Origin: Butyrivibrio sp.
GTDB lineage: Bacteria; Bacillota; Clostridia; Lachnospirales; Lachnospiraceae
Length of the DNA stretch: 64,000 bases
Direction of reading: 5' to 3'
Assembly: GCA_022486625.1 (NCBI GenBank)
Contig: JAKVKH010000003.1
Coordinates: 1 to 64,000 of the forward strand
Positions 1-64,000 of this stretch are shown here, one piece after another. The notes under the pieces were generated by a model, which was not told where the DNA came from, made no database searches, and saw only the letters and a program-made list of their open reading frames with translations. The position numbers and the translations under genes are program-made. The number at the start of each line of letters is the position of its first letter. Position 1 is the stretch's first letter.

Positions 1-2
1 AT

Positions 3-170
3 TCTCCTTCTACTGCTGTCAGAAGTGGGAATGAGAGTACAATACCGTATGAAGAAGTAAAGATCAACTGTGCAGGGGTAAACGCTACTGATATTCAGAA
101 CGGTGGAATTTACAAATTCATTTCAGGTTTTGATATTTTTTTAACGCAGGGACTGGATTTTTTACAGTAA
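3..170 (+). CDS. C-terminal end of an unrecognised protein (5' partial)
   Basis: A reading frame is open from the window edge to a TAA at 168-170 and gives 55 residues ending ...GLDFLQ. No family is recognised and no catalytic motif is visible. The 131 bases that follow hold a small hairpin (GGCGT 189-193 with ACGCC 201-205) and the ribosome site of the next gene. It may be the tail of a real upstream gene or chance; the absence of stops over 56 codons is only weak support. Confidence 0.3.
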   Translation, partial: SPSTAVRSGNESTIPYEEVKINCAGVNATDIQNGGIYKFISGFDIFLTQGLDFLQ

Positions 171-301
171 GTATGCGAAAATAAGAACGGCGTACGCGTG
201 ACGCCATCTGCAGCGAAACGAAAGTAAATTCACCACGCTGATCTGCAGGTCATTATGCAAGTAGTTAAGGTGCTACTTTATAATACGAAAGGAGATTTCA
301 C

Positions 302-994
302 ATGATTTACACAAAGAAAGTCGAAGATATGTGCAAGGTTCATCAGGACGTGCATCATGGTTGCGCACCGATTCCTGAAGAAGCAAAATGGGTGAAAGCT
401 AAAGAAGTCAAAGATATTTCCGGATTTACACACGGCGTAGGCTGGTGTGCTCCGCAGCAGGGTGCCTGCAAGCTTTCTCTTAACATTAAGGAAGGTGTGA
501 TTCAGGAAGCCCTCGTTGAGACAATCGGATGTTCAGGAATGACACAGTCCGCAGCAATGGCAGGAGAGGTTCTTCCGGGCCTTACCGTTCTGGAAGCGCT
601 CAATACTGACCTTGTATGTGATGCAATTAATACAGCAATGAGAGAATTATTCCTTCAGATCGTTTACGGTCGTTCTCAGTCAGCTTTCTCAGAAGGCGGT
701 CTGTCCATCGGTGCCGGTCTTGAAGATCTTGGTAAGGGATTCCGTTCTCAGGTTGGTACAATCTACAGCACACTTGAAAAGGGACCGAGATACCTTGAGA
801 TGACAGACGGTTATATGACTGATCTGGCTCTTGATGCTGATGACAATATTATCGGTTACAAGTTCATCAACTTTGGTAAGATGATGGACTTCATCAAACA
901 GGGTATTGCTCCTGCTGATGCATATGAGAAGGCAAAGGGTCAGTATGGCCGTGTTGCTGATGCTGTCAGATTCATTGATCCGAGAAAAGAATAA
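302..994 (+). CDS. Iron-sulfur cluster assembly scaffold-like protein (NifU/IscU N-domain type)
   Basis: The 230-residue protein carries three cysteines in an IscU-like arrangement (C49, C56 and C77; local motifs GWCAPQQGACKL and TIGCSGMTQSAA), which suggests Fe-S cluster binding or transfer in the cytoplasm. The start at 302 is chosen for the GGAG at 291-294, 7 bp upstream. It is followed 18 bp later by the GGGtGRT protein. That pair occurs together in anaerobic Firmicutes and is probably one operon. The partner reaction is not known to me, so the role in Fe-S metabolism is a family-level inference. Confidence 0.8.
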   Translation: MIYTKKVEDMCKVHQDVHHGCAPIPEEAKWVKAKEVKDISGFTHGVGWCAPQQGACKLSLNIKEGVIQEALVETIGCSGMTQSAAMAGEVLPGLTVLEALNTDLVCDAINTAMRELFLQIVYGRSQSAFSEGGLSIGAGLEDLGKGFRSQVGTIYSTLEKGPRYLEMTDGYMTDLALDADDNIIGYKFINFGKMMDFIKQGIAPADAYEKAKGQYGRVADAVRFIDPRKE

Positions 995-1012
995 TCGAAG
1001 GAGGAAAAAATA

Positions 1013-2023
1013 ATGGCTTTATTTGAATCTTATGAAAGACGTATTGATAAAATCAATGAAGTACTTAAGAGCTATGGCATTTCTTCCATCGAAGAAGCTA
1101 AGAAGATCACAGAAGATGCCGGCTTAAATGTATATGATCTGGTTAAGGGCATTCAGCCCATCTGTTTCGAGAATGCCTGCTGGGCTTACACTGTAGGCGC
1201 TGCAATCGCAATCAAGAAGAACTGCCGCAAGGCTTCTGAAGCTGCTGCAGCAATCGGCGAAGGCCTTCAGAGCTTCTGCATCCCTGGTTCCGTAGCTGAT
1301 CAGCGTAAGGTTGGTCTTGGCCATGGTAATCTTGGTAAGATGCTTCTGGAAGAGGATACAGAGTGTTTCGCATTCCTGGCTGGCCATGAGTCATTCGCAG
1401 CTGCTGAGGGTGCTATCGGTATCGCTACAAAAGCGAACAAAGTTCGTCAGAAACCTCTTCGTGTAATCCTGAACGGTCTTGGAAAAGACGCAGCTCAGAT
1501 CATTTCCCGTGTAAACGGATTCACATTCGTTGAGACAGAGATGGATTATTTCACAGGTAAGGTTAAGATCATCAAGGAAGTTCCTTACAGCACAGGCGAC
1601 AGAGCAAAGGTTAAATGCTACGGCGCTAACGATGTTACTGAAGGTGTTTCCATCATGTGGCACGAGAACGTTGATGTTTCCATTACCGGTAACTCAACCA
1701 ACCCGACACGTTTCCAGCACCCTGTAGCCGGTACATACAAGAAGGAAAGACTTGAAGCAGGTAAGAAGTACTTCTCAGTAGCTTCAGGCGGCGGCACAGG
1801 TCGTACACTTCACCCGGATAACATGGCAGCCGGCCCGGCATCCTACGGTTTCACAGATACACTTGGCCGTATGCATTCCGATGCCCAGTTCGCAGGTTCA
1901 TCCTCCGTTCCGGCTCACGTAGAAATGATGGGTCTGATCGGCATGGGCAACAACCCGATGGTTGGAGCAACAGTTTCACTTGCAGTTTCTATCGAAGAAG
2001 CAGCAACAGCTGGTAAGTTTTGA
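1013..2023 (+). CDS. GGGtGRT family protein
   Basis: The 336-residue protein contains the family signature SGGGTGRT at residues 258-265, followed by a conserved LHPDNMAAGP stretch. Gly-rich and Cys-containing segments sit near residues 50-60 and 85-92. The function of this family is not established; it is regularly found beside an IscU-like scaffold, as here, so a role linked to Fe-S chemistry is plausible. The start has a strong GGAGG site at about 1000-1005. No transmembrane or signal segment is visible. Confidence 0.85.
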   Translation: MALFESYERRIDKINEVLKSYGISSIEEAKKITEDAGLNVYDLVKGIQPICFENACWAYTVGAAIAIKKNCRKASEAAAAIGEGLQSFCIPGSVADQRKVGLGHGNLGKMLLEEDTECFAFLAGHESFAAAEGAIGIATKANKVRQKPLRVILNGLGKDAAQIISRVNGFTFVETEMDYFTGKVKIIKEVPYSTGDRAKVKCYGANDVTEGVSIMWHENVDVSITGNSTNPTRFQHPVAGTYKKERLEAGKKYFSVASGGGTGRTLHPDNMAAGPASYGFTDTLGRMHSDAQFAGSSSVPAHVEMMGLIGMGNNPMVGATVSLAVSIEEAATAGKF

Positions 2024-2056
2024 AGAATAGCGTAAAATAGCGGTTTTTAGACGTAA

Positions 2057-2124
2057 GTAGGAGTGGCCCAAAGTAATAAAAAGTGGACTACTCCTACATT
2101 ACTCATACATTGCTACTCATACAT
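2057..2124. repeat. Inverted repeat and 14-bp tandem repeat downstream of the GGGtGRT gene
   Basis: GTAGGAGT (2057-2064) pairs with ACTCCTAC (2090-2097) across a 25-base loop. Just after it, TACTCATACAT occurs twice, 14 bp apart (2100-2110 and 2114-2124). There is no T tract, so it is not a standard intrinsic terminator. It marks the start of a decayed 780-bp stretch (2024-2806) without an intact gene. Confidence 0.35.
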
Positions 2125-2193
2125 CAGTTAATCTGATTTACTTTCATTTTTAAATTTTTTCTATCTCAGTTTTTAACCAATTTTTATCTCGTT

Positions 2194-2439
2194 CTATATA
2201 TATTCTGTAATATCTGAGATTTTATGGCCGATCTTACGTTCTCTTCCGGCATCAGGCTTTATTCCACCAATAAAAGTCCAGTTATCTGAATCCACATTAG
2301 TAAGCTTAATTCGCCAGCATTCCTGAGTAAAGATCATGCGATCTTTTCGACAGTCTTCAGCCTCTTTTATAAAGGGGGCGATTTTGACATCATAGCTAAG
2401 AAAATGTCTGTGTGATTTGAACGGAGAAATTTTCTTATT
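2194..2439 (-). pseudogene. Gene remnant without a start codon
   Basis: On the minus strand a frame is open for 81 codons between a TGA (2440-2442) and a TAG (2194-2196). The residues look protein-like (for example KIAPFIKEAEDC, then FTQECWRIKL), but there is no ATG, GTG or TTG with a ribosome site at the upstream end; the first Met is well inside. I read it as the 3' part of a gene whose 5' part is gone. The family is not recognised. Confidence 0.4.
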
Positions 2440-2453
2440 TCAACATTTGCTTT

Positions 2454-2694
2454 ATGATGATAATAGAGGAGCAACAGACTGCTTTGCATTCAGCAGCTGC
2501 TTCCGGGTAAGATGTCGAAGTCAGGGAAGGGAAAAGATGTAGGAGACTCAAATGCTACAATCGGCACCAATCCTGTTTCGAATAACACTGTAAATTCTGC
2601 AGCCAAAGAAGTAACAGTGGTGGAATGATCACAAAACGAGTTCGGTGTTATGAATCCGGAACTCGCAAAACTTGCCGAATATGCTATAGTGTGA
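2454..2694 (+). pseudogene. Probable decayed reading frame with internal stop
   Basis: A short frame starts at ATG 2512 and reaches TGA at 2626-2628. The same frame then continues with sensible residues (EFGVMNPELAKLAEYA) to TGA at 2692-2694. A different frame, 2454-2510, leads into it. This pattern suggests a pseudogene with at least one stop and one frameshift. No ribosome site is convincing and the family is unknown. Confidence 0.3.
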
Positions 2695-2763
2695 GGCAAT
2701 AACCAAGATAATAATTCACAATATAGAATGATTTTTTATTAAATTCAAATTACATTTTTAAAA

Positions 2764-2792
2764 TTGAAAGATACGCATTAAAGGCGTATTAT
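2764..2792 (+). promoter_or_regulatory. hicAB promoter with embedded palindromic operator
   Basis: TTGAAA (2764-2769) and TATTAT (2787-2792) are separated by 17 bp. ATACGC (2771-2776) and GCGTAT (2784-2789) form an inverted repeat in the spacer and overlap the -10 box. HicB-type antitoxins repress their own promoter through such palindromes using the ribbon-helix-helix domain, so this is the likely autoregulatory operator. The leader to the ATG at 2807 is very short. Confidence 0.65.
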
Positions 2793-2806
2793 ATAGAAAG
2801 AGGAAG

Positions 2807-3004
2807 ATGAAAAACAAAGATATAATTAAGGAAGCCAGAAACAACGGATGGTGGCTCCTCAGAAATGGGCACGATCATGACATCTATACAAATGGTGTCA
2901 ATACAATTCCGATACCAAGACATAAAGAAATTAATGAAAATACCGCTCGCGGAATCATCAGAGTTATTCGGGAAGGCAAGGCCTGGAAAGGAAATAAAGA
3001 ATGA
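2807..3004 (+). CDS. hicA: HicA family mRNA interferase toxin
   Basis: The 65-residue protein has the double-stranded-RNA-binding-like HicA fold signature: a Gly-His-Asp-His segment at residues 21-24, where the catalytic histidine lies, and the TIPIPRHKEI...ARGIIR tail typical of the family. HicA cleaves mRNA and tmRNA and is neutralised by HicB. It overlaps hicB by 4 bp (ATGA at 3001-3004), indicating translational coupling. It sits immediately upstream of the CRISPR-Cas locus. Confidence 0.9.
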   Translation: MKNKDIIKEARNNGWWLLRNGHDHDIYTNGVNTIPIPRHKEINENTARGIIRVIREGKAWKGNKE

Positions 3005-3399
3005 GAAAAGCATACAGAATCAGTGTGACAAAAGAAAAGAATCAGAAGTATGCATACAACGTCTATGTGCCTGATTTTAAAATATATACAGAAGGCAGGG
3101 ATCTGGCAGATGCGATGTATATGGCAAGGGATGCGATCGGGATGACCATCATGGTAAGAGAAGATGAAGGGATGTTGATACCGGAACCTGACAGCGTTGA
3201 ATTTGAGCCTGAATCCGGGAGTATTGTAACTTATGTCGATGTGGATACAGAGGAGTACAGGAAAAAGCATGACAACAGGGCAGTAAAGAAAAATTGTACC
3301 ATCCCGTATTATCTGAATGCTGAAGCAGAAAAGGCAGGGATAAATTTTTCAAAGGTACTGCAGGAGGCTCTGATTAAGAAATTGAAGCCTCAGAAATGA
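3001..3399 (+). CDS. hicB: HicB family antitoxin
   Basis: The 132-residue protein has an N-terminal HicB-like domain (about residues 10-75, partial RNase H-like fold) that binds the toxin. The C-terminal stretch around residues 98-130 (TIPYYLNAEAEKAGINFSKV) reads as a ribbon-helix-helix DNA-binding domain, which would repress the hicAB promoter. The gene order toxin then antitoxin is the usual one for hic. A clear terminator follows at 3419-3455. Confidence 0.9.
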   Translation: MRKAYRISVTKEKNQKYAYNVYVPDFKIYTEGRDLADAMYMARDAIGMTIMVREDEGMLIPEPDSVEFEPESGSIVTYVDVDTEEYRKKHDNRAVKKNCTIPYYLNAEAEKAGINFSKVLQEALIKKLKPQK

Positions 3400-3418
3400 A
3401 AATGCCATGATATATGGA

Positions 3419-3455
3419 AACACCGATTGCGAATGAATACAATTGGTGTTTTTTT
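3419..3455 (+). terminator. Intrinsic terminator of hicAB
   Basis: AACACCGATTG (3419-3429) pairs with CAATTGGTGTT (3440-3450), with one G-T pair and a 10-base loop, and is followed by a run of seven T. It separates hicAB from the cas genes. Confidence 0.8.
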
Positions 3456-3516
3456 GTGTAATAATTTGCAAAACATTTTTCGTTTCAATTCAGAACTATA
3501 TTATGGCAGACATTAA

Positions 3517-3571
3517 GCATATAAATATGCAGGTACATATTCCACATGTGGGACATATGGTTTGATATAAT
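3517..3571 (+). promoter_or_regulatory. Predicted cas3 promoter with palindromic operator candidates
   Basis: An extended -10 (TG at 3563-3564, TATAAT at 3566-3571) has no recognisable -35 box. The place where one would lie is covered by a perfect 10-bp palindrome, CCACATGTGG (3542-3551), flanked by CATAT (3536-3540) and ATATG (3555-3559). A second inverted repeat, GCATAT-AA-ATATGC, lies at 3517-3530. A regulator may bind here. The leader to the cas3 ATG would be about 110 nt. Confidence 0.5.
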
Positions 3572-3689
3572 AGATATATACAATTAAGAAAAGTATTGCA
3601 GATAAAATATAGTTTGCATTAATGAAACTATTACAGAATAGAACATAAAAAATGCAGAAGAAAGGAATCGAGTATTAAGGAGACCAGAC

Positions 3690-5999
3690 ATGACAGAGCA
3701 AACAGGTAAAGAAAATAAACCGTATATTGCACATTGGAGAAAAGCAAAAGACAAAAGCGATTATATTGTAATTGATGAAAACGGACAGAATATAAAAGTA
3801 GAGGTACAGTTTATAGTTGATCATTTAAAGAACACTTCTGAACTTGCAGCAGCCTTTGCGGACTGCTTTGGTGCATCAGAGTATGCGGCACAGATGGGGT
3901 TGGTACATGATATCGGTAAGTATTCCAGCGAATTCCAGAAGCGAATTTGGGAAAATGCACCAAAGGTTGACCATTCAACAGCTGGCGCAAAAGAAGTAAT
4001 TGCAATCAATGATAGAAATCTGGTTGGTATGGCTGCTGCATATTGCATAGCAGGGCATCATGCAGGTTTATTAAATGGCGGGTCGATTTATGATAGTAAT
4101 GGTACAGTCAGGAGTTTATACGCCAGACTTAACAAAGAACTGCCTGATTATAATGCGTACAGAGCCAATATAAAACTGGAAAAATTACAAACGCATCCGA
4201 GTCTGAATATACTTGGTATGTCAAATACAGATAGTGGGATGTTCAGTGTTATGCTATGGATTCGAATGCTTTTTTCCTGTCTGGTGGATGCGGATTATCT
4301 GGATACGGAATCATTCATGAAATATGGAGAGTGTAAACGTGATCCTGGAGAAATTATGGTTTCTCTGCTGAACAGATTGAACAGGCATATTAAGGAGAAA
4401 AACTGGCTTCAGGGAGAAAATCGTATAAACAGATTGAGATCAGAAATCCTTCAAAACTGTATAAATAAGGGAAATGAATGTAAAGGCGGAATTTTAACAC
4501 TTACAGTTCCAACAGGAGGAGGAAAAACAGTAGCATCTCTTGCCTTTGCATTGAATCATGCAGTAAAAATGGATAAAAAAAGGATTATTTATGTTATTCC
4601 GTACTGCTCGATTATTGATCAGACGGTAGATGTATTTACAGATATTCTCGGAGAGAGAAATGTTCTGGCACATTATTCGAATATTGATATTACAGAAAGT
4701 ACAGCAGAAGATGATATTGCTTATTCAAAAGAACTTGCGACTGAAAATTGGGAGAAGCCAATCGTTGTAACGACGGCAGTGCAGTTTTTTGAGTCGTTGT
4801 TTGCCGATAAAACATCTCAATGCAGGAAGCTTCATAATATGGCGGATTCAGTAATTATTTTTGATGAGGCACAGACATTGCCACAACCATATCTAAAACC
4901 ATGTATTGCAGTCATATCTGAACTTGTTCAGAATTATGACTGTACTTGCGTTCTATGTACAGCAACGCAACCGGCGTTGAACCGGTTCTTTGAAAAAATA
5001 TATATAAATCATAAACCTGCTGAAATGAAAACCACAGAGATCTGTGAAGATACAGAAAAACTATATAAAGAGTTCAAACGCGTTACATACAAAATGAGAG
5101 GGAGGCTTGATGATGAAGAACTTGCTGAAGAACTGATGGAACAGGATCAGGTCCTTTGTGTTGTTGTGACAAGAAAACAGGCTTATAACGTTTATCATCT
5201 GATGTCGGGCGAAGGAAATTATCATTTGTCTAAATGTATGACGTCCAAGGATATCAGGGATACATTAGCTGAAATCTGTATAAGACTTGAAGCGAAGAAA
5301 ACCTGTCGCGTAATTGCCACCAACCTTGTGGAAGCTGGTGTTGATCTTGATTTCAGAACGGTATATAGAGCAAAAGCAGGACTTGACAGTATTATTCAGG
5401 CAGGGGGCAGGTGTAACAGGGAAGGAAAAAATTCTACAGAAGAAAGTATTGTATATATTTTTGAACCGGAAGATCGATATCTGACGCATTTACCGGATAT
5501 GCTCAAAAGGCCGGCTTCAATAACGGAAGTTGTGACAAAAGATGTAGTGGATATGGCTGAACAGAAAGTTGTCAGCAGGTATTTTAATAATCTGTTTAAT
5601 CATCTGGATGGGGAAACAGCAGAAACTTCAGATGGTCTGGATGTAAAAAGAATTATGCATAGAATTAGCGAATGCCAGAAATTATCGTTTCCGTTTGCAG
5701 ACATTGCAAGAGACTTTAAACTGATTGATAACCAGACGGTATCAGTGCTTATTCCATCAGATGAAACAAGCCATGTGCTTTCTGAAAAACTTCAGAATGC
5801 CAAAGAATATATGAATTCTGATGATTATAGAAAAATCGGAAAATATTGTGTAAATATATATGCGCAGAATCTTAAAGCATTGAGAAATTCTGTAATTATG
5901 ATCAGCGATGACTTAGCAATACTTGCGGTGGAGGAGTTGTATGATAAGCATACAGGACTAAAAATGGAGGATGAAGGTGGAAATGCGCTTTTCTCCTGA
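3690..5999 (+). CDS. cas3: CRISPR-associated nuclease-helicase Cas3 (type I-C)
   Basis: The 769-residue protein has an N-terminal HD nuclease domain (LVHDIGK at about 71-77 and VDHSTAG near 93) followed by an SF2 helicase with Walker A TVPTGGGKT (about 272-280) and a DEAQ box (about 391). Recruited by Cascade, it unwinds and degrades target DNA. The length is usual for I-C Cas3. The ribosome site AAGGAG lies upstream of ATG 3690. It is separated from cas5c by 223 bp that hold the crRNA-like RNA gene, so cas3 and the cas5c-cas2 operon may be controlled separately. Confidence 0.95.
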   Translation: MTEQTGKENKPYIAHWRKAKDKSDYIVIDENGQNIKVEVQFIVDHLKNTSELAAAFADCFGASEYAAQMGLVHDIGKYSSEFQKRIWENAPKVDHSTAGAKEVIAINDRNLVGMAAAYCIAGHHAGLLNGGSIYDSNGTVRSLYARLNKELPDYNAYRANIKLEKLQTHPSLNILGMSNTDSGMFSVMLWIRMLFSCLVDADYLDTESFMKYGECKRDPGEIMVSLLNRLNRHIKEKNWLQGENRINRLRSEILQNCINKGNECKGGILTLTVPTGGGKTVASLAFALNHAVKMDKKRIIYVIPYCSIIDQTVDVFTDILGERNVLAHYSNIDITESTAEDDIAYSKELATENWEKPIVVTTAVQFFESLFADKTSQCRKLHNMADSVIIFDEAQTLPQPYLKPCIAVISELVQNYDCTCVLCTATQPALNRFFEKIYINHKPAEMKTTEICEDTEKLYKEFKRVTYKMRGRLDDEELAEELMEQDQVLCVVVTRKQAYNVYHLMSGEGNYHLSKCMTSKDIRDTLAEICIRLEAKKTCRVIATNLVEAGVDLDFRTVYRAKAGLDSIIQAGGRCNREGKNSTEESIVYIFEPEDRYLTHLPDMLKRPASITEVVTKDVVDMAEQKVVSRYFNNLFNHLDGETAETSDGLDVKRIMHRISECQKLSFPFADIARDFKLIDNQTVSVLIPSDETSHVLSEKLQNAKEYMNSDDYRKIGKYCVNIYAQNLKALRNSVIMISDDLAILAVEELYDKHTGLKMEDEGGNALFS

Positions 6000-6086
6000 A
6001 AAAAGTGCCTCCTGAGTATACAGGAGGCACTTGGCCGAAATACTTTAAAAAATCATGTTTCAATCCGCTCTTATATATTAAGAGAC
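5999..6086 (-). ncRNA. CreR-like crRNA mimic: degenerate repeat, pseudo-spacer and terminator
   Basis: Read on the minus strand, a 30-nt pseudo-repeat (6086-6057) begins GTC, forms a 6-bp stem (CTCTTA 6084-6079 with TAAGAG 6073-6068) and ends GGATTGAAAC. It matches the array repeat in its 5' GTC, central hairpin, AGCG and the ATTGAAA handle. Next come a 24-nt pseudo-spacer (6056-6033) and a perfect 12-bp terminator hairpin (6032-6021 with 6014-6003) followed by six T (6004-5999). A promoter lies at the right distance upstream, placing +1 at about 6086. The RNA would be about 88 nt. Its first 17 spacer positions match 6148-6132 with one mismatch. The architecture is that of CreA/CreR RNAs, which load into Cascade and repress rather than cut. 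Expression is not shown by sequence. Confidence 0.85.
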
Positions 6087-6092
6087 GTGTTT

Positions 6093-6121
6093 ATCATAAT
6101 ATATGTAAGATAGAATGACAA
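6093..6121 (-). promoter_or_regulatory. Promoter of the crRNA-like RNA
   Basis: On the minus strand, TTGTCA (6121-6116) and TATGAT (6098-6093) are separated by exactly 17 bp. Transcription should start about 7 nt downstream, at the G (6086) that opens the pseudo-repeat. The promoter is divergent from the cas5c promoter. Confidence 0.8.
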
Positions 6122-6131
6122 GCAATAAAAT

Positions 6132-6151
6132 ATACTTTAAAATATCATGAA
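6132..6151 (-). promoter_or_regulatory. Cascade target (PAM plus protospacer) matched by the crRNA-like RNA
   Basis: On the minus strand, TTC (6151-6149), the known type I-C PAM, is followed by a 17-nt protospacer (6148-6132) identical to the first 17 nt of the pseudo-spacer except at position 6 (A in the target, T in the RNA gene). Matching then breaks off. Limited pairing of this kind allows Cascade binding without interference in known CreA/CreR systems. The site lies 7 bp upstream of the cas5c -35 box and 10 bp from the -35 of the RNA's own promoter, so it could control both. Confidence 0.8.
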
Positions 6152-6158
6152 ATAAATA

Positions 6159-6187
6159 TTGACATTAGGCCGTTAATGACCTACCAT
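6159..6187 (+). promoter_or_regulatory. Promoter of the cas5c-cas2 operon
   Basis: A consensus -35 TTGACA (6159-6164) and a -10 TACCAT (6182-6187) are 17 bp apart, which predicts a start near 6194 and a short leader to the TTG start at 6223. The AT-rich stretch upstream, where an UP element would lie, contains the Cascade target site. Confidence 0.75.
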
Positions 6188-6222
6188 TAAATGCAAGAGA
6201 ACAAGGAAAGGAGGGGGTAAAT

Positions 6223-6873
6223 TTGAGTTATGGAGTGCGGGTTGAGACATGGGGCGAGTATGCTCTCTTTTCAAGACCGGAACTGAAAACAGAGCGAATG
6301 AGTTATGAGGTGATAACGCCATCTGCGGCACGTGGGCTGATTGAAAGCATCTATTGGCACCCTGGTTTGAATGTGGTAATTGACAAAATTTATGTACTAA
6401 ACAAAATTCAATTTACAAATATTCGAAGGAACGAGGTGAAAAGTAAAGCAAGTCTGGCACAGGTAAAAAGCATGATGAATGGAGGCTCTGCACCTATGAT
6501 CATCAGCAGTAATGATATCATGCAGAGAGCTTCTACAATACTTCGGGATGTTCATTATGTAATTGATTCACATTTTGAACTGACAGATAAAGCTGCACCG
6601 GGAGATAATGAAGGCAAATTCAAGGATATCTTCAGACGCAGAATTGAAAAGGGTATGGCATATTCACAACCGTATTTTGGATGCCGTGAGTTTCCGGCCT
6701 ATTTCAGACCATGGGTTGGAGATGCAGTTCCAACAAGCGGAGAAACGAAGGATCTTGGACTTATGTTGTATGATATGGATTACAGTGATCCTCAGAATAT
6801 CAGACCGATGTTTTTTATGGCGAAACTTGAAAACGGAGTTATGCAGGTGGCAGGAGAGAAGGTGCTTGAATGA
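6223..6873 (+). CDS. cas5c: Cas5c, pre-crRNA processing subunit of type I-C Cascade
   Basis: The 216-residue protein matches the Cas5 type I-C family (N-terminal YGVRVETWGEYALFSRPE, then TPSAARGLIESIYW near residues 30-45). In I-C systems, which lack Cas6, Cas5c cleaves the repeat and stays on the 5' handle. The start is TTG at 6223, supported by a strong GGAGGGGG at 6210-6217; no ATG with a ribosome site fits better. It overlaps cas8c by 4 bp (ATGA). It should also recognise the stem of the crRNA-like RNA. Confidence 0.93.
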   Translation: MSYGVRVETWGEYALFSRPELKTERMSYEVITPSAARGLIESIYWHPGLNVVIDKIYVLNKIQFTNIRRNEVKSKASLAQVKSMMNGGSAPMIISSNDIMQRASTILRDVHYVIDSHFELTDKAAPGDNEGKFKDIFRRRIEKGMAYSQPYFGCREFPAYFRPWVGDAVPTSGETKDLGLMLYDMDYSDPQNIRPMFFMAKLENGVMQVAGEKVLE

Positions 6874-8630
6874 TTCTTCAGTCATTAGTAAAGCAGTATG
6901 ATGCGCTTGCAGAAAAAGGAAAAATTGCAAAAGTGGGATGGAGCGTTGCAAAGGTATCCTATGCGCTTGTACTCGATGATACAGGGCAGCTCGTGAATAT
7001 CATATCGAGAAAAACCGAGTCAGAGGATCATAAAAAAATGCTTCCGGCAATGCTTTATGTTCCAGAACAGGTAAAGAAGACTTCGGGCGTTGCGTCTAAT
7101 TTTATGTGTGAGAACTCCTCTTATTTTCTTGGCTATGATATGAAGAACAAGCCTGATAAGGCACAGAAATGCTTTGAAGCTGCACGGGAATTGCATCATC
7201 AGATATTGGATCATATATCGTCCAAAGAAGCACAGAAGGTTCTTTCCTATTTTGATACCTGGGATGTGAAATCTGCGAGCACCAATGAATATATTATTCC
7301 AATACTGAAAGATATCGAAAAAGGGGTGAATTTTATTTTTGAGGATGAGGATGGACATTCACTTCATAATAACCTTCAGATTGTTTCTGCATGGGATCGG
7401 TACAGACAGAGCAAAGGTTCAGATGCAATTATGGGCAGATGTCTTTTGACTGGTGAATTGGCACCAATTGCGGTATTACATCCATCTATTAAAGGAATAC
7501 GGGGAGCGCAATCATCAGGTGCTTCACTTGTTTCTTTTAACGCATCGGCCAGTGAATCTTATGGGAATGATTCAGGACAAGGCAAAAATGCTCCGGTGAG
7601 TGAACTTGCGGCATTTAAGTATGGGGCAGCCCTGAATTATCTTATTGCAGAAGGCGGACATATTCAATATGTTGCAGATACTGCATTGGTATATTGGGCA
7701 GAAGATGCGGAAACAGTATATCAGGATATTTTTGATATGGTATTGACTGGAAGCGAAAATCAGATTACTGATCAGGAACTGAGCAGTATTATGAAGCAGA
7801 TTGGAACTGGTGGATCTATCAATATAAAAGGAATTGATGTTTCATATGACAATCCTTTTTATGTGTTGGGAATTGCACCTAATGCAGCACGGCTTTCTGT
7901 CAGGTTCTTTCTGCAGAGCGAATTTGGCGAAATGCTCAGAAATTTGGATGAACATAACAGAAGATTGGAAATCGTACAGCCTGCAGGAGAAAACAAAAAA
8001 TTGCCAATATGGTTGATGCTAAATGAAACCGCAGATCAGAACAGTTCTGACAGGATGCCACCGCCTCCAATGGCAGGCGCTGTGCTAAAGGCAATTTTAA
8101 TGAATGCAAGGTATCCGGATTCGCTGTATGAAATGGTGATACTTCGAATTAGGGCTGAGCATGATCTGACATGGAAAAAGGCAGCAATTATTAAGGCATT
8201 TTTTATCAGAAATGGTGGACAAAACAGTAAAATGAGGGAGGTAGCGACAGTGAGTGTTAACGAAAGTGACTATGAACCATATGTGTTGGGAAGGATGTTT
8301 GCAGTTCTCGAAATGATCCAGAAAACGGCTAATCATGGAATCAAGGCAACAATTAAAGATCGGTATTTTACAAGTGCAGCATCTACGCCGGCGCACATTT
8401 TTCCAGTGTTATTAAGTCTTACACAACATCATTTAAAAAAGTTAAATGATGCCAGCAGAATTTATTATGATAAATTGTTAATGCAGTTGCAGAACATGAT
8501 TAACGAAAGTACATATCCGACGCGATTGAATCTGCAGGAGCAGGGAGCTTTTTATCTTGGCTATTATCATGAAAAGCAGGCATTGTACACTAAAAAGGAG
8601 AATGGAGCGGAGGTAGCTGACCATGAGTGA
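6870..8630 (+). CDS. cas8c: Cas8c, large subunit of type I-C Cascade
   Basis: The 586-residue protein is the Csd1/Cas8c large subunit, which reads the PAM and recruits Cas3. In many I-C systems an internal start in this gene also yields the small subunit Cas11c; that is family knowledge and no internal start was resolved here. It overlaps cas5c by 4 bp and cas7c by 8 bp, which indicates tight translational coupling in one operon. The family was recognised from its position and overall sequence character; no simple catalytic motif is expected. Confidence 0.92.
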   Translation: MILQSLVKQYDALAEKGKIAKVGWSVAKVSYALVLDDTGQLVNIISRKTESEDHKKMLPAMLYVPEQVKKTSGVASNFMCENSSYFLGYDMKNKPDKAQKCFEAARELHHQILDHISSKEAQKVLSYFDTWDVKSASTNEYIIPILKDIEKGVNFIFEDEDGHSLHNNLQIVSAWDRYRQSKGSDAIMGRCLLTGELAPIAVLHPSIKGIRGAQSSGASLVSFNASASESYGNDSGQGKNAPVSELAAFKYGAALNYLIAEGGHIQYVADTALVYWAEDAETVYQDIFDMVLTGSENQITDQELSSIMKQIGTGGSINIKGIDVSYDNPFYVLGIAPNAARLSVRFFLQSEFGEMLRNLDEHNRRLEIVQPAGENKKLPIWLMLNETADQNSSDRMPPPPMAGAVLKAILMNARYPDSLYEMVILRIRAEHDLTWKKAAIIKAFFIRNGGQNSKMREVATVSVNESDYEPYVLGRMFAVLEMIQKTANHGIKATIKDRYFTSAASTPAHIFPVLLSLTQHHLKKLNDASRIYYDKLLMQLQNMINESTYPTRLNLQEQGAFYLGYYHEKQALYTKKENGAEVADHE

Positions 8631-9534
8631 GACAATTAAAAACCGTTATGAATTTGTAGTATATTTTGATGTAACAAATGGTAATCCAAATGGAGATCCT
8701 GATGCCGGTAATATGCCACGTATAGATCCGGAAACAGGACTCGGAATCGTGACCGATGTCTGCTTAAAACGAAAAATTCGGAACTACGTTGAAACAGTAA
8801 AGGAAGATGTAAAAGGATATCGCATTTATATCAAGAAAGATGTGCCGTTAAACCGCAGCGATAATGAAGCATTTAAGGAACTTGGAATTGAAAATGCAGC
8901 AGAAGATAAAGAGTTAAAGAAAAAGCTTAAGGATTTGAAAAAAGAAACAAATCCGGATCTTGTTGTACGTGATTATATGTGCAGTGAGTTCTTTGATGTT
9001 CGTACTTTTGGAGCAGTTGTAACAACGGCGGTAAAAGGTGCACTTAACTGCGGACAGGTAAGGGGACCTGTACAGCTGAGCTTTGCAAGGTCGGTTGATC
9101 CTGTTATCGCTCAGGAAGTAACGATAACGCGTGTCGCAATTACAACAGAAGCTGATGCTGAGAACAAAAGTAATGAGATGGGATCCAAATATATTATTCC
9201 ATATGGCCTTTATCGTTGTGAAGGATATGTCTCTGCAAATCTGGCAAGAAAAACGACCGGATTTTCAGAGGAAGATCTGAACCTTTTGTGGGATGCAATT
9301 ATTAATATGTTTGAGTTTGACAGATCAGCACTTCGGGGGCAGATGGCAGTTCGAAAACTTATCATTTTCAAGCATGCTAATGAACTTGGCTGTGCCCCAG
9401 CACATAAACTTTTTGATCTGGTGTCTGCAACAAGAAATGAAGGAGTTGAATTCCCACGAAGTATTAAAGACTATACAATTTCAGTTGACGAAAAGGCACT
9501 TCCTGAGGGCGTTACCATGGAGCAGAGAGATTAA
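8623..9534 (+). CDS. cas7c: Cas7c (Csd2), crRNA-binding backbone subunit
   Basis: The 303-residue protein shows the N-terminal family pattern FDVTNGNPNGDPDAGNMPR, typical of Csd2/Cas7 RAMP proteins, and a central RGPVQLSFARS segment. Several copies line the crRNA and fold out every sixth nucleotide of the guide in type I Cascades. This is relevant here because the only mismatch between the pseudo-spacer and its target is at position 6. The ATG lies within the end of cas8c. Confidence 0.95.
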   Translation: MSETIKNRYEFVVYFDVTNGNPNGDPDAGNMPRIDPETGLGIVTDVCLKRKIRNYVETVKEDVKGYRIYIKKDVPLNRSDNEAFKELGIENAAEDKELKKKLKDLKKETNPDLVVRDYMCSEFFDVRTFGAVVTTAVKGALNCGQVRGPVQLSFARSVDPVIAQEVTITRVAITTEADAENKSNEMGSKYIIPYGLYRCEGYVSANLARKTTGFSEEDLNLLWDAIINMFEFDRSALRGQMAVRKLIIFKHANELGCAPAHKLFDLVSATRNEGVEFPRSIKDYTISVDEKALPEGVTMEQRD

Positions 9535-9537
9535 GCG

Positions 9538-10197
9538 ATGAATGAAATTCCAGAGGAAGATTACAGGCAATTGTCCGAATTACAACATTTCATTTTTTGC
9601 CGCAGGCAATGGGCACTAATCCACATAGAACAGCAATGGAAGGAAAACCTGCTGACAACTAAGGGAGAAATTATGCATACGCGTGCCCATGATGAGGCAC
9701 TTACAGAAATGCGTGGAGACAAATTGATCGTTCGGGGAATGCGTGTTAAGGCTGATCGTCTGGCAGCGACAGGTATATGTGATGTAGTAGAGTTTACAAA
9801 AGATCCCAAGGGAATTATTCTGCATGGGCGGGAGGGAAAATGGAGTCCCCGCCCTGTAGAATATAAACGTGGAAAAGAGAAAAACGATCATTCTGATGAA
9901 TTACAGTTATGTGGTCAGGCAATATGCCTTGAGGAAATGTTATGCTGTAGAATTGAAACGGGAGATCTGTTTTATGGTGAAACACATCGTAGGACTTTGG
10001 TAGAATTCACACCAGAACTAAGGCAGATGGTAGTAAACGCCTTTACAGAAATGAACGAACTTTTTAATAAAGGATATACACCAAAAGTTCACATGAATAA
10101 ATTATGTCAATCGTGTTCATTGAAAGATATATGTGTTCCTGAAGTGGAACAGAAATCAGTGAAGGAATACTTCATTAATTCTTTGAAAAACGGGTGA
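9538..10197 (+). CDS. cas4: Cas4, Fe-S exonuclease of spacer acquisition
   Basis: The 219-residue protein is a RecB-like nuclease with four cysteines for a 4Fe-4S cluster (C21, then C190, C193, C199 in LCQSCSLKDIC). The nuclease acid at D82 and the VEYKRG motif at 107-112 are present. With Cas1-Cas2, Cas4 trims prespacers and ensures PAM choice and orientation. It starts 3 bp after cas7c and overlaps cas1 by 4 bp. Confidence 0.95.
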   Translation: MNEIPEEDYRQLSELQHFIFCRRQWALIHIEQQWKENLLTTKGEIMHTRAHDEALTEMRGDKLIVRGMRVKADRLAATGICDVVEFTKDPKGIILHGREGKWSPRPVEYKRGKEKNDHSDELQLCGQAICLEEMLCCRIETGDLFYGETHRRTLVEFTPELRQMVVNAFTEMNELFNKGYTPKVHMNKLCQSCSLKDICVPEVEQKSVKEYFINSLKNG

Positions 10198-11237
10198 GCA
10201 ATATCATGAAAAAATTGCTGAATACGTTGTTTGTACTGACACCAGACAGCTATCTTTCTCTAAAAAACGAGAATGTAGTAATTCATACTGAAGACGGAGA
10301 TAACAGGATGATTCCATTGATTGGTCTGGAAAGCATTTTATGCTTTTCGTATAAAGGTGCAAGTCCTGAACTGATTGGAAAATGTGTTCAAAATAATATC
10401 GCTATTACATTTCTGACACCAAATGGAGCATTTCTTGCATCTGCAACAGGAAAGTCAGCAGGGAATGTTTTACTCCGAAAAGAACAATATAAGATATCAG
10501 ACGATCTTTCGCGAAGCTGTGAAATTGCAAAATATATGACGCTTGGAAAAATTTATAATTCCAGATATTGTATTGATCGGACGATAAGAGATCATTCAAT
10601 GCGTATTGATGTTGAAAAATTAAAAAAAGCGGAGAATTGTCTGCAAACAGTATGTACAGAACTGATGGATATCTCGGATCTTGACAGCCTGCGTGGAGAA
10701 GAGGGAAATGCAGCCAGAGAATATTTTAACGTGTTTAATGATATGATTTTGAATCAAAAGGAAGATTTCATATTTTCTGAGCGGACAAGAAGACCACCGC
10801 TTGATCGTGTGAATGCAATGCTTTCTTTTGGCTATACGTTACTGACACATGATTGTGCTGCAGCAATGGAAAGCGTGGGACTGGATTCATATGTTGGCTT
10901 TATGCACAGAGACAGACCGGGAAGAATGTCGGGTGCACTTGATCTGATGGAGGAACTGCGATGTATATTTGTGGATCGTTTTGTTTTAACTTTGATTAAT
11001 AACAAATCAATTGCACCTAGGAATTTCAATATTTCAGAAAATGGAGCTGTTTTGTTGGATGATACTGGCAGAAAGATTTTTCTGACAGCATGGCAGGAAA
11101 GAAAAAAGGAGGTAATTACCCATCCTTTTTTAAAAGAAAAAGTACAATGGGGATTAGTCCCATATATTCAGGCATTATTGCTGGCAAGATTTATACGTGG
11201 AGATTATGATGCGTATCCGGCTTTTCTCTGGAAATAG
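10194..11237 (+). CDS. cas1: Cas1, CRISPR integrase
   Basis: The 347-residue protein (from GTG 10194, overlapping the cas4 stop; ATG 10206 is an alternative) has the Cas1 catalytic regions: the glutamate in RGEEGNAAREYF near residue 168, the histidine in GFMHRDRPGRMS near 237, and the acidic LDLMEE segment after it. It integrates new spacers at the leader end with Cas2. The full length suggests a functional adaptation module. Confidence 0.95.
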   Translation: MSNIMKKLLNTLFVLTPDSYLSLKNENVVIHTEDGDNRMIPLIGLESILCFSYKGASPELIGKCVQNNIAITFLTPNGAFLASATGKSAGNVLLRKEQYKISDDLSRSCEIAKYMTLGKIYNSRYCIDRTIRDHSMRIDVEKLKKAENCLQTVCTELMDISDLDSLRGEEGNAAREYFNVFNDMILNQKEDFIFSERTRRPPLDRVNAMLSFGYTLLTHDCAAAMESVGLDSYVGFMHRDRPGRMSGALDLMEELRCIFVDRFVLTLINNKSIAPRNFNISENGAVLLDDTGRKIFLTAWQERKKEVITHPFLKEKVQWGLVPYIQALLLARFIRGDYDAYPAFLWK

Positions 11238-11246
11238 AGGTGGCAG

Positions 11247-11537
11247 ATGTTTGTTTTGATTACATATGATGTGAATACAGAATCCGAGGGTGGAAAAAAA
11301 CGTCTTCGTAAAGTTGCCAAGGAATGTGAAAAATATGGGCAGAGAGTGCAATGCTCAGTATTTGAATGTGTTCTTGAGCCTGCACAGTATGAAATGTTAA
11401 AATCAGAACTGACAAAAATAATGAATATGGAAAAGGATAGTGTACGCTTTTATTCTCTTGGTCAGAAATATGAGACGAAGATACAGGAATTTGGCAGAAA
11501 AAGAGAATTTGATCATGAGGGAATTTTATTATTTTAA
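11247..11537 (+). CDS. cas2: Cas2, spacer acquisition partner of Cas1
   Basis: The 96-residue ferredoxin-fold protein has the typical start MFVLITYDVNTES, with the acidic residue after the first strand, and the usual RVQCSVFEC segment. The dimer bridges two Cas1 dimers during spacer integration. It is the last gene of the operon. A GAGGTGG ribosome site precedes the ATG, and the AT-rich CRISPR leader follows immediately. Confidence 0.95.
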   Translation: MFVLITYDVNTESEGGKKRLRKVAKECEKYGQRVQCSVFECVLEPAQYEMLKSELTKIMNMEKDSVRFYSLGQKYETKIQEFGRKREFDHEGILLF

Positions 11538-11751
11538 AATACCAGGAGTGTAAAGCTGTGGTAGAGTTTAATTATGTTGACAGTGCGAGAGTTATTCGAC
11601 CATTATATATGTGGTTCGTTCGCACATAAATAATTAACTAAATGTATATATATATTACAAAAATGTTACATTTTAAACGCATGAATTGTGCTTGGACAAT
11701 AAGAATGCTAATAAATTGATTATTCAAAAGCTGAATTTGTGCAGTTTTACT
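11538..11751 (+). promoter_or_regulatory. CRISPR leader
   Basis: A 214-bp AT-rich stretch lies between cas2 and the first repeat. Two promoter candidates are visible: TTGACA (11577-11582) with CATTAT 18 bp further (11601-11606), and TTGTGC (11686-11691) with TAATAA at 17 bp (11709-11714), nearer to the array. Intact repeats at this end and decayed repeats at the far end agree with this being the leader side. Confidence 0.75.
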
Positions 11752-13832
11752 GTCGCTCCCTTCGCGGGAGCGTGAATTGAAATAAACAGTGGTGTGCAAG
11801 TCATTCCGTCCATTCCGGTCGCTCCCTTCGCGGGAGCGTGAATTGAAATAAGTATCCATTGTGCTGTGTCCCTGTTGGATGCCGTCGCTCCCTTCGCGGG
11901 AGCGTGAATTGAAATCTTTAGGATATTTCATCATTTCATCACGCTTTCGTCGCTCCCTTCGCGGGAGCGTGAATTGAAATCAGTCTGTCGATTGCTGCAA
12001 TTCGATTTCTTTTAGGTCGCTCCCTTCGCGGGAGCGTGAATTGAAATTTCTGCGATATTACCTATCTGCAACACGGATTCAGTCGCTCCCTTCGCGGGAG
12101 CGTGAATTGAAATTTTTGTAATCCCCCGGCCTTTTAGCTCCGGGATTGTCGCTCCCTTCGCGGGAGCGTGAATTGAAATGTTCAGGTGTCCCTTTTCCCC
12201 GTAAATATCATTGTCGCTCCCTTCGCGGGAGCGTGAATTGAAATATCATAAAATCCACCTTCCCGCCTACCTCATAGGGTCGCTCCCTTCGCGGGAGCGT
12301 GAATTGAAATCTTGCGCGTCCGCTGCCTTTTGTATCTCCGCTTTGTCGCTCCCTTCGCGGGAGCGTGAATTGAAATAATAGCCATCCTCGCGCTGATCAG
12401 GTCATAGACTGTCGCTCCCTTCGCGGGAGCGTGAATTGAAATATCGTCCATATCCTCACAGTCAATCAATGTCCGCCGTCGCTCCCTTCGCGGGAGCGTG
12501 AATTGAAATTTAAACATTGCAACCATTACACCCACAACAATGCTGTCGCTCCCTTCGCGGGAGCGTGAATTGAAATTTGTTGTGTGCTTAATCTGCTCAA
12601 GTGTCATGTGTCGCTCCCTTCGCGGGAGCGTGAATTGAAATATTGGCATCCTTGATCCTTTTAATGCAATCCTGGCGTCGCTCCCTTCGCGGGAGCGTGA
12701 ATTGAAATATTTCACAAAGGGAAGTAAATGTTCTGGACAAGTCGCTCCCTTCGCGGGAGCGTGAATTGAAATAATCTGGTCTGCCAGCTCATGGTACTTT
12801 TTCAGCAGTCGCTCCCTTCGCGGGAGCGTGAATTGAAATACTGTGTACACCTTCTCATGTCGCGCGGCATAGCGTGTCGCTCCCTTCGCGGGAGCGTGAA
12901 TTGAAATAGTCTATCCTCGTGCGTATCAATGCGCTTGTGCTGTCGCTCCCTTCGCGGGAGCGTGAATTGAAATGAAGCTGTGCTACTGTTACGAAATTAA
13001 AACCATAGTCGCTCCCTTCGCGGGAGCGTGAATTGAAATAACGTCTATTTTGATCTTAACGACGAAATAGAGGCAGTCGCTCCCTTCGCGGGAGCGTGAA
13101 TTGAAATCAGTAAATGTAAGTATATTATTTCCCTCGACCAGTCGCTCCCTTCGCGGGAGCGTGAATTGAAATAAAAAATCAAATAAGTCAGAAACCGGAG
13201 CGTTGGGTCGCTCCCTTCGCGGGAGCGTGAATTGAAATATAAAAAGTATTACCCAACCGACAGGGGGTAAGAAGTCGCTCCCTTCGCGGGAGCGTGAATT
13301 GAAATTCATGTGGCAGGTCTTAATACGTCTGCCGCTGCGCTGTCGCTCCCTTCGCGGGAGCGTGAATTGAAATATGTTTCCGGGAATCTGATCCGGTACT
13401 ACTCCCGTCGCTCCCTTCGCGGGAGCGTGAATTGAAATGTCGATCGTATACGCCATTTCATCGTATGCCATTGTCGCTCCCTTCGCGGGAGCGTGAATTG
13501 AAATCATGTTTCCGTTGTATATCATACTTTTCCTTTCTGTCGCTCCCTTCGCGGGAGCGTGAATTGAAATATGGATATGGGTGCATAACGTACCCACAAT
13601 CTTGTCGCTCCCTTCGCGGGAGCGTGAATTGAAATCTGTAGAAGTAACTGTCTTGCCATTTACCTGAGTGTCGCTCCCTTCGCGGGAGCGTGAATTGAAA
13701 TAGATTGACGTAGGACGCACCGCAAAGCACGGCATGTCGCTCCCTTCGCGGGAGTGTGAATTGAAATTGACATTATTTCTCCGGAATAGAGATGTATTAA
13801 GCCGCTTCTTTCGCGGGAGTGTGAATTGGAAT
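11752..13832 (+). CRISPR. Type I-C CRISPR array, 32 repeats and 31 spacers
   Basis: The 32-bp repeat begins GTCGCTCCCTTCGCGGG and ends GTGAATTGAAAT. It folds through GCTCCC (positions 4-9) and GGGAGC (15-20). Repeat starts run from 11752 to 13801 with periods of 64-68 bp, giving spacers of 32-36 bp. Thirty repeats appear identical. Repeat 31 (13736) has one change at position 20, and repeat 32 (13801) has five (positions 2, 7, 9, 20, 29), as expected at the leader-distal end. Spacer targets cannot be named from the window. The array is transcribed on the plus strand, the same direction as the cas genes. Confidence 0.98.
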
Positions 13833-13994
13833 ATAGACAAACTGAACAAGTCGCACAGGCATCATTTTGCTGGTATATTCGGAAAATCTTCCCGGGAGAA
13901 GCATTTTGGTGATATTGTAAGACAGATACACCAAACCGAGAATTTACGCTCAGGGAGCCTCAAAAATAAAAAATATCAGTACAGGAAGGCATCT

Positions 13995-15998
13995 ATGGAA
14001 ATCCGGAAAAATATTTTTTCCAAATGTATATGTATTGCTGTTCTTATCGCCATGACAGGTGCGTCCTTATCCGGCTGCGGGAGACCTGCGGATCATGCAT
14101 CTGCCGCTTCGCAGGCTTCATCCCCGTCCCGGACAGGCTGCCGTTACCAGAGTCAGGTTGCTAAAACTGCCGATTTTATCCTGTCTCTCCAGTGCGCAAA
14201 TGGTGCAATCCGTGATTGCAGGGGCGCAGATACGGTAAATACAGATTCGAATATGGAATATGCGCTGATCGGGCTCGGAAGTGCCTATGAGCTTACGGCG
14301 GACAGGAAATATCTGGATGGGGTAAAAAAGGGTATAAGCTGGCTTGCTGCAAGAGAATGTATGGCAGATGAAAAATGGAAAGGCAGTTTCTGGTATCAGT
14401 ATGATACCGACGGAAAACATCTTTCATGCGAAGAGAGCAAAAATGTTCTGGATGTACGGGGTGTGGATACGACAAGCGCTCTTTTTGCCTATCTGTTATA
14501 CATGGATCACCGGATGGATCCTGATTCTGATCTGACCGCCAGATACAGGGACAATGCCATTTCTGCACTGGAGTTTATCCGGAATAATAATCTTGACACC
14601 GACCATCTCTCCCGAAGCTCATGGCAAAAGGACTCCCATGGAAACTGGACGCTGTATGACTGCAAATATTCAGCGGATCAGGGCGATGTCTGCCTTGGTT
14701 TCCATGCTGCCGGTAAGTTATATCATCTGGACATATACAGAACCCTGGCCGCTCAGATCCAAAAAGCGACAGAAGAGAAACTGTATGACGATACACTTGG
14801 ACGTTACTGCACCTGCATTGAAAGTAATGAGACTGATAAGCAGATGAACAGTTTTGATCCCATTCAGTCGCAGGGGTTCCTTCCCTGGGTCTTCGGATCT
14901 GATGCTGTGAATCAGCATTCCGTATCCTGGCTTCTGGATAGAGTACAGCCGGACGGAAGTATATCCTGTTATCAGGATGACCCCGGATATGCCCTCAGCA
15001 TAGCGATGCTTGGTATGGGAGAAAATGCCGTTAACGGCAAAGAGCCGGCCGCTTCTTATAAATGGCTGAGTACGCATCTGTCAGACCCTGAAACGGGAGG
15101 CATATATGATAGCGCCAAAAGCGCAGAGGAAGACTGCAATGTTGCCGGCTTATGTCTGATTGCCCTGACCCGGATGCTCCCCTTCGAACAACCAAGGATG
15201 TATGGTGTTACCCTGAATGATATTACAGATGTTTCCGTTTCCGAAGTCATCAAAGGTCTTGATGCCATGGAGCAAAAGCCCACGGTGCGAGTTGTGATGC
15301 GGCCTGAACTCAGCGCGGCGTCCTATAAAAACATATTAAAGTCACTGCATGGGCATGCTTATATCATGTTATGTCCCTGTGACTCGTCATATCTGAACCA
15401 TTATAAATCCGCCGACAGGTACGTGGACAGGTATCGTGAATGCGTTGATGCATTATCTCCCTATGTTGATATATGGGAGACCGGAAATGAAATCAATGGT
15501 GAGGGGTGGACCGGTCTTTCCTCCAAAGAGGCTTCAGAATACATGTACGGTGCCTGGAAATATCTGTATTCGATGGGGATGACAACAGAACTGACTCCGT
15601 ATGAATTCAGGCACGGAGATCAGTCAACGGACATGATCCCATGGCTGAAAAAATATGTCCCGCAGCAGATGCGGGATCATCTGGATCATGTTCTGATCAG
15701 TTACTATGATGATGACAATGATGGCGTGCATGATGACTGGCAGTCTGTTTTTGATCAGCTGGCAGCTATTTTTCCGAATTCACGCATTGGCTTTGGCGAG
15801 TGCGGGTTTTCTAAACCACATGCCTTTGATAAGGCTTTTGCACATCAGGTTACCGCATATTATGGTCTGAAACCCTTTAATGATCATTATGAAGGCGGTT
15901 ATTTCTGGTGGTACTGGCAGCAGGACTGCCTTCCCAGTGAGAATAATCAGGCCTGGAAACTGATTGCTTCATATGTGACTGATGGCAGTTCAGGGTGA
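13995..15998 (+). CDS. Lipoprotein with alpha/alpha-barrel and TIM-barrel glycosidase-like domains
   Basis: The 667-residue protein has a lipoprotein signal with lipobox LSGC (Cys28), so it is probably anchored outside the membrane. Residues of about 45-400 look like an (alpha/alpha) toroid glycosidase or glycan-binding domain. The C-terminal part resembles a TIM-barrel hydrolase: ETGNEINGEGW supplies a likely acid/base Glu in an Asn-Glu motif and GFGECGF a likely nucleophile Glu. The start at ATG 13995 is chosen for AGGAAGG (13983-13989); the frame is open upstream into the array, but that part is repeat-derived. The substrate is unknown. The 162 bp between the array and this gene hold nothing else evident. 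Confidence 0.65.
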   Translation: MEIRKNIFSKCICIAVLIAMTGASLSGCGRPADHASAASQASSPSRTGCRYQSQVAKTADFILSLQCANGAIRDCRGADTVNTDSNMEYALIGLGSAYELTADRKYLDGVKKGISWLAARECMADEKWKGSFWYQYDTDGKHLSCEESKNVLDVRGVDTTSALFAYLLYMDHRMDPDSDLTARYRDNAISALEFIRNNNLDTDHLSRSSWQKDSHGNWTLYDCKYSADQGDVCLGFHAAGKLYHLDIYRTLAAQIQKATEEKLYDDTLGRYCTCIESNETDKQMNSFDPIQSQGFLPWVFGSDAVNQHSVSWLLDRVQPDGSISCYQDDPGYALSIAMLGMGENAVNGKEPAASYKWLSTHLSDPETGGIYDSAKSAEEDCNVAGLCLIALTRMLPFEQPRMYGVTLNDITDVSVSEVIKGLDAMEQKPTVRVVMRPELSAASYKNILKSLHGHAYIMLCPCDSSYLNHYKSADRYVDRYRECVDALSPYVDIWETGNEINGEGWTGLSSKEASEYMYGAWKYLYSMGMTTELTPYEFRHGDQSTDMIPWLKKYVPQQMRDHLDHVLISYYDDDNDGVHDDWQSVFDQLAAIFPNSRIGFGECGFSKPHAFDKAFAHQVTAYYGLKPFNDHYEGGYFWWYWQQDCLPSENNQAWKLIASYVTDGSSG

Positions 15999-16059
15999 AG
16001 AGTGGCTGACCTGACCCTTTCCATCCACGCTTCGAACCGATATAATGTTAATGAGCCCA

Positions 16060-16220
16060 GGGACAAATAGACATAAAATATATGCTTGCATATATTTTTA
16101 TGCCTATGGGTCCCGTCAAACATGAGAAAGTAGCCATTTTTCGCAGAAAAATGAGCGGATTTCGAATGTTTCCATGAATTTCGGGAGCACGAAGTGCGTA
16201 GAAATTCATGAGAGGCTCAT
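16060..16220 (+). other. Highly structured intergenic element upstream of fbp
   Basis: Three hairpins follow each other. H1: GGGAC 16060-16064 with GTCCC 16110-16114, and inside it CATAAAATATATGC 16072-16085 with GCATATATTTTTATG 16088-16102. H2: CATTTTTC 16135-16142 with GAAAAATG 16146-16153. H3: CATGAATTTC 16173-16182 with GAAATTCATG 16201-16210. ATGAGC (16151-16156) can also pair with GCTCAT (16215-16220), which competes with H2 for its last three bases. It could be a structured RNA, a MITE-like repeat, or a terminator region. Confidence 0.55.
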
Positions 16221-16293
16221 TTGTCGGGCAATTTATGTAATAGTATTATAACTGTTGATCAAACTGAAGTAACAACTGCCGGAGATAAATGAT

Positions 16294-18162
16294 ATGGATG
16301 AAGAGAAGTATCTGAAATTATTAAAGGAGAAGTTCCCGACGAAGCAGTCTCTGTGTAGGGAAATTATCAACCTGAATGCGATTCTGAACCTGCCGAAAGG
16401 GACGGAACACTTCATGAGCGATCTGCACGGAGAATATGAAGCGTTTTATCATATCGTGAATAACTGTTCGGGAGTCATCAAGGAGAAAGTCGCGCTTGTA
16501 TTCACAGATCAGCTGACAGAACTGGAACAGAAGGATCTGTGTACACTGATCTATTATCCCAAGGAAAAGCTGGAGCTTCTTCGCAGTAAACGCAATCTTT
16601 CGCCCGACTGGTACCGTATGACGCTGACGGAACTGATTGAGCTGTCTAAATTTCTTTCTTCCAAGTATACAAGATCCAAGGTCAGGAAGGCGCTGCCCGC
16701 CGATTTCTCCTATATCATAGACGAGCTTCTGCATGCGCAGAAAGATGAGGATGACAATCAGGTACTTTATCACAGAAAAATCATTGATACGATTATTGAA
16801 CTGAACAATGCAGATGAATTTATTGAGGCACTGGCGGTGCTGATCAAACGTCTGGCGGTCGATCACCTGCATATTGTGGGAGATATTTATGACAGGGGAC
16901 CGTCTGCAGACAGAATCATGGAACTGCTGATGCAGTATCATTCACTGGATATCGAGTGGGGCAATCACGATATTCTGTGGATGGGAGCGGCCTGCGGAAG
17001 CAGAACCTGCGTTGCAAATGTTGTCCGCAATAATCTGAAATACGGAAATACCGAGATTCTGGAACGAAGCTATGGCATCAGTCTCCGAAAACTGTACCTG
17101 TTCTCTGAACATTTTTATCCCTCTGACCAGCCCGGGAAGCGGGCGTTTCATGCAATTTCTGTGATCCTGTTCAAGCTGGAGGCACAGGTCATTCGCAGAC
17201 ATCCGGAATACCAGATGGAAGAGCATCTGCATCTCGAGCAGATCTGTCCGGAGCAGGGAGTGATCCGTATCGGGGAGAAAGAATATCCGATTGATGCCGG
17301 GCTTTTTCCGACCCTTGGAAAAGATGATCCATATGCACTTACACGGGAAGAAAAGGATATAGTGGAGGAACTTGCAATTTCTTTCCAGAGCAGTCAGATT
17401 CTGCAGAAACATATACAGTTCCTGTATGACAAGGGCACCATGTACCGGATCTACAACCAGAATCTGCTGTTCCATGGCTGTATTCCGATGGATGAAGACG
17501 GCAATTTTGAAGGAGTGACCATCAAAGGCAGAACCTACAAAGGCAGAGAATATCTGGATTATGCAGAACAGCAGGTGAGGATGGCACGAAGTGCGGGCAC
17601 CCAGGATGCACTTGATTTCATGTGGTATCTGTGGTGTGGCAGAAAATCGCCGCTGTCGGGGCGCAATGTGAAGCTCTTTGAGAAGACTTATATCAAAGAC
17701 GAGGCAGCCTGCGTGGAAGAAAAAGACAGCTATTTTCAGCAGTACAGAAATGAAAAGGTATGCAATATGATCCTGAGAGAATTTGGCCTGTATTCCGAAA
17801 GATCGCATATTATCAACGGACATACACCCGTCCTGACGATGAAGGGAGAACAACCGATCCGCGCCGGCGGCAGACTGATCGTCATAGATGGCGGCTTCTG
17901 CAGAGAATATCACAAAAAGACGGGAATTGCAGGCTATACACTGATTTTTAATTCGCATGGACTTCGTCTTAAGGAGCATAAGCCTTTTGAGAGCATTCAT
18001 CAGGCGCTGGATAATAATGAGGATATTGAATCCACTTCTTTTACAGTGGAAACAGAAGCAGAGCGTGTTATGGTCAGAAATACGGATATAGGAGAAAAGC
18101 TGCAGGAGGAAATTCAGGATCTGAAGAAGCTGCTGGACAGTTATGACCGGTACGTGATTTGA
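16294..18162 (+). CDS. fbp: Fructose-1,6-bisphosphatase, class III
   Basis: The 622-residue protein matches the Firmicutes class III FBPase: a metallophosphatase core with FMSDLHGEYEAF near residues 40-52, IVGDIYDRGP near 195, WGNHDILW near 225 and NGHTP near 510. It removes the 1-phosphate of fructose-1,6-bisphosphate in gluconeogenesis. The length is in the family range of about 620-670. The ATG at 16294 has a GGAGA upstream. The gene follows the structured intergenic element and stands alone. Confidence 0.95.
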   Translation: MDEEKYLKLLKEKFPTKQSLCREIINLNAILNLPKGTEHFMSDLHGEYEAFYHIVNNCSGVIKEKVALVFTDQLTELEQKDLCTLIYYPKEKLELLRSKRNLSPDWYRMTLTELIELSKFLSSKYTRSKVRKALPADFSYIIDELLHAQKDEDDNQVLYHRKIIDTIIELNNADEFIEALAVLIKRLAVDHLHIVGDIYDRGPSADRIMELLMQYHSLDIEWGNHDILWMGAACGSRTCVANVVRNNLKYGNTEILERSYGISLRKLYLFSEHFYPSDQPGKRAFHAISVILFKLEAQVIRRHPEYQMEEHLHLEQICPEQGVIRIGEKEYPIDAGLFPTLGKDDPYALTREEKDIVEELAISFQSSQILQKHIQFLYDKGTMYRIYNQNLLFHGCIPMDEDGNFEGVTIKGRTYKGREYLDYAEQQVRMARSAGTQDALDFMWYLWCGRKSPLSGRNVKLFEKTYIKDEAACVEEKDSYFQQYRNEKVCNMILREFGLYSERSHIINGHTPVLTMKGEQPIRAGGRLIVIDGGFCREYHKKTGIAGYTLIFNSHGLRLKEHKPFESIHQALDNNEDIESTSFTVETEAERVMVRNTDIGEKLQEEIQDLKKLLDSYDRYVI

Positions 18163-18276
18163 CACGGAGAAAAGCGGTATTTCTGCAGAAAGCCGGAAAA
18201 ACATAACTGAAACCGGATATCCATATTGAAGAATTCCCGGGAATGACAAATAATAAAAATACAGGAGGATATTGAT

Positions 18277-18753
18277 ATGCTGAGTGGATGCGATATGATC
18301 GTAGGACTGACAGATTTACCGGAGTATGAACTGGGCGAGGGTCTTAAGCTCAAGCATGCGCTTGCGGGAGATACCGGCAGGATCCTGCAGTTTGTCAGGG
18401 ATAACTTTGATGAAGGCTGGGTGTATGAAGCACAGCATGCAATGATGCAGGAGCCGGTCAAATGTTTTGTGGTAACGCAGGATCGTGAGATTCTCGGATT
18501 TGCCTGCTATGACTCTGCGGCAAAGGGGTTCTTTGGGCCGATCGGCGTTGCACAGAAGGCCAGGAAAAAACATATCGGAAAGGCGCTCCTGGTTCGTACA
18601 CTGCAGGCCATGCGTGAAAACGGTTATGGCTATGCCATTATCGGCTGGGCAGGAGAGGATGCCATTCCGTTTTACCGCAGAACTGTGAATGCACAGCTGA
18701 TTCAGAACGGGAACCCGGAGAACAGCATTTACCGCGATATGCTGGTCCTGTAA
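18277..18753 (+). CDS. GNAT family N-acetyltransferase
   Basis: The 158-residue protein has the acetyl-CoA-binding core: a beta strand FGPIGV followed by the pyrophosphate loop region QKARKKHIGKALL (about residues 90-105), then a YGYAIIGWAGEDAIPFYRR segment typical of GNATs. The acceptor substrate cannot be told. AGGAGG precedes the ATG. It lies 43 bp before the SDR gene and may be co-transcribed with it. Confidence 0.85.
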   Translation: MLSGCDMIVGLTDLPEYELGEGLKLKHALAGDTGRILQFVRDNFDEGWVYEAQHAMMQEPVKCFVVTQDREILGFACYDSAAKGFFGPIGVAQKARKKHIGKALLVRTLQAMRENGYGYAIIGWAGEDAIPFYRRTVNAQLIQNGNPENSIYRDMLVL

Positions 18754-18796
18754 AAGTGCAGCTTTGCTGCCTGACAGGCAGCAGGGGAGGCGGATG

Positions 18797-19810
18797 ATGG
18801 CGAAGCGTTATCTTGTTACCGGAGCAGCGGGACATCTCGGCAGTACGATTCTGAGAATGCTTTCAGAGACAGATGCAGAGGTTTACGGTCTGCTTCTGCC
18901 CGGAGAACAGCCCGTAGTCATATCACCGCAGATTCATTACTATGAGGGTGATGTCTGCGACAGGGAGTCACTTTGCGGTATTTTTGATGCGGCGTCAGAT
19001 TCGCAGCTGATCGTCATTCATACAGCGGCTGTCATATCCATTGCCCGAAGGGCGACGCCGCGGCTGCGCATGGTGAATATTGAGGGGACGAAGAATGTTC
19101 TGTCCCTTTGCAGTCAGTATCATGTGAAACGGATGGTACATGTGAGCTCCGTACATGCGATACCGGAGCTTCCCAAAGGGCAGACGATGCGGGAAGTCAG
19201 TTCTTTTTCACCGGAGCTGGTAACCGGCGCTTATGCGAAGACCAAGGCGGAAGCGGCGCAGGCAGTTCTGGACGCTGCGGCGAACGGGCTGGATGCGGTA
19301 ATCGTACTGCCATCCGGGATTCTTGGCCCCTATGATTCCGGCGGCAATCATCTGATTCAGATGGTGATCGAATATCTGAACGGGAAGCTTCCGGCCTGCG
19401 TAAAAGGCGGGTACGACTTTGTGGATGTGAGAGATGTTGCCCGGGGATGTCTGGAGGCTGCAGAGAAGGGTGTTCCGGGAAACTGCTATATTCTGAGCGG
19501 AGCTTACTGCAGCATTCATGATCTGATCGGAATGGCGGGAAAGAACTGCGGCAGAAGGCCGCTGGTGGCGCTTCCTGTTTTTGCCGCATATATCGGCGCT
19601 GTCTTTGCAGGACTCAGGGAGCGTGTAACCGGGGAGCGGGCGCTCTTTACCGGGTATTCGCTTCATACGATTTCCGGCAACAGCAGCTTCTCAAATGAGA
19701 AGGCCAGAACAGAACTGGGCTACCGGACAAGAGCACTGCAGGAGACGGTAGCGGATATGGTGGACTGGGTTGCCGGGAAGCAGCATTATAACGTGTCCGG
19801 ACGTTCCTGA
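18797..19810 (+). CDS. NAD(P)-dependent epimerase/dehydratase (extended SDR)
   Basis: The 337-residue protein has the Rossmann motif VTGAAGHLGST at residues 7-17 and the YxxxK catalytic pair (Tyr in GAYAKTKAEA). This marks an extended short-chain dehydrogenase acting on a nucleotide sugar, sterol-like or other small substrate; the substrate is not determined. ATG 18797 is preferred over 18794 and 18764 because AGGGGAGG ends at 18790. Its 3' end overlaps the convergent AraC gene by 25 bp. Confidence 0.8.
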   Translation: MAKRYLVTGAAGHLGSTILRMLSETDAEVYGLLLPGEQPVVISPQIHYYEGDVCDRESLCGIFDAASDSQLIVIHTAAVISIARRATPRLRMVNIEGTKNVLSLCSQYHVKRMVHVSSVHAIPELPKGQTMREVSSFSPELVTGAYAKTKAEAAQAVLDAAANGLDAVIVLPSGILGPYDSGGNHLIQMVIEYLNGKLPACVKGGYDFVDVRDVARGCLEAAEKGVPGNCYILSGAYCSIHDLIGMAGKNCGRRPLVALPVFAAYIGAVFAGLRERVTGERALFTGYSLHTISGNSSFSNEKARTELGYRTRALQETVADMVDWVAGKQHYNVSGRS

Positions 19811-20643
19811 CAGTTCTGTGCGTATTTTCCGGGAGGGGTGCCGATGCTCTTACGGAATACGGTGATGAAATAGTTATAGTCTTTGAAACCGCAGCGTTCT
19901 GCGATCTCATTCAGCGGCAGATCAGGCACATCTGCCAGCATTTCTGTTGCCTTTTTCAGGCGTTCGGTTCTGATCATCCGGGCAATGCCCATCCCGTAAT
20001 TTTCCCTGGAGAGTTTGTATAAATATGTTTTACCGATATTAAAATGCCTGCAGATCGTCATCGCATCCAGATCTTCCGTAAGGTGCTCCCGGATGTAGCT
20101 GTCGATCCGGACAGGAAGGTCTTCCTCACGCAGGGATGCCATATGTTCCATGCACAGGTAGCCGGCAACGGCACTTAGAAGGTGGGATGCGGAGATCAGG
20201 CAGGCTTCCGGAATGACAGGAGCTTTCAGGCAGGCTCTTTTCAGTGCTGCCGGATCTGCATGATAGCTTCTGCATTTCTGTTCCAGCGCTCTCCAGCCGG
20301 TTTCATGATTCGCATAGGAGAAGACATGTCCGAAGAACAGATATCCGACGGTCAGATGGCCGATCTGAATCGGCATGATGGCTTCCTTTAGTCCGGCATG
20401 GCATTCGTACAGGTAGGTTGTCTTTCTGACGGCGGCGATTCTGCAGGCATTTTCATCGCAGCGGGTGCACATGGCGAGAGCATTATCATCTGTCCGGAGC
20501 AGTTCGCAGAAGGCTGCGCGGCGCTCCGGGTACGAAATGATCTCATGAAAATCCGCATCAAATACGGTGATCCGGATTCCGGTAACGGTATAAAAGTCCT
20601 TTAAAAGCGATGACAGTTTTTCCATGTTGAAAGATGATATCAT
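19786..20643 (-). CDS. AraC family regulator with PocR-type sensory domain
   Basis: The 285-residue protein has an N-terminal PocR-like ligand domain (about residues 1-160, with Cys in MCTRCDENAC and YECHAGL) and a C-terminal AraC double helix-turn-helix (about 180-280, ending ERCGFKDYNYFITVFRK). PocR domains sense small metabolites such as diols or sugars. It is divergent from the aldolase-isomerase-kinase operon, which it likely activates. Its own promoter may be TATAAT at 20687-20682 on the minus strand with TTTGAA 16 bp upstream. Confidence 0.85.
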   Translation of the reverse strand: MISSFNMEKLSSLLKDFYTVTGIRITVFDADFHEIISYPERRAAFCELLRTDDNALAMCTRCDENACRIAAVRKTTYLYECHAGLKEAIMPIQIGHLTVGYLFFGHVFSYANHETGWRALEQKCRSYHADPAALKRACLKAPVIPEACLISASHLLSAVAGYLCMEHMASLREEDLPVRIDSYIREHLTEDLDAMTICRHFNIGKTYLYKLSRENYGMGIARMIRTERLKKATEMLADVPDLPLNEIAERCGFKDYNYFITVFRKSIGTPPGKYAQNCQERPDTL

Positions 20644-20753
20644 GAACAGCCTCCTGTATGCTACGGTAATATGTTGACATTATTATAACGCATCGCGAAC
20701 AGATTCAAAGTCAAAAGAACAAAATTGGCTATAAATGTGCAGCATGGTATCTG

Positions 20754-20759
20754 TATAAT
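20754..20759 (+). promoter_or_regulatory. -10 box of the aldolase operon promoter
   Basis: TATAAT at 20754-20759 lies 58 bp before the aldolase ATG. No good -35 box lies 16-18 bp upstream, which fits a promoter that needs an AraC-type activator. Confidence 0.45.
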
Positions 20760-20817
20760 ACTTCACAAAGTGAACATATAAAAAGTAATCAAAGGAAGAA
20801 ATACAGGAGGAAAAAAC

Positions 20818-21696
20818 ATGCTGGTTACGTTAAAGGAAATTTTAAAGCAGGCGCAGAAGGAACATCTGGCAGTCGGATCGTTCAACACACCGAATCTGGA
20901 AAGTCTGCATGCAGTCATTAAAGCGGCACAGGAGCTGAACCGTCCGGTCATCATTCAGTTTGCGCAGTGCCATGAAAGCTGGATTCCGCTTTCGGAGATC
21001 GGACCGCTTATGGTGAAGTATGCAGAGGCTGCAAAGGTCCCCGTTTGTGTCCATCTCGACCATGGAGAAACGCTGGATTATCTGGAAAAGGCACTGGAGC
21101 TGGGATTTACGGGAATCATGTATGACGGATCCGTGCAGCCTTATGACATCAATCTTGAGAATACCTGCAGGGCAGTGGAGATGGCAGCGAAATACGGCGC
21201 AGGCGTGGAAGCGGAGCTTGGCAGTATGGGGAAAAGAGAATCCGGTGCGGGGGACGGCACGGGAGAACTGGACGAGACCAAAATCTATACGGATCCGGAA
21301 CTTGCGGGTCAGTTTGCAGAAAAAAGCGGTATCGATGCACTTGCCTGCTCCTTCGGGACAACACACGGCATCTATCTGAAAAAGCCAAGACTTGATTTCA
21401 ATGTGGTCAGACAGGTCAGAGAACATACGGGTGATCTGCCGGTCGTGATGCACGGCGGCTCGGGTGTCAGCAGGGAAGATTTTCATGAGGCGGTAAAGGC
21501 AGGCGTACGCAAGATCAACTATTTCACCTATATGGACAAGAGCGGAGGAAGTGCAGCGGCAGAGTACATTCATGGCTGCGGCCCGCAGGAACCGGTATTC
21601 TTCTCATCCATAGCTGCACAGGCAGAGCAGGCGATGAAGGAAAATGTAAAGCAGGCGATCCGGACATTCAGCATGATGGATATGGAGAACAACTGA
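20818..21696 (+). CDS. Class II ketose-bisphosphate aldolase family protein
   Basis: The 292-residue protein has the class II aldolase signature: HLDHG at 79-83 (catalytic Asp81, zinc ligand His82), EAELGSMG, TTHGIY (zinc His) and HGGSG (zinc His). It probably splits a ketose phosphate made by the downstream isomerase and kinase into dihydroxyacetone phosphate and an aldehyde. It is first in an operon with those enzymes, with AGGAGG upstream of the ATG. The exact substrate (fructose-, tagatose- or deoxyketose-phosphate type) is not settled by sequence. Confidence 0.9.
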   Translation: MLVTLKEILKQAQKEHLAVGSFNTPNLESLHAVIKAAQELNRPVIIQFAQCHESWIPLSEIGPLMVKYAEAAKVPVCVHLDHGETLDYLEKALELGFTGIMYDGSVQPYDINLENTCRAVEMAAKYGAGVEAELGSMGKRESGAGDGTGELDETKIYTDPELAGQFAEKSGIDALACSFGTTHGIYLKKPRLDFNVVRQVREHTGDLPVVMHGGSGVSREDFHEAVKAGVRKINYFTYMDKSGGSAAAEYIHGCGPQEPVFFSSIAAQAEQAMKENVKQAIRTFSMMDMENN

Positions 21697-21748
21697 TCAC
21701 AGCACTGCTTATGAAAACAGCGACTACGTTTGAAAGAGGGAAATAACG

Positions 21749-23161
21749 ATGACAGATAAGAAAATGACATTTGCGCTTGCGTTTGCCAACAGAGGCTTTA
21801 TGCCGGGAGAACTGATCTATGAAGCAAGAAGGGATATGATCGCAGCGGTGACAGCTGCCGGATATGATTACATTGCGATGGATCAGGAGGCAACCAGGTA
21901 CGGCGGAATTGAGACCAGACAGGAAGGAAGAAGCTATGCACAGTGGCTCAAGGCGCATCAGGGGGAGTATGACGGCGTCATCTTCTCCATGCCGATTTTC
22001 GCTGATGAAAACGGCGCGGTGACAGCACTTCAGGACGCAGGGGTACCGATCCTGCTGCAGGCCTATCCGGACGAAATCGGCAAAATGGATTTTGCACACA
22101 GAAGAGATGCGTACTGCGGTAAATTCTCCGTAACGGATGTATTCACACAGTATCATGTCCCGTTTACCGTGTTAAAGCCCCACGTCGTGCATCCGCTTTC
22201 ACAGGCATTCAGGGAGAATCTCTCGGACTTTGCTGCAGTCTGCCGTGTGGTAAACGGGATGAAGCGCTTTACGGTAGGCTGTATCGGTGCCAGAACCACT
22301 GCGTTCAAGACGACCAGATTTGATGAAATTGCACTTCAGAAATATGGTATTACGGTAGAATCCTTTGATCTCTCAGAACTGATCTGTAAGGTGCAGCAGA
22401 TGAGCGATGATGCAGAGGCAGTATGTGAGAAAAAGAAGCATCTCGAAAACTATTCTGATTTTACAAAGGTGCCGGAAGAAAACTTTAATACACTGGCAAA
22501 AATATCCGTTGTGCTGGATGAGTATATTGAAGCGTATCATCTGGATGCGCTTACACTGCGCTGCTGGAACGAGATGGAAACCATCCTCAGAGTCTGTCCG
22601 TGTGTTCTTCTGAGCGAACTCAATGACAGAGGAATACCGGCTTCCTGTGAAATTGATCTGTGCTCTGCAATCTCCATGCGCGCGATGTCTCTTGCAAGCG
22701 GTCAGCCTGCTGCAGTACTGGACTGGAACAACAATTACGGAGATGATGAGAACAAGGTGATCCTGTTCCACTGCGGACCTGTTGCGCAGTCGCTGATGAC
22801 AGAAAAGGGAACGGTGACAGAGCATAAGATGTTTGCAAAGGGTGATCCGGGATCCGGATGGGGAACCAATGAAGGAAGAATAAAGGCCTTTCCGGCAACG
22901 ATCTCCAACTGTCAGACACTGGACGGCAGGCTGATCATGTATGCATCAGAGGCACAGTTTACCGGGGATAAGATTGAAGACGGATATTTTGGCTGTGCAG
23001 GAGTATGTGAGATCCCTGATCTTCAGAATAAGCTGATCAGACTGGCAAGAGGAGGCTTCAAACACCATACGGCAGTTGGAGAAGGGCATATGAAGGAGAT
23101 TCTGAAGGAAGCCTTCACAACCTACCTTGGATATGAATGGGCAGATATAGATGAACGCTGA
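21749..23161 (+). CDS. L-fucose/L-arabinose isomerase family protein
   Basis: The 470-residue protein resembles the FucI/AraA-like isomerase fold: an N-terminal Rossmann-like region (LAFANRGFMPGELIYEARRD), a middle region with CIGARTTAFKTTRFDE, and a C-terminal part with EGRIKAFPAT. Such enzymes interconvert an aldose and its ketose with a divalent metal. It is shorter than canonical FucI (about 590), so the true sugar is uncertain. It overlaps the kinase start by 11 bp. Confidence 0.8.
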   Translation: MTDKKMTFALAFANRGFMPGELIYEARRDMIAAVTAAGYDYIAMDQEATRYGGIETRQEGRSYAQWLKAHQGEYDGVIFSMPIFADENGAVTALQDAGVPILLQAYPDEIGKMDFAHRRDAYCGKFSVTDVFTQYHVPFTVLKPHVVHPLSQAFRENLSDFAAVCRVVNGMKRFTVGCIGARTTAFKTTRFDEIALQKYGITVESFDLSELICKVQQMSDDAEAVCEKKKHLENYSDFTKVPEENFNTLAKISVVLDEYIEAYHLDALTLRCWNEMETILRVCPCVLLSELNDRGIPASCEIDLCSAISMRAMSLASGQPAAVLDWNNNYGDDENKVILFHCGPVAQSLMTEKGTVTEHKMFAKGDPGSGWGTNEGRIKAFPATISNCQTLDGRLIMYASEAQFTGDKIEDGYFGCAGVCEIPDLQNKLIRLARGGFKHHTAVGEGHMKEILKEAFTTYLGYEWADIDER

Positions 23162-24665
23162 AACAATAATTGCCGGGCTGGATATCGGAACAACGGGCTG
23201 CAAGTGTACTGTGTTTGATACAGAGGGAAAACGCCTTGCCAAAGCGTACCGTACCTATGAACTGACAGAGCCCTGTGAGGCACAGGAAACGGATGCGGGG
23301 GCAATTATGGATGCGGTATATGCTGTCCTTCATGAAGCGGCAGAGCAATATCCGGAGATATCAGGAATCGGTGTAACAAGCTTTGGAGAAACCTTTGTCA
23401 TGACCGATGCGGCAGGACAGCCGCTGCACGGGGCGATGCTCTATACGGATCCGCGGGGACGAGAGCAGTGCAGGCAGCTTTCGGAAGAGATCGGTGATGA
23501 AAGAATCTGTGAAATCACAGGGCTCCGGCCGCATGAAATGTACAGCCTGCCTAAGATGATGTGGCTTTTGCAGAACAGGCCGGAAGTATATGAAAGAGCA
23601 TCCTTTATTTTCCTGATGGAAGATTTTGTCGTTTATCATCTGACAGGCACAAGGCAGATTGATGACTCACTGGCGACCAGAACCATGGCATTTGATGTGC
23701 AGAAACTGGACTGGAGCAGAGAGATTCTGATAAAGGCAGGGATTGATCGAGACAGGCTCTCACATCCCGTCAGAACAGGGACGGATGCCGGCTGTGTCAC
23801 ACAGGAAACGGCAGACAGAACCGGCCTGTCTGTTCATACGCATATCATATCGGTCAGCCATGACCAGGTGGCGGCAGCCGTCGGCGCAGGTGCGTTTGAC
23901 GCATCGGTTGCAGTAGACGGTGCCGGTACAGTGGAATGTATCACACCGGTATATGACCATCTCCCGGACATGAAGGTGATGTATCGGGACTATTTTGCAG
24001 TGGTTCCCTATGTATTTCCCGGGAAGTATGTTGCGTATGCCTTTTCCTATACCGGAGGCGCGCTGCTGCAGTGGTGTACGCAGAAGCTGGCCCGGGGGGA
24101 AAAGGAGACAGCAGAAAAAGAAGGCATTTCCGTGAACGCGCTACTGGAGCAGAAATATCTGAAAGAACATGGGAATAAGCCGGGGACGCTTCTGGTTCTG
24201 CCGCATTTTGCATGCGCAGCGACGCCTTATATGGATACCGGATCAAGGGGCGTCATCACCGGACTGACGCTGGAGAGCAGCGTTTCGGATATTTACCGCG
24301 GCTGCATGGAGGGTATTGTCTATGAAATGCTGGTGAATATGAAGGGACTTGAAAGCTCCGGCTGCAGGTTTGAGAAGATGAACGCAACAGGAGGCGGAGC
24401 CAGGTCGGAGATTTGGATGCAGATGAAAGCGGATATTCTGAATCTGCCGGTTACGGCGCTGGAAGAGACCGATGCCGGCACAGCGGGCTGTGCCATGATC
24501 ACGGGAACGGCAATGGGATATTACAGGGATCTGACGGAGGCGTATCAGCATATGGTGCATGAAAGAAAGACATTCCGGCCGGATAAGGAAATGCACCGGA
24601 AATATATGCAGGTCTATGCACGCTATGAGAAAATGTATCAGGCAGTCAGACCGCTGATGGAATAA
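23151..24665 (+). CDS. FGGY family carbohydrate kinase
   Basis: The 504-residue protein has the two FGGY actin-like domains: the N-terminal phosphate loop GLDIGTTGCKCTVFD at about 9-23 and the C-terminal ATP-binding motif NATGGGARSEIWMQ near 410. It would phosphorylate the ketose made by the preceding isomerase. The ATG lies inside the isomerase end, showing translational coupling. Xylulo-, rhamnulo- and fuculokinases all belong here and cannot be told apart safely. Confidence 0.88.
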   Translation: MNAETIIAGLDIGTTGCKCTVFDTEGKRLAKAYRTYELTEPCEAQETDAGAIMDAVYAVLHEAAEQYPEISGIGVTSFGETFVMTDAAGQPLHGAMLYTDPRGREQCRQLSEEIGDERICEITGLRPHEMYSLPKMMWLLQNRPEVYERASFIFLMEDFVVYHLTGTRQIDDSLATRTMAFDVQKLDWSREILIKAGIDRDRLSHPVRTGTDAGCVTQETADRTGLSVHTHIISVSHDQVAAAVGAGAFDASVAVDGAGTVECITPVYDHLPDMKVMYRDYFAVVPYVFPGKYVAYAFSYTGGALLQWCTQKLARGEKETAEKEGISVNALLEQKYLKEHGNKPGTLLVLPHFACAATPYMDTGSRGVITGLTLESSVSDIYRGCMEGIVYEMLVNMKGLESSGCRFEKMNATGGGARSEIWMQMKADILNLPVTALEETDAGTAGCAMITGTAMGYYRDLTEAYQHMVHERKTFRPDKEMHRKYMQVYARYEKMYQAVRPLME

Positions 24666-24689
24666 GTGAAGAGGGAGACGGATAAAGAG

Positions 24690-25658
24690 ATGAATGAATA
24701 TATCGGACATCCTTCGCAGATCAGCGGAGTCGAGGAGCATCTGCTGGTCGGCGGCAGGGGAAACGGGATGCGGATTTATGAGATCAATAACGGAAAGGGA
24801 ATGTTTCTGACAGTATCCCCGGACAGAAACGGCGATATCACAAGGCTGCGGTACAGGGGGCACAATCTCAGCTACATGTCACCCTGCGGGTATGTGGCAC
24901 CTTCCTATTATGACAGCAGGGGTACGAACTGGCTGAAGTCCTTCACGGCGGGATTCCTTACGACCTGCGGACTGCAGGCAGTCGGAAATCCATGTACGGA
25001 TGAGGGAGAAGAGCTGCCGCTGCACGGGTCAATTTCCAATCAGCCCTCGGAACACAGCTGGTGGGAAGAAACGGATGAGCAGATTACAGTGCATACAACG
25101 ACACGTGATGAACAGATTTTTGGCAGAAAGCTTGTACTTGAGCGGAGCCTTGAAATTTCAAAAATGGAAAATCTCTTTGAAATCAATGACACGATCCGAA
25201 ATACGGGAGACCGCAGGGAGCCGGTAGAAGTACTGTATCATATGAACATCGGTTATCCGCTTCTTTCGGAAAAAAGTATTCTGAAGATTCCATCGGAAAC
25301 GGTGCTTCCAAGAGATGAACATGCAGAGGCCGATATTGAGAACTGGATGCATATGGAAGAGCCGCAGAAGAACTTCCGGGAACGGTGTTATTATCATAAG
25401 TTTGCGGATGAAAGGGGACGGGCATCAATTGAACAGCCGGAGATCGGAACCGGTCTGGATATCAGCTTTGATGCATCCGTTCTGGACGGCTTTGTGGAAT
25501 GGAAGATGATGGGTGTCCGGGATTACGTACTGGGACTTGAATGTGGCAACTGTTATCCGGACGGCAGAGATGTCATGCGAAAGATGGGAATGCTGAAAGT
25601 GCTGGATCCGGGCAGAGAACTTCATTATGCCGTTTGCGTAAAACTTCGGGATCTGTGA
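24690..25658 (+). CDS. DUF4432 family, aldose-1-epimerase-like protein
   Basis: The roughly 322-residue protein belongs to the DUF4432 galactose-mutarotase-like beta-sandwich group (GRGNGMRIYEI, PLHGSISNQP, VEVLYHMNIGYPLL). It probably handles the anomeric form of the sugar used by this operon. ATG 24690 is preferred, with GGGAG about 12 bp upstream; the frame can also start at GTG 24666, directly after the kinase stop, but that has no ribosome site. Confidence 0.75.
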   Translation: MNEYIGHPSQISGVEEHLLVGGRGNGMRIYEINNGKGMFLTVSPDRNGDITRLRYRGHNLSYMSPCGYVAPSYYDSRGTNWLKSFTAGFLTTCGLQAVGNPCTDEGEELPLHGSISNQPSEHSWWEETDEQITVHTTTRDEQIFGRKLVLERSLEISKMENLFEINDTIRNTGDRREPVEVLYHMNIGYPLLSEKSILKIPSETVLPRDEHAEADIENWMHMEEPQKNFRERCYYHKFADERGRASIEQPEIGTGLDISFDASVLDGFVEWKMMGVRDYVLGLECGNCYPDGRDVMRKMGMLKVLDPGRELHYAVCVKLRDL

Positions 25659-25710
25659 TGTATATGCAGTCCCTGCACAAAATGAAGACAGAGAGAAAGG
25701 TTTGGAACAC

Positions 25711-28497
25711 ATGGAAATATATACTTGCAGAGTAAATCATCTGGACAGTCCGCTCGGATTTTTGATGAACAGAACTGTTTTCGCATGGAAAATGGCTCAG
25801 GCAGCGGGCAGCAGGATGGTTTCTGCGAGAATCCGCATCGCCTCGGATCCACAGATGCAGCATATTCTGACAGATACGGGAGATAATGCAGAGGCGAATC
25901 CTCTTGGGTGGCAGATTACGCTGCCACTGCATCCGCGTACACGTTATTACTGGACTGTTTCCGCAAGAGATGACAGCGCAGATGAGGCACTCAGCAGTGT
26001 GCAGTGGTTTGAAACCGGCAAAATGCAGGAACCCTGGACCGGCAGGTGGATTACCTGTGACAGCTTAGAACAACGGCATCCCCTGTTTGAAAAAGAAATT
26101 ATTCCGAAGAAAAAGGTCAGATCCGCAAGGCTTTATCTTTGCGGACTGGGACTTTATGAAGCATACTGGAACGAAGAGAAGATCGGAAAAGAATATTTGG
26201 CACCCGGCTGCAATGACTATCATGAATGGCTGCAGTATCAGACCTTTGACATTACGCGGGAGATGTCCGTAAAAGGCAGACTTTCAGTGCTTCTGGGAAA
26301 CGGGTGGTATAAGGGCAGGTTCAGCTGCTATTCAAAACCCGGGGATCAGGGATTTTACGGTACAGAATGGAAACTGATTGCGGAAGTCCGGATGGAATAT
26401 GAAGATGGAACAACAGAGGTAATCGGAACGGATGAGAGCTGGAGCGTAAAGCGCAGCAGGATTTTCTTTTCATCCATTTATGATGGAGAACAGCAGGATG
26501 ATACGCTTCCGGATCTGCCGGTTACGATGGCATCTTTTTGCAGCGCACCAAAAGGAAAGCTGACGGAACGCCTGAGCCTTCCGGTTATCGTGCATGAACA
26601 GATGACACCGGTAATACTGCTGTATACGCCGGAGGGAGATCTGGTGCTGGATATGGGGCAGGAGTTCGCCGGTATCTTCCGTCTTCATATCCGGGTACCT
26701 GCAGGCAGGAAGATCCGTATTCAGACAGGGGAGATGCTGATGCATGGCTGTTTCTGCAGAGATAATCTGCGCACGGCGGCATCAGAGTATGTTTATATTT
26801 CAGATGGAAAAGAAAAGGAGATCTCTCCGCACTTTACCTATTACGGTTACCGTTACGTAAAAGTGGAAGGGATACCGGATCTGAAAAAGGAGGACTTTAC
26901 AGGCCTTGCACTTTACAGTGATGTCAGGGAGGCGGGAAAGATCCGAACAGGTCATGATCAGGTGAACCGGCTCATATCCAATGTACTGTGGGGACTAAGG
27001 AGCAATTTTGTGGATGTACCGACAGACTGTCCGCAAAGAGATGAACGGATGGGCTGGACCGGGGATGCGCAGGTATTTTCACAGACGGCAACCTATCTGT
27101 GTGATACATATTCCTTTTACCGTAAATATTTGTACGATATGGCAAAGGAGCAGAAAGCACTTGGAGGAAAGGTACCGGATGTGGTGCCATCCTGCGGGAT
27201 TACTTCCACGTCATCCGTCTGGGGAGATTCCTGCTGTATTATTCCATGGAATCTGTATGTATTCTATGGCGACAGCAGTATTCTGGAAGAACAGTATGAG
27301 AGTATGAAGGACTGGGCAGAATACATGCTGAAAGTGGATGCCACGGATCATGGCTGGCGCAAAGTCTTCCATTACGGAGACTGGCTGGCGCTGGACAATC
27401 CGATTGGCGGAAAAGATCAGGTACTGGGAGGAACGGATGAAGGCTTTATTGCAGCGGTTTATCTGGCAGGCAGTGTGCAGATTCTGGCAAAAGCAGCTGA
27501 AATTACCGGCAGAACGCAGGACGCTGCAAGATACTGCAAAATCAGTGAGAACCAGTTTGAAAGTATTCGGGACGAATATTACAGCAGAAGCGGCAGATGC
27601 TGTATTCATACGCAGACAGCACTTCTGCTGACACTGAAATACCATCTCTCCTGTAATGAAGAACTGACCAGGGCGCAGCTGCGGCAGCTCTTTGAACTGA
27701 ATGGAGACCGGCTGATGACGGGATTTGTCGGTACACCGCTGATGTGCAGTATCCTGTCAGAAAACGGTATGTCGGATATTGCCTTCCGGCTGCTGCTCAA
27801 TGAAGAATATCCGGGCTGGCTGCATGAGATCAGACTTGGAGCAACGACGGTATGGGAACGCTGGAACAGCGTGATGGAAGACGGAAGCATGTCCAGTACC
27901 GGGATGAACAGTCTGAATCACTATTCTTATGGCGCAGTGCTGGAATGGATGTTCCGACACGTGGGTGGGATCAGTCCGCAGGAAGATCGCGACCCTCGTA
28001 ACATGCTGCTGACACCGGATTACAACTGGCACCTGAAGGAGGCTGACTGTTTCTGGAATTCGGCAGCAGGAACCTATCGGGTTGCATGGAAACTGCAGGA
28101 TTCGGAGCATGTGAAGCTGTGCGTGGAGGTGCCGTTTAACTGCAGCGCGGATCTTGTCCTGCCTTATGCAGGCAGAATCGTGCCCGGGGATGAACAGAAT
28201 CCTGTGTTGCAGCATATGCATAATGGGATATGCCGTCTGGCACCCGGGCAGTATGAAATCAGCTATCAGCTGGACAGATCGCTCATCCGTACCTATACAC
28301 TGGATGATCCGGTATGTGTGATTTACAGTGATCCGGATGTACGCATGCACCTTGAGAGCGTCTTTCCGTTTGCACATGTTCCGCTTCAGTACAGAGGATA
28401 CTCGTTCCGGCAGATCAAAGAGATGATCAGCAGTTTCCCGGAGGAAGAGCTTTACAGAATTGAAGAAGTACTGCAGTCAATGGAAAACAGAACATGA
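25711..28497 (+). CDS. GH78 alpha-L-rhamnosidase
   Basis: The roughly 928-residue protein has the GH78 layout: N-terminal beta-sandwich domains, then an (alpha/alpha)6 catalytic barrel with the signature VDVPTDCPQRDERMGWTGDA (about residues 435-455), which carries the catalytic Glu, and a WERWNS segment later. It removes terminal alpha-L-rhamnose from glycans or glycosides. No signal peptide is present, so it acts on imported substrate. Start ATG 25711 is preferred over TTG 25702, with GAAAGG upstream. It is the last gene of the aldolase operon. Confidence 0.9.
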   Translation: MEIYTCRVNHLDSPLGFLMNRTVFAWKMAQAAGSRMVSARIRIASDPQMQHILTDTGDNAEANPLGWQITLPLHPRTRYYWTVSARDDSADEALSSVQWFETGKMQEPWTGRWITCDSLEQRHPLFEKEIIPKKKVRSARLYLCGLGLYEAYWNEEKIGKEYLAPGCNDYHEWLQYQTFDITREMSVKGRLSVLLGNGWYKGRFSCYSKPGDQGFYGTEWKLIAEVRMEYEDGTTEVIGTDESWSVKRSRIFFSSIYDGEQQDDTLPDLPVTMASFCSAPKGKLTERLSLPVIVHEQMTPVILLYTPEGDLVLDMGQEFAGIFRLHIRVPAGRKIRIQTGEMLMHGCFCRDNLRTAASEYVYISDGKEKEISPHFTYYGYRYVKVEGIPDLKKEDFTGLALYSDVREAGKIRTGHDQVNRLISNVLWGLRSNFVDVPTDCPQRDERMGWTGDAQVFSQTATYLCDTYSFYRKYLYDMAKEQKALGGKVPDVVPSCGITSTSSVWGDSCCIIPWNLYVFYGDSSILEEQYESMKDWAEYMLKVDATDHGWRKVFHYGDWLALDNPIGGKDQVLGGTDEGFIAAVYLAGSVQILAKAAEITGRTQDAARYCKISENQFESIRDEYYSRSGRCCIHTQTALLLTLKYHLSCNEELTRAQLRQLFELNGDRLMTGFVGTPLMCSILSENGMSDIAFRLLLNEEYPGWLHEIRLGATTVWERWNSVMEDGSMSSTGMNSLNHYSYGAVLEWMFRHVGGISPQEDRDPRNMLLTPDYNWHLKEADCFWNSAAGTYRVAWKLQDSEHVKLCVEVPFNCSADLVLPYAGRIVPGDEQNPVLQHMHNGICRLAPGQYEISYQLDRSLIRTYTLDDPVCVIYSDPDVRMHLESVFPFAHVPLQYRGYSFRQIKEMISSFPEEELYRIEEVLQSMENRT

Positions 28498-28536
28498 AAT
28501 TATTATAAAAATAATGAATCAGTTATACTAAAATAT

Positions 28537-28593
28537 GCATTGGTCTGATACGATATGTATGTAATTACGATCGCATCGGCCAATGCGTTTTTT
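28537..28593 (+). terminator. Intrinsic terminator after the rhamnosidase
   Basis: GCATTGG (28537-28543) pairs with CCAATGC (28580-28586), with further pairing inside, and is followed by six T (28588-28593). It ends the aldolase-rhamnosidase operon. Confidence 0.75.
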
Positions 28594-28624
28594 ATGCAGC
28601 AGATTGCTGTAAAGGAGAATATCC

Positions 28625-29872
28625 ATGAAAAACATATCAGAAAGAGTCTCGCTATTCCGTGAACTTTTGTCCTGTGTCAATAATATTTATCTGACAGAGT
28701 TTGACGCGGGCTATAACGTAATCAGTACAAGTTTCCCGGATCAGAATCTGATGGCGCTGTTTCTGATGTGTGATACGGAGATTATGAACAATCCGCCAAG
28801 TCTTGATCGTGAAGCTGCAAGAATTAAAAACGGACCCTCCATATTTACAAATGAAATCGGTATGTCATGGATGTCTGAAATTGTAACAGAGGAGGGCAGA
28901 GTAAGCAGAATATATATGATTGGACCGGTGTTTCTGGATGATTATTCAGTGCAGGATATTGAACGGAAGATAGACAGCCTGATCAGCTCCATTTCAATTA
29001 AAAGGAGTTTCATGGAAATCCTGAAAAAAATGGCAATTATTGATCTGAACCGGTTTTACGAATATGGAATCATGTTCCATTTCTGCATTACAGGGGAAAA
29101 AATTGCCGTCAGTGACTTTGACTATCCGATTTCCGGAGAGGACAGGAAAAAGGATGATTTCCTTGCTGAGAAGCATGGAACCTATATGGCGGAGAATGAA
29201 ATTCTGAAACTCGTGGAAACCGGAAATCTGAATTACAAAAAGGAAATGGAGAAATATGTCACAATCGGTACGACCGGACGTCTTTCGGAAAAGAATTATA
29301 TCCGTCATGCCAAAAATATTGTCATTGTGTTTGCAGCGCTTTGCACCAGAGCGGCGATCAGAGGAGGACTTCCCTCGGAAACAGCATATCAGCTCAGAGA
29401 GCAGTATATTAACAGCGTAGAACGTGCAGGAACGCTTGCAAAAATCAATGAGACAAATTTTGCCATGATGGGAGACTTTGTACAGCGGGTGCACAAGAAT
29501 AAAGTACTTTCCGAAAGCATGTCGCCGCAGATCAGAGAAACCTGTGATTATATCGGACTGCATCTGAATGAAAAGCTGGAAATCAGAATGCTGGCTGCGC
29601 GGCATGGTTATACAGATTACTATTTCAGCAATAAATTCAAACATGAAACCGGACAGAGTCTGTGCGATTACCTGAATGAACAGAGAATCGGAAAAGCAAG
29701 AGAAATGCTGGAAAGCACCAGCATGGAGGTTCAGGATATCTGCAATGAACTTGGATATAACTCGCAGAGTTATTTCGGCAAGATATTCCGGCAGGCCGTT
29801 GGTATAACACCGGGACAGTATCGTGCAACATATGGCACTGGAGGAGAAAAATGCATATCAGAAAAAATGTAA
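28625..29872 (+). CDS. AraC family transcriptional regulator
   Basis: The 415-residue protein has a long N-terminal sensory region of unrecognised type and a C-terminal AraC helix-turn-helix (about 300-410, with YTDYYFSNKFKHETG and LGYNSQSYFGKIFR). A central TRAAIRGG motif and overall layout are shared with the AraC gene at 43961, so the two are paralogues probably serving this carbohydrate region. AAAGGAG precedes the ATG. Confidence 0.85.
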   Translation: MKNISERVSLFRELLSCVNNIYLTEFDAGYNVISTSFPDQNLMALFLMCDTEIMNNPPSLDREAARIKNGPSIFTNEIGMSWMSEIVTEEGRVSRIYMIGPVFLDDYSVQDIERKIDSLISSISIKRSFMEILKKMAIIDLNRFYEYGIMFHFCITGEKIAVSDFDYPISGEDRKKDDFLAEKHGTYMAENEILKLVETGNLNYKKEMEKYVTIGTTGRLSEKNYIRHAKNIVIVFAALCTRAAIRGGLPSETAYQLREQYINSVERAGTLAKINETNFAMMGDFVQRVHKNKVLSESMSPQIRETCDYIGLHLNEKLEIRMLAARHGYTDYYFSNKFKHETGQSLCDYLNEQRIGKAREMLESTSMEVQDICNELGYNSQSYFGKIFRQAVGITPGQYRATYGTGGEKCISEKM

Positions 29873-30081
29873 ATATTGCATCATTTATAAAAGAAGTCGG
29901 GCAATGCCGTGGAGAAGTAAGCTTTCAGACGAATGAGGGAGACATTCTGAATTTAAGCTCTGTACTGTCGCGATATATATTTGCGACAATTGCGGAGAAT
30001 CCGGAAATTCTTTATACTTCGCGGATTGTATGCGAACTTGATGCAGACAGAAAGCTGCTTGGCAGCTTCCTGACAGACTGA
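29851..30081 (+). CDS. Small conserved protein of unknown function
   Basis: The 76-residue protein starts inside the end of the AraC gene (22 bp overlap) with a strong GGAGGAG 4 bp before its ATG. The segment CRGEVSFQTNEGDILNLSSVLSRYIF resembles a small Clostridia protein family sometimes labelled poly(A) polymerase without basis. No catalytic motif is visible. The coupling to the regulator suggests a joint role. Confidence 0.6.
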   Translation: MHIRKNVNIASFIKEVGQCRGEVSFQTNEGDILNLSSVLSRYIFATIAENPEILYTSRIVCELDADRKLLGSFLTD

Positions 30082-30127
30082 TGATACGGGAACAGAGTAT
30101 GAGAAAAGAGAATGGCAGGAAAAAATT

Positions 30128-31042
30128 ATGTGGAAAAAAGTAAGAAAAATGATTGCAATGATATTGCTGGTACTCCTGATCTGCTTTACAGCATTGACCG
30201 GATATACAGCAGAGCAGGGATTTCATGGGAAAGGTGCACTTGCGTTCCTTTTGTATCTGCAAAGTCCCATGAAGCTGACAGAGAAGCAGTATGAATATAC
30301 CAAAAATGAAATTGAAGTCATGAATGAAGGACAGAAGATAAAGGGAACACTTTATGTACCGAAAGATGGGAAAGGGACGAGGAAAATCCTTATTTTTTCC
30401 CATGGATTCAACTGTCAGAGTGATCTGCTTAAGAATAAGGCAAAGTCGCTTGCGGCATCCGGTATTGCAACGCTTGTATTTGATTTCAGGGGAGGCTCTC
30501 AGCGCGGACAGAGTGAAGGAGAGATGAAGGATATGACCGTAGATACGGAAATATCCGACCTGAATGCAGTTGTGACGATGGTGAAACAGAATTACAGATG
30601 GGTTGATCATAACCGGATCTACCTGATGGGAGAGAGCTTTGGCGGAATGGTGTCTGCACTGACAGCGGTGCAGAGACAGGATATTGCAGGACTGATTCTG
30701 TGTTTTCCGGCATTCAGTGCGCCGGAATCAGCCAGAAAGACATTTAAAACAACAGATGATATTCCTGATACGGTGAATGTGGGCGGTATGGTTACCGGGA
30801 AAAAATTCTGGGCATCACTCTGGAATCTTGACGTATATAAGGAAATCGCAGCTTATAAGGGAAAGGTTCTGATCATGCACGGGACAAATGATCCGAGAGT
30901 AGATCCGTCCTATTCTGTTAAGGCAGATCAGGTATATGACGATTCAGAACTGTTTCTGATAGAAGGTGCAGGACATGGCTTTGGATGTGCAGACGGGAAG
31001 AGTTCACTTAAGACGGTACTCTGTTTTATTAAGGACAGATAG
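30128..31042 (+). CDS. Membrane-anchored alpha/beta hydrolase
   Basis: The 304-residue protein has an N-terminal hydrophobic segment (about residues 8-28) that would anchor or export it. The alpha/beta-hydrolase core includes IFSHGFNCQS (oxyanion region), the nucleophile elbow GESFGG (about residue 170), HGTNDPRVDP (acid) and GAGHGF (His). It is probably an esterase or peptidase-like hydrolase; the substrate is unknown. Confidence 0.8.
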   Translation: MWKKVRKMIAMILLVLLICFTALTGYTAEQGFHGKGALAFLLYLQSPMKLTEKQYEYTKNEIEVMNEGQKIKGTLYVPKDGKGTRKILIFSHGFNCQSDLLKNKAKSLAASGIATLVFDFRGGSQRGQSEGEMKDMTVDTEISDLNAVVTMVKQNYRWVDHNRIYLMGESFGGMVSALTAVQRQDIAGLILCFPAFSAPESARKTFKTTDDIPDTVNVGGMVTGKKFWASLWNLDVYKEIAAYKGKVLIMHGTNDPRVDPSYSVKADQVYDDSELFLIEGAGHGFGCADGKSSLKTVLCFIKDR

Positions 31043-31073
31043 AAGAAGGAAGAATCCTTGGGGAAGGATTATT

Positions 31074-31175
31074 ATGGGGAGTTTTGCAATCGGGATGTTT
31101 GAAATCGGAGGGATTTACACGGCCGGCTTTCTGATACTGGGATGGATCATTTACTGGCTGGAAAAAAGAAAATAA
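31074..31175 (+). CDS. Small membrane protein, 33 residues
   Basis: A short frame starts at ATG 31074 with GGGGAAGG (31059-31066) upstream and encodes one hydrophobic helix (GGIYTAGFLILGWIIYWLE) ending in Lys/Arg. It lies just after the alpha/beta hydrolase and may be co-transcribed. Small size makes the call tentative. Confidence 0.4.
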   Translation: MGSFAIGMFEIGGIYTAGFLILGWIIYWLEKRK

Positions 31176-31301
31176 TCATGAAAAACAGTGATCGAAAATC
31201 AAACATTTACATATTTCACGAAGCAGTAATAACACAGAAAAAGCGTGTCTGTTAGAATCAGAGCAGCTTAAGCGATAGAACGATTTTGGAGGAAATACTT
31301 T

Positions 31302-32711
31302 ATGGGTAAGACAAAAGAAAGCCCGGCTGCTTCAGGGAAAATAGGCATGGGCAAAATGATGGCGTGGCAGAGTCACAGTATATCCACATCAATTCAGGTG
31401 GTTCTGCTGGGATACCTGCAGATTTACTGCACCAATGCACTTGGTATGAAAGCGGTGCTTGTAGGTTCCATTCTGATGGGATGCAAGATCGTGGATGGTT
31501 TTACGGATCTGGTGGCCGGATATATTGTAGACAGAACCAATACAAAATGGGGCAGAGGACGCCCGTATGAATGGTGTATCGTAGGTCTGTGGCTGACGAC
31601 CTGGCTGGTATTCAGTGTTCCTGCACAGGCGACAATGCTGGTCAAATGCATCTGGATCGTTGTCTGCTATACGGCGGCGCAGTCCATATTCTGCACGTTC
31701 CTGAATGCAAGCGGAACGGCATATATGGTCAGAGCGTTTGATAATGAGAAGATTTATGTCACGCTCAGTTCTGTCGGTGGCATTCTGGTTACACTCTGTG
31801 TGATTGTATTTAATACGATTACACCGGTTTTTGAAGCAAAGGTTTTATATGATGCATCAGGCTGGAGTCTGATGGTTGCCTGCATTGCCATACCGCTTAC
31901 GATTATCGGGATGATGCGGTTCTTCTTTATCAAAGAAGACAAGGTGATTGATACAAAGGAAACAAAAGAGGTTCATTTAAAGGATGTTCTGATCCTGCTT
32001 AAGAATAATAAAAGTGTGTATATTGTTGCACTTCTGATGTTTGTCAGTGCGGTAGTCAGCAATATGGGCGTAGGATCCTACTATTTCATCTACATTGTGA
32101 AAAACCTGAGCATCAGCGGCGTCATGAGCCTTCTGGCAATCATTATCATGCCGACGATGCTGCTGTATCCGGTTATGATCAGGAAGATACCGGTAACCAG
32201 AATCATGCAGCTGTTCATGCTGCTGCAGCTGATTGCAGGACCGATTCTGTGGTTTGCAAAGGCCAATCTGTTCATGCTGGCGATCGGAGGACTGCTCTCC
32301 GGAATGGCAACGCTTCCGATTTCCTATCTGAGCGGACTCCTGATTGTAGACTGTGCCAATTACAATGAATGGCATCACCGTCCCAGGATGGAAGGGACAC
32401 TTGGCAGTATCACCGGCTTTGCCAATAAGATCGGCTCGGCGTTTGGTGCGTTTATCGTAGGTGTACTTTTGTCGTCCTCCGGTTTTGACGGCAGTAAGAC
32501 TGTGCAGGTGGAAAGTGCCAATCTCATGATCAGGCTGTTGTATTCCATTGTTCCGATGGTGTTCATGCTGGCAATGTGCGCAATTCTGTGTCTGTGGAAG
32601 ATTGATAAGGTAAAGCCGCAGATGCTTAAGGAACTGGAAGAGAGAAGAGCACAGAGTATGGAAGCGGCACAGGACAGTGAGACACAGGTAACAGGAAAGA
32701 AAGAGGCTTAA
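31302..32711 (+). CDS. GPH family sugar:cation symporter (MFS)
   Basis: The 469-residue protein has about 12 membrane helices and the GPH signature KIVDGFTDLVAGYIVDRT followed by GRGRPYEW (about residues 62-90). These carriers import glycosides or pentosides with H+ or Na+. GGAGG lies 9 bp upstream of the ATG. It is followed at 4 bp by an esterase gene, suggesting import and deacylation of a decorated sugar. Confidence 0.9.
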   Translation: MGKTKESPAASGKIGMGKMMAWQSHSISTSIQVVLLGYLQIYCTNALGMKAVLVGSILMGCKIVDGFTDLVAGYIVDRTNTKWGRGRPYEWCIVGLWLTTWLVFSVPAQATMLVKCIWIVVCYTAAQSIFCTFLNASGTAYMVRAFDNEKIYVTLSSVGGILVTLCVIVFNTITPVFEAKVLYDASGWSLMVACIAIPLTIIGMMRFFFIKEDKVIDTKETKEVHLKDVLILLKNNKSVYIVALLMFVSAVVSNMGVGSYYFIYIVKNLSISGVMSLLAIIIMPTMLLYPVMIRKIPVTRIMQLFMLLQLIAGPILWFAKANLFMLAIGGLLSGMATLPISYLSGLLIVDCANYNEWHHRPRMEGTLGSITGFANKIGSAFGAFIVGVLLSSSGFDGSKTVQVESANLMIRLLYSIVPMVFMLAMCAILCLWKIDKVKPQMLKELEERRAQSMEAAQDSETQVTGKKEA

Positions 32712-32715
32712 AAAT

Positions 32716-33639
32716 ATGGCGGATTCAACTGAAAAAAAGAATATCGAAGGAAACGGAATTGAAGGAATTACAGAGACAGACCTTCAGCCCTGGATGAAAC
32801 TCAACAGGGACGGTGCAGATGTCCCTGTTGCCAAAGTCAGTGAATTTGTAATTAAGGAGACCGGCGCAGATACGGATGGACGGATTTATTATCCGGAAGG
32901 GAAAGGTCCGTTTCCGGTTATGTTCTATATTCACGGCGGCGCGTTTGTCGGCGGCTTCAACATCATGGATGAACCGGTCTGCAGGCAGATGTGCAGAGAT
33001 GCACAGTGCGCGGTAATCAGTCCGAATTATCAGCTTGCACCGGATCATAAATGGCCGGCAGCACTGAATGAACTGTATGCACTGCTGAAGTATTTTAAGC
33101 AGCATGCGGCGGAATACCGCTTTGATATGGACAGACTGGCCATCGGCGGGGCAAGCGCCGGCGGGAATCTGTCTGCGGCAATCTGTGTAAAGGCATATCA
33201 GGAAAAGGACTTTACGTTCTGCTATATGGCAATTCCATATCCGGTACTGGAGCTGAAACTGGACAATGAAGACAAGGTGACACCGTTTACGGATACAGTG
33301 GCCATGGCACCGAAGAGCATGACGGATGATGTGAACATGTATGTGGAAGCAGGGGAAAATTATGCGAATCCGCTGATCTCTCCGATGAACGGGCCGCTGG
33401 AAGCCTTTCCGCCGACCGGCATTTTCTCCGGACGAAAGGATCTGTTCTGGCTGGAAGGCAAGCAGTTTGCAGACAGACTGTCAGAAGGCGGCAGGGAAGT
33501 TCTGTATAAATCCTATGGCGATGCCGGACATGGGTTCCTGGAGCTGGCAGGAAGAGAAGACATTTCCAGAGAAGTAAAGGAACTGATCTGCAGTGAACTG
33601 AAACGTCATTTTGCACGTTGTGAAAAGAAAGCAGAATAA
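32716..33639 (+). CDS. Alpha/beta hydrolase fold-3 esterase (HSL family)
   Basis: The 307-residue protein has the oxyanion HGGAF motif (residues 74-78) and the nucleophile elbow GASAGG (about 144-149), with Asp and His (GDAGHGF) near the C-terminus. These are hallmarks of hormone-sensitive-lipase-type esterases that remove acetyl or other short acyl groups. It is cytoplasmic and coupled to the symporter gene. Confidence 0.88.
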   Translation: MADSTEKKNIEGNGIEGITETDLQPWMKLNRDGADVPVAKVSEFVIKETGADTDGRIYYPEGKGPFPVMFYIHGGAFVGGFNIMDEPVCRQMCRDAQCAVISPNYQLAPDHKWPAALNELYALLKYFKQHAAEYRFDMDRLAIGGASAGGNLSAAICVKAYQEKDFTFCYMAIPYPVLELKLDNEDKVTPFTDTVAMAPKSMTDDVNMYVEAGENYANPLISPMNGPLEAFPPTGIFSGRKDLFWLEGKQFADRLSEGGREVLYKSYGDAGHGFLELAGREDISREVKELICSELKRHFARCEKKAE

Positions 33640-33681
33640 AACGGGTTCCGCCAGACATGAGAGACGCATCTGCATAGAAGA

Positions 33682-33717
33682 AGGACAGGGAGAAGATCAG
33701 CTTCCCTGTCCTTTTTT
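33682..33717 (+). terminator. Intrinsic terminator after the symporter-esterase pair
   Basis: AGGACAGGGA (33682-33691) and TCCCTGTCCT (33703-33712) form a 10-bp stem with an 11-base loop, followed by a run of six T (33712-33717). Confidence 0.9.
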
Positions 33718-33875
33718 GATCTCATTTTTTCTCACAAAACAGTGACAGAAAAAATGAATTGCAGATAACGACGGAAATGGAGACTCTGATACACTTGGCA
33801 CAAAACAGCCGCCGCAGCCGGATGTGATGAATACTCCGGAGAGAGACACTGCGGATGGAAACGAAGGGATGCAGG

Positions 33876-35969
33876 ATGAACGATAACAATACAGAAGTCA
33901 AAAAAATATATCATGCGCAGAACGATCCGGAATTCCAGAGACCGTGCATTGATATCAGAGAAAAAAGAAGCAGGGAGCTGGAGGACGGCGGCAGTGTCTC
34001 CTATCAGTATCTGCATGGCCGTTTTGAAGGCACGGATGTGAAGTTTTCCTGTTGCTTCCCGGAGAAAGAGCATTTTGCATGGAGATTCTTTCAGCATCTG
34101 TCACCGTTTCCGGGACCGGATGAGGAACTGGCGGCGCTGGATAAGACCGGAGAAAATGATTTTATCGCTTTTTCGATTACGCATGGCGCATGCTATGTGG
34201 AATCCAATATGGGATCGAAGGCCATATTCGGAGGAATGGGTGATCCGACGATCATCTACAGATCATCGGCTGCAGTAGCGCAGGTTTGCAGAAAAGCGGC
34301 GCAGGAAATGTACGGGGCACATCGCGTATATGGTTATGCCTTTGGCGGAAGCGGCGGCGGATACAAGACCATGAGCTGCATTGAGAATACCGATGCATTT
34401 GACGGCGCACTGCCGTTTGTTATCGGTTCCCCGGTATCACTGCCCAATTGTCTTACCGTAAGTGCACATGGTGCAAGACTTCTTCGGAACTGCTGGAGCA
34501 GCATTACAGATGCGCTTGAACCCGGAGGGAGCGGCGATCCGTATAAGGGACTGACACAGACGGAAGCGGATGCTCTGCGCGAAATTACGAATATGGGTTA
34601 TCCGCAGCGGATGTGTATCGGATTTAAAACGGAGGATGATGGAGCACTTCCGGTTCTGACACCTGCGGTTCATGAGATGGATCCGGATTACTTTACGGAT
34701 TTCTGGACGAAGAAGGGATATCTCGGGGCAGATCCGGACGGAAGCGCAGTCAGAGACCGGATTCACATGGAAGTGACGGTGGAAATGGCCGGAATACCGC
34801 AGGAAGAACAGAAAGCACAGACAATTGACGGCAGGAACGGAACAGATACTGCCTGGCAGAAAATGCTGACCGATGCCAGCGCCGCATTTATTCAGGTAAA
34901 TGAAGTGCCGGAGAAAGACAACCTGTTTCTGTGGGGCGTTGACATGCTGATCGAGAGCGGAGAGGCAAAAGGGAAAAAGCTGCACCTGGGACGGATTGAA
35001 GGAAACTGCCTGATTCCCGGTATGAGCTTTGGCACAGATGAGTATAAAGAAGTGATCCGGATGCTCAGAAAGGGAGACCGGATTCTGCTGGATAATTCAG
35101 ATTATATTGCAATTCAGACCTATCACAGACATCAGATTCCTGCTGACCGCACGTTTCATGCCTGGGATCAGTACCTTGACGCAGAAGGTAAACCGGTTTA
35201 TCCGCAGCGGGATAAAGTCATCAGCTACGGTTTTACAACCGGCGGGTGCGGCTCTGTACAGGATGGACAGATTCAGGGAAAGGTCATTGTCATGAACAGT
35301 CTGATGGATACGGATTTTCCATGGCAGGCGGACTGGTACAGAAGAAAAGTGGAGGAAGTAAAAAAGCAGGAGGCGCCGCAGTGTTTCAGACTCTGGTATA
35401 ACGACAACTGTCCGCACGGGGATGAGAGCGAAACGGGAGATCACACAAGACTTGTATCCTATCTGGGCATGTTAAGACAGGGACTTCTGGATCTGGCAGC
35501 ATGGACGGAGCAGGGGATTTTACCGGCAGATTCCACAGGCTACAGTCTCATGGATAATCAGGTGGTACTGGAAGAAAGTGCGGCAGACAGAAAAGGCATA
35601 CAGCCTGTTGTCCACCTGCTTGTGCAGGGAAACGTGTGCGCACATGTTTCTGCAGGAAACAGGGTTCATTTTACTGCACAGGCAGACGGAGCAGCAGCCT
35701 GCGGGAAGCTGGAAAAAGCAGAATTCTGTTTCGGAGAAGATGACAGTTTCTCTGAGGCAGGCACGGTAACACGGCAGTGGGAAGAAAACGGTATCACACA
35801 TGCGCTTATAGAGGCAGAGCATGTATATCACAAAGCCGGAACCTTTTTCCCGGTGGTCAGGATCATTACGAACCGGCAGAAAGGGGATTCCTTTACCAGA
35901 CTCAGGAACCTCTGCAGGGCAAGAGCCATCGTAAATGACGCAGAAGGAAACAAAGCAGATGAAAAATGA
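33876..35969 (+). CDS. Large alpha/beta-hydrolase-like protein with C-terminal Ig/PKD-like region
   Basis: The 697-residue protein has a nucleophile-elbow-like AFGGSGGGYK (the Ser is about residue 159) and a late CPHGDE segment that could supply the catalytic His. This suggests a serine esterase distantly like tannase or feruloyl esterases. The last 130 residues (VHFTAQADG ... VYHKAGTFFPVVRI) look like a beta-sandwich. No signal peptide. ATG 33876 is preferred for AAGGG 7 bp upstream; ATG 33855 is possible. Family membership is not certain. It opens the glycosidase cluster. Confidence 0.5.
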   Translation: MNDNNTEVKKIYHAQNDPEFQRPCIDIREKRSRELEDGGSVSYQYLHGRFEGTDVKFSCCFPEKEHFAWRFFQHLSPFPGPDEELAALDKTGENDFIAFSITHGACYVESNMGSKAIFGGMGDPTIIYRSSAAVAQVCRKAAQEMYGAHRVYGYAFGGSGGGYKTMSCIENTDAFDGALPFVIGSPVSLPNCLTVSAHGARLLRNCWSSITDALEPGGSGDPYKGLTQTEADALREITNMGYPQRMCIGFKTEDDGALPVLTPAVHEMDPDYFTDFWTKKGYLGADPDGSAVRDRIHMEVTVEMAGIPQEEQKAQTIDGRNGTDTAWQKMLTDASAAFIQVNEVPEKDNLFLWGVDMLIESGEAKGKKLHLGRIEGNCLIPGMSFGTDEYKEVIRMLRKGDRILLDNSDYIAIQTYHRHQIPADRTFHAWDQYLDAEGKPVYPQRDKVISYGFTTGGCGSVQDGQIQGKVIVMNSLMDTDFPWQADWYRRKVEEVKKQEAPQCFRLWYNDNCPHGDESETGDHTRLVSYLGMLRQGLLDLAAWTEQGILPADSTGYSLMDNQVVLEESAADRKGIQPVVHLLVQGNVCAHVSAGNRVHFTAQADGAAACGKLEKAEFCFGEDDSFSEAGTVTRQWEENGITHALIEAEHVYHKAGTFFPVVRIITNRQKGDSFTRLRNLCRARAIVNDAEGNKADEK

Positions 35970-37080
35970 TGCATTATACCCCGGACAGACATGGCTTGAT
36001 ACGAACGGCAACAGGATTCAGGCGCATGGCGGTTCGGTATATTACGAAAACGGAATCTATTACTGGTATGGAGAAAACAAGGAAAAAACGGACGGGAAGA
36101 GTAACATTTGGCACTGGGGTGTCAGGTGTTACTCTTCAGGGGATCTGTATCACTGGGAGGACAGAGGTCTCATTATCCCGCCGGAGCCGGAGGATGAAAA
36201 CTCATCACTTTATCCTGCAACCTGCATGGACAGGCCGCACATCATCCGGAATGAGAGAACCGGAAAATATGTCTGCTGGCTGAAAATCATGAACCGCGAC
36301 GGAACGCAGACACAGACCATTCTGACAGCAGATAAATTTACGGGACCTTATACAAAGATTCGTGAAGGCCTGCGGCCGCTGGATATGAGCGCCGGGGATT
36401 TTGATCTTGCCGTGGCACCTGACGGGAAAGCCTACTACTATTTTGAACGTGTTCACAGTGAGACCATCTGCGCGGATCTGAATGCAGATTACACGGACGT
36501 GACGGGATATTACAGTACACATTTTCCGCAGAAATATCCGCCCTATGTCAGAGAAGGGACAGCGCACTTTGTCAGAAAATTCAGACATTATCTTGTAACG
36601 TCCGGTACGAGCGGATATTTCCCGAATCCGTCCCAGGTCGCTGTCGCAGACAGCTGGCACGGCCCGTATGAAGTACTGGGTGATCCGCATCCGGCGGATC
36701 CTTCACATACGTCATTTCATTCACAGATTTCGTCTGTATTTAAGGTGCAGGGCAAAAAGGATCTGTATATTGCAGTTGCAGACAGGTGGCTTCCGGAGCA
36801 GATGTTCCTCAATTATGAAGACTATGCGGACTGCTTCTGTGCAATGTTTGATCCGGAAAGCGGAAAGAAACCGGACTGGACGAGGGCACAGAATAAAGTA
36901 CGGGCGTATGAAGAGAAAACCGGAAAATCAGTTATCTTTTCTCCGGAATGCAAGGACAATACGTCCCGTTCTGACTATGTATGGCTGCCGCTGAGATTTG
37001 AGGAGGCATCTGCAGAACATCCGCAGGGCATGGTGTATATCGACTGGAAAGACAACTGGTCGCTTGATGAGTACGAATAA
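35959..37080 (+). CDS. GH43-like five-bladed beta-propeller glycosidase
   Basis: The roughly 373-residue protein reads as a beta-propeller of the GH43/GH117-like clan (HGGSVYYENGIYYWYGENK, CMDRPHIIRN, DFDLAVAPDGKAYYYFERV). Related groups act on arabinose, xylose or galactose links. It lacks a signal peptide. ATG 35959 is preferred, with AAGGA upstream, and overlaps the preceding gene by 11 bp. The exact subfamily is not resolved. Confidence 0.7.
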   Translation: MKNDALYPGQTWLDTNGNRIQAHGGSVYYENGIYYWYGENKEKTDGKSNIWHWGVRCYSSGDLYHWEDRGLIIPPEPEDENSSLYPATCMDRPHIIRNERTGKYVCWLKIMNRDGTQTQTILTADKFTGPYTKIREGLRPLDMSAGDFDLAVAPDGKAYYYFERVHSETICADLNADYTDVTGYYSTHFPQKYPPYVREGTAHFVRKFRHYLVTSGTSGYFPNPSQVAVADSWHGPYEVLGDPHPADPSHTSFHSQISSVFKVQGKKDLYIAVADRWLPEQMFLNYEDYADCFCAMFDPESGKKPDWTRAQNKVRAYEEKTGKSVIFSPECKDNTSRSDYVWLPLRFEEASAEHPQGMVYIDWKDNWSLDEYE

Positions 37081-37120
37081 GGCATATATACGGGAAATGT
37101 GCAGAAGGAAAGGGACAGGA

Positions 37121-39562
37121 ATGGAAACAGAAACGAAAACGGAAATGCAGAAATACAGAAATCCGATGCTTTCTGCAAAGGAGCGAGCAGAGGATCTTCT
37201 TAGGAGAATGAGTCTGGAAGAAAAAATGGCACAGACCGTCGGCGTATTCATGGCGGATACGCTGAATGACAAAGTAAAAAAGGCCTGTAAAAACGGCATG
37301 GGATCGGTCAGCACACTTGCAGCCCGCACAATGAAGAGCAAGGAACAGGTGGCAGAAATGCAGCGAAAATTACAGGAATACATTATGGCGCAGAGTCCGC
37401 ACCATATTCCCGCAATTTTCCATATGGAAGGCCTGTGCGGAGCTTTTATCCAGGGTGCAATGAGCTTTCCTTCAGGAATCGGAAGAGCTTCGTCTTTTGA
37501 TCCGGAGCTGGAGGAAAAGGCGGGAAATGTCGTGGCAAGGCAGGAAAGGTGCCTTGGCATTACACATACTTTTGCTCCTGTCCTTGATATTTCCAGAGAC
37601 CCGAGGCTGGGCCGTATGGGTGAGACCTATGGCGAGGATCCTGTGCTGGCAGCGGCAATGGGTACCGGATATACCAGAGGTCTGCAGGAAGGAGAAACAG
37701 GCGGTCTTCATACGGAGGCGGTGGCAAAGCACTTTATCGGATTTCATAATTCGGAGGGCGGCATTCACGGTGCGACCGGTAATTCACCGGACAGGCTGAT
37801 CAGAGAAACCTATGCAAAGCCGTTTCAGGCAGCCATTTCAAAGGCCGGGCTGCGGGGCGTCATGCCGTGCTACTGTACGATCAACGGGGAAGCCGTATCG
37901 GTTTCGGAAAGCCTTCTGAAGGATCTGCTGCGGGGGCAGATGGGCTTTGACGGTCTGATCGTTTCCGATTACAGCGCAGTTGCCAATGCGCATCGGATCC
38001 AGCATATGTATGAAAGCGATACGCAGGCCGGATATATGTCCATGCAGGCAGGGATGGACATGGAGCTGCCGGAAAAGGACTGCTATAACGATGAACTCAT
38101 GGAGTGGTTCAGAAACGGTCACAAAGAGATCCGGGTACTTGATGATGCGGTCAGAAGGATTCTGGAAGCAAAGTTCCGGATGGGACTCTTCGAGCATCCG
38201 TTTGCACTTGCCGGACGGGAACTGGATCAGAACTTCTTCCAGGAAAAGGATGCCTGGATCAGTCTGAAATCCGCAGAAGAATCGCTCGTTCTTCTGAAAA
38301 ATAACGGCGTACTTCCGATCGGGAAAAAGAAAAGACCCTGTAAAATTGCAGTGATCGGCCCGCATGCGGACAACCCGCGCAGCTTCTTCGGCGGTTATAC
38401 GCATATGAGCATGGCGGAAGCTGTTCTGGCAGTTACCAATTCACTTGCTGGAATCGGTGAGATGGCAAATGACGAGGACAGAGCGGTCAGCTATATTCCC
38501 GGAACACAGATACAGTCGGATGATACACCGGATTTTGAAAAGCTGGGTGAACAGATTATTCCGCATTGTAAAAGTCTCTACAGGGAACTGAAAGAGCGGC
38601 TGACAGATACAGAAGTGATATATGCACCCGGGTATCCGGTTGCCGGAAATGACGCGTCGCATTTTACAGAAGCACTGGAAGCGATGAAAGGAGCAGATCT
38701 GTGTATCCTGACACTGGGCGGCAAGCATGGTTCCTGTTCGGTTGCTTCCATGGGAGAAGGCGTGGATGGCACGGATATCGGACTTCCAAAGTGCCAGGAG
38801 GCATTTCTGCAGCAGGCGGCAAAGCTGAATATACCGCTGGTCGGGATTCACTTTAACGGAAGACCGGTTTCTTCGGATATTGCAGATGAGAAACTGGACG
38901 CCATTCTTGAAGCATGGAATCCTTCGGAAAATGCAGCAGCGGCAATTGTCAATGTACTGACAGGCAAAACGAACCCGAGCGGAAAGCTTCCGGTCTGTGT
39001 TGCCAGAAGTGCGGGGCAGGTTCCGGTTTATTACTGCCATCAGAACGGTTCCTCCTGGCATCAGGGAGAAAGCATCGGCTTTGCAAATTACGTTGACATG
39101 CCGCATACGCCCAGATACTTTTTCGGACACGGTCTGTCCTACACAACCTTTGCGTATGAAGATCTGACTTTTTCAGATACGAAACTGTATACGGACAGGA
39201 AGACAAAGGTCAGCTTCCGAATTTCAAATACCGGAAGCGTGGAAGGGACGGAAACTGTGCAGCTGTATTTCAGAGACTGTTATGCGAGCATGGTCAGACC
39301 CTGTATGGAACTGGCAGGATTTGCAAGAGTGAGTCTTTCTCCGGGAGAAAAGAAACAGGTTACGTTTGAAATGGATGCAACGCAGATGGCATTCATCGGG
39401 AGAAATCAGAAATGGATCTCTGAGAAGGGAGCCGTCGAAATCATGGTCGGAGCGGCGTCAGATGATATCCGGCTGAAAGGTATGGCGGAAATTGCGCAGG
39501 ATCAGGAGATTGATCCCGGGAAGCGCTCTTTCTGGGCGGAGGTGACACAGGAACATGCATGA
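37121..39562 (+). CDS. GH3 beta-glycosidase
   Basis: The 813-residue protein shows the GH3 (alpha/beta)8 domain with the MGETYGEDP and KHFIGFHNSEGG substrate-binding motifs and the nucleophile Asp in LIVSDYSAV (about residue 285). An alpha/beta sandwich follows (VLLKNNGVLPI, AVIGPHADN), then a C-terminal fibronectin-III-like domain (YFFGHGLSYTTF). It is a beta-glucosidase or beta-xylosidase type enzyme without signal peptide. The start is ATG 37121 with AAGGAAAGGG upstream. It overlaps the next gene by 8 bp. Confidence 0.92.
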   Translation: METETKTEMQKYRNPMLSAKERAEDLLRRMSLEEKMAQTVGVFMADTLNDKVKKACKNGMGSVSTLAARTMKSKEQVAEMQRKLQEYIMAQSPHHIPAIFHMEGLCGAFIQGAMSFPSGIGRASSFDPELEEKAGNVVARQERCLGITHTFAPVLDISRDPRLGRMGETYGEDPVLAAAMGTGYTRGLQEGETGGLHTEAVAKHFIGFHNSEGGIHGATGNSPDRLIRETYAKPFQAAISKAGLRGVMPCYCTINGEAVSVSESLLKDLLRGQMGFDGLIVSDYSAVANAHRIQHMYESDTQAGYMSMQAGMDMELPEKDCYNDELMEWFRNGHKEIRVLDDAVRRILEAKFRMGLFEHPFALAGRELDQNFFQEKDAWISLKSAEESLVLLKNNGVLPIGKKKRPCKIAVIGPHADNPRSFFGGYTHMSMAEAVLAVTNSLAGIGEMANDEDRAVSYIPGTQIQSDDTPDFEKLGEQIIPHCKSLYRELKERLTDTEVIYAPGYPVAGNDASHFTEALEAMKGADLCILTLGGKHGSCSVASMGEGVDGTDIGLPKCQEAFLQQAAKLNIPLVGIHFNGRPVSSDIADEKLDAILEAWNPSENAAAAIVNVLTGKTNPSGKLPVCVARSAGQVPVYYCHQNGSSWHQGESIGFANYVDMPHTPRYFFGHGLSYTTFAYEDLTFSDTKLYTDRKTKVSFRISNTGSVEGTETVQLYFRDCYASMVRPCMELAGFARVSLSPGEKKQVTFEMDATQMAFIGRNQKWISEKGAVEIMVGAASDDIRLKGMAEIAQDQEIDPGKRSFWAEVTQEHA

Positions 39563-41054
39563 AAACAGGAAAAACAGGCAGGTATATAATCCGTTCCTGC
39601 CGCTGAATGAATATATTCCGGACGGGGAGCCGCATGTGTTCGGAGACCGGGTATATCTGTTCGGGTCGCATGACAGGGAGAACGGCAGCGACTTCTGTAT
39701 GCAGCCCTATGTTATCTATTCTGCACCGGCAGATGATTTGACAGACTGGTCTGCAAAGGGGATCAGCTATGATCCGGTACAGGATCCGCATGTAAATGAA
39801 AAACGCAGATATATCTATGCACCGGACTGTGTACAGGGAAATGACGGAAGATTCTATCTGTATTACTGCCTGGAGGGCTATGGCGGTCCGATCTGTGTGG
39901 CAGTATGCGACACACCGGACGGCAAATATGAATATCTGGGAGCAGTCAGAAATCCGGATGGTACGGAGTACAGAAGATTCATTCCCTTTGACCCGGCGGT
40001 CATCAATGATGAGGGCGTGATCAGACTTTATTATGGCGCACTGTATCCGTTTGAGGATCAGCGTACACCGGAGAATTCAGACAGCTATGATCAGATCCAG
40101 CAGCAGATGTTCATGAAAACGAAAGAAGAGCTTAAGGCTGAACCGAACGGCGTCATGGGTGCTGTTACAGTGGTGCTTTCGGACGATATGCTGACCGTGA
40201 AGTCAGAACCATGCCGGATCTGTCCTGTCCGTTCAACAGGAACTTCGTGGGAGGCACATCCGTTTTTTGAAGGCTCATCAATCAGAAAGACCGGAGATAC
40301 CTACTACTTTATCTATGCCTCCTGGCATAATCATGAACTGTGCTATGCAACGAGTGACAGACCGGATGGCGGATTTACGGCAAGGGGAACGATCATATCG
40401 GGCGGAGATATCGGTCTTCTGGGCAGAAAACCGGAGGATACGCTGGCACCGATGGGCAATATTCATGGCAGCATCGTCTGTATCAGCGGGAAGTGGTATA
40501 TCTTTTACCACAGGCAGACGCATAATACCAACTACAGCAGACAGGCCTGTGCCGAACCGATTTCCTTTAGGAAGGACGGGTCAATTGAGCAGGCGGAAGT
40601 GACCAGCGGCGGATTGAACGGGAAACCGCTGCCGGGAACAGGCAAATATCCTGCAGTCATCTGCTGCAATCTGACAAACGGACATATGCCGCAGGGAGGT
40701 GTCAGCAATATTAAGGACAGTCCGGATGCGCCATGTGTCAGCAGCGATGGACGTGAACGGTTTATTCATCACATTGAAAACGGGACATGGATCGGTTACA
40801 AGTATTTCGAAATGAAGGGGAGATCCAGAATCAGAGTGATTTACAGGGGAGACGGTGAAGGGCAGCTTATCGCAGCAACAGCCATTCAGGGGGAGGCTGT
40901 GGCACAGACGAAGGTCAGGGCACATAGAGAATGGACAGCGGCAGAGCTTATTGCCCCGTTTGCGGAAGGCAAAACAGCACTTTATTTTTGCTTCATCGGA
41001 ACCGGAAAAACAGATCTTCTTTCATTTGAACTGGAAGAAGACAGGAGAAGGTAA
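39555..41054 (+). CDS. GH43 family glycosidase with C-terminal beta-sandwich
   Basis: The 499-residue protein has the GH43 propeller (YNPFLPLNEYIPDGEPHVFGDRVYLFGSHD at the start, YIYAPDC for the second acid, TSWEAHPFFEGSSIRK for the catalytic Glu) and a C-terminal region of about 130 residues resembling a CBM6-like sandwich. Likely activities are beta-xylosidase, alpha-L-arabinofuranosidase or exo-galactosidase. It is cytoplasmic, translationally coupled to GH3. Confidence 0.85.
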   Translation: MHENRKNRQVYNPFLPLNEYIPDGEPHVFGDRVYLFGSHDRENGSDFCMQPYVIYSAPADDLTDWSAKGISYDPVQDPHVNEKRRYIYAPDCVQGNDGRFYLYYCLEGYGGPICVAVCDTPDGKYEYLGAVRNPDGTEYRRFIPFDPAVINDEGVIRLYYGALYPFEDQRTPENSDSYDQIQQQMFMKTKEELKAEPNGVMGAVTVVLSDDMLTVKSEPCRICPVRSTGTSWEAHPFFEGSSIRKTGDTYYFIYASWHNHELCYATSDRPDGGFTARGTIISGGDIGLLGRKPEDTLAPMGNIHGSIVCISGKWYIFYHRQTHNTNYSRQACAEPISFRKDGSIEQAEVTSGGLNGKPLPGTGKYPAVICCNLTNGHMPQGGVSNIKDSPDAPCVSSDGRERFIHHIENGTWIGYKYFEMKGRSRIRVIYRGDGEGQLIAATAIQGEAVAQTKVRAHREWTAAELIAPFAEGKTALYFCFIGTGKTDLLSFELEEDRRR

Positions 41055-41100
41055 CAGCGGAGCAGAAAGTGAAGGCTGAGAACAGAAAGGCAAAAAACAT

Positions 41101-42723
41101 ATGAATATGATACCGGAAGTTAATGGAGAGGCAGTTCAGAATAAGGACGTAGTATTTGCAGTACCGGAAGAGATGACCGTTCTGCTGAAGGGATTTACGG
41201 CGGAAACCGGAGAAAATGTGATGAAGGTATTTACAGAGCGGACGGGAACAGGCTGCAGGATCAGGGAGGTATCTGATCATGAATCCGTAAGGATGACAGA
41301 TCTGGCTCCGGGAAATGAAATGATGATCGAAAAAGACATGAAGCTTGCAGAAGAAGGATACCGGCTGGAGGTTACAGAGAACAGCATCCGGATTACGGCG
41401 GGAAACGAAAAAGGCATAATCTGGGCACTGACAACGATATACCAGCTGATGGATGAGCAGAAAAATGTTCCCTGTGTCAGTATGACAGATGCACCGCGCC
41501 TGTCATACCGTGGCATTATGCTGGACTGTGTCAGACATTTCTTCAGCGTACAGGAAGTAAAAAAGGTCATCGAAGAAATGTCTCTTGTAAAACTGAATGT
41601 ACTGCACTGGCATCTTGCGGATGATCAGGGCTTTCGGATTGAGTCCCGTAAATATCCGCTTCTGCACAGTCAGTGCGGATCGGAATATTATTCGCAGGAA
41701 CAGATCAGAGAGATTGTAGCCTATGCAGATCAGCGCGGGGTGGAAGTGATTCCGGAAATAGACATGCCGGGGCATACAAGCGCGATTCTGGCGGCCTACC
41801 CGGAATATGGCTGCAGGGGAGAAAGGGTCGCACTTCCTGAATCAGGGGGAATTTATCCGATTGTTCTGTGTCCGGGCAAGGAAAAGACCTATGAATTTCT
41901 GGATGGTCTCCTTGGCGAAGTATCGGCACTTTTTACTTCCGGATGGTTTCATATCGGAGGAGATGAAGCACCGGACCGTGAATGGAAGATATGCAGTGAC
42001 TGTCGCAGAAAGATGCAGGAAGAGGGGCTTACAGATACAAGGCAGCTGCAGGGATATTTTTCAGAAAGAGTAAGGAATATTCTGCGCGGGTATGGTAAAA
42101 AAGTCATCTGCTGGAATGATTCACTTGAAGCATCAAATTTTATCGGCCAGGGGAAAACTGACGATAAAACACTGGTGCAGTTCTGGAGTGTACAATATGC
42201 AGACAGCATGATTTCGTATCTCAGAAAAGGCGGGAAATTTATCTATTCGGATATGTTCGAGCTTTATCTGGACTATCCCTGCAGTATGAATTCCATGAAG
42301 AAGATTTACCATTGCAGAGCGGAGATCCGGAAACAGATATATGAAAGTGTACAGAATCTGAAAGGTATGGAAGCATGTCTGTGGACCGAGCATGTTGTGA
42401 CGGATTCCCAGCTTGAGGAACGTCTTTTTCCAAGAATATATGCACTTGCGGAGAATACATGGAGCGGAGACTGCGGATATGACAGCTTCTGTACGGGACT
42501 GCAGCAGTATATTGCCGGAAAGAGGAAAGGTAAGGCTGCCTGTCTGACGCTTTCTCAGGCAGATCCAAAGGGAGAGGCACGTAAACAGGAACTGATGGAA
42601 TATATGTCTTCCATGCAGAGCAATATGTCAGATGAGATGAAGGAAATGGTGAAAGAATTCACGAAGCCGAGCGAGGAATTTGCAGCGCGGTTTCAGGAAA
42701 AGTTCTTAAAATCGGATGAATGA
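41101..42723 (+). CDS. GH20 beta-N-acetylhexosaminidase
   Basis: The 540-residue protein has the N-terminal GH20b-like domain, then the TIM barrel with RGIMLDCVRHFF, LHWHLADDQGFRIES and the catalytic Asp-Glu pair in WFHIGGDEAP (about residues 283-292). It removes terminal GlcNAc or GalNAc by substrate-assisted catalysis. No signal peptide. Its presence suggests that the imported glycan contains N-acetylhexosamine, as in host or microbial glycans. Confidence 0.93.
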   Translation: MNMIPEVNGEAVQNKDVVFAVPEEMTVLLKGFTAETGENVMKVFTERTGTGCRIREVSDHESVRMTDLAPGNEMMIEKDMKLAEEGYRLEVTENSIRITAGNEKGIIWALTTIYQLMDEQKNVPCVSMTDAPRLSYRGIMLDCVRHFFSVQEVKKVIEEMSLVKLNVLHWHLADDQGFRIESRKYPLLHSQCGSEYYSQEQIREIVAYADQRGVEVIPEIDMPGHTSAILAAYPEYGCRGERVALPESGGIYPIVLCPGKEKTYEFLDGLLGEVSALFTSGWFHIGGDEAPDREWKICSDCRRKMQEEGLTDTRQLQGYFSERVRNILRGYGKKVICWNDSLEASNFIGQGKTDDKTLVQFWSVQYADSMISYLRKGGKFIYSDMFELYLDYPCSMNSMKKIYHCRAEIRKQIYESVQNLKGMEACLWTEHVVTDSQLEERLFPRIYALAENTWSGDCGYDSFCTGLQQYIAGKRKGKAACLTLSQADPKGEARKQELMEYMSSMQSNMSDEMKEMVKEFTKPSEEFAARFQEKFLKSDE

Positions 42724-42744
42724 GGAAAGGAGCGGCAGGTAAAG

Positions 42745-43974
42745 GTGCTGAGAAAAGAAGAATTTATGCTGGGTGCGGCAACATCAGCGCATCAGACAGA
42801 GGGAAATAACGTAAACAGTGATTGCTGGCTATTGGAGCATATGGGAAATTCTTCCTATCATGAACCTTCAGGAATGGCAGCAGATCATTACAACAGGTTC
42901 CGTGAAGATATTGCGGGAATGAAAAATGCAGGCATGAATGCGTATCGTTTTTCCATGGAATGGGCCAGAATTGAACCCGAGAAGGGCAGATTCGATGATA
43001 AAGAGGTAATGCATTATAAAGAAGTGATTGATTGCTGCAGACAGAATGGAATAGAACCGGTTGTCACAATGCATCATTTCTCATCTCCGTTATGGCTTGG
43101 CCGCGAAGGCGGATGGGAGTGTGAAAAAGTTCCGGAATATTTCAGCAGATACTGTTCCTATATTGCAGAGAAACTTGGAAGCGCAATGCACTATGTCTGT
43201 ACGATCAATGAGGCAAATATGAGACTTCAGCTGGCTTCACTGATGGAAAGCTATATGGCCAGCATGCATATGGATGTACAGGTGGGAGTTGACTGTCAGA
43301 AATCAGAGGAAAAACAGAATCAGGTCAATACCTTTCTGAGTCCATGTTCCGGGCAGGGAGAACTGCTGATTATGAAGGCGCATGAACAGGCGCGGGATGC
43401 GATGAAAAAAATATGTCCTGAGCTGAGAATCGGACTGACGTTATCATTACACGACTGTCAGGCAGCAGGGGATGGAAAGGAAAAGGCAAAAGCAAAGTGG
43501 ACGGAGGAATTTGTCCATTATCTTCCATGGCTGCAGAAAGATGATTTTATCGGGGTTCAGAATTATACGAGAGCCGTTTTTGATGAAAACGGAGAAGTTC
43601 CGGTTCCTGAAAATGCACCAAAGACACAGATGGGCTACGAGGTATACCCGGAGGCACTTGAGCATGTCATCCGTGCAGTTGCCGGAGACTGGAAAAAGGA
43701 AATTCTGGTTACGGAAAACGGAATTGCAACAGCGGATGATGGGGAAAGAATCTCATTTATAAAGAAAGCGCTGAACGGAGTGCATCATTGCAGGCAGGAT
43801 GGAATTCCCGTAAACGGGTATCTGTACTGGTCTCTTCTGGATAATTTTGAATGGCAGATGGGGTATTCACGAACGTTTGGCCTGATTGCGGTAAACAGGC
43901 AGACAATGGAGCGAGAGGAAAAGAAGAGCTTATTTTTTCCGGCAGAAGAGTGGAAGCGTCTTGAACACAATTGA
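42745..43974 (+). CDS. GH1 beta-glycosidase
   Basis: The 409-residue protein has the GH1 barrel with acid/base Glu in CTINEAN (about residue 154) and nucleophile Glu in LVTENGIA (about 323), plus the N-terminal GAATSAHQTEG. The chosen start is GTG 42745, with an AGGAAAGGAG-rich stretch upstream. Family members cleave beta-glucosides, beta-galactosides or their 6-phosphates; no PTS gene is nearby, so unphosphorylated substrates are likelier. It overlaps the AraC gene by 14 bp. Confidence 0.92.
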   Translation: MLRKEEFMLGAATSAHQTEGNNVNSDCWLLEHMGNSSYHEPSGMAADHYNRFREDIAGMKNAGMNAYRFSMEWARIEPEKGRFDDKEVMHYKEVIDCCRQNGIEPVVTMHHFSSPLWLGREGGWECEKVPEYFSRYCSYIAEKLGSAMHYVCTINEANMRLQLASLMESYMASMHMDVQVGVDCQKSEEKQNQVNTFLSPCSGQGELLIMKAHEQARDAMKKICPELRIGLTLSLHDCQAAGDGKEKAKAKWTEEFVHYLPWLQKDDFIGVQNYTRAVFDENGEVPVPENAPKTQMGYEVYPEALEHVIRAVAGDWKKEILVTENGIATADDGERISFIKKALNGVHHCRQDGIPVNGYLYWSLLDNFEWQMGYSRTFGLIAVNRQTMEREEKKSLFFPAEEWKRLEHN

Positions 43975-45178
43975 ATGGGTGGATGCGATTTATGTTTCGA
44001 CAGGTCTGATTCTGTCCTTTTACAACAGCAGAAAAAAGAAAATCATGCTGTATCCGAAGAGTCCTGTGAAACTGCAGGAACTGGCGCGTCAGGAACATAT
44101 CGCGGAGAAAATTGACCATCTGGAGAATGAAAACGGTGAAAGTACATTTCTGACCAATGCAATTAACTGTATCTGGGCAGTGATTCCGACGAAATGTGTG
44201 AGCGATTGTGATTACTGCGTGATCGGACCGGTCCTGACGGATTCTGTATCCAAAGTGCAGATTCGTAAATTTTATGCACAAAGTGGCCTGACGATTATGG
44301 AGGCAGCTGAAATTGAAGCGGAATATGCAGCGATTCCGGTTATGCCGTACCCTCTGCTGATGCAGATGTATCAGTATGTGTATTACTGCCTGACAGGGAA
44401 AAAGGCGGATATGAATGTACTTCCTGACAGAAAATATCAGAAGGATACGGCAGCCGAACTGGATACGGAACAGACGGAGGCTGCCCGGAAGAGAGATTAT
44501 ACACTTTCGGCAGAGACGGAAGCTTTTCTGTGCGATTGCGTCAGAAACGGAAATGTAGAACGGATCAGGCAGAGAAATTTAGGCGCATTGTGTGACCTGG
44601 CAGAGCTGGGACCTACGGAAGCAAGATCTTTAAAAAATTCCATGATCATCGGGATTGCGCTGATTACCAGAGCGGCAATCAGGGGAGGCGTTGCACCGGG
44701 AATCGCGTTTCCGCTCAGTGACCGGTACATTAACCGGATAGAAGCACTGTCTGCGGTAACGGATATCACACAGATGTATTCAGATGCGGCGGTTACCTTT
44801 ACGGATCTGGTCAGAAAAAATAAGTTCAGACTTACTTACAGCAAACTGATCAATCAGTGCTGTGAATATATTCTGCAGAATTCTGAAAAGGCTGTACGGG
44901 TAACGGATGTCGCGGCTGCTGCAGGCGTGCATCCGGATACGCTTACGAGAAAATTCAGGGCGGAAACGGGTATTTCAGTGCCTGATTATATCCGTCAGGT
45001 AAAGACAGAGGAAGCCAAGGTGCTTCTCCTGCATACGGATAAATCATTACTGGAAATTTCTGACATTCTGTCCTATTCATCGCAGAGTCAGTTTATTGTT
45101 TCTTTTCGGAAACAGGAGGGAATTACACCAAATGCGTTCAGAACCGCTTCAAGGAGAGAAAGAACAGATGATTTTTAA
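43961..45178 (+). CDS. AraC family transcriptional regulator, paralogue of 28625 gene
   Basis: The 405-residue protein starts at TTG 43961 (GGAAG a few bases upstream) inside the GH1 gene. It has an unrecognised N-terminal sensor of about 280 residues, sharing TRAAIRGG and the following RYIN pattern with the 28625 regulator, and a C-terminal AraC DNA-binding domain (about 300-400, HPDTLTRKFRAETG, then YSSQSQFIVSFRKQ). It probably controls the surrounding glycan genes. Confidence 0.85.
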   Translation: MNTIEWVDAIYVSTGLILSFYNSRKKKIMLYPKSPVKLQELARQEHIAEKIDHLENENGESTFLTNAINCIWAVIPTKCVSDCDYCVIGPVLTDSVSKVQIRKFYAQSGLTIMEAAEIEAEYAAIPVMPYPLLMQMYQYVYYCLTGKKADMNVLPDRKYQKDTAAELDTEQTEAARKRDYTLSAETEAFLCDCVRNGNVERIRQRNLGALCDLAELGPTEARSLKNSMIIGIALITRAAIRGGVAPGIAFPLSDRYINRIEALSAVTDITQMYSDAAVTFTDLVRKNKFRLTYSKLINQCCEYILQNSEKAVRVTDVAAAAGVHPDTLTRKFRAETGISVPDYIRQVKTEEAKVLLLHTDKSLLEISDILSYSSQSQFIVSFRKQEGITPNAFRTASRRERTDDF

Positions 45179-45321
45179 ACAAAAAACAGAATCATGAATT
45201 GTGCAAAAAGTCATATTTTTGATTATCGTCGGAAAAACAGAATTCATGCTGGAAAAGCATAACGAGTGAAAAGGCAGAGCTTTTTATAATGGTCACTGAA
45301 GGCAGACAGGGAGGCGGAAAA

Positions 45322-47706
45322 TTGGAACGGATTGCATTTGAAAAGCAGTGGATGTTCGGACGTGCCGGAGAACAGAAAAGATTTCTGGATCTGCCGCACG
45401 ATGCAATGTTGGAGCAGGAAAGAAGCAGCAGTGCTGAAACGGGGAGAAGCGGAGCTTTTTTCCGGGGCGGAGACTATGAATATGAGAAAAGCTTTATGGC
45501 ACCGGAGGAATGGGAAAATCAGGACATATTCATTGAGTTTGAAGGAATATATCCGCATGCTGTGATTGAACTGAATGGTCAGAAAATCGGAGAATGTCAT
45601 TATGGATATACCGGATATTTCTTTCTTCTGGAGGGACTGCAATACGGGCGCAGCAATACGATTTCCGTACGGGTAGACGGCAGCAGGCAACCGGACAGCA
45701 GATGGTATTCGGGTACGGGGATTTACCGCCCGGTATTTCTGTGGACGGGAAATAAGAAACACATCATGCCTGAAGGCGTCAGAGTGACAACACTTTCACA
45801 TGATCCTGCGGTAATCCGTGTGGATATAAAATGCTCTGAGGCGGTCAGTCTGCAGAAGGATCAGATAAAGCTGGTTACGGAAATATATGAGAAGGGGCAG
45901 AAGGTTGCTGTAACATCCGGTAATAACGCGGTAATCACGCTGGAAAATGCAAAGCTCTGGAGTGACCGCAGCCCGTCACTTTATGAATGCAGATGCATAC
46001 TGACAGAAAACGGTATGGTACTGGATGAGCAGAGGGTCAGCTTTGGAATCAGAACGCTGGAGTGGTCGGCAGAACGCGGATTTGAAGTAAATGGAGAAAC
46101 AGTTTTGCTGCGGGGAGGCTGTATCCATCATGATCACGGCATTCTTGGCGCAGCATCCTATGAAAAGGCAGAACGCAGAAGACTGAAGAAACTTAAGGAA
46201 TGCGGTTTCAACGCAATACGATCTGCACATAATCCGATCTGTAAAACGGCACTTGATGTCTGCGATGAACTGGGCATTTATGTCATGGATGAGGGCTGGG
46301 ACATGTGGTATAAGTCCAAAAGCAGATATGACTATGCAGACAGGTTTGAAGAACATTTCGAAGACGACATCCGGATGATGACAGAGAAAGATTATAATCA
46401 TCCTTCCGTGGTGATGTATTCCATTGGCAATGAAGTAACGGAGCCTGCGCAGGAAAAGGGAATCGAAACAGCAAAATCGCTGGTGAACTGTTTTCATGAA
46501 CTGGACGGGACAAGACCTGTAACTGCCGGAATCAATATTACGCTTCTGTATATGGCACAGATGGCAGAAGCAGCAAAGAAAAAGGCAGACAGTTCAGAAA
46601 CGGAAACTGAAGCGCAGATGCCGCAGATGGAAAAGATGGACAGTACCGCATATAACAGGATGATGTCAGAAGCGGGAGAACGCATGAACATGGCGGCAGC
46701 GACGGAAGAGGCGGACAGAATATCAACGCCAGTCCTGAATCTGCTGGATATTGCAGGTTATAACTATGCATCCAGCAGATACCGTGCAGAGGGAGAAAAG
46801 CATCCGGGGCGGATGATTGCCGGAACGGAAACCTTTGCAGCTGATCTCCCGGTTAACTGGGAAATGGTAAAAAGCTATCCGTATCTGATCGGAGATTTCA
46901 TGTGGACGGCCTGGGATTATCTGGGCGAGGTCGGGATCGGTGCCTGGACCTATGAACAGAAAGATGGAGATTTTGAGAAGAAGTATCCGTGGCTTCTGGC
47001 GGATACGGGGGCATTTGACATCCTGGGAAATGAAACGGCGCAGGCGGGACTGGCAGCCATTGTCTGGGGAGCCAGAAATACACCGTATATTGCAGTAAAA
47101 CCGGTAAATCATGATGAAAACAGTCTGATCCGGGCGATCTGGAGGGGAACCAATGCACTGCCGTACTGGTCATACAGGGGCTGTGAAGGCAGACCGGCAG
47201 AAATTGAGGTGTACAGCAGAGCATATGGAGTTGAACTGTTCCTGAATGACAGAATTATCGGGAAGAAACAGACGCAGAACTGCAGAGCAATTTTCAGAAC
47301 CGCCTATGAGGAGGGGATACTGAAAGCAGTTTCCTATGACGAGAAGGGAGATTATATAGCCGAAAGTACACTCTACTCGGCGGACAGAAATCTGCATATT
47401 GGCATTATTCCGGAAGAAACGCTTCCGGAACCTGATGAGCTTCTGTTTGTGGACATTGAGATTCTGGGAGCAAACGGACAGACAGAATGTAACAGGGATG
47501 AAAAACTGAAGGTTACCGTAGAAGGAGGTCGGCTCCTGGGATTTGGAAGTGCGTGTCCAAGGACGACAGAAAGTTATCTGGAAGGGAGCTATACCACGTA
47601 TTACGGGAAGAGTCTTGCAGTGATCAGATGTCTGGACAGAAAACTTACGATTTCTGTTCAGGGACAGACGCTTCCGGATGCACGGCTTGTGATGAGCAGA
47701 AACTGA
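45322..47706 (+). CDS. GH2 beta-galactosidase/beta-glucuronidase-type glycosidase
   Basis: The roughly 794-residue protein has the GH2 sugar-binding jelly roll (SRWYSGTGIYRPVFLW), the Ig-like domain and the TIM barrel with LLRGGCIHHDHG, GFNAIRSAHNP and acid/base Glu in YSIGNEVTEP. The nucleophile region is near GDFMWTAWDYLGEVG. TTG 45322 is the preferred start since AGGGAGG (45308-45314) sits 7 bp upstream; ATG 45289 lacks a ribosome site. A C-terminal GH2-associated domain is present. Cytoplasmic. Confidence 0.9.
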   Translation: MERIAFEKQWMFGRAGEQKRFLDLPHDAMLEQERSSSAETGRSGAFFRGGDYEYEKSFMAPEEWENQDIFIEFEGIYPHAVIELNGQKIGECHYGYTGYFFLLEGLQYGRSNTISVRVDGSRQPDSRWYSGTGIYRPVFLWTGNKKHIMPEGVRVTTLSHDPAVIRVDIKCSEAVSLQKDQIKLVTEIYEKGQKVAVTSGNNAVITLENAKLWSDRSPSLYECRCILTENGMVLDEQRVSFGIRTLEWSAERGFEVNGETVLLRGGCIHHDHGILGAASYEKAERRRLKKLKECGFNAIRSAHNPICKTALDVCDELGIYVMDEGWDMWYKSKSRYDYADRFEEHFEDDIRMMTEKDYNHPSVVMYSIGNEVTEPAQEKGIETAKSLVNCFHELDGTRPVTAGINITLLYMAQMAEAAKKKADSSETETEAQMPQMEKMDSTAYNRMMSEAGERMNMAAATEEADRISTPVLNLLDIAGYNYASSRYRAEGEKHPGRMIAGTETFAADLPVNWEMVKSYPYLIGDFMWTAWDYLGEVGIGAWTYEQKDGDFEKKYPWLLADTGAFDILGNETAQAGLAAIVWGARNTPYIAVKPVNHDENSLIRAIWRGTNALPYWSYRGCEGRPAEIEVYSRAYGVELFLNDRIIGKKQTQNCRAIFRTAYEEGILKAVSYDEKGDYIAESTLYSADRNLHIGIIPEETLPEPDELLFVDIEILGANGQTECNRDEKLKVTVEGGRLLGFGSACPRTTESYLEGSYTTYYGKSLAVIRCLDRKLTISVQGQTLPDARLVMSRN

Positions 47707-47723
47707 TATCAGTGGGGGTAAGC

Positions 47724-48665
47724 ATGAAAAAAGAGAAGGCATTACAGAATTATCAGAAAAAAAGAACCTGGCTTTATGATCTGAAAATGAACCGATGGTT
47801 ATATCTGCTGTCGGTGCCGATTATCATTTATTTCATTATTTTTAATTATGTGCCGATGGGCGGAATTCTGATGGCATTCGAAGATTTTAAACCGGCAAAG
47901 GGTCTGTTTGGCAGTACATGGGTAGGCTTTAAGAATTTTAAGGACTTTTTCTGCGGCGCCAGCTTTTTTAACATTTTGCGGAATACACTTGTAATCAATC
48001 TGCTGAATCTGGCAATTGCATTTCCGATGTCAATTATCTATGCGCTTCTGCTCAATGAACTGCACCTGAAATTCTTCAAAAAAGCAGTGCAGACCATTCA
48101 TTATCTGCCATATTTTGTTTCCATGGTGGTTATCTGCGGACTGATTGTAGATTTCTGTTCAACAAACGGACCGGTTACAAAGCTCATGGTCATGCTGTTT
48201 CATATTAAACAGGAGAATCTGCTGCAGAATCCGGCATATTTCTGGGGAATCAATCTGGTATCGGATATCTGGCAGGGACTCGGCTATGGTGCCATTTTCT
48301 TTGTGGCGGCAATTGCAGGCGTCAGTCAGGAGCTTCATGAAGCGGCGGCAATCGATGGTGCGGGAAGGCTTCAGAGAGCGGTTCATGTGACAATTCCGGG
48401 GATTATGCCGGCAATTGTCACAATGCTGGTATTGCGGTGCGGCATGATTCTGCAGGTAGGCGGGGATAAGATCCTGCTGCTTTATAATCCCAGTATTTAT
48501 TCTACGGCAGATGTCATTTCCACCAATGTACAGAGACTTGGTATCGAACAGATGAACTATGGATATTCCACAGCTGTCGGACTGTTCAATTCTGTTGTGG
48601 GGACAGTGCTTCTGGTGATATCCAATACGCTGAGCCGTAAGCTGACGGATACATCAATCGTATAA
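47724..48665 (+). CDS. Sugar ABC transporter permease (LplB type)
   Basis: The 313-residue protein has six predicted membrane helices and the permease EAA loop QELHEAAAIDGAGRLQR (about residues 205-220) that contacts the ATPase. It matches the LplB group, which pairs with a YtcP-type permease and a large lipoprotein. The ATG at 47724 has GGGGGT upstream. No ATPase gene is nearby; these systems commonly share MsmK-like ATPases encoded elsewhere. Confidence 0.92.
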   Translation: MKKEKALQNYQKKRTWLYDLKMNRWLYLLSVPIIIYFIIFNYVPMGGILMAFEDFKPAKGLFGSTWVGFKNFKDFFCGASFFNILRNTLVINLLNLAIAFPMSIIYALLLNELHLKFFKKAVQTIHYLPYFVSMVVICGLIVDFCSTNGPVTKLMVMLFHIKQENLLQNPAYFWGINLVSDIWQGLGYGAIFFVAAIAGVSQELHEAAAIDGAGRLQRAVHVTIPGIMPAIVTMLVLRCGMILQVGGDKILLLYNPSIYSTADVISTNVQRLGIEQMNYGYSTAVGLFNSVVGTVLLVISNTLSRKLTDTSIV

Positions 48666-48689
48666 ATGATGCAGGGAGGGTATCGGTAA

Positions 48690-49607
48690 ATGATTTCAAT
48701 TGGAAAATCTTCAGGGATGGTAGAAAAGACAGGGCCATCCAGAATTATCTTTGACATTTTGAATTATGGTTTCATGATCCTGTTTGCGGTCGCATGTATT
48801 GCACCGATCTGGCATGTTGCAATGGCATCCATCAGTGATCCGAGGATGCTGATGGCCAATTCCGGAATTCTCTGGAAGCCGCTTGGGAAAATCACGATGA
48901 AAGGCTATAGGATGGTACTCCATAATAAGAGCATCCTGACGGGATATGGAAATACACTGCTGTACGTCGTATGGAATGTAGTGGTAGGAACAATCAGTAC
49001 AATGGTCGCGGGATTTCTGTGCAGCAGAAAAGATTTCAAGCTGGCAACTCCGCTGACTCTGTTCATTATGTTTACCATGATGTTCGGAGGAGGTCTGATT
49101 CCGACTTACATGGTCTACAGGCAGATCGGTCTGATCAACAACAGACTTGTGATGATGGTGCCGGGACTCCTGAATGCGTTCTATCTGATTATGATGAAAA
49201 GCGCATTTGAACAGCTTGACAGCGGGTATGAGGAATCAGCCAAGATTGACGGCGCAGGTCCGCTGACGATTCTGTTTCGCATTCTGACCCCGTTAGTAAA
49301 GGCGAATCTCGCAGTCATTATCATGTTTACTGTTATCAACGTATGGAATTCATGGTATCCGGCATCCATTTATCTGCCGAGAGCAAGGAATTTATGGCCG
49401 CTGCAGCTCTTTATGAGAGAGATTCTGATACAGAATGATACCACGAAGGTACTGACGGGTACAGATGCGGCCAAGGCAGCGGATCTGACATCAAATCTGG
49501 TGAAATACTGTGTAACGATTGTCGGAACCTTACCGATTCTCTGTGCATATCCTTTTGCACAGAAATATTTTGTCACAGGTGCAACGCTTGGTGGTGTAAA
49601 GGGGTAA
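48690..49607 (+). CDS. Sugar ABC transporter permease (YtcP type)
   Basis: The 305-residue protein is the second permease subunit, with six helices and the EAA loop SGYEESAKIDGAGPL (about residues 182-195). GGGAGGG precedes the ATG. It ends with the FVTGATLGGVKG pattern common in this group. It should form the heterodimeric channel with the preceding permease. Confidence 0.92.
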   Translation: MISIGKSSGMVEKTGPSRIIFDILNYGFMILFAVACIAPIWHVAMASISDPRMLMANSGILWKPLGKITMKGYRMVLHNKSILTGYGNTLLYVVWNVVVGTISTMVAGFLCSRKDFKLATPLTLFIMFTMMFGGGLIPTYMVYRQIGLINNRLVMMVPGLLNAFYLIMMKSAFEQLDSGYEESAKIDGAGPLTILFRILTPLVKANLAVIIMFTVINVWNSWYPASIYLPRARNLWPLQLFMREILIQNDTTKVLTGTDAAKAADLTSNLVKYCVTIVGTLPILCAYPFAQKYFVTGATLGGVKG

Positions 49608-49619
49608 AAGCGGAAATGT

Positions 49620-49670
49620 GATGCTGCAGCATCTTATTTCAATAGACAGAGGCTGTATATTACAGTCTCT
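49620..49670 (+). other. Two hairpins between permease and binding-protein genes
   Basis: GATGCTGCAGCATC (49620-49633) is a perfect palindrome. AGAGGCTGTA (49648-49657) pairs with TACAGTCTCT (49661-49670) over a 3-base loop with one G-T pair. Such structures before a binding-protein gene often protect the downstream mRNA and raise its yield over the permeases. No T tract follows. Confidence 0.5.
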
Positions 49671-49696
49671 GAAGAAAAGGATATGGAGGGTATTAT

Positions 49697-51430
49697 ATGA
49701 GAAGGAAACTGGTTTCAACTGTACTGCTTTGTACGATGGGGGTCGGTATGCTGTCAGGGTGCGGCAGTACCGGTACGGCAGCGGATATGCAGAAGTCTGA
49801 CACAAATGCGACATCGCAAAGCGCTGATGCTTCCGCAGCAGCATCGGATGATTTTTCATCTCCGCTTAAGATTTCTGCATGGGTACATACCGATGATAAC
49901 AATGATGGATATCTTGCAAACACAAATGAAAATCCGGTCATTTCCTATCTGTCAAAAAAATTCAATGTGACGTTCGACTGGCAGATTCCTGCAGTCGGCA
50001 GTGAAACAGAGCAGCTTAACCTGATGCTGGGCTCCGGGGACTACACAGATGTGTTCGATACGACATTTTCACAGCAGACCTGTCAGGAACTTTATGACAG
50101 CGGTGTGATTCAGGATCTGACGCCGTATGTTGAGAAGTATATGCCGAATTATACAAAATATATTAACAGCAATGAGACAGTGAAAAAGTCGGCCTATACG
50201 GATGATGGGAAAATCGTATATATTCCGGATGCCAAAAATGAACCTACAGCAAACTGGGGCGGGCTGATGTATAACAGAAAGCTTCTGGAAAACGTAACAG
50301 GCGGCAAGATCAGCTTTCCGTCAGGAAAAGATGAACCGACGACCATCGATGACTGGGACTATATGCTCGGGCTGATGAAACAGTACTATGATCAGAAAGG
50401 ACTGAAAGATTATGCATGCCTGATTCTGCCGGCAGCAGGATATTTTACGACAGGAGATATTCTGACGGGCTTTGGTACGACAGGATCATATTATGTAGAC
50501 GCGCAGAAAAAGGTACAGAGCGGTATTCTGACAGATCAGTTCTATAATTATCTGGTGAAGATGAAGGACTGGTATCAGAAGGGCTATATTTATCAGGATT
50601 TTGCAAGCAGAAGCAGTGATCCGTTCTATTTCCCGAATCAGGCACTTACCTACAGCGGAAGTGCAGGCATTTTCTATGGCCTTGATGCACAGCTGGGAAC
50701 GGCAATGTCCAGTAAGGACAACGGTATTGATGTTGATTATCATGCATTGACCGCACCGCTGGATACACAGAATAATGCCACAGCGTTGCCTGCAAATGGT
50801 ATGGTAAATACCAATGAGGCAAGTGATGTATTTGGTGCAGGATGGGTTGTCTCTTCTTCCTGCAGCGAGGAGAAGCTGATTCGCTGGCTTAAACTCTGCG
50901 ATTATCTTTTCAGCGATGAAGGCAGCATGATGAAGTCCTATGGACTGACCAAGGAACAGGCAGGTGACAATGCGATATATAAGAAGCTGGGGATGCAGGA
51001 CGGTGCCTACTGGTTTGATGCAGACGGAAACTTTACCTATAATCCGGTTTCAGATCCTTTTGCAGCCAGTGTCAAGGTTAAGGAAAATCAGCTTCGTATC
51101 GCCAGATTCCCGGGCATGACCAACAATACCTATTATAACCAGAAGACAAGTGACACCTTAAAGGATGCAGATAAAATCTGGATTTCCAATGGATATTCTG
51201 CATGCATTCCTGCCGGTGTGACCCTGACAACTCAGGAAAGTAAGGATCTTGCTCCATTATCAACCGCCGCAACGGATTATATTGATTCCATGGTTCCGAA
51301 ATTCATTATGGGGACAGAAAAGCTGGATAAAGACAGCTTCGCACAGTTTGAAGACAAGGTCAGAAGTCTTGGGATGGATCAGTGTCTTAAGATTGAACAG
51401 ACGGCATATGATCGTTATATGACGAAGTAA
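49697..51430 (+). CDS. Extracellular sugar-binding lipoprotein of the ABC importer
   Basis: The 577-residue protein has a signal peptide with lipobox LSGC (Cys22), a Ser/Thr/Ala-rich linker (about 25-50), and a large family 1 type solute-binding domain (KISAWVHTDDNN onward). Large LplA-like binding proteins of this size take up oligosaccharides. Together with the two permeases it defines the import route for the glycosidase cluster. Confidence 0.92.
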   Translation: MRRKLVSTVLLCTMGVGMLSGCGSTGTAADMQKSDTNATSQSADASAAASDDFSSPLKISAWVHTDDNNDGYLANTNENPVISYLSKKFNVTFDWQIPAVGSETEQLNLMLGSGDYTDVFDTTFSQQTCQELYDSGVIQDLTPYVEKYMPNYTKYINSNETVKKSAYTDDGKIVYIPDAKNEPTANWGGLMYNRKLLENVTGGKISFPSGKDEPTTIDDWDYMLGLMKQYYDQKGLKDYACLILPAAGYFTTGDILTGFGTTGSYYVDAQKKVQSGILTDQFYNYLVKMKDWYQKGYIYQDFASRSSDPFYFPNQALTYSGSAGIFYGLDAQLGTAMSSKDNGIDVDYHALTAPLDTQNNATALPANGMVNTNEASDVFGAGWVVSSSCSEEKLIRWLKLCDYLFSDEGSMMKSYGLTKEQAGDNAIYKKLGMQDGAYWFDADGNFTYNPVSDPFAASVKVKENQLRIARFPGMTNNTYYNQKTSDTLKDADKIWISNGYSACIPAGVTLTTQESKDLAPLSTAATDYIDSMVPKFIMGTEKLDKDSFAQFEDKVRSLGMDQCLKIEQTAYDRYMTK

Positions 51431-51451
51431 AACAGATTAAAATGATTGCAC

Positions 51452-52048
51452 TTATCGGGCAGGGTTTCCTGCCCGATTTTGCGTTCCGGCAAGACAGGTG
51501 TGGATACAGCATGCATAGTAGACGGCCAGATCATGAGGAGCCTCCTGCATTCCATCCTTGAGCCAGCATTCGATAACACCCAGGCAGCCGTAAATTGTGT
51601 AGTAGCAGTCCCAGCGCCTTCGATAGTCAGTATCCTTTGCCAGAGACAGGTATTTTTTTGTTTCGGTATCTGCCTTATCGAGTGTCATGGAAAGTGAAAT
51701 TTCCAGTACCCTGCTTTCAAAATTCGGAGAAGAAATCAGCATATAGAGTTCGGCATTTTCACGCATGTCCTGAAACTGCTGTGTCAGCAGATCTACAAGA
51801 TTGCATTCATTGCAACGGTTCAGAATATCCGTGGTTCGCTGCAGGCATTCCTGCTCAAGCTGCTCCTTCCAGTCGTAAATATCCTTATAATATTTATAAA
51901 AGGTCGTTCTGTTGATCTCAGCTTTTTTGCATACATCTGTCAGGCTGAGTTTATGGAAGGGCTTATCTTCCAGCATCTGAATAATACTTTTTCTGATAAT
52001 CATTTTGGTATATCTTACTCTGGCATCAGTTCCCATTTTATCCCTCAT
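51452..52048 (-). CDS. TetR/AcrR family transcriptional regulator
   Basis: The 198-residue protein has the N-terminal TetR helix-turn-helix (about residues 14-60, KLSLTDVCKKAEINRTTFYKYYKD) and an all-helical C-terminal ligand domain rich in Cys. It is divergent from the zinc-ribbon membrane protein gene. Four copies of an AAAACAAC motif fill the space between them, so it probably controls that pair and itself. Confidence 0.88.
   Translation of the reverse strand: MRDKMGTDARVRYTKMIIRKSIIQMLEDKPFHKLSLTDVCKKAEINRTTFYKYYKDIYDWKEQLEQECLQRTTDILNRCNECNLVDLLTQQFQDMRENAELYMLISSPNFESRVLEISLSMTLDKADTETKKYLSLAKDTDYRRRWDCYYTIYGCLGVIECWLKDGMQEAPHDLAVYYACCIHTCLAGTQNRAGNPAR
51454..51480. terminator. Intrinsic terminator between convergent genes
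   Basis: ATCGGGCAGG (51454-51463) and CCTGCCCGAT (51468-51477) form a 10-bp stem with a GTTT loop, followed by TTTT. It ends the transporter operon. The convergent TetR gene stops at 51452, so the hairpin lies within its 3' end. Confidence 0.85.
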
Positions 52049-52090
52049 TTTTTTTCAAACAGAAAGTTTGACAACAGTATCTGAAGATCT

Positions 52091-52231
52091 GTTGTTTTAT
52101 GCTGCGAACCGGATGACTTTGCTGATTGTCCGGTGCTTCCTGCAGGAATAGTATAGCATTGTAAGAATTCAAAAACAACAGACAGTAAGTAAAACAACAA
52201 TGAGTACGAAAAACATCATCCGTTGTTTTAC
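52091..52231. promoter_or_regulatory. Cluster of AAAACAAC motifs, candidate TetR operators
   Basis: GTAAAACAAC (52189-52198) and its inverse GTTGTTTTAC (52222-52231) are centred 33 bp apart, about three helical turns. A further direct copy AAAACAACA lies at 52172-52180 and an inverted copy GTTGTTTTAT at 52091-52100. The motif array occupies the divergent promoter region of the TetR gene and the zinc-ribbon gene. Confidence 0.55.
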
Positions 52232-52250
52232 AGATGAAGGAGGCTGAAAA

Positions 52251-52841
52251 ATGAAATATTGCAGAAGATGCGGACATCGGATGGAGGAAGGTGCAAGATA
52301 CTGCGCTGCGTGCGGGGCATATCAGGAAGAGGAATATTGTTACAGGCAGCCGCTGATGCCGCATGAAATTCTGTATGCGTATGATCCGGAAATTATGGAA
52401 AATGAGGGAAGACTTCCGCTTGCGTGTATGCTGGCGTATATTCCCGGACTGTTTTTTATCCCGCTGTTATCGGAACCTCATGATAATATACACAGAAAAT
52501 GTGCATCCCAGGGGGTGTGGATCACGCTGATTTCAATTGTCGGCGTACTTTTACTGCCGTATCTGGTGATAACCGGAAATCAGATGCATCTGTTCACCCT
52601 GCAGTATCTGGTTTCACTCTTTACCGGATGGAATATGGTGAGCTGGCCGCGGAAACTGTGGCATCTTTTCCTTTTGTACTGGATAATGTTGCCGCTTGGC
52701 TGTTATGTTCCGATGAACTCGCTCAGAGGTTTTTTCCGGGGAACGTTCAGCAGGATTCCGTACAGAATCCCGCTTTTCTGGCGTTTTCAGCTGTTTCCCC
52801 TGTCGGAAGAAAATGAGAATGTGGAGGTGTCCGATGATTAA
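52251..52841 (+). CDS. Zinc-ribbon membrane protein of unknown function
   Basis: The 196-residue protein starts with a four-Cys zinc ribbon (CRRCG and CAACG, residues 4-22). Three to four hydrophobic helices follow (about 55-75, 88-108, 112-130 and 140-160). Similar proteins are integral membrane proteins without known activity. AAGGAGG precedes the ATG. It overlaps the next gene by 8 bp, so the two are coupled. Confidence 0.75.
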   Translation: MKYCRRCGHRMEEGARYCAACGAYQEEEYCYRQPLMPHEILYAYDPEIMENEGRLPLACMLAYIPGLFFIPLLSEPHDNIHRKCASQGVWITLISIVGVLLLPYLVITGNQMHLFTLQYLVSLFTGWNMVSWPRKLWHLFLLYWIMLPLGCYVPMNSLRGFFRGTFSRIPYRIPLFWRFQLFPLSEENENVEVSDD

Positions 52842-53430
52842 CGATACGGAAGAAGAGAAGTGTCTGAAACTGAAAATGGAAAATATCAGCAGTCTGAATA
52901 TTCTGTGCCGGAATTATCAGGTAAAGATCACAGAAGGAACAGAGGAAGAGATGGTAATCCGGTATCATAATAACCGGTTCCGGAAAATGATCATCAGCCG
53001 CAGCAGCTCAGGTGTCAGGATGGAAGAACAGATGGCAGTGACCTTCTATGAGTTCTTCCGGTTCATGGAACTGATGACAGACAATGTACTTGAAATTGAG
53101 ATCCCATCCGCCTGCAGGAATATGAATATCAGTGTGGAAACCGGTGTTACCGGAATTGATGTCAGCGATATCGGTGCACAGAATCTGAGACTCATTTCCA
53201 GTACCGGACAGATTTATATTCACAGTGCACATGTATGCAGAAGGCTGTCAGCCGTAAGCTCTGCCGGGCATGTATGCTGCTTTGCGCAGGGAACAGAAAG
53301 TGATTATGATATTGACTGCCGTGCAGACAGAAAAGATGTCTGTCAGCCTTTTTTCAGATCTGATCCTTCATCACCAAGGAAAATATTTCTGAGATCCAAT
53401 ATGTATGTACCGGAACTGGTTTTTATCTGA
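52834..53430 (+). CDS. DUF4097-like beta-strand protein
   Basis: The roughly 198-residue protein has repeated short beta-strand units (VETGVTGIDVSDI, LRLISSTGQIYIHSA, LSAVSSAGHVCC) typical of DUF4097/putative-adhesin beta-helix folds. The start ATG 52834 is supported by GGAGGTG at 52821-52827. Such proteins often pair with membrane or zinc-ribbon partners and act in envelope stress circuits, but the function is not established. Confidence 0.65.
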   Translation: MINDTEEEKCLKLKMENISSLNILCRNYQVKITEGTEEEMVIRYHNNRFRKMIISRSSSGVRMEEQMAVTFYEFFRFMELMTDNVLEIEIPSACRNMNISVETGVTGIDVSDIGAQNLRLISSTGQIYIHSAHVCRRLSAVSSAGHVCCFAQGTESDYDIDCRADRKDVCQPFFRSDPSSPRKIFLRSNMYVPELVFI

Positions 53431-53442
53431 ATGTCTGAAAAA

Positions 53443-53526
53443 TGTAAACGATTGACAATTGCATCATTTGGTGTTTTACTAATAGCAGAACAATAATCAG
53501 AAAAAGACAAATGTAAACGTTTATCA
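53443..53526 (+). promoter_or_regulatory. Promoter and two LacI-type operators of the LacI-sucrose phosphorylase unit
   Basis: TGTAAACGATTGACA (53443-53457) overlaps a -35 TTGACA (53452-53457), with a weak -10 TTTACT at 17 bp (53475-53480). A second site TGTAAACGTTTATCA (53512-53526) contains the perfect palindrome TAAACGTTTA and lies just before the ribosome site. Central CG palindromes are typical of LacI family operators, so autorepression is likely. Confidence 0.7.
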
Positions 53527-53537
53527 CAAGGAGCGCC

Positions 53538-54515
53538 ATGGCAAGTATCAGAGATGTTGCGGACCGTGCAGGAGTATCCATTGCAACGGTCTCAAGGGTT
53601 ATGAACCGGAGAGGGGCTCTCAGCGAGAAGACCATTCAAAAGGTGCAGAATGCCATGAAAGAGCTGAATTATCAGCCGAATGATCTGGCAAGGGCCTTAA
53701 GCGGCAAGAAAGAATCAAAGATTATTGCACTTCTGTCCCTGCCGCTTCAGCATCCTTTTTATTCAGAACTGATTACGAGCATTGAGGAATGTCTGTTTCG
53801 GGAGGGGTACAAGCTGCTGATCATCACTTCCTTTGAGGATATCATGAAGGAAGAAAACTGTGTGAATCTCGTGCAGAGTCATATGATTGACGGCCTGATT
53901 ATCGGAGGACATCCGGCCAGTGAGCGGATCCTGGAAGGCTCGCCGATTCCGATTGTTACTGTGGAAGCAAGCCTTCCGGAGATTCCCTGCGTTATCAGCG
54001 ATAACAATCAGGGCGGAATCATGGCTGCAAAATATCTGATTGCAAAGGGGTGCAGACATCTGGTACATATCGGAGGCGATATGCATCATGAGAGCGAGTC
54101 GGACAGACGGACCAGAGCCTTTGAAGAGGTGTGTGCTGCGGAGCATATCCCATGTACTGTATATGAGTCAACGGCAGGCATGCTCAGAAACATGGACTAT
54201 TCAGCAGTGGTCAGCCGTATGCTGTTCGAGCATCCGGAGGCAGACGGTGTATTTGCCAGTTCGGATGTCATTGCAGCAGAGGTGATCCGGGTAACAGGTT
54301 CCATGGGGATTCGTGTACCGGATCAGCTGAAGGTAATCGGGTTTGACAATGTTCGAATGGCAAGGCTGATGAATCCTCCGCTGACAACGATCGGACAGGA
54401 TTTCGGAGAGCTTGCGCAGCAGACGGTACAGAAGATTCTGAAACAGATTCACGGCGAAACGGTGGAGATGCGAACCGTCATACCGGTAACACTGGTGGAA
54501 CGGCAGTCTGTATGA
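53538..54515 (+). CDS. LacI family transcriptional regulator
   Basis: The 325-residue protein has the LacI helix-turn-helix (residues 3-25, IRDVADRAGVSIATVSRVMN), the hinge helix (about 50-58) and a periplasmic-binding-like sensor domain with DGVFASSDVIAAEVI and VIGFDN. CAAGGAG precedes the ATG. It is followed by sucrose phosphorylase and probably responds to sucrose or a product of it. Confidence 0.92.
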   Translation: MASIRDVADRAGVSIATVSRVMNRRGALSEKTIQKVQNAMKELNYQPNDLARALSGKKESKIIALLSLPLQHPFYSELITSIEECLFREGYKLLIITSFEDIMKEENCVNLVQSHMIDGLIIGGHPASERILEGSPIPIVTVEASLPEIPCVISDNNQGGIMAAKYLIAKGCRHLVHIGGDMHHESESDRRTRAFEEVCAAEHIPCTVYESTAGMLRNMDYSAVVSRMLFEHPEADGVFASSDVIAAEVIRVTGSMGIRVPDQLKVIGFDNVRMARLMNPPLTTIGQDFGELAQQTVQKILKQIHGETVEMRTVIPVTLVERQSV

Positions 54516-54617
54516 ATACAAGCGACCGGCAGGAAAACCTGAGGCTGTGTCTGTTTATTTATATGCAGAGAAGATTAGAATACAGGAATAAAGAATGGAA
54601 ACGGAGATTTTTATATA

Positions 54618-56066
54618 ATGAAAAAACTGGAAAATAAAATCATGTTGATTACTTATGCAGATTCCATGGGACATAATCTGCAGGATTTAAACCATATTCT
54701 GAACAGATATTTCAAAGGTGCGGTCGGAGGCCTTCATGTACTTCCCTTTTTTCCATCTTCTGCGGACAGAGGCTTTGCACCGATGACCTACAGAGAGGTA
54801 GAGAAGAGTTTCGGCAGCTGGGAGGACATCGAGGCACTTTCTGATCAGTATTACATGATGTGCGATTATATGATCAATCACATCTCCGCGCACAGTGCCT
54901 ATTATCAGGATTTCCTGGCCAGAAAGGATGCTTCGGAATATAAGGACCTTTTTATCCGTTATAAAGACTTCTGGGAAGGCGGGGAGCCGACACAGGAGCA
55001 GGTGGATGCGATTTACAAACGGAAGCCGCGTGCGCCGTATGTAATGGCGGGGTTTGCAGACGGTACAAGTGAAAAGGTGTGGTGCACCTTTGATGAAGAG
55101 CAGATTGATATTAACTGTAAATCAGAAACTGCAAAGAAGTTTATCCGGGACAATCTGGAGTGTCTGTGCAGTCACGGAATGTCCATGATCCGTCTGGACG
55201 CATTTGCCTACGCAACCAAGAAAGCAGGTACGAGCTGCTTTTTCATCGAACCGGATGTATGGGAATTCCTGCATGACTGCGAGAAGATCACGGATCCGCA
55301 TGGCGTGACGATTCTGCCGGAGATTCATGAGCATTATACGATGCAGCAGAGAATTGCGGACAAGGGATATTATGTATATGATTTTGCACTGCCGATGCTG
55401 CTGATCCATGCGATTTATTCCGGAAAGACGGGATACCTGCGTCACTGGCTTGAAATCTGCCCGCGCAGGCAGTTCACAACGCTGGATACACATGACGGAA
55501 TCGGCGTGGTCGATGTGAAGGATCTTCTGCCGGATGATGAAATCGAGAAGACCAGGGAAGAAATCTTCCGTTTCGGTGCGAATGTCAAAAAGGTATATAA
55601 TACGGCAGCATACAACAATCTGGATATTTATCAGATCAACTGCACATATTATTCTGCGCTTGGTGATGATGATGCTTCCTATCTGCTTTCACGTGCCGTG
55701 CAGTTTTTTGCTCCCGGGATCCCGCAGGTATATTATGTCGGACTTCTGGCAGGAAAAAATGATTTAAAACTCCTGGAGGAAACGAAGGTCGGAAGGAATA
55801 TCAACCGTCACTACTATGAAGAAGCGGAAATTGCAGAGGAGGTAAAGCGCCCCGTTGTGGTGAAGCTTCTGAAGCTGATGGAGTTCCGTAATTCCAATCC
55901 GGCATTTAACGGTAGCTTTGAATTAAAGAAATGTGCGGACAATGAGCTTGTCATCCGCAGGGAATATGAGGGAAATTATGCCGAGCTGCATGCTGATTTT
56001 GCGGGCAGATCCTTTACCATTACGTATGCCGGCGCGGGAGAACGGCAGCATACGCTGGAGCTGTGA
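54618..56066 (+). CDS. gtfA: Sucrose phosphorylase (GH13_18)
   Basis: The 482-residue protein matches GH13 subfamily 18: the N-terminal DSMGHNLQDLNHIL and HVLPFFPSSADRGFAPMTY, nucleophile Asp in MIRLDAFAYA (about residue 195), acid/base Glu in LPEIHEHY (about 237), and TLDTHDGIGVVD. It converts sucrose and phosphate to glucose-1-phosphate and fructose in the cytoplasm. Members with specificity for sucrose-6'-phosphate or glucosylglycerate exist. The LacI gene precedes it by 102 bp. Confidence 0.88.
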   Translation: MKKLENKIMLITYADSMGHNLQDLNHILNRYFKGAVGGLHVLPFFPSSADRGFAPMTYREVEKSFGSWEDIEALSDQYYMMCDYMINHISAHSAYYQDFLARKDASEYKDLFIRYKDFWEGGEPTQEQVDAIYKRKPRAPYVMAGFADGTSEKVWCTFDEEQIDINCKSETAKKFIRDNLECLCSHGMSMIRLDAFAYATKKAGTSCFFIEPDVWEFLHDCEKITDPHGVTILPEIHEHYTMQQRIADKGYYVYDFALPMLLIHAIYSGKTGYLRHWLEICPRRQFTTLDTHDGIGVVDVKDLLPDDEIEKTREEIFRFGANVKKVYNTAAYNNLDIYQINCTYYSALGDDDASYLLSRAVQFFAPGIPQVYYVGLLAGKNDLKLLEETKVGRNINRHYYEEAEIAEEVKRPVVVKLLKLMEFRNSNPAFNGSFELKKCADNELVIRREYEGNYAELHADFAGRSFTITYAGAGERQHTLEL

Positions 56067-56191
56067 AGCAGGAGGAAAAGGCAGGCTGAAGATATTTTGC
56101 CGGAACATTGAAGACGAAAGTACCATATGCTATATTTAAAGTAAGCGATGAAAGAAATATAAAGTCGAGGACAGAAAGGCAGGATGGGAAA

Positions 56192-56812
56192 ATGGATACA
56201 AAGGCAATGTTTAAATTCAGTTATGGTCTGTTTGTACTGACAGCGAAGGAAAACGGGTTTGACAATGGCTGTATCATCAATACGGCGATTCAGGTCACAT
56301 CTTCTCCGAACCGCATTTCCATTGCAGTGAACAAGGCAAATAAAACACATGATATGATTCATGCGACAGGAGAATTCAATGTCTGCATGCTGTCAGAGAA
56401 TGCTCCGTTTTCTGTTTTTCAGAATTTCGGCTTCCAGAGCGGAAATACTACGGATAAGTTTGCTGCTTTCAATCAGAAAAAGAGAAGTGCAAACGGTATT
56501 TATTACATTACCGATTATGCCAATGCCTATGTCAGTGCAAAGGTGGTTCAGGAGGTTGATCTTGGCACACATACGATGTTTATTGCCGATGTGACGGATG
56601 CGGAGGTGCTTTCGGATGTAGCGTCTGTCACTTACAATTATTATCAGGCCAATATCAAGCCGAAACCGCAGGTTACGCCTGCCCAGGCAGGGAAGACGAA
56701 GTGGGTCTGCAAGATATGTGGCTATGTTTACGAAGGAGAAGAACTTCCGGCAGATTTTATCTGTCCGATCTGTAAACATGGTGCGCAGGACTTTGAAAAG
56801 GTAGCCGGTTAA
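56192..56812 (+). CDS. Flavin reductase-rubredoxin fusion (high molecular weight rubredoxin)
   Basis: The 206-residue protein has an N-terminal FMN-binding flavin reductase domain (about 1-150) and a C-terminal rubredoxin with two CxxC motifs (CKICGYVYEGEELP and CPICKHG). Such fusions pass electrons to flavodiiron proteins or other oxygen-detoxifying enzymes in anaerobes. The start ATG 56192 follows AGGATGGG; an in-frame ATG at 56108 would add residues lacking homology. Confidence 0.9.
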   Translation: MDTKAMFKFSYGLFVLTAKENGFDNGCIINTAIQVTSSPNRISIAVNKANKTHDMIHATGEFNVCMLSENAPFSVFQNFGFQSGNTTDKFAAFNQKKRSANGIYYITDYANAYVSAKVVQEVDLGTHTMFIADVTDAEVLSDVASVTYNYYQANIKPKPQVTPAQAGKTKWVCKICGYVYEGEELPADFICPICKHGAQDFEKVAG

Positions 56813-56849
56813 TGAAACGGGTATTTTGAAATATATGTACGGAAAGAAG

Positions 56850-56889
56850 CGGTTTCCAGATGACGGCAGTTATCCGGAAACCGTTTTTT
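56850..56889 (+). terminator. Intrinsic terminator after the rubredoxin fusion
   Basis: CGGTTTCC (56850-56857) pairs with GGAAACCG (56876-56883), with additional pairing inside, followed by six T (56884-56889). Confidence 0.85.
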
Positions 56890-56967
56890 CAGGTATAAAA
56901 AAGGCGGATTGCATAATAAAAAAAAATATTTTTATTGATATTTTTTTATCAATTCAAACGGGATACA

Positions 56968-56976
56968 TGATATAAT
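56968..56976 (+). promoter_or_regulatory. Extended -10 promoter of the 57005 gene
   Basis: TGATATAAT at 56968-56976 is an extended -10 element, preceded by very AT-rich DNA. It lies 28 bp before the ATG at 57005, which also has GGAGG. Confidence 0.6.
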
Positions 56977-57004
56977 ACTTAGGTTGTAAAATTGGAGGTT
57001 TAAA

Positions 57005-57211
57005 ATGCTGTCGATCTATTTATGTAAAAGGGATGAAACGATCGCGGATGCACTTAAGAAAATCAACGAGACGGATCCGGACGGTAAGGTCTATGCGGTA
57101 GATGAAGATACTGACAGGTGTTATGTAGGAGATGAGCGCTTTGTACATGCTCCGAAGCTGATTAACTGTCAGAATCATTACTGGGCGGTCCGGGAAGTGA
57201 CATCACAGTAA
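57005..57211 (+). CDS. Small conserved-looking protein, unknown function
   Basis: The 68-residue protein is acidic, without membrane or Cys motifs, and starts with TTGGAGG 9-10 bp upstream of the ATG. It has its own extended -10 promoter and lies 21 bp before the MATE gene, so it is likely co-transcribed. No family recognised. Confidence 0.55.
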   Translation: MLSIYLCKRDETIADALKKINETDPDGKVYAVDEDTDRCYVGDERFVHAPKLINCQNHYWAVREVTSQ

Positions 57212-57232
57212 TGATCTGAACGGAGGAACTGA

Positions 57233-58591
57233 TTGGAACTGGAAAGAGAAGAAAATAAAATGGGGGTTATGCCTGTCAGAAGGCTGATTATCTCCATGTC
57301 GCTGCCGATGATGATTTCAATGCTGGTACAGGCGCTTTATAATGTGGTTGACAGCATTTTTGTGGCACAGATTGAAGAGGACGCGTTGACTGCAGTTACA
57401 CTGGCATTTCCGATGCAGAATCTGATGATTGCAGTTGCAGCAGGTACCGGTGTCGGTATTAACGCACTGTTATCAAAATCACTCGGTGAAAAGAAATATG
57501 AAAAGGCAGACACAGCTGCGAATTCCGCAATTCTGCTGAGCCTTTTGAATTTTGTTGTATTTATGATCATTGGTCTGTCTCTGTCAGAGGCATTTATCAG
57601 AACACAGACATCGGATCCGAAGATTATTGCCTATGGAACGACTTATCTGAAGATCTGCTGCGGCATGTCTTTCGGTGTGTTCTTTCAGATTACATTTGAA
57701 CGGCTCCTTCAGTCTACGGGCAGAACCTTTTACAGTATGATTTCTCAGCTTACGGGAGCAGTGATTAATATCATCATGGATCCGATCATGATCTTCGGAC
57801 TTCTGGGCTGCCCGAAAATGGGTGTGGCGGGAGCTGCCTATGCAACTGTGCTGGGGCAGGTGATTGCATCCGGACTCGGTTTATATATGAACCTGAAGGT
57901 GAATAAGGATATTACATTGTCCGTAAAAGAGGTGCTGCATCCGCAGAAGGATGTGATCCGCGCAATTTATGCAGTGGGTGTTCCGTCTATTTTGATGATG
58001 TCCATCGGTTCACTGATGACATATCTGATGAATCTGATTCTGATTGTCTTTTCCACAACGGCAACGGCAGTATTCGGCGTTTACTTTAAGCTGCAGAGCT
58101 TTTTCTTCATGCCGGTATTCGGACTTAACAATGGTCTGATTCCTGTCCTTGCCTATAATTACGGAGCCAGGAACAGGGACAGAATCAGGCATGCACTGAA
58201 ATTCTCCATGCAGCTGGCAGTGATCATCATGCTGGCAGGTACGGCTGTATTTGAGATTGTTCCGGGGACACTTCTGGACATGTTCAATGCTTCTGCGGAA
58301 ATGAGAGAGATCGGTATTCCTGCACTTCGGATCATCTGCCTGTCTTTCCCGATGGCAGGCTTCAGTATTGCCATGGGTTCTATTTTTCAGGCATTTTCCG
58401 AGAGCATTTATTCGCTCATTATTTCCATCGGAAGGCAGCTCGTTGTGCTGATTCCGGTTGCGTGGCTTTTGTCACTTACCGGGAATGTGAATCTGGTATG
58501 GTGGGCGTTTCCGATTGCAGAGCTGGTATCGCTGATCCTTTCGGTATTCTTTTTCCGCAGGCTTTATCGGAGAACTGTTTTGTCACTTTGA
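57233..58591 (+). CDS. MATE family efflux transporter
   Basis: The 452-residue protein has 12 predicted helices and the MATE pattern ISMSLPMMISMLVQALYNVVDSIFVAQ at the N-terminus, with internal two-fold repeat. It would export drugs or metabolites with Na+ or H+. The TTG at 57233 is preferred for GGAGG (57222-57226); ATG 57260 is possible. Confidence 0.92.
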   Translation: MELEREENKMGVMPVRRLIISMSLPMMISMLVQALYNVVDSIFVAQIEEDALTAVTLAFPMQNLMIAVAAGTGVGINALLSKSLGEKKYEKADTAANSAILLSLLNFVVFMIIGLSLSEAFIRTQTSDPKIIAYGTTYLKICCGMSFGVFFQITFERLLQSTGRTFYSMISQLTGAVINIIMDPIMIFGLLGCPKMGVAGAAYATVLGQVIASGLGLYMNLKVNKDITLSVKEVLHPQKDVIRAIYAVGVPSILMMSIGSLMTYLMNLILIVFSTTATAVFGVYFKLQSFFFMPVFGLNNGLIPVLAYNYGARNRDRIRHALKFSMQLAVIIMLAGTAVFEIVPGTLLDMFNASAEMREIGIPALRIICLSFPMAGFSIAMGSIFQAFSESIYSLIISIGRQLVVLIPVAWLLSLTGNVNLVWWAFPIAELVSLILSVFFFRRLYRRTVLSL

Positions 58592-58665
58592 TACAAAAAT
58601 AGAGAAATAGTTTGTGCATATTTACTTTTCATAATTTGTTTATACATACTTTATAAAAAAAGATT

Positions 58666-58697
58666 TATAATATAACTATGTGCTGCTGGGGGCAGCA
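58666..58697 (+). promoter_or_regulatory. Candidate ATP synthase promoter -10 and leader hairpin
   Basis: TATAAT lies at 58666-58671 without a convincing -35. Just after it, TGCTGC (58681-58686) pairs with GCAGCA (58692-58697), ahead of the ribosome site GGGAGGAACAGGAG of the a subunit. Confidence 0.4.
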
Positions 58698-58717
58698 ATG
58701 GGAGGAACAGGAGCAGA

Positions 58718-59416
58718 ATGAGTATTGGCGAAAGACTGAATGAACTTCTTACAGAAGACAAGACAATGATTCCGGTGAACATCGGTATCGGACCGGAGGG
58801 TTTTTTCAATATCAACAAGTCCGTTGTGTATTCCTGGGGAATCATGCTCGTATTTTTGATCTTATGCATTTTTCTGACCAGTAATATGAGAATCCACAAT
58901 ATCAGTAAAAAACAGCTGATTGCAGAAACCATTGTGGTAAAGCTGCGCGGGCTTGTGGCAGATCTGCTCGGATCGTTCGGCTCAAGATATACGGAATATA
59001 TTCTTACGGTTCTTCTGTATATCGCACTCAGCAATCTGGTTGGCGTTGTGGGTCTTGTTCCGCCGACAATGGATCTGAATGTAACTGTCGGACTTGCACT
59101 GATGAGTATTGTCCTGATTGAAGCAGCAAGCATCAGTAAGAACGGTGCAGGCGGCTGGCTGAAGTCTTTTACAAAGCCGATCTGGATTGTTACGCCGATG
59201 AACATTCTGGAACTTGCAATCCGTCCGCTTTCACTCTGCATGCGACTGTTTGGTAATGTGCTTGGTGCGACGGTAATCATGGAACTGATCAAGATGGCTG
59301 TTCCGATGTTCATTCCTGCGCTTGCCAGTCTGTATTTTGATTTCTTCGACGGACTGATCCAGGCATATGTGTTTATTTTCCTGACTTCCCTTTATATCAA
59401 GGAAGCAACAGAATAA
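58718..59416 (+). CDS. atpB: ATP synthase F0 subunit a
   Basis: The 232-residue membrane protein has about five helices and the essential Arg in LCMRLFGNVLGATV (about residue 175). It forms the ion half-channels against the c ring. GGAGG-type ribosome site upstream. No atpI gene precedes it. Confidence 0.95.
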   Translation: MSIGERLNELLTEDKTMIPVNIGIGPEGFFNINKSVVYSWGIMLVFLILCIFLTSNMRIHNISKKQLIAETIVVKLRGLVADLLGSFGSRYTEYILTVLLYIALSNLVGVVGLVPPTMDLNVTVGLALMSIVLIEAASISKNGAGGWLKSFTKPIWIVTPMNILELAIRPLSLCMRLFGNVLGATVIMELIKMAVPMFIPALASLYFDFFDGLIQAYVFIFLTSLYIKEATE

Positions 59417-59493
59417 AAGAGGTAACTCGGAAAGATATTTTTTCCTTGTTTATAAATTTGAATTTGAGAGAGATTTGAAAGGAGATATTTATT

Positions 59494-59712
59494 ATGGATT
59501 TTACAGCGATTGGAGCCGGACTTGCCGCACTTACAGGTATTGGCGCAGGAATTGGTATCGGTATTGCAACATCGAGAGCAACAGATGCAGTTGCAAGACA
59601 GCCTGAAGCAAGCAATAAAATCATGATGATGCTGCTTCTGGGATGTGCACTTGCAGAAGCTACTGCAATTTATGGTCTGGTTGTTGCATTAATGCTTATT
59701 TTCGCGAAGTAA
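59494..59712 (+). CDS. atpE: ATP synthase F0 subunit c
   Basis: The 72-residue hairpin of two helices has a Gly-rich first helix (GIGAGIGIGIATS) and the ion-binding Glu in LAEATAIYG. The first helix lacks the Pro/Gln and the second lacks the Ser after Glu that mark Na+-type c subunits, so proton coupling is likelier. Strong AAAGGAG upstream. Confidence 0.95.
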   Translation: MDFTAIGAGLAALTGIGAGIGIGIATSRATDAVARQPEASNKIMMMLLLGCALAEATAIYGLVVALMLIFAK

Positions 59713-59760
59713 TTTCGTAGTACACCATGCCTGCAAAAAGGCAAAAAAGGGGATAGAGCT

Positions 59761-60249
59761 GTGCTGAATGTAAATTTCAACATTGTATACACGATTATTA
59801 ATATATTGATTCTTTTTGTCATTTTCCGTGTCTTTCTGTTTAAGAGGGTAGACAAGGTCTTAAAAGAGCGGAATGATGAGATTGAGAATGCAACTGCTAC
59901 TGCAGAGAAGAAGAGCAGTGACGCGGATGCGGCAAAGGCAAAATATGATGCGGATGTTCAGAAGCTGGAAGAGGAAAAGGAAAATATCATTTCCGAATCC
60001 AGAGAAAAGGGATACCACGAGTATGCGCAGATTGTTGCAAATGCGAAGGTTGAGGCTGGAAGTATTATAGAAGATGCCAAGAAAACTGCTAAGCTTGAAA
60101 GCGAGAGGCAGAGACGCATTTATGAAGCGGAGATTACCGAAATGGTGGTTTCTGCTGCGTCTAAAATTGCTGCTGGTTCACACAGTGAACAGCAAGACAG
60201 TGAACTTTATAACAGGTTCATAGATGAGGCTGGTGATGAAGAAAAATGA
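59761..60249 (+). CDS. atpF: ATP synthase F0 subunit b
   Basis: The 162-residue protein starts with GTG 59761 (AAAGGGG upstream), has one N-terminal membrane helix (about 9-28) and a long charged coiled coil that forms the peripheral stalk. In most operons atpH (delta) follows; here the next gene is the delta-alpha fusion, which overlaps b by 4 bp. Confidence 0.93.
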   Translation: MLNVNFNIVYTIINILILFVIFRVFLFKRVDKVLKERNDEIENATATAEKKSSDADAAKAKYDADVQKLEEEKENIISESREKGYHEYAQIVANAKVEAGSIIEDAKKTAKLESERQRRIYEAEITEMVVSAASKIAAGSHSEQQDSELYNRFIDEAGDEEK

Positions 60250-62105
60250 GCCAGGAAAGCTACTGGAATAACGACTTACATAGCACAAATGATAATTACT
60301 GTAAGGCAGAGCTTCGCTACGCAAATACAAAACCGTCAGATGAGCAGCTTCAGAAAATCAGTGAAGCGCTTTGCAAGAAGATGGAAGTTGAGCGTGTGGA
60401 TATCAGACCCGTTCAGGATGATTCCATTGGCGGCGGATTTATTATCAAATGTGGGAATTTTGAGTATGACTGGAGTGACAAGGGACGTGCGGCTCAGCTG
60501 AGAGATACGCTGAAGGGTGTTCACAGAGAAACGACTACCACTTCCCCCCATATTATTTCCATTCTGAAGAATCATGTGGATGATTTCAAACTGGAACTGC
60601 AGGACCGTGAGGTCGGATACGTGCTCTGGGTTGGTGATGGTATTGCCAATGTCAAGGGCTGTGGTCATGCATTCTACGGGGAAGTCATTGAGTTTGAAGA
60701 CGGAACAAGAGGAATGGTACAGGATATCCGTGAAGATCATATCGGATGTATTCTGTTCGGTGATGATGCAGGAATCAGGCAGTCCAGTAAGGCAATCAGA
60801 ACTTATAAACAGGCAGGTATTCCTGTCGGCAATGGTTTTATCGGACGTGTGGTGAATGCTCTTGGCGAGCCGCTGGATGAAAAGGGTCCGATTGAGGCTG
60901 AAGGATATCGTCCGGTAGAAGAGCCGGCTCCAGGTATTGTAGAGAGGCAGTCTGTCAATCAGCCAATGGAAACAGGTATTCTTTCAATTGATACCATGTT
61001 CCCGATCGGAAGAGGACAGCGTGAGCTGATCATTGGAGACCGTCAGACAGGTAAGACTTCTATTGCGACAGATACAATTCTGAACCAGAAGGGGAAAGAT
61101 GTTATCTGTATCTATGTTGCAATCGGACAGAAGGCATCTACTGTTGCAAGACTGATCACCACGTTGACAAAGGCGGGGGCAATGGATTATACGACGATTC
61201 TGTGCGCAACGGCTGCAGAACCGGCTCCGCTTCAGTATATTGCACCTTATGCGGGTGCTGCACTTGCAGAATACTTTATGTATCAGGGCAAGGATGTACT
61301 GATTGTATATGACGATCTTTCCAAACATGCAGTTGCATACAGATCACTTTCACTTTTGCTGGAACGTTCTCCGGGACGTGAGGCATATCCTGGTGATGTA
61401 TTTTATTTGCATTCCAGATTGCTGGAGAGATCCAGTAAGCTTTCTGCTGATCTTGGAGGAGGTTCCATTACGGCACTTCCGATCATTGAGACGCAGGCAG
61501 GTGATGTATCTGCATATATTCCGACTAATGTCATTTCCATTACAGATGGTCAGATCTTCCTCGAGAGCGATCTGTTCTTCGAAGGTATGAGACCTGCTGT
61601 TAATGTTGGTCTTTCCGTGTCCCGTGTGGGCAGTGCGGCACAGACCAAGGCTATGAAGAAGGCTGCGGGCAGTATCCGTATTGACCTTGCACAGTACCGT
61701 GAAATGGCAGTATTTACCCAGTTCAGTTCTGATCTGGATGATACCACCAAGAAGCAGCTGGCACATGGCAAGGCGCTGATGGAACTTTTAAAGCAGCCGC
61801 TGGGTCATCCGCTGCAGATGCATGAACAGGTAATTACGCTGGTGTGCGCAAATGGCGGCAAAATGGATGAACTTTCGACAGGTGAGATCAAGAAATTTCA
61901 GAGTGGTCTGCTGGAATATTTTGATAATCAGCTTCCGGATGTAGTCAGTGAGCTGGAGAATGGTAAAGATTTAAGTGATGATTTAAGAAAACGTATATTA
62001 AAGGCTGCCGATGCTTATCTGGAAATTTATAATTACCAGAAGGCGCAGACAGAAGCTCCAGCTTCTGCCGATAACGAACAGGTTGCTGCAGAAGAACAGC
62101 AGTAA
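60246..62105 (+). CDS. atpA: ATP synthase subunit alpha with N-terminal delta C-domain fusion
   Basis: The 619-residue protein is about 115 longer than usual alpha. Residues of about 20-92 match the C-terminal domain of the F1 delta subunit: the pattern PSDEQLQKISEALCKKM, then IGGGFIIKCGNFEYDWS and DKGRAAQLRDTLKG parallels E. coli delta (EQQLAKISAAMEKRL, GVIIRAGDMVIDGS, RGRLERLADVL). A short Thr-rich linker (95-100) leads into normal alpha, with Walker A GDRQTGKTS at about 264. The delta N-terminal domain, which normally binds alpha, is absent, as is any separate atpH. Confidence 0.93.
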   Translation: MSQESYWNNDLHSTNDNYCKAELRYANTKPSDEQLQKISEALCKKMEVERVDIRPVQDDSIGGGFIIKCGNFEYDWSDKGRAAQLRDTLKGVHRETTTTSPHIISILKNHVDDFKLELQDREVGYVLWVGDGIANVKGCGHAFYGEVIEFEDGTRGMVQDIREDHIGCILFGDDAGIRQSSKAIRTYKQAGIPVGNGFIGRVVNALGEPLDEKGPIEAEGYRPVEEPAPGIVERQSVNQPMETGILSIDTMFPIGRGQRELIIGDRQTGKTSIATDTILNQKGKDVICIYVAIGQKASTVARLITTLTKAGAMDYTTILCATAAEPAPLQYIAPYAGAALAEYFMYQGKDVLIVYDDLSKHAVAYRSLSLLLERSPGREAYPGDVFYLHSRLLERSSKLSADLGGGSITALPIIETQAGDVSAYIPTNVISITDGQIFLESDLFFEGMRPAVNVGLSVSRVGSAAQTKAMKKAAGSIRIDLAQYREMAVFTQFSSDLDDTTKKQLAHGKALMELLKQPLGHPLQMHEQVITLVCANGGKMDELSTGEIKKFQSGLLEYFDNQLPDVVSELENGKDLSDDLRKRILKAADAYLEIYNYQKAQTEAPASADNEQVAAEEQQ

Positions 62106-62157
62106 TCTGCACGGATGCAAATGCAGCCAGGTACGAGTACGGTGCAGAGGTTAAAAC

Positions 62158-63138
62158 GTGGCAAACATCAAGGAAATACAGGACCGGATAAAAAGCGTCA
62201 ATGATACGATGAAAATCACGAATGCGATGTATATGATTTCATCGAATAAGCTTCGCAAGGCCAGAAAAATGCTGGCAGAGACAGAGCCTTATTTCTATTC
62301 CGTACAGGGAATGTTCTCACGTGTCATCCGTCATGTACCGGTTGATACACAGGATATTTTCCTGGATAAGCATATGGATATTCCGAAGGAAGAACGGAAA
62401 AAGGGCTATATTGTTCTGACAGATGATAAAGGTCTTGCCGGCGCGTACAATCATAATGTTCTGAAGATTGTCGAGCAGCATATCAAAAGCGATGGCCCGA
62501 ACTGGAAGCTGTATGTAGTCGGAGAAATGGGACGTCAGTATTTTATGAATAAAAACATCCCGGTAGATGAACAGTTTCATTTCACTGCGCAGAATCCGAC
62601 ACTGTCACGTGCCAGAAAGATCGCAGCCAGAATTCTGAACGATTATGAGAATCAGGATCTGGATGAGGTATATATGGTATATACGACAATGAAGAATTCC
62701 ATTGTCTGTGAAACACAGTTTTCCAAGCTGCTGCCATTGGACAGAAAGGACGAAAAGCTGAACGGACAGGATGTCCTGAAATCAACAAGCGGTGCAATGC
62801 AGGAGGAATTCCTGATGACACCTAGTCCGGAAGCTGTCCTTGATAATATTGTTCCCAGTCTGGTGACCGGATTTGTATATGGTGCGCTTGTTGAGGCGTT
62901 CTGCAGTGTTCAGAATTCCCGAATGATGGCAATGGATTCTGCCAATAAGAATGCAAAGTCCATGATTCATGATCTGACCATGAAATATAACAGAGAACGC
63001 CAGGGTATGATCACACAGGAGATCACCGAGGTTGCCAGTGGCGCCAAAGCACTTAAACGTGCCAAGGAAGCCAAGGAACAAAGAGATGAAATGATGCGTC
63101 GTGAAGCAGAAGCGATGGAAGAGGAAGAGGGAAATTAA
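62158..63138 (+). CDS. atpG: ATP synthase F1 subunit gamma with C-terminal extension
   Basis: The 326-residue protein starts at GTG 62158 and has the gamma N-terminal helix (KEIQDRIKSVNDTMKIT) and C-terminal helix (ITQEITEVASGA). Gamma normally ends about there (some 287 residues in E. coli); here about 30 charged residues follow (Lys/Glu/Arg-rich, predicted helix). The central rotor thus has an extra tail at the end that faces the top of the alpha-beta ring. Confidence 0.93.
   Translation: MANIKEIQDRIKSVNDTMKITNAMYMISSNKLRKARKMLAETEPYFYSVQGMFSRVIRHVPVDTQDIFLDKHMDIPKEERKKGYIVLTDDKGLAGAYNHNVLKIVEQHIKSDGPNWKLYVVGEMGRQYFMNKNIPVDEQFHFTAQNPTLSRARKIAARILNDYENQDLDEVYMVYTTMKNSIVCETQFSKLLPLDRKDEKLNGQDVLKSTSGAMQEEFLMTPSPEAVLDNIVPSLVTGFVYGALVEAFCSVQNSRMMAMDSANKNAKSMIHDLTMKYNRERQGMITQEITEVASGAKALKRAKEAKEQRDEMMRREAEAMEEEEGN

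Positions 63139-64000
<862 letters not shown>

Follow-up and report, generated by a model that had tools for sequence, protein, structure and literature searches.

A short gene on the minus strand of the gap between cas3 and cas5c, in a type I-C CRISPR-Cas locus of the gut bacterium Butyrivibrio sp., most probably encodes a CreR-type RNA by which the type I-C Cascade represses its own cas5c-cas8c-cas7c operon. The guide of this predicted RNA matches DNA beside a candidate promoter of the cas genes, through which the CRISPR complex probably lowers its own synthesis; in related bacteria the arrangement recurs with other guide sequences that still fit their local targets. The anatomy of the module, its target, PAM, pairing pattern and recurrence could be read from sequence comparisons, and are described here for the window, that is, the whole stretch of 64,000 nucleotides analysed, and for related loci, which are denoted by L numbers.

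Based on NCBIfam assignments, the locus carries a complete type I-C system (cas3, cas5c, cas8c, cas7c, cas4, cas1c and cas2) and an array:

3690..5999, plus strand, cas3
6223..6873, plus strand, cas5c, the expected pre-crRNA processing nuclease
6870..8630, plus strand, cas8c
8623..9534, plus strand, cas7c
9538..11537, plus strand, cas4, cas1c and cas2
11752..13767, plus strand, CRISPR array of 31 repeats of 32 nt

Thirty of the 31 array repeats match GTCGCTCCCTTCGCGGGAGCGTGAATTGAAAT perfectly and one has a single mismatch. Cas5c is the pre-crRNA processing nuclease of type I-C systems. The same role is given in a legend of PMC10651486.

An earlier note on this DNA, made from the sequence alone, had described in the gap a promoter, a +1 at about 6086, a 30-nt degenerate repeat with GTC, hairpin and handle, a 24-nt guide and a terminator, and every one of these elements was recovered where it had been placed:

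6093..6121, minus strand, promoter of the guide RNA gene (consensus match), with -35 TTGTCA at 6121-6116, a 17-nt spacer and -10 TATGAT at 6098-6093
6086, minus strand, predicted +1 of the guide RNA gene
6057..6086, minus strand, degenerate type I-C pseudo-repeat of 30 nt, GTCTCTTAATATATAAGAGCGGATTGAAAC, with a 5' GTC, a 6-bp hairpin and the 11-nt handle CGGATTGAAAC
6033..6056, minus strand, guide of 24 nt, of which nucleotides 1-17 match the target except at position 6
5999..6032, minus strand, intrinsic terminator with a perfect 12-bp stem, a 6-nt loop and a T tract

The final base of the terminator coincides with the final base of the cas3 stop codon. For the predicted RNA (6086-5999, 88 nt) the folding energy is -30.4 kcal/mol (z -5.3); that of the terminator hairpin is -21.8 kcal/mol (z -7.5), and none of 200 shuffles of it was equally stable. 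The automatic terminator scan reported none in the gap, probably because the complete 12-bp stem is followed by just four T. Taken alone, the hairpin of the pseudo-repeat (6 consecutive pairs, z -2.1, 9 of 200 shuffles equally stable) is weak evidence, as are the promoter hexamers, promoter-like sites numbering 3 in 401 bases versus 1.4 in shuffles. The handle reads CGGATTGAAAC versus TGAATTGAAAT in the array, hairpin and GTC are both present in the pseudo-repeat, and the handle could, as in a CreR, serve Cascade. The unit has one pseudo-repeat plus a terminator, not the two flanking repeats that are the usual CreR form. No second copy of the pseudo-repeat was found in the same genome at up to 3 mismatches, and an Rfam search of the gap returned no family at its gathering score (best ncr1575, 25 bits versus 60).

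A target, which was absent from the earlier note, lies 76 bp from the guide; a repeat search had returned the guide stretch a second time at 6133-6150 (family D3). It is flanked by the PAM sequence TTC, which is the PAM of a type I-C system (PMC8406640), and stands next to a candidate promoter:

6132..6151, minus strand, target, with the TTC PAM at 6151-6149 and paired protospacer positions 1-17 at 6148-6132
6159..6187, plus strand, candidate promoter of the cas5c operon (consensus match, TTGACA-17-TACCAT), 7 bp from the PAM

The minus strand reads TTC and then ATGATATTTTAAAGTAT (6148-6132), versus ATGATTTTTTAAAGTAT in the guide, in the register of the array repeat end. Position 6 is the sole mismatch in the first 17 and position 18 the next, giving a TTC-flanked match at 15 of 15 informative positions (1-17 minus 6 and 12). 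Dinucleotide shuffling of the gap, repeated 5000 times, gave TTC-flanked sites with at most 12 of 15, compared with the real 15; with the PAM condition lifted, 4 shuffles attained 14 and none 15. When the PAM-plus-17 pattern was run against the genome, the target was the only site with 0 mismatches; the guide itself aside, one site had 2 mismatches and ten had 3. A handle-like site at 3488 on the minus strand, upstream of cas3, scored 11 of 15 in the wrong register and was dropped as chance.

The guide thus has PAM-flanked partial complementarity to the promoter region of the cas operon, as CreR RNAs do, the promoter being a consensus match. The paired block is not on the promoter itself but on its upstream side, before the cas5c -35. 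The cas5c start is 36 nt past the end of the candidate -10, so that the targeted promoter runs directly into cas5c and has no toxin gene attached to it; relatives that carry a DUF3990 pair differ in this respect. The earlier note had spoken of a stand-alone Cascade guide of the CreR/CreA kind; the TTC-flanked target beside the candidate cas5c promoter supports that proposal at the sequence level and sharpens it to CreR.

Related loci were collected by Cas5c searches, in which 45 of 397 genomes of the family were positive; from named genomes, the best 80 of at least 593 Cas5c loci were taken, a sample chosen by likeness to the Butyrivibrio Cas5c. Within the genus, Cas5c was found in 1 of 79 genomes, namely this one, so no close relative has this copy. 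The sample comprised 104 non-redundant loci, of which 99 had 200 nt or more of upstream sequence. Thirty loci of the family, the Butyrivibrio one among them, were scanned blind for any TTGAAA in three registers and on both strands; this gave 8 hits in 8 loci, all in the native register behind a hairpin pseudo-repeat. In a first swap test with 38 hairpin sites (at least 13 of 15 plus TTC), guides matched in their own loci in 23 of 38 cases, versus 4 of 1402 swaps. A systematic scan of 6 kb upstream, free of any hairpin condition, yielded 85 non-array sites. At least 13 of 15 positions matched a TTN-flanked local site in 33 of 99 loci (30 with TTC), and 10 of 7070 swapped guides did so (5 with TTC).

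The flanking sequence was also assessed independently of the PAM. Within 1.6 kb upstream, the 104 loci contain 65 G[AG]TTGAAA sites, and for 31 of them the best 17-mer match in the same region, picked without PAM or mask, had at most 3 mismatches. These 31 close matches are flanked by TTC in 26 cases, TTT in 2, TTA in 1 and AAA in 2; TTC flanks 4 of the remaining 34.

The counts below of -10-like hexamers, terminators, covariation and target placement rest on a strict set of 32 loci, which leaves out L049 (Enteroscipio rubneri, 13 of 15, upstream of cas3); the 33 include it. These 32 come from a list of 39 candidate loci compiled by hand from several scans, one of which had lost the rows of L080, L091 (2 rows), L107 and L109 as matches to arrays. 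The earlier note had proposed a look for conservation in related genomes, and this was borne out by pseudo-repeat, guide and local target together in the 33 of 99 type I-C loci. A TANNNT hexamer 4-9 nt ahead of the initial G[AT]C of the pseudo-repeat is present, as a raw count, in 24 of the 32 strict loci including the Butyrivibrio one, 13 of these 24 with a spacing of 6 nt, and a simple finder placed a terminator in 13 of 32, compared with 17 of 960 random stretches. Seven further loci (L033, L051, L065, L081, L093, L117 and L118) hold weaker candidates, and in 59 of 99 the scans turned up no candidate of either grade. Pseudo-repeats with no recognised target occur in L017, L020 and L043 (a second unit at -296), and the module is placed before cas3 in L047 and L067. 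Where the gap from cas5c to the next upstream ORF is at least 200 nt, a candidate, strict or weaker, was found in 29 of 40 loci, and where it is below 200 nt in 10 of 57 (L049 excluded from both counts).

Three of 27 further class-level loci with upstream DNA, held out from the above, carry the module: L119, with guide and target identical to those of L056, L128 (14 of 15) and L130 (12 of 15, under the strict mark); none was found in the other 24. Among 11 distant plasmid-borne type I-C loci (11 of 50 plasmid records with a match; Nitratidesulfovibrio, Zymomonas, Rhizobium, Leptolinea, Acidisoma, Brevibacillus, Thermus, Streptomyces, Treponema, Parabacteroides and Deinococcus), none reached 13 of 15, the best being 12 in the wrong register in Thermus. 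Among the loci seen, the module is frequent in clostridial type I-C systems near that of Butyrivibrio and is not universal.

The pairing pattern was tallied in 26 minus-strand pairs chosen without PAM or mask, which remained of the 31 close matches after L056, L062 and L023 (TTC, no GTC in the stretch shown) and the AAA-flanked L093 (plus strand) and L020 had been dropped. Mismatches numbered 18 at position 6, 20 at position 12 and 18 at position 18, with none at positions 2-5; positions 6 and 12 were mismatched in 38 of 52 cells and the rest of 1-17 in 20 of 390. In the 32 strict pairs, matches at position 6 (10, with 10.75 given by composition) and at position 12 (7, with 6.8) were as frequent as if these bases were unpaired. 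Type I complexes flip out each sixth base (PMC5904413, PMC11127173), and the pairing kept by selection is therefore three blocks of five, as a Cas7 filament would read them. Guide and target show matched changes at positions 4, 9 and 17 (L039/L040), 3, 5 and 14 (L040/L041), 2, 4 and 14 (L092/L019), and 8, 10, 13 and 17 (L047/L067). Other changes in these comparisons are unmatched, among them those at position 13 (L039/L040 and L092/L019), positions 13 and 17 (L040/L041) and positions 1 and 3 (L047/L067). Guide and target changing together, as in CreRs, was found in the set of 33 of 99 loci, with compensatory pairs; it was not found in the majority of the hold-out loci or in the 11 distant plasmids.

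Two placements of the target relative to predicted promoters recur. In 11 of 32 strict loci, the Butyrivibrio one included, the target begins upstream of the predicted downstream -35, 21-28 bp from the first base of that hexamer, and in 10 of 32 it begins 24-33 bp past the first base of the predicted -35, over the -10/+1. Together they account for 21 of 32, versus a random mean of 5.0 and a maximum of 16 in 20000 trials, with both windows picked after inspection of the data and with promoters that are consensus matches; the promoter picked varies between two analyses for L019, L023, L078 and L092.

In four strict loci (L092, L015, L019 and L025), the module precedes a two-gene cassette between cas3 and cas5c, as it does, less clearly, in two loci with weaker candidates (L033 and L093). 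The cassette of L092 consists of a DUF3990 gene (Pfam E 3.7e-50) and a partner, which match the PADLOC candidates PDC-M10A and PDC-M10B; in the other loci the pair was identified by tblastn. A 35-bp protospacer would adjoin the -35 of the best predicted promoter in L092 and L025; the same abutment was noted by eye in L015 and L019, where the automatic promoter pick is another site. The DUF3990 pair is also present in L020 and L026 with no recognised guide-target match, it is broken in L093, and L066 has the partner alone. DUF3990 belongs to the ADP-ribosyltransferase clan of Pfam (PMC7955679) and may act as a toxin here; the arrangement resembles CrePA.

In the proposed mechanism, RNA polymerase would make an RNA of about 88 nt beginning at the pseudo-repeat, and this degenerate repeat would be bound or trimmed by Cas5c to give the 11-nt handle. 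The terminator hairpin may substitute for the absent 3' repeat; in crRNAs of E. coli, such a hairpin can function as a repeat does (PMC5904413). A Cas5c-Cas8c-Cas7c complex would then assemble on the guide RNA, recognise the TTC PAM at 6151-6149 and pair with 6148-6132 in three five-base blocks (1-5, 7-11 and 13-17). This pairing would be sufficient for binding and too short for attack by Cas3: the match is kept to position 17 only and type I-C interference in Xanthomonas required 27 matched bases (PMC8406640), so that binding without Cas3 attack is expected. Seated between two divergent promoters, the complex would repress cas5c-cas8c-cas7c and possibly the guide gene itself. Free Cascade would thus cap its own synthesis, and array crRNAs or anti-CRISPRs that draw Cascade off would be expected to relieve the block. 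In type I-C CRISPRi, transcript levels fell about tenfold with a TTC-flanked spacer of normal length placed over a -10 (PMC10865793). As counterpoints from the type I-E system of E. coli, the cited part of PMC5904413 describes PAM-distal mismatches that greatly reduce repression by Cascade, and off-target binding of Cascade without effect on transcription.

Because the complex would sit upstream of the cas5c -35, the same RNA and the same binding might instead serve mainly to regulate the guide RNA gene or to activate cas5c. A full 35-nt protospacer, which would reach 6114 and cover the -35 of the guide gene, the PAM 7 bp before the cas5c -35 and the 11 strict loci with comparable upstream placement all suit such a role. 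The 10 loci in which the target covers the -10/+1 of the downstream promoter are best explained by repression, however, and we regard this alternative as unlikely. Less probable again is a CreA-type antitoxin guarding a toxin RNA or a toxin gene (CreTA or CrePA), even though the anatomy equals that of a one-repeat creA with terminator (PMC8501985) and the target lies upstream of the DUF3990 pair in the four relatives. A CreA guarding a CreT toxin does not fit the Butyrivibrio locus because cas5c directly follows the targeted promoter; HicAB is located on the upstream side of cas3, away from the target, and the sole small ORF noted by eye (6191-6220, 9 codons) overlaps the cas5c ribosome-binding site.

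That the repeat is degenerate and solitary would also be expected of an array remnant or of a phage repeat mimic (Racr) with no regulatory function here, and Racrs are solitary repeats often just downstream of a promoter (PMC10651486). A remnant would have no reason, though, to keep a matching local target with a PAM, and to change together with it, in 33 of 99 loci; PMC10651486 describes solitary repeats of viruses as unassociated with cas genes, and the pattern of handle plus guide had 0 matches in IMG/VR, which leaves this origin highly improbable. The same slight chance is given to an antisense RNA acting on cas3-cas5c read-through mRNA and not on DNA, for which speaks that the guide is complementary to the plus-strand read-through transcript. 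The target is on the strand of the guide gene in 21 of 32 strict loci and on the opposite strand in 11, where the guide is unable to pair with cas mRNA; targets on either strand speak for DNA, and a PAM and a six-base mismatch rhythm would be senseless for plain antisense pairing.

If a CreR-type RNA does repress the cas5c operon, RNA-guided self-repression of CRISPR-Cas extends to type I-C in a minimal one-repeat form. Through evolution alone, the guide-target pairs would document the bases read by a type I complex, namely three five-base blocks with every sixth base free. A wider and more tentative proposal, which we hold possible but somewhat doubtful, is that the clostridial type I-C one-repeat guide RNA is a widespread switch of an internal cas5c promoter, placed between or on divergent promoters, and has been reused to let Cascade control the DUF3990 pair ahead of cas5c; if Cascade were lost or inhibited, new Cascade and the candidate toxin would then be released together. 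This gives a lead to CRISPR-repressed toxins beyond the FtsZ class, a question left open in the cited part of a 2025 review (PMC12737573). Pairs for testing are available in the named strains Eubacterium barkeri VPI 5359 (L056), Lachnoclostridium sp. An196 (L092) and Hydrogenoanaerobacterium saccharovorans An564 (L085).

Published CreRs (Liu et al. 2023) are reportedly derived from two-repeat mini-CRISPRs, and Shmakov et al. 2023 are said to have computationally predicted crRNA-like regulatory elements, a class to which elements of this sort from type I loci should belong. A literature search to whose scope these two papers did not belong returned no type I-C CreR among the matches listed, and Shmakov et al. 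may include type I-C elements. CreRs have been reported for types I-B, I-E and V-A (PMC13131331; see also PMC12737573), and the comparison suggests that the predicted self-regulating guide in type I-C is a variant of the CreR-type RNA, with no earlier type I-C report found in that scope. Racrs (PMC10651486) are likewise solitary type I-C repeat units that act on type I-C Cascade; as described there, they reside in mobile elements apart from cas genes and are inhibitors, not promoter-targeting guides, whereas the present unit lies between cas3 and cas5c. CrePA (PMC12737573) is similar in that, in four relatives, a pair of protein-coding genes that is a candidate toxin pair follows the guide target. 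CreP, however, typically has a KilA-N domain and hits FtsZ, while the relatives have DUF3990 and the Butyrivibrio locus has neither DUF3990 nor a protein toxin promoter as target, a target that is possible in L092, L015, L019 and L025. With CreA of CreTA (PMC8501985), the RNA shares a degenerate repeat, a short guide and the TTC PAM, and a one-repeat creA with a T-rich terminator is known in Haloarcula hispanica (PMC8501985); CreA represses a toxin RNA, whereas the promoter targeted here is that of cas5c and not of a toxin RNA. Like CreR, finally, it is a crRNA-like RNA in a cas locus with partial complementarity to a cas promoter and no toxin in its own locus; unlike the CreRs described, it belongs to a type I-C system, has one repeat plus an intrinsic terminator and is aimed at an internal promoter before cas5c.

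Several of the other type I-C loci found via Cas5c (L-numbers) carry a gene pair between cas3 and cas5c, as located in L092:

L092, 9068-9974: DUF3990 gene and partner gene, between cas3 and cas5c (PADLOC PDC-M10A/B)

DUF3990 is a member of the ADP-ribosyltransferase clan. The pair was also identified between cas3 and cas5c in L015, L019, L020, L025, L026 and L033, and was present in a broken form in L093. In four loci (L092, L015, L019 and L025), the target of the guide RNA was located immediately 5' of this pair. At the Butyrivibrio sp. locus itself, a different gene pair was found:

Window, 2807-3399: HicA/HicB-like toxin-antitoxin pair, adjoining cas3 on its upstream side (Pfam)

A nine-codon ORF containing AGG AGG codons (window 6191-6220) overlaps the cas5c ribosome-binding site there and is probably a chance occurrence. 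When this genome was compared with 78 others of the genus, a Cas5c match was limited to this genome, and the I-C locus may be a recent acquisition in this genus.

Guide-target candidates matching at 13 of 15 informative positions, with a TTC PAM, were identified in two records: on the plus strand far upstream of cas5c (-2811) in L049, which bears an actinobacterial name (Enteroscipio rubneri), and at -1134 from cas5c in L158 (MT836695.1), a contig labelled bacteriophage that encodes a Cas5c relative.

In L017, a pseudo-repeat end (GTGGATTGAAAT) was located on the plus strand at -25 from cas5c, directly 5' of the cas5c ribosome-binding site, and no target was recognised for this pseudo-repeat. 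L043 contained two repeat-like units, at -363 and -296 from cas5c (67 nt spacing), with the matching guide belonging to the second, an arrangement that could represent a mini-array ancestor of the one-repeat form.
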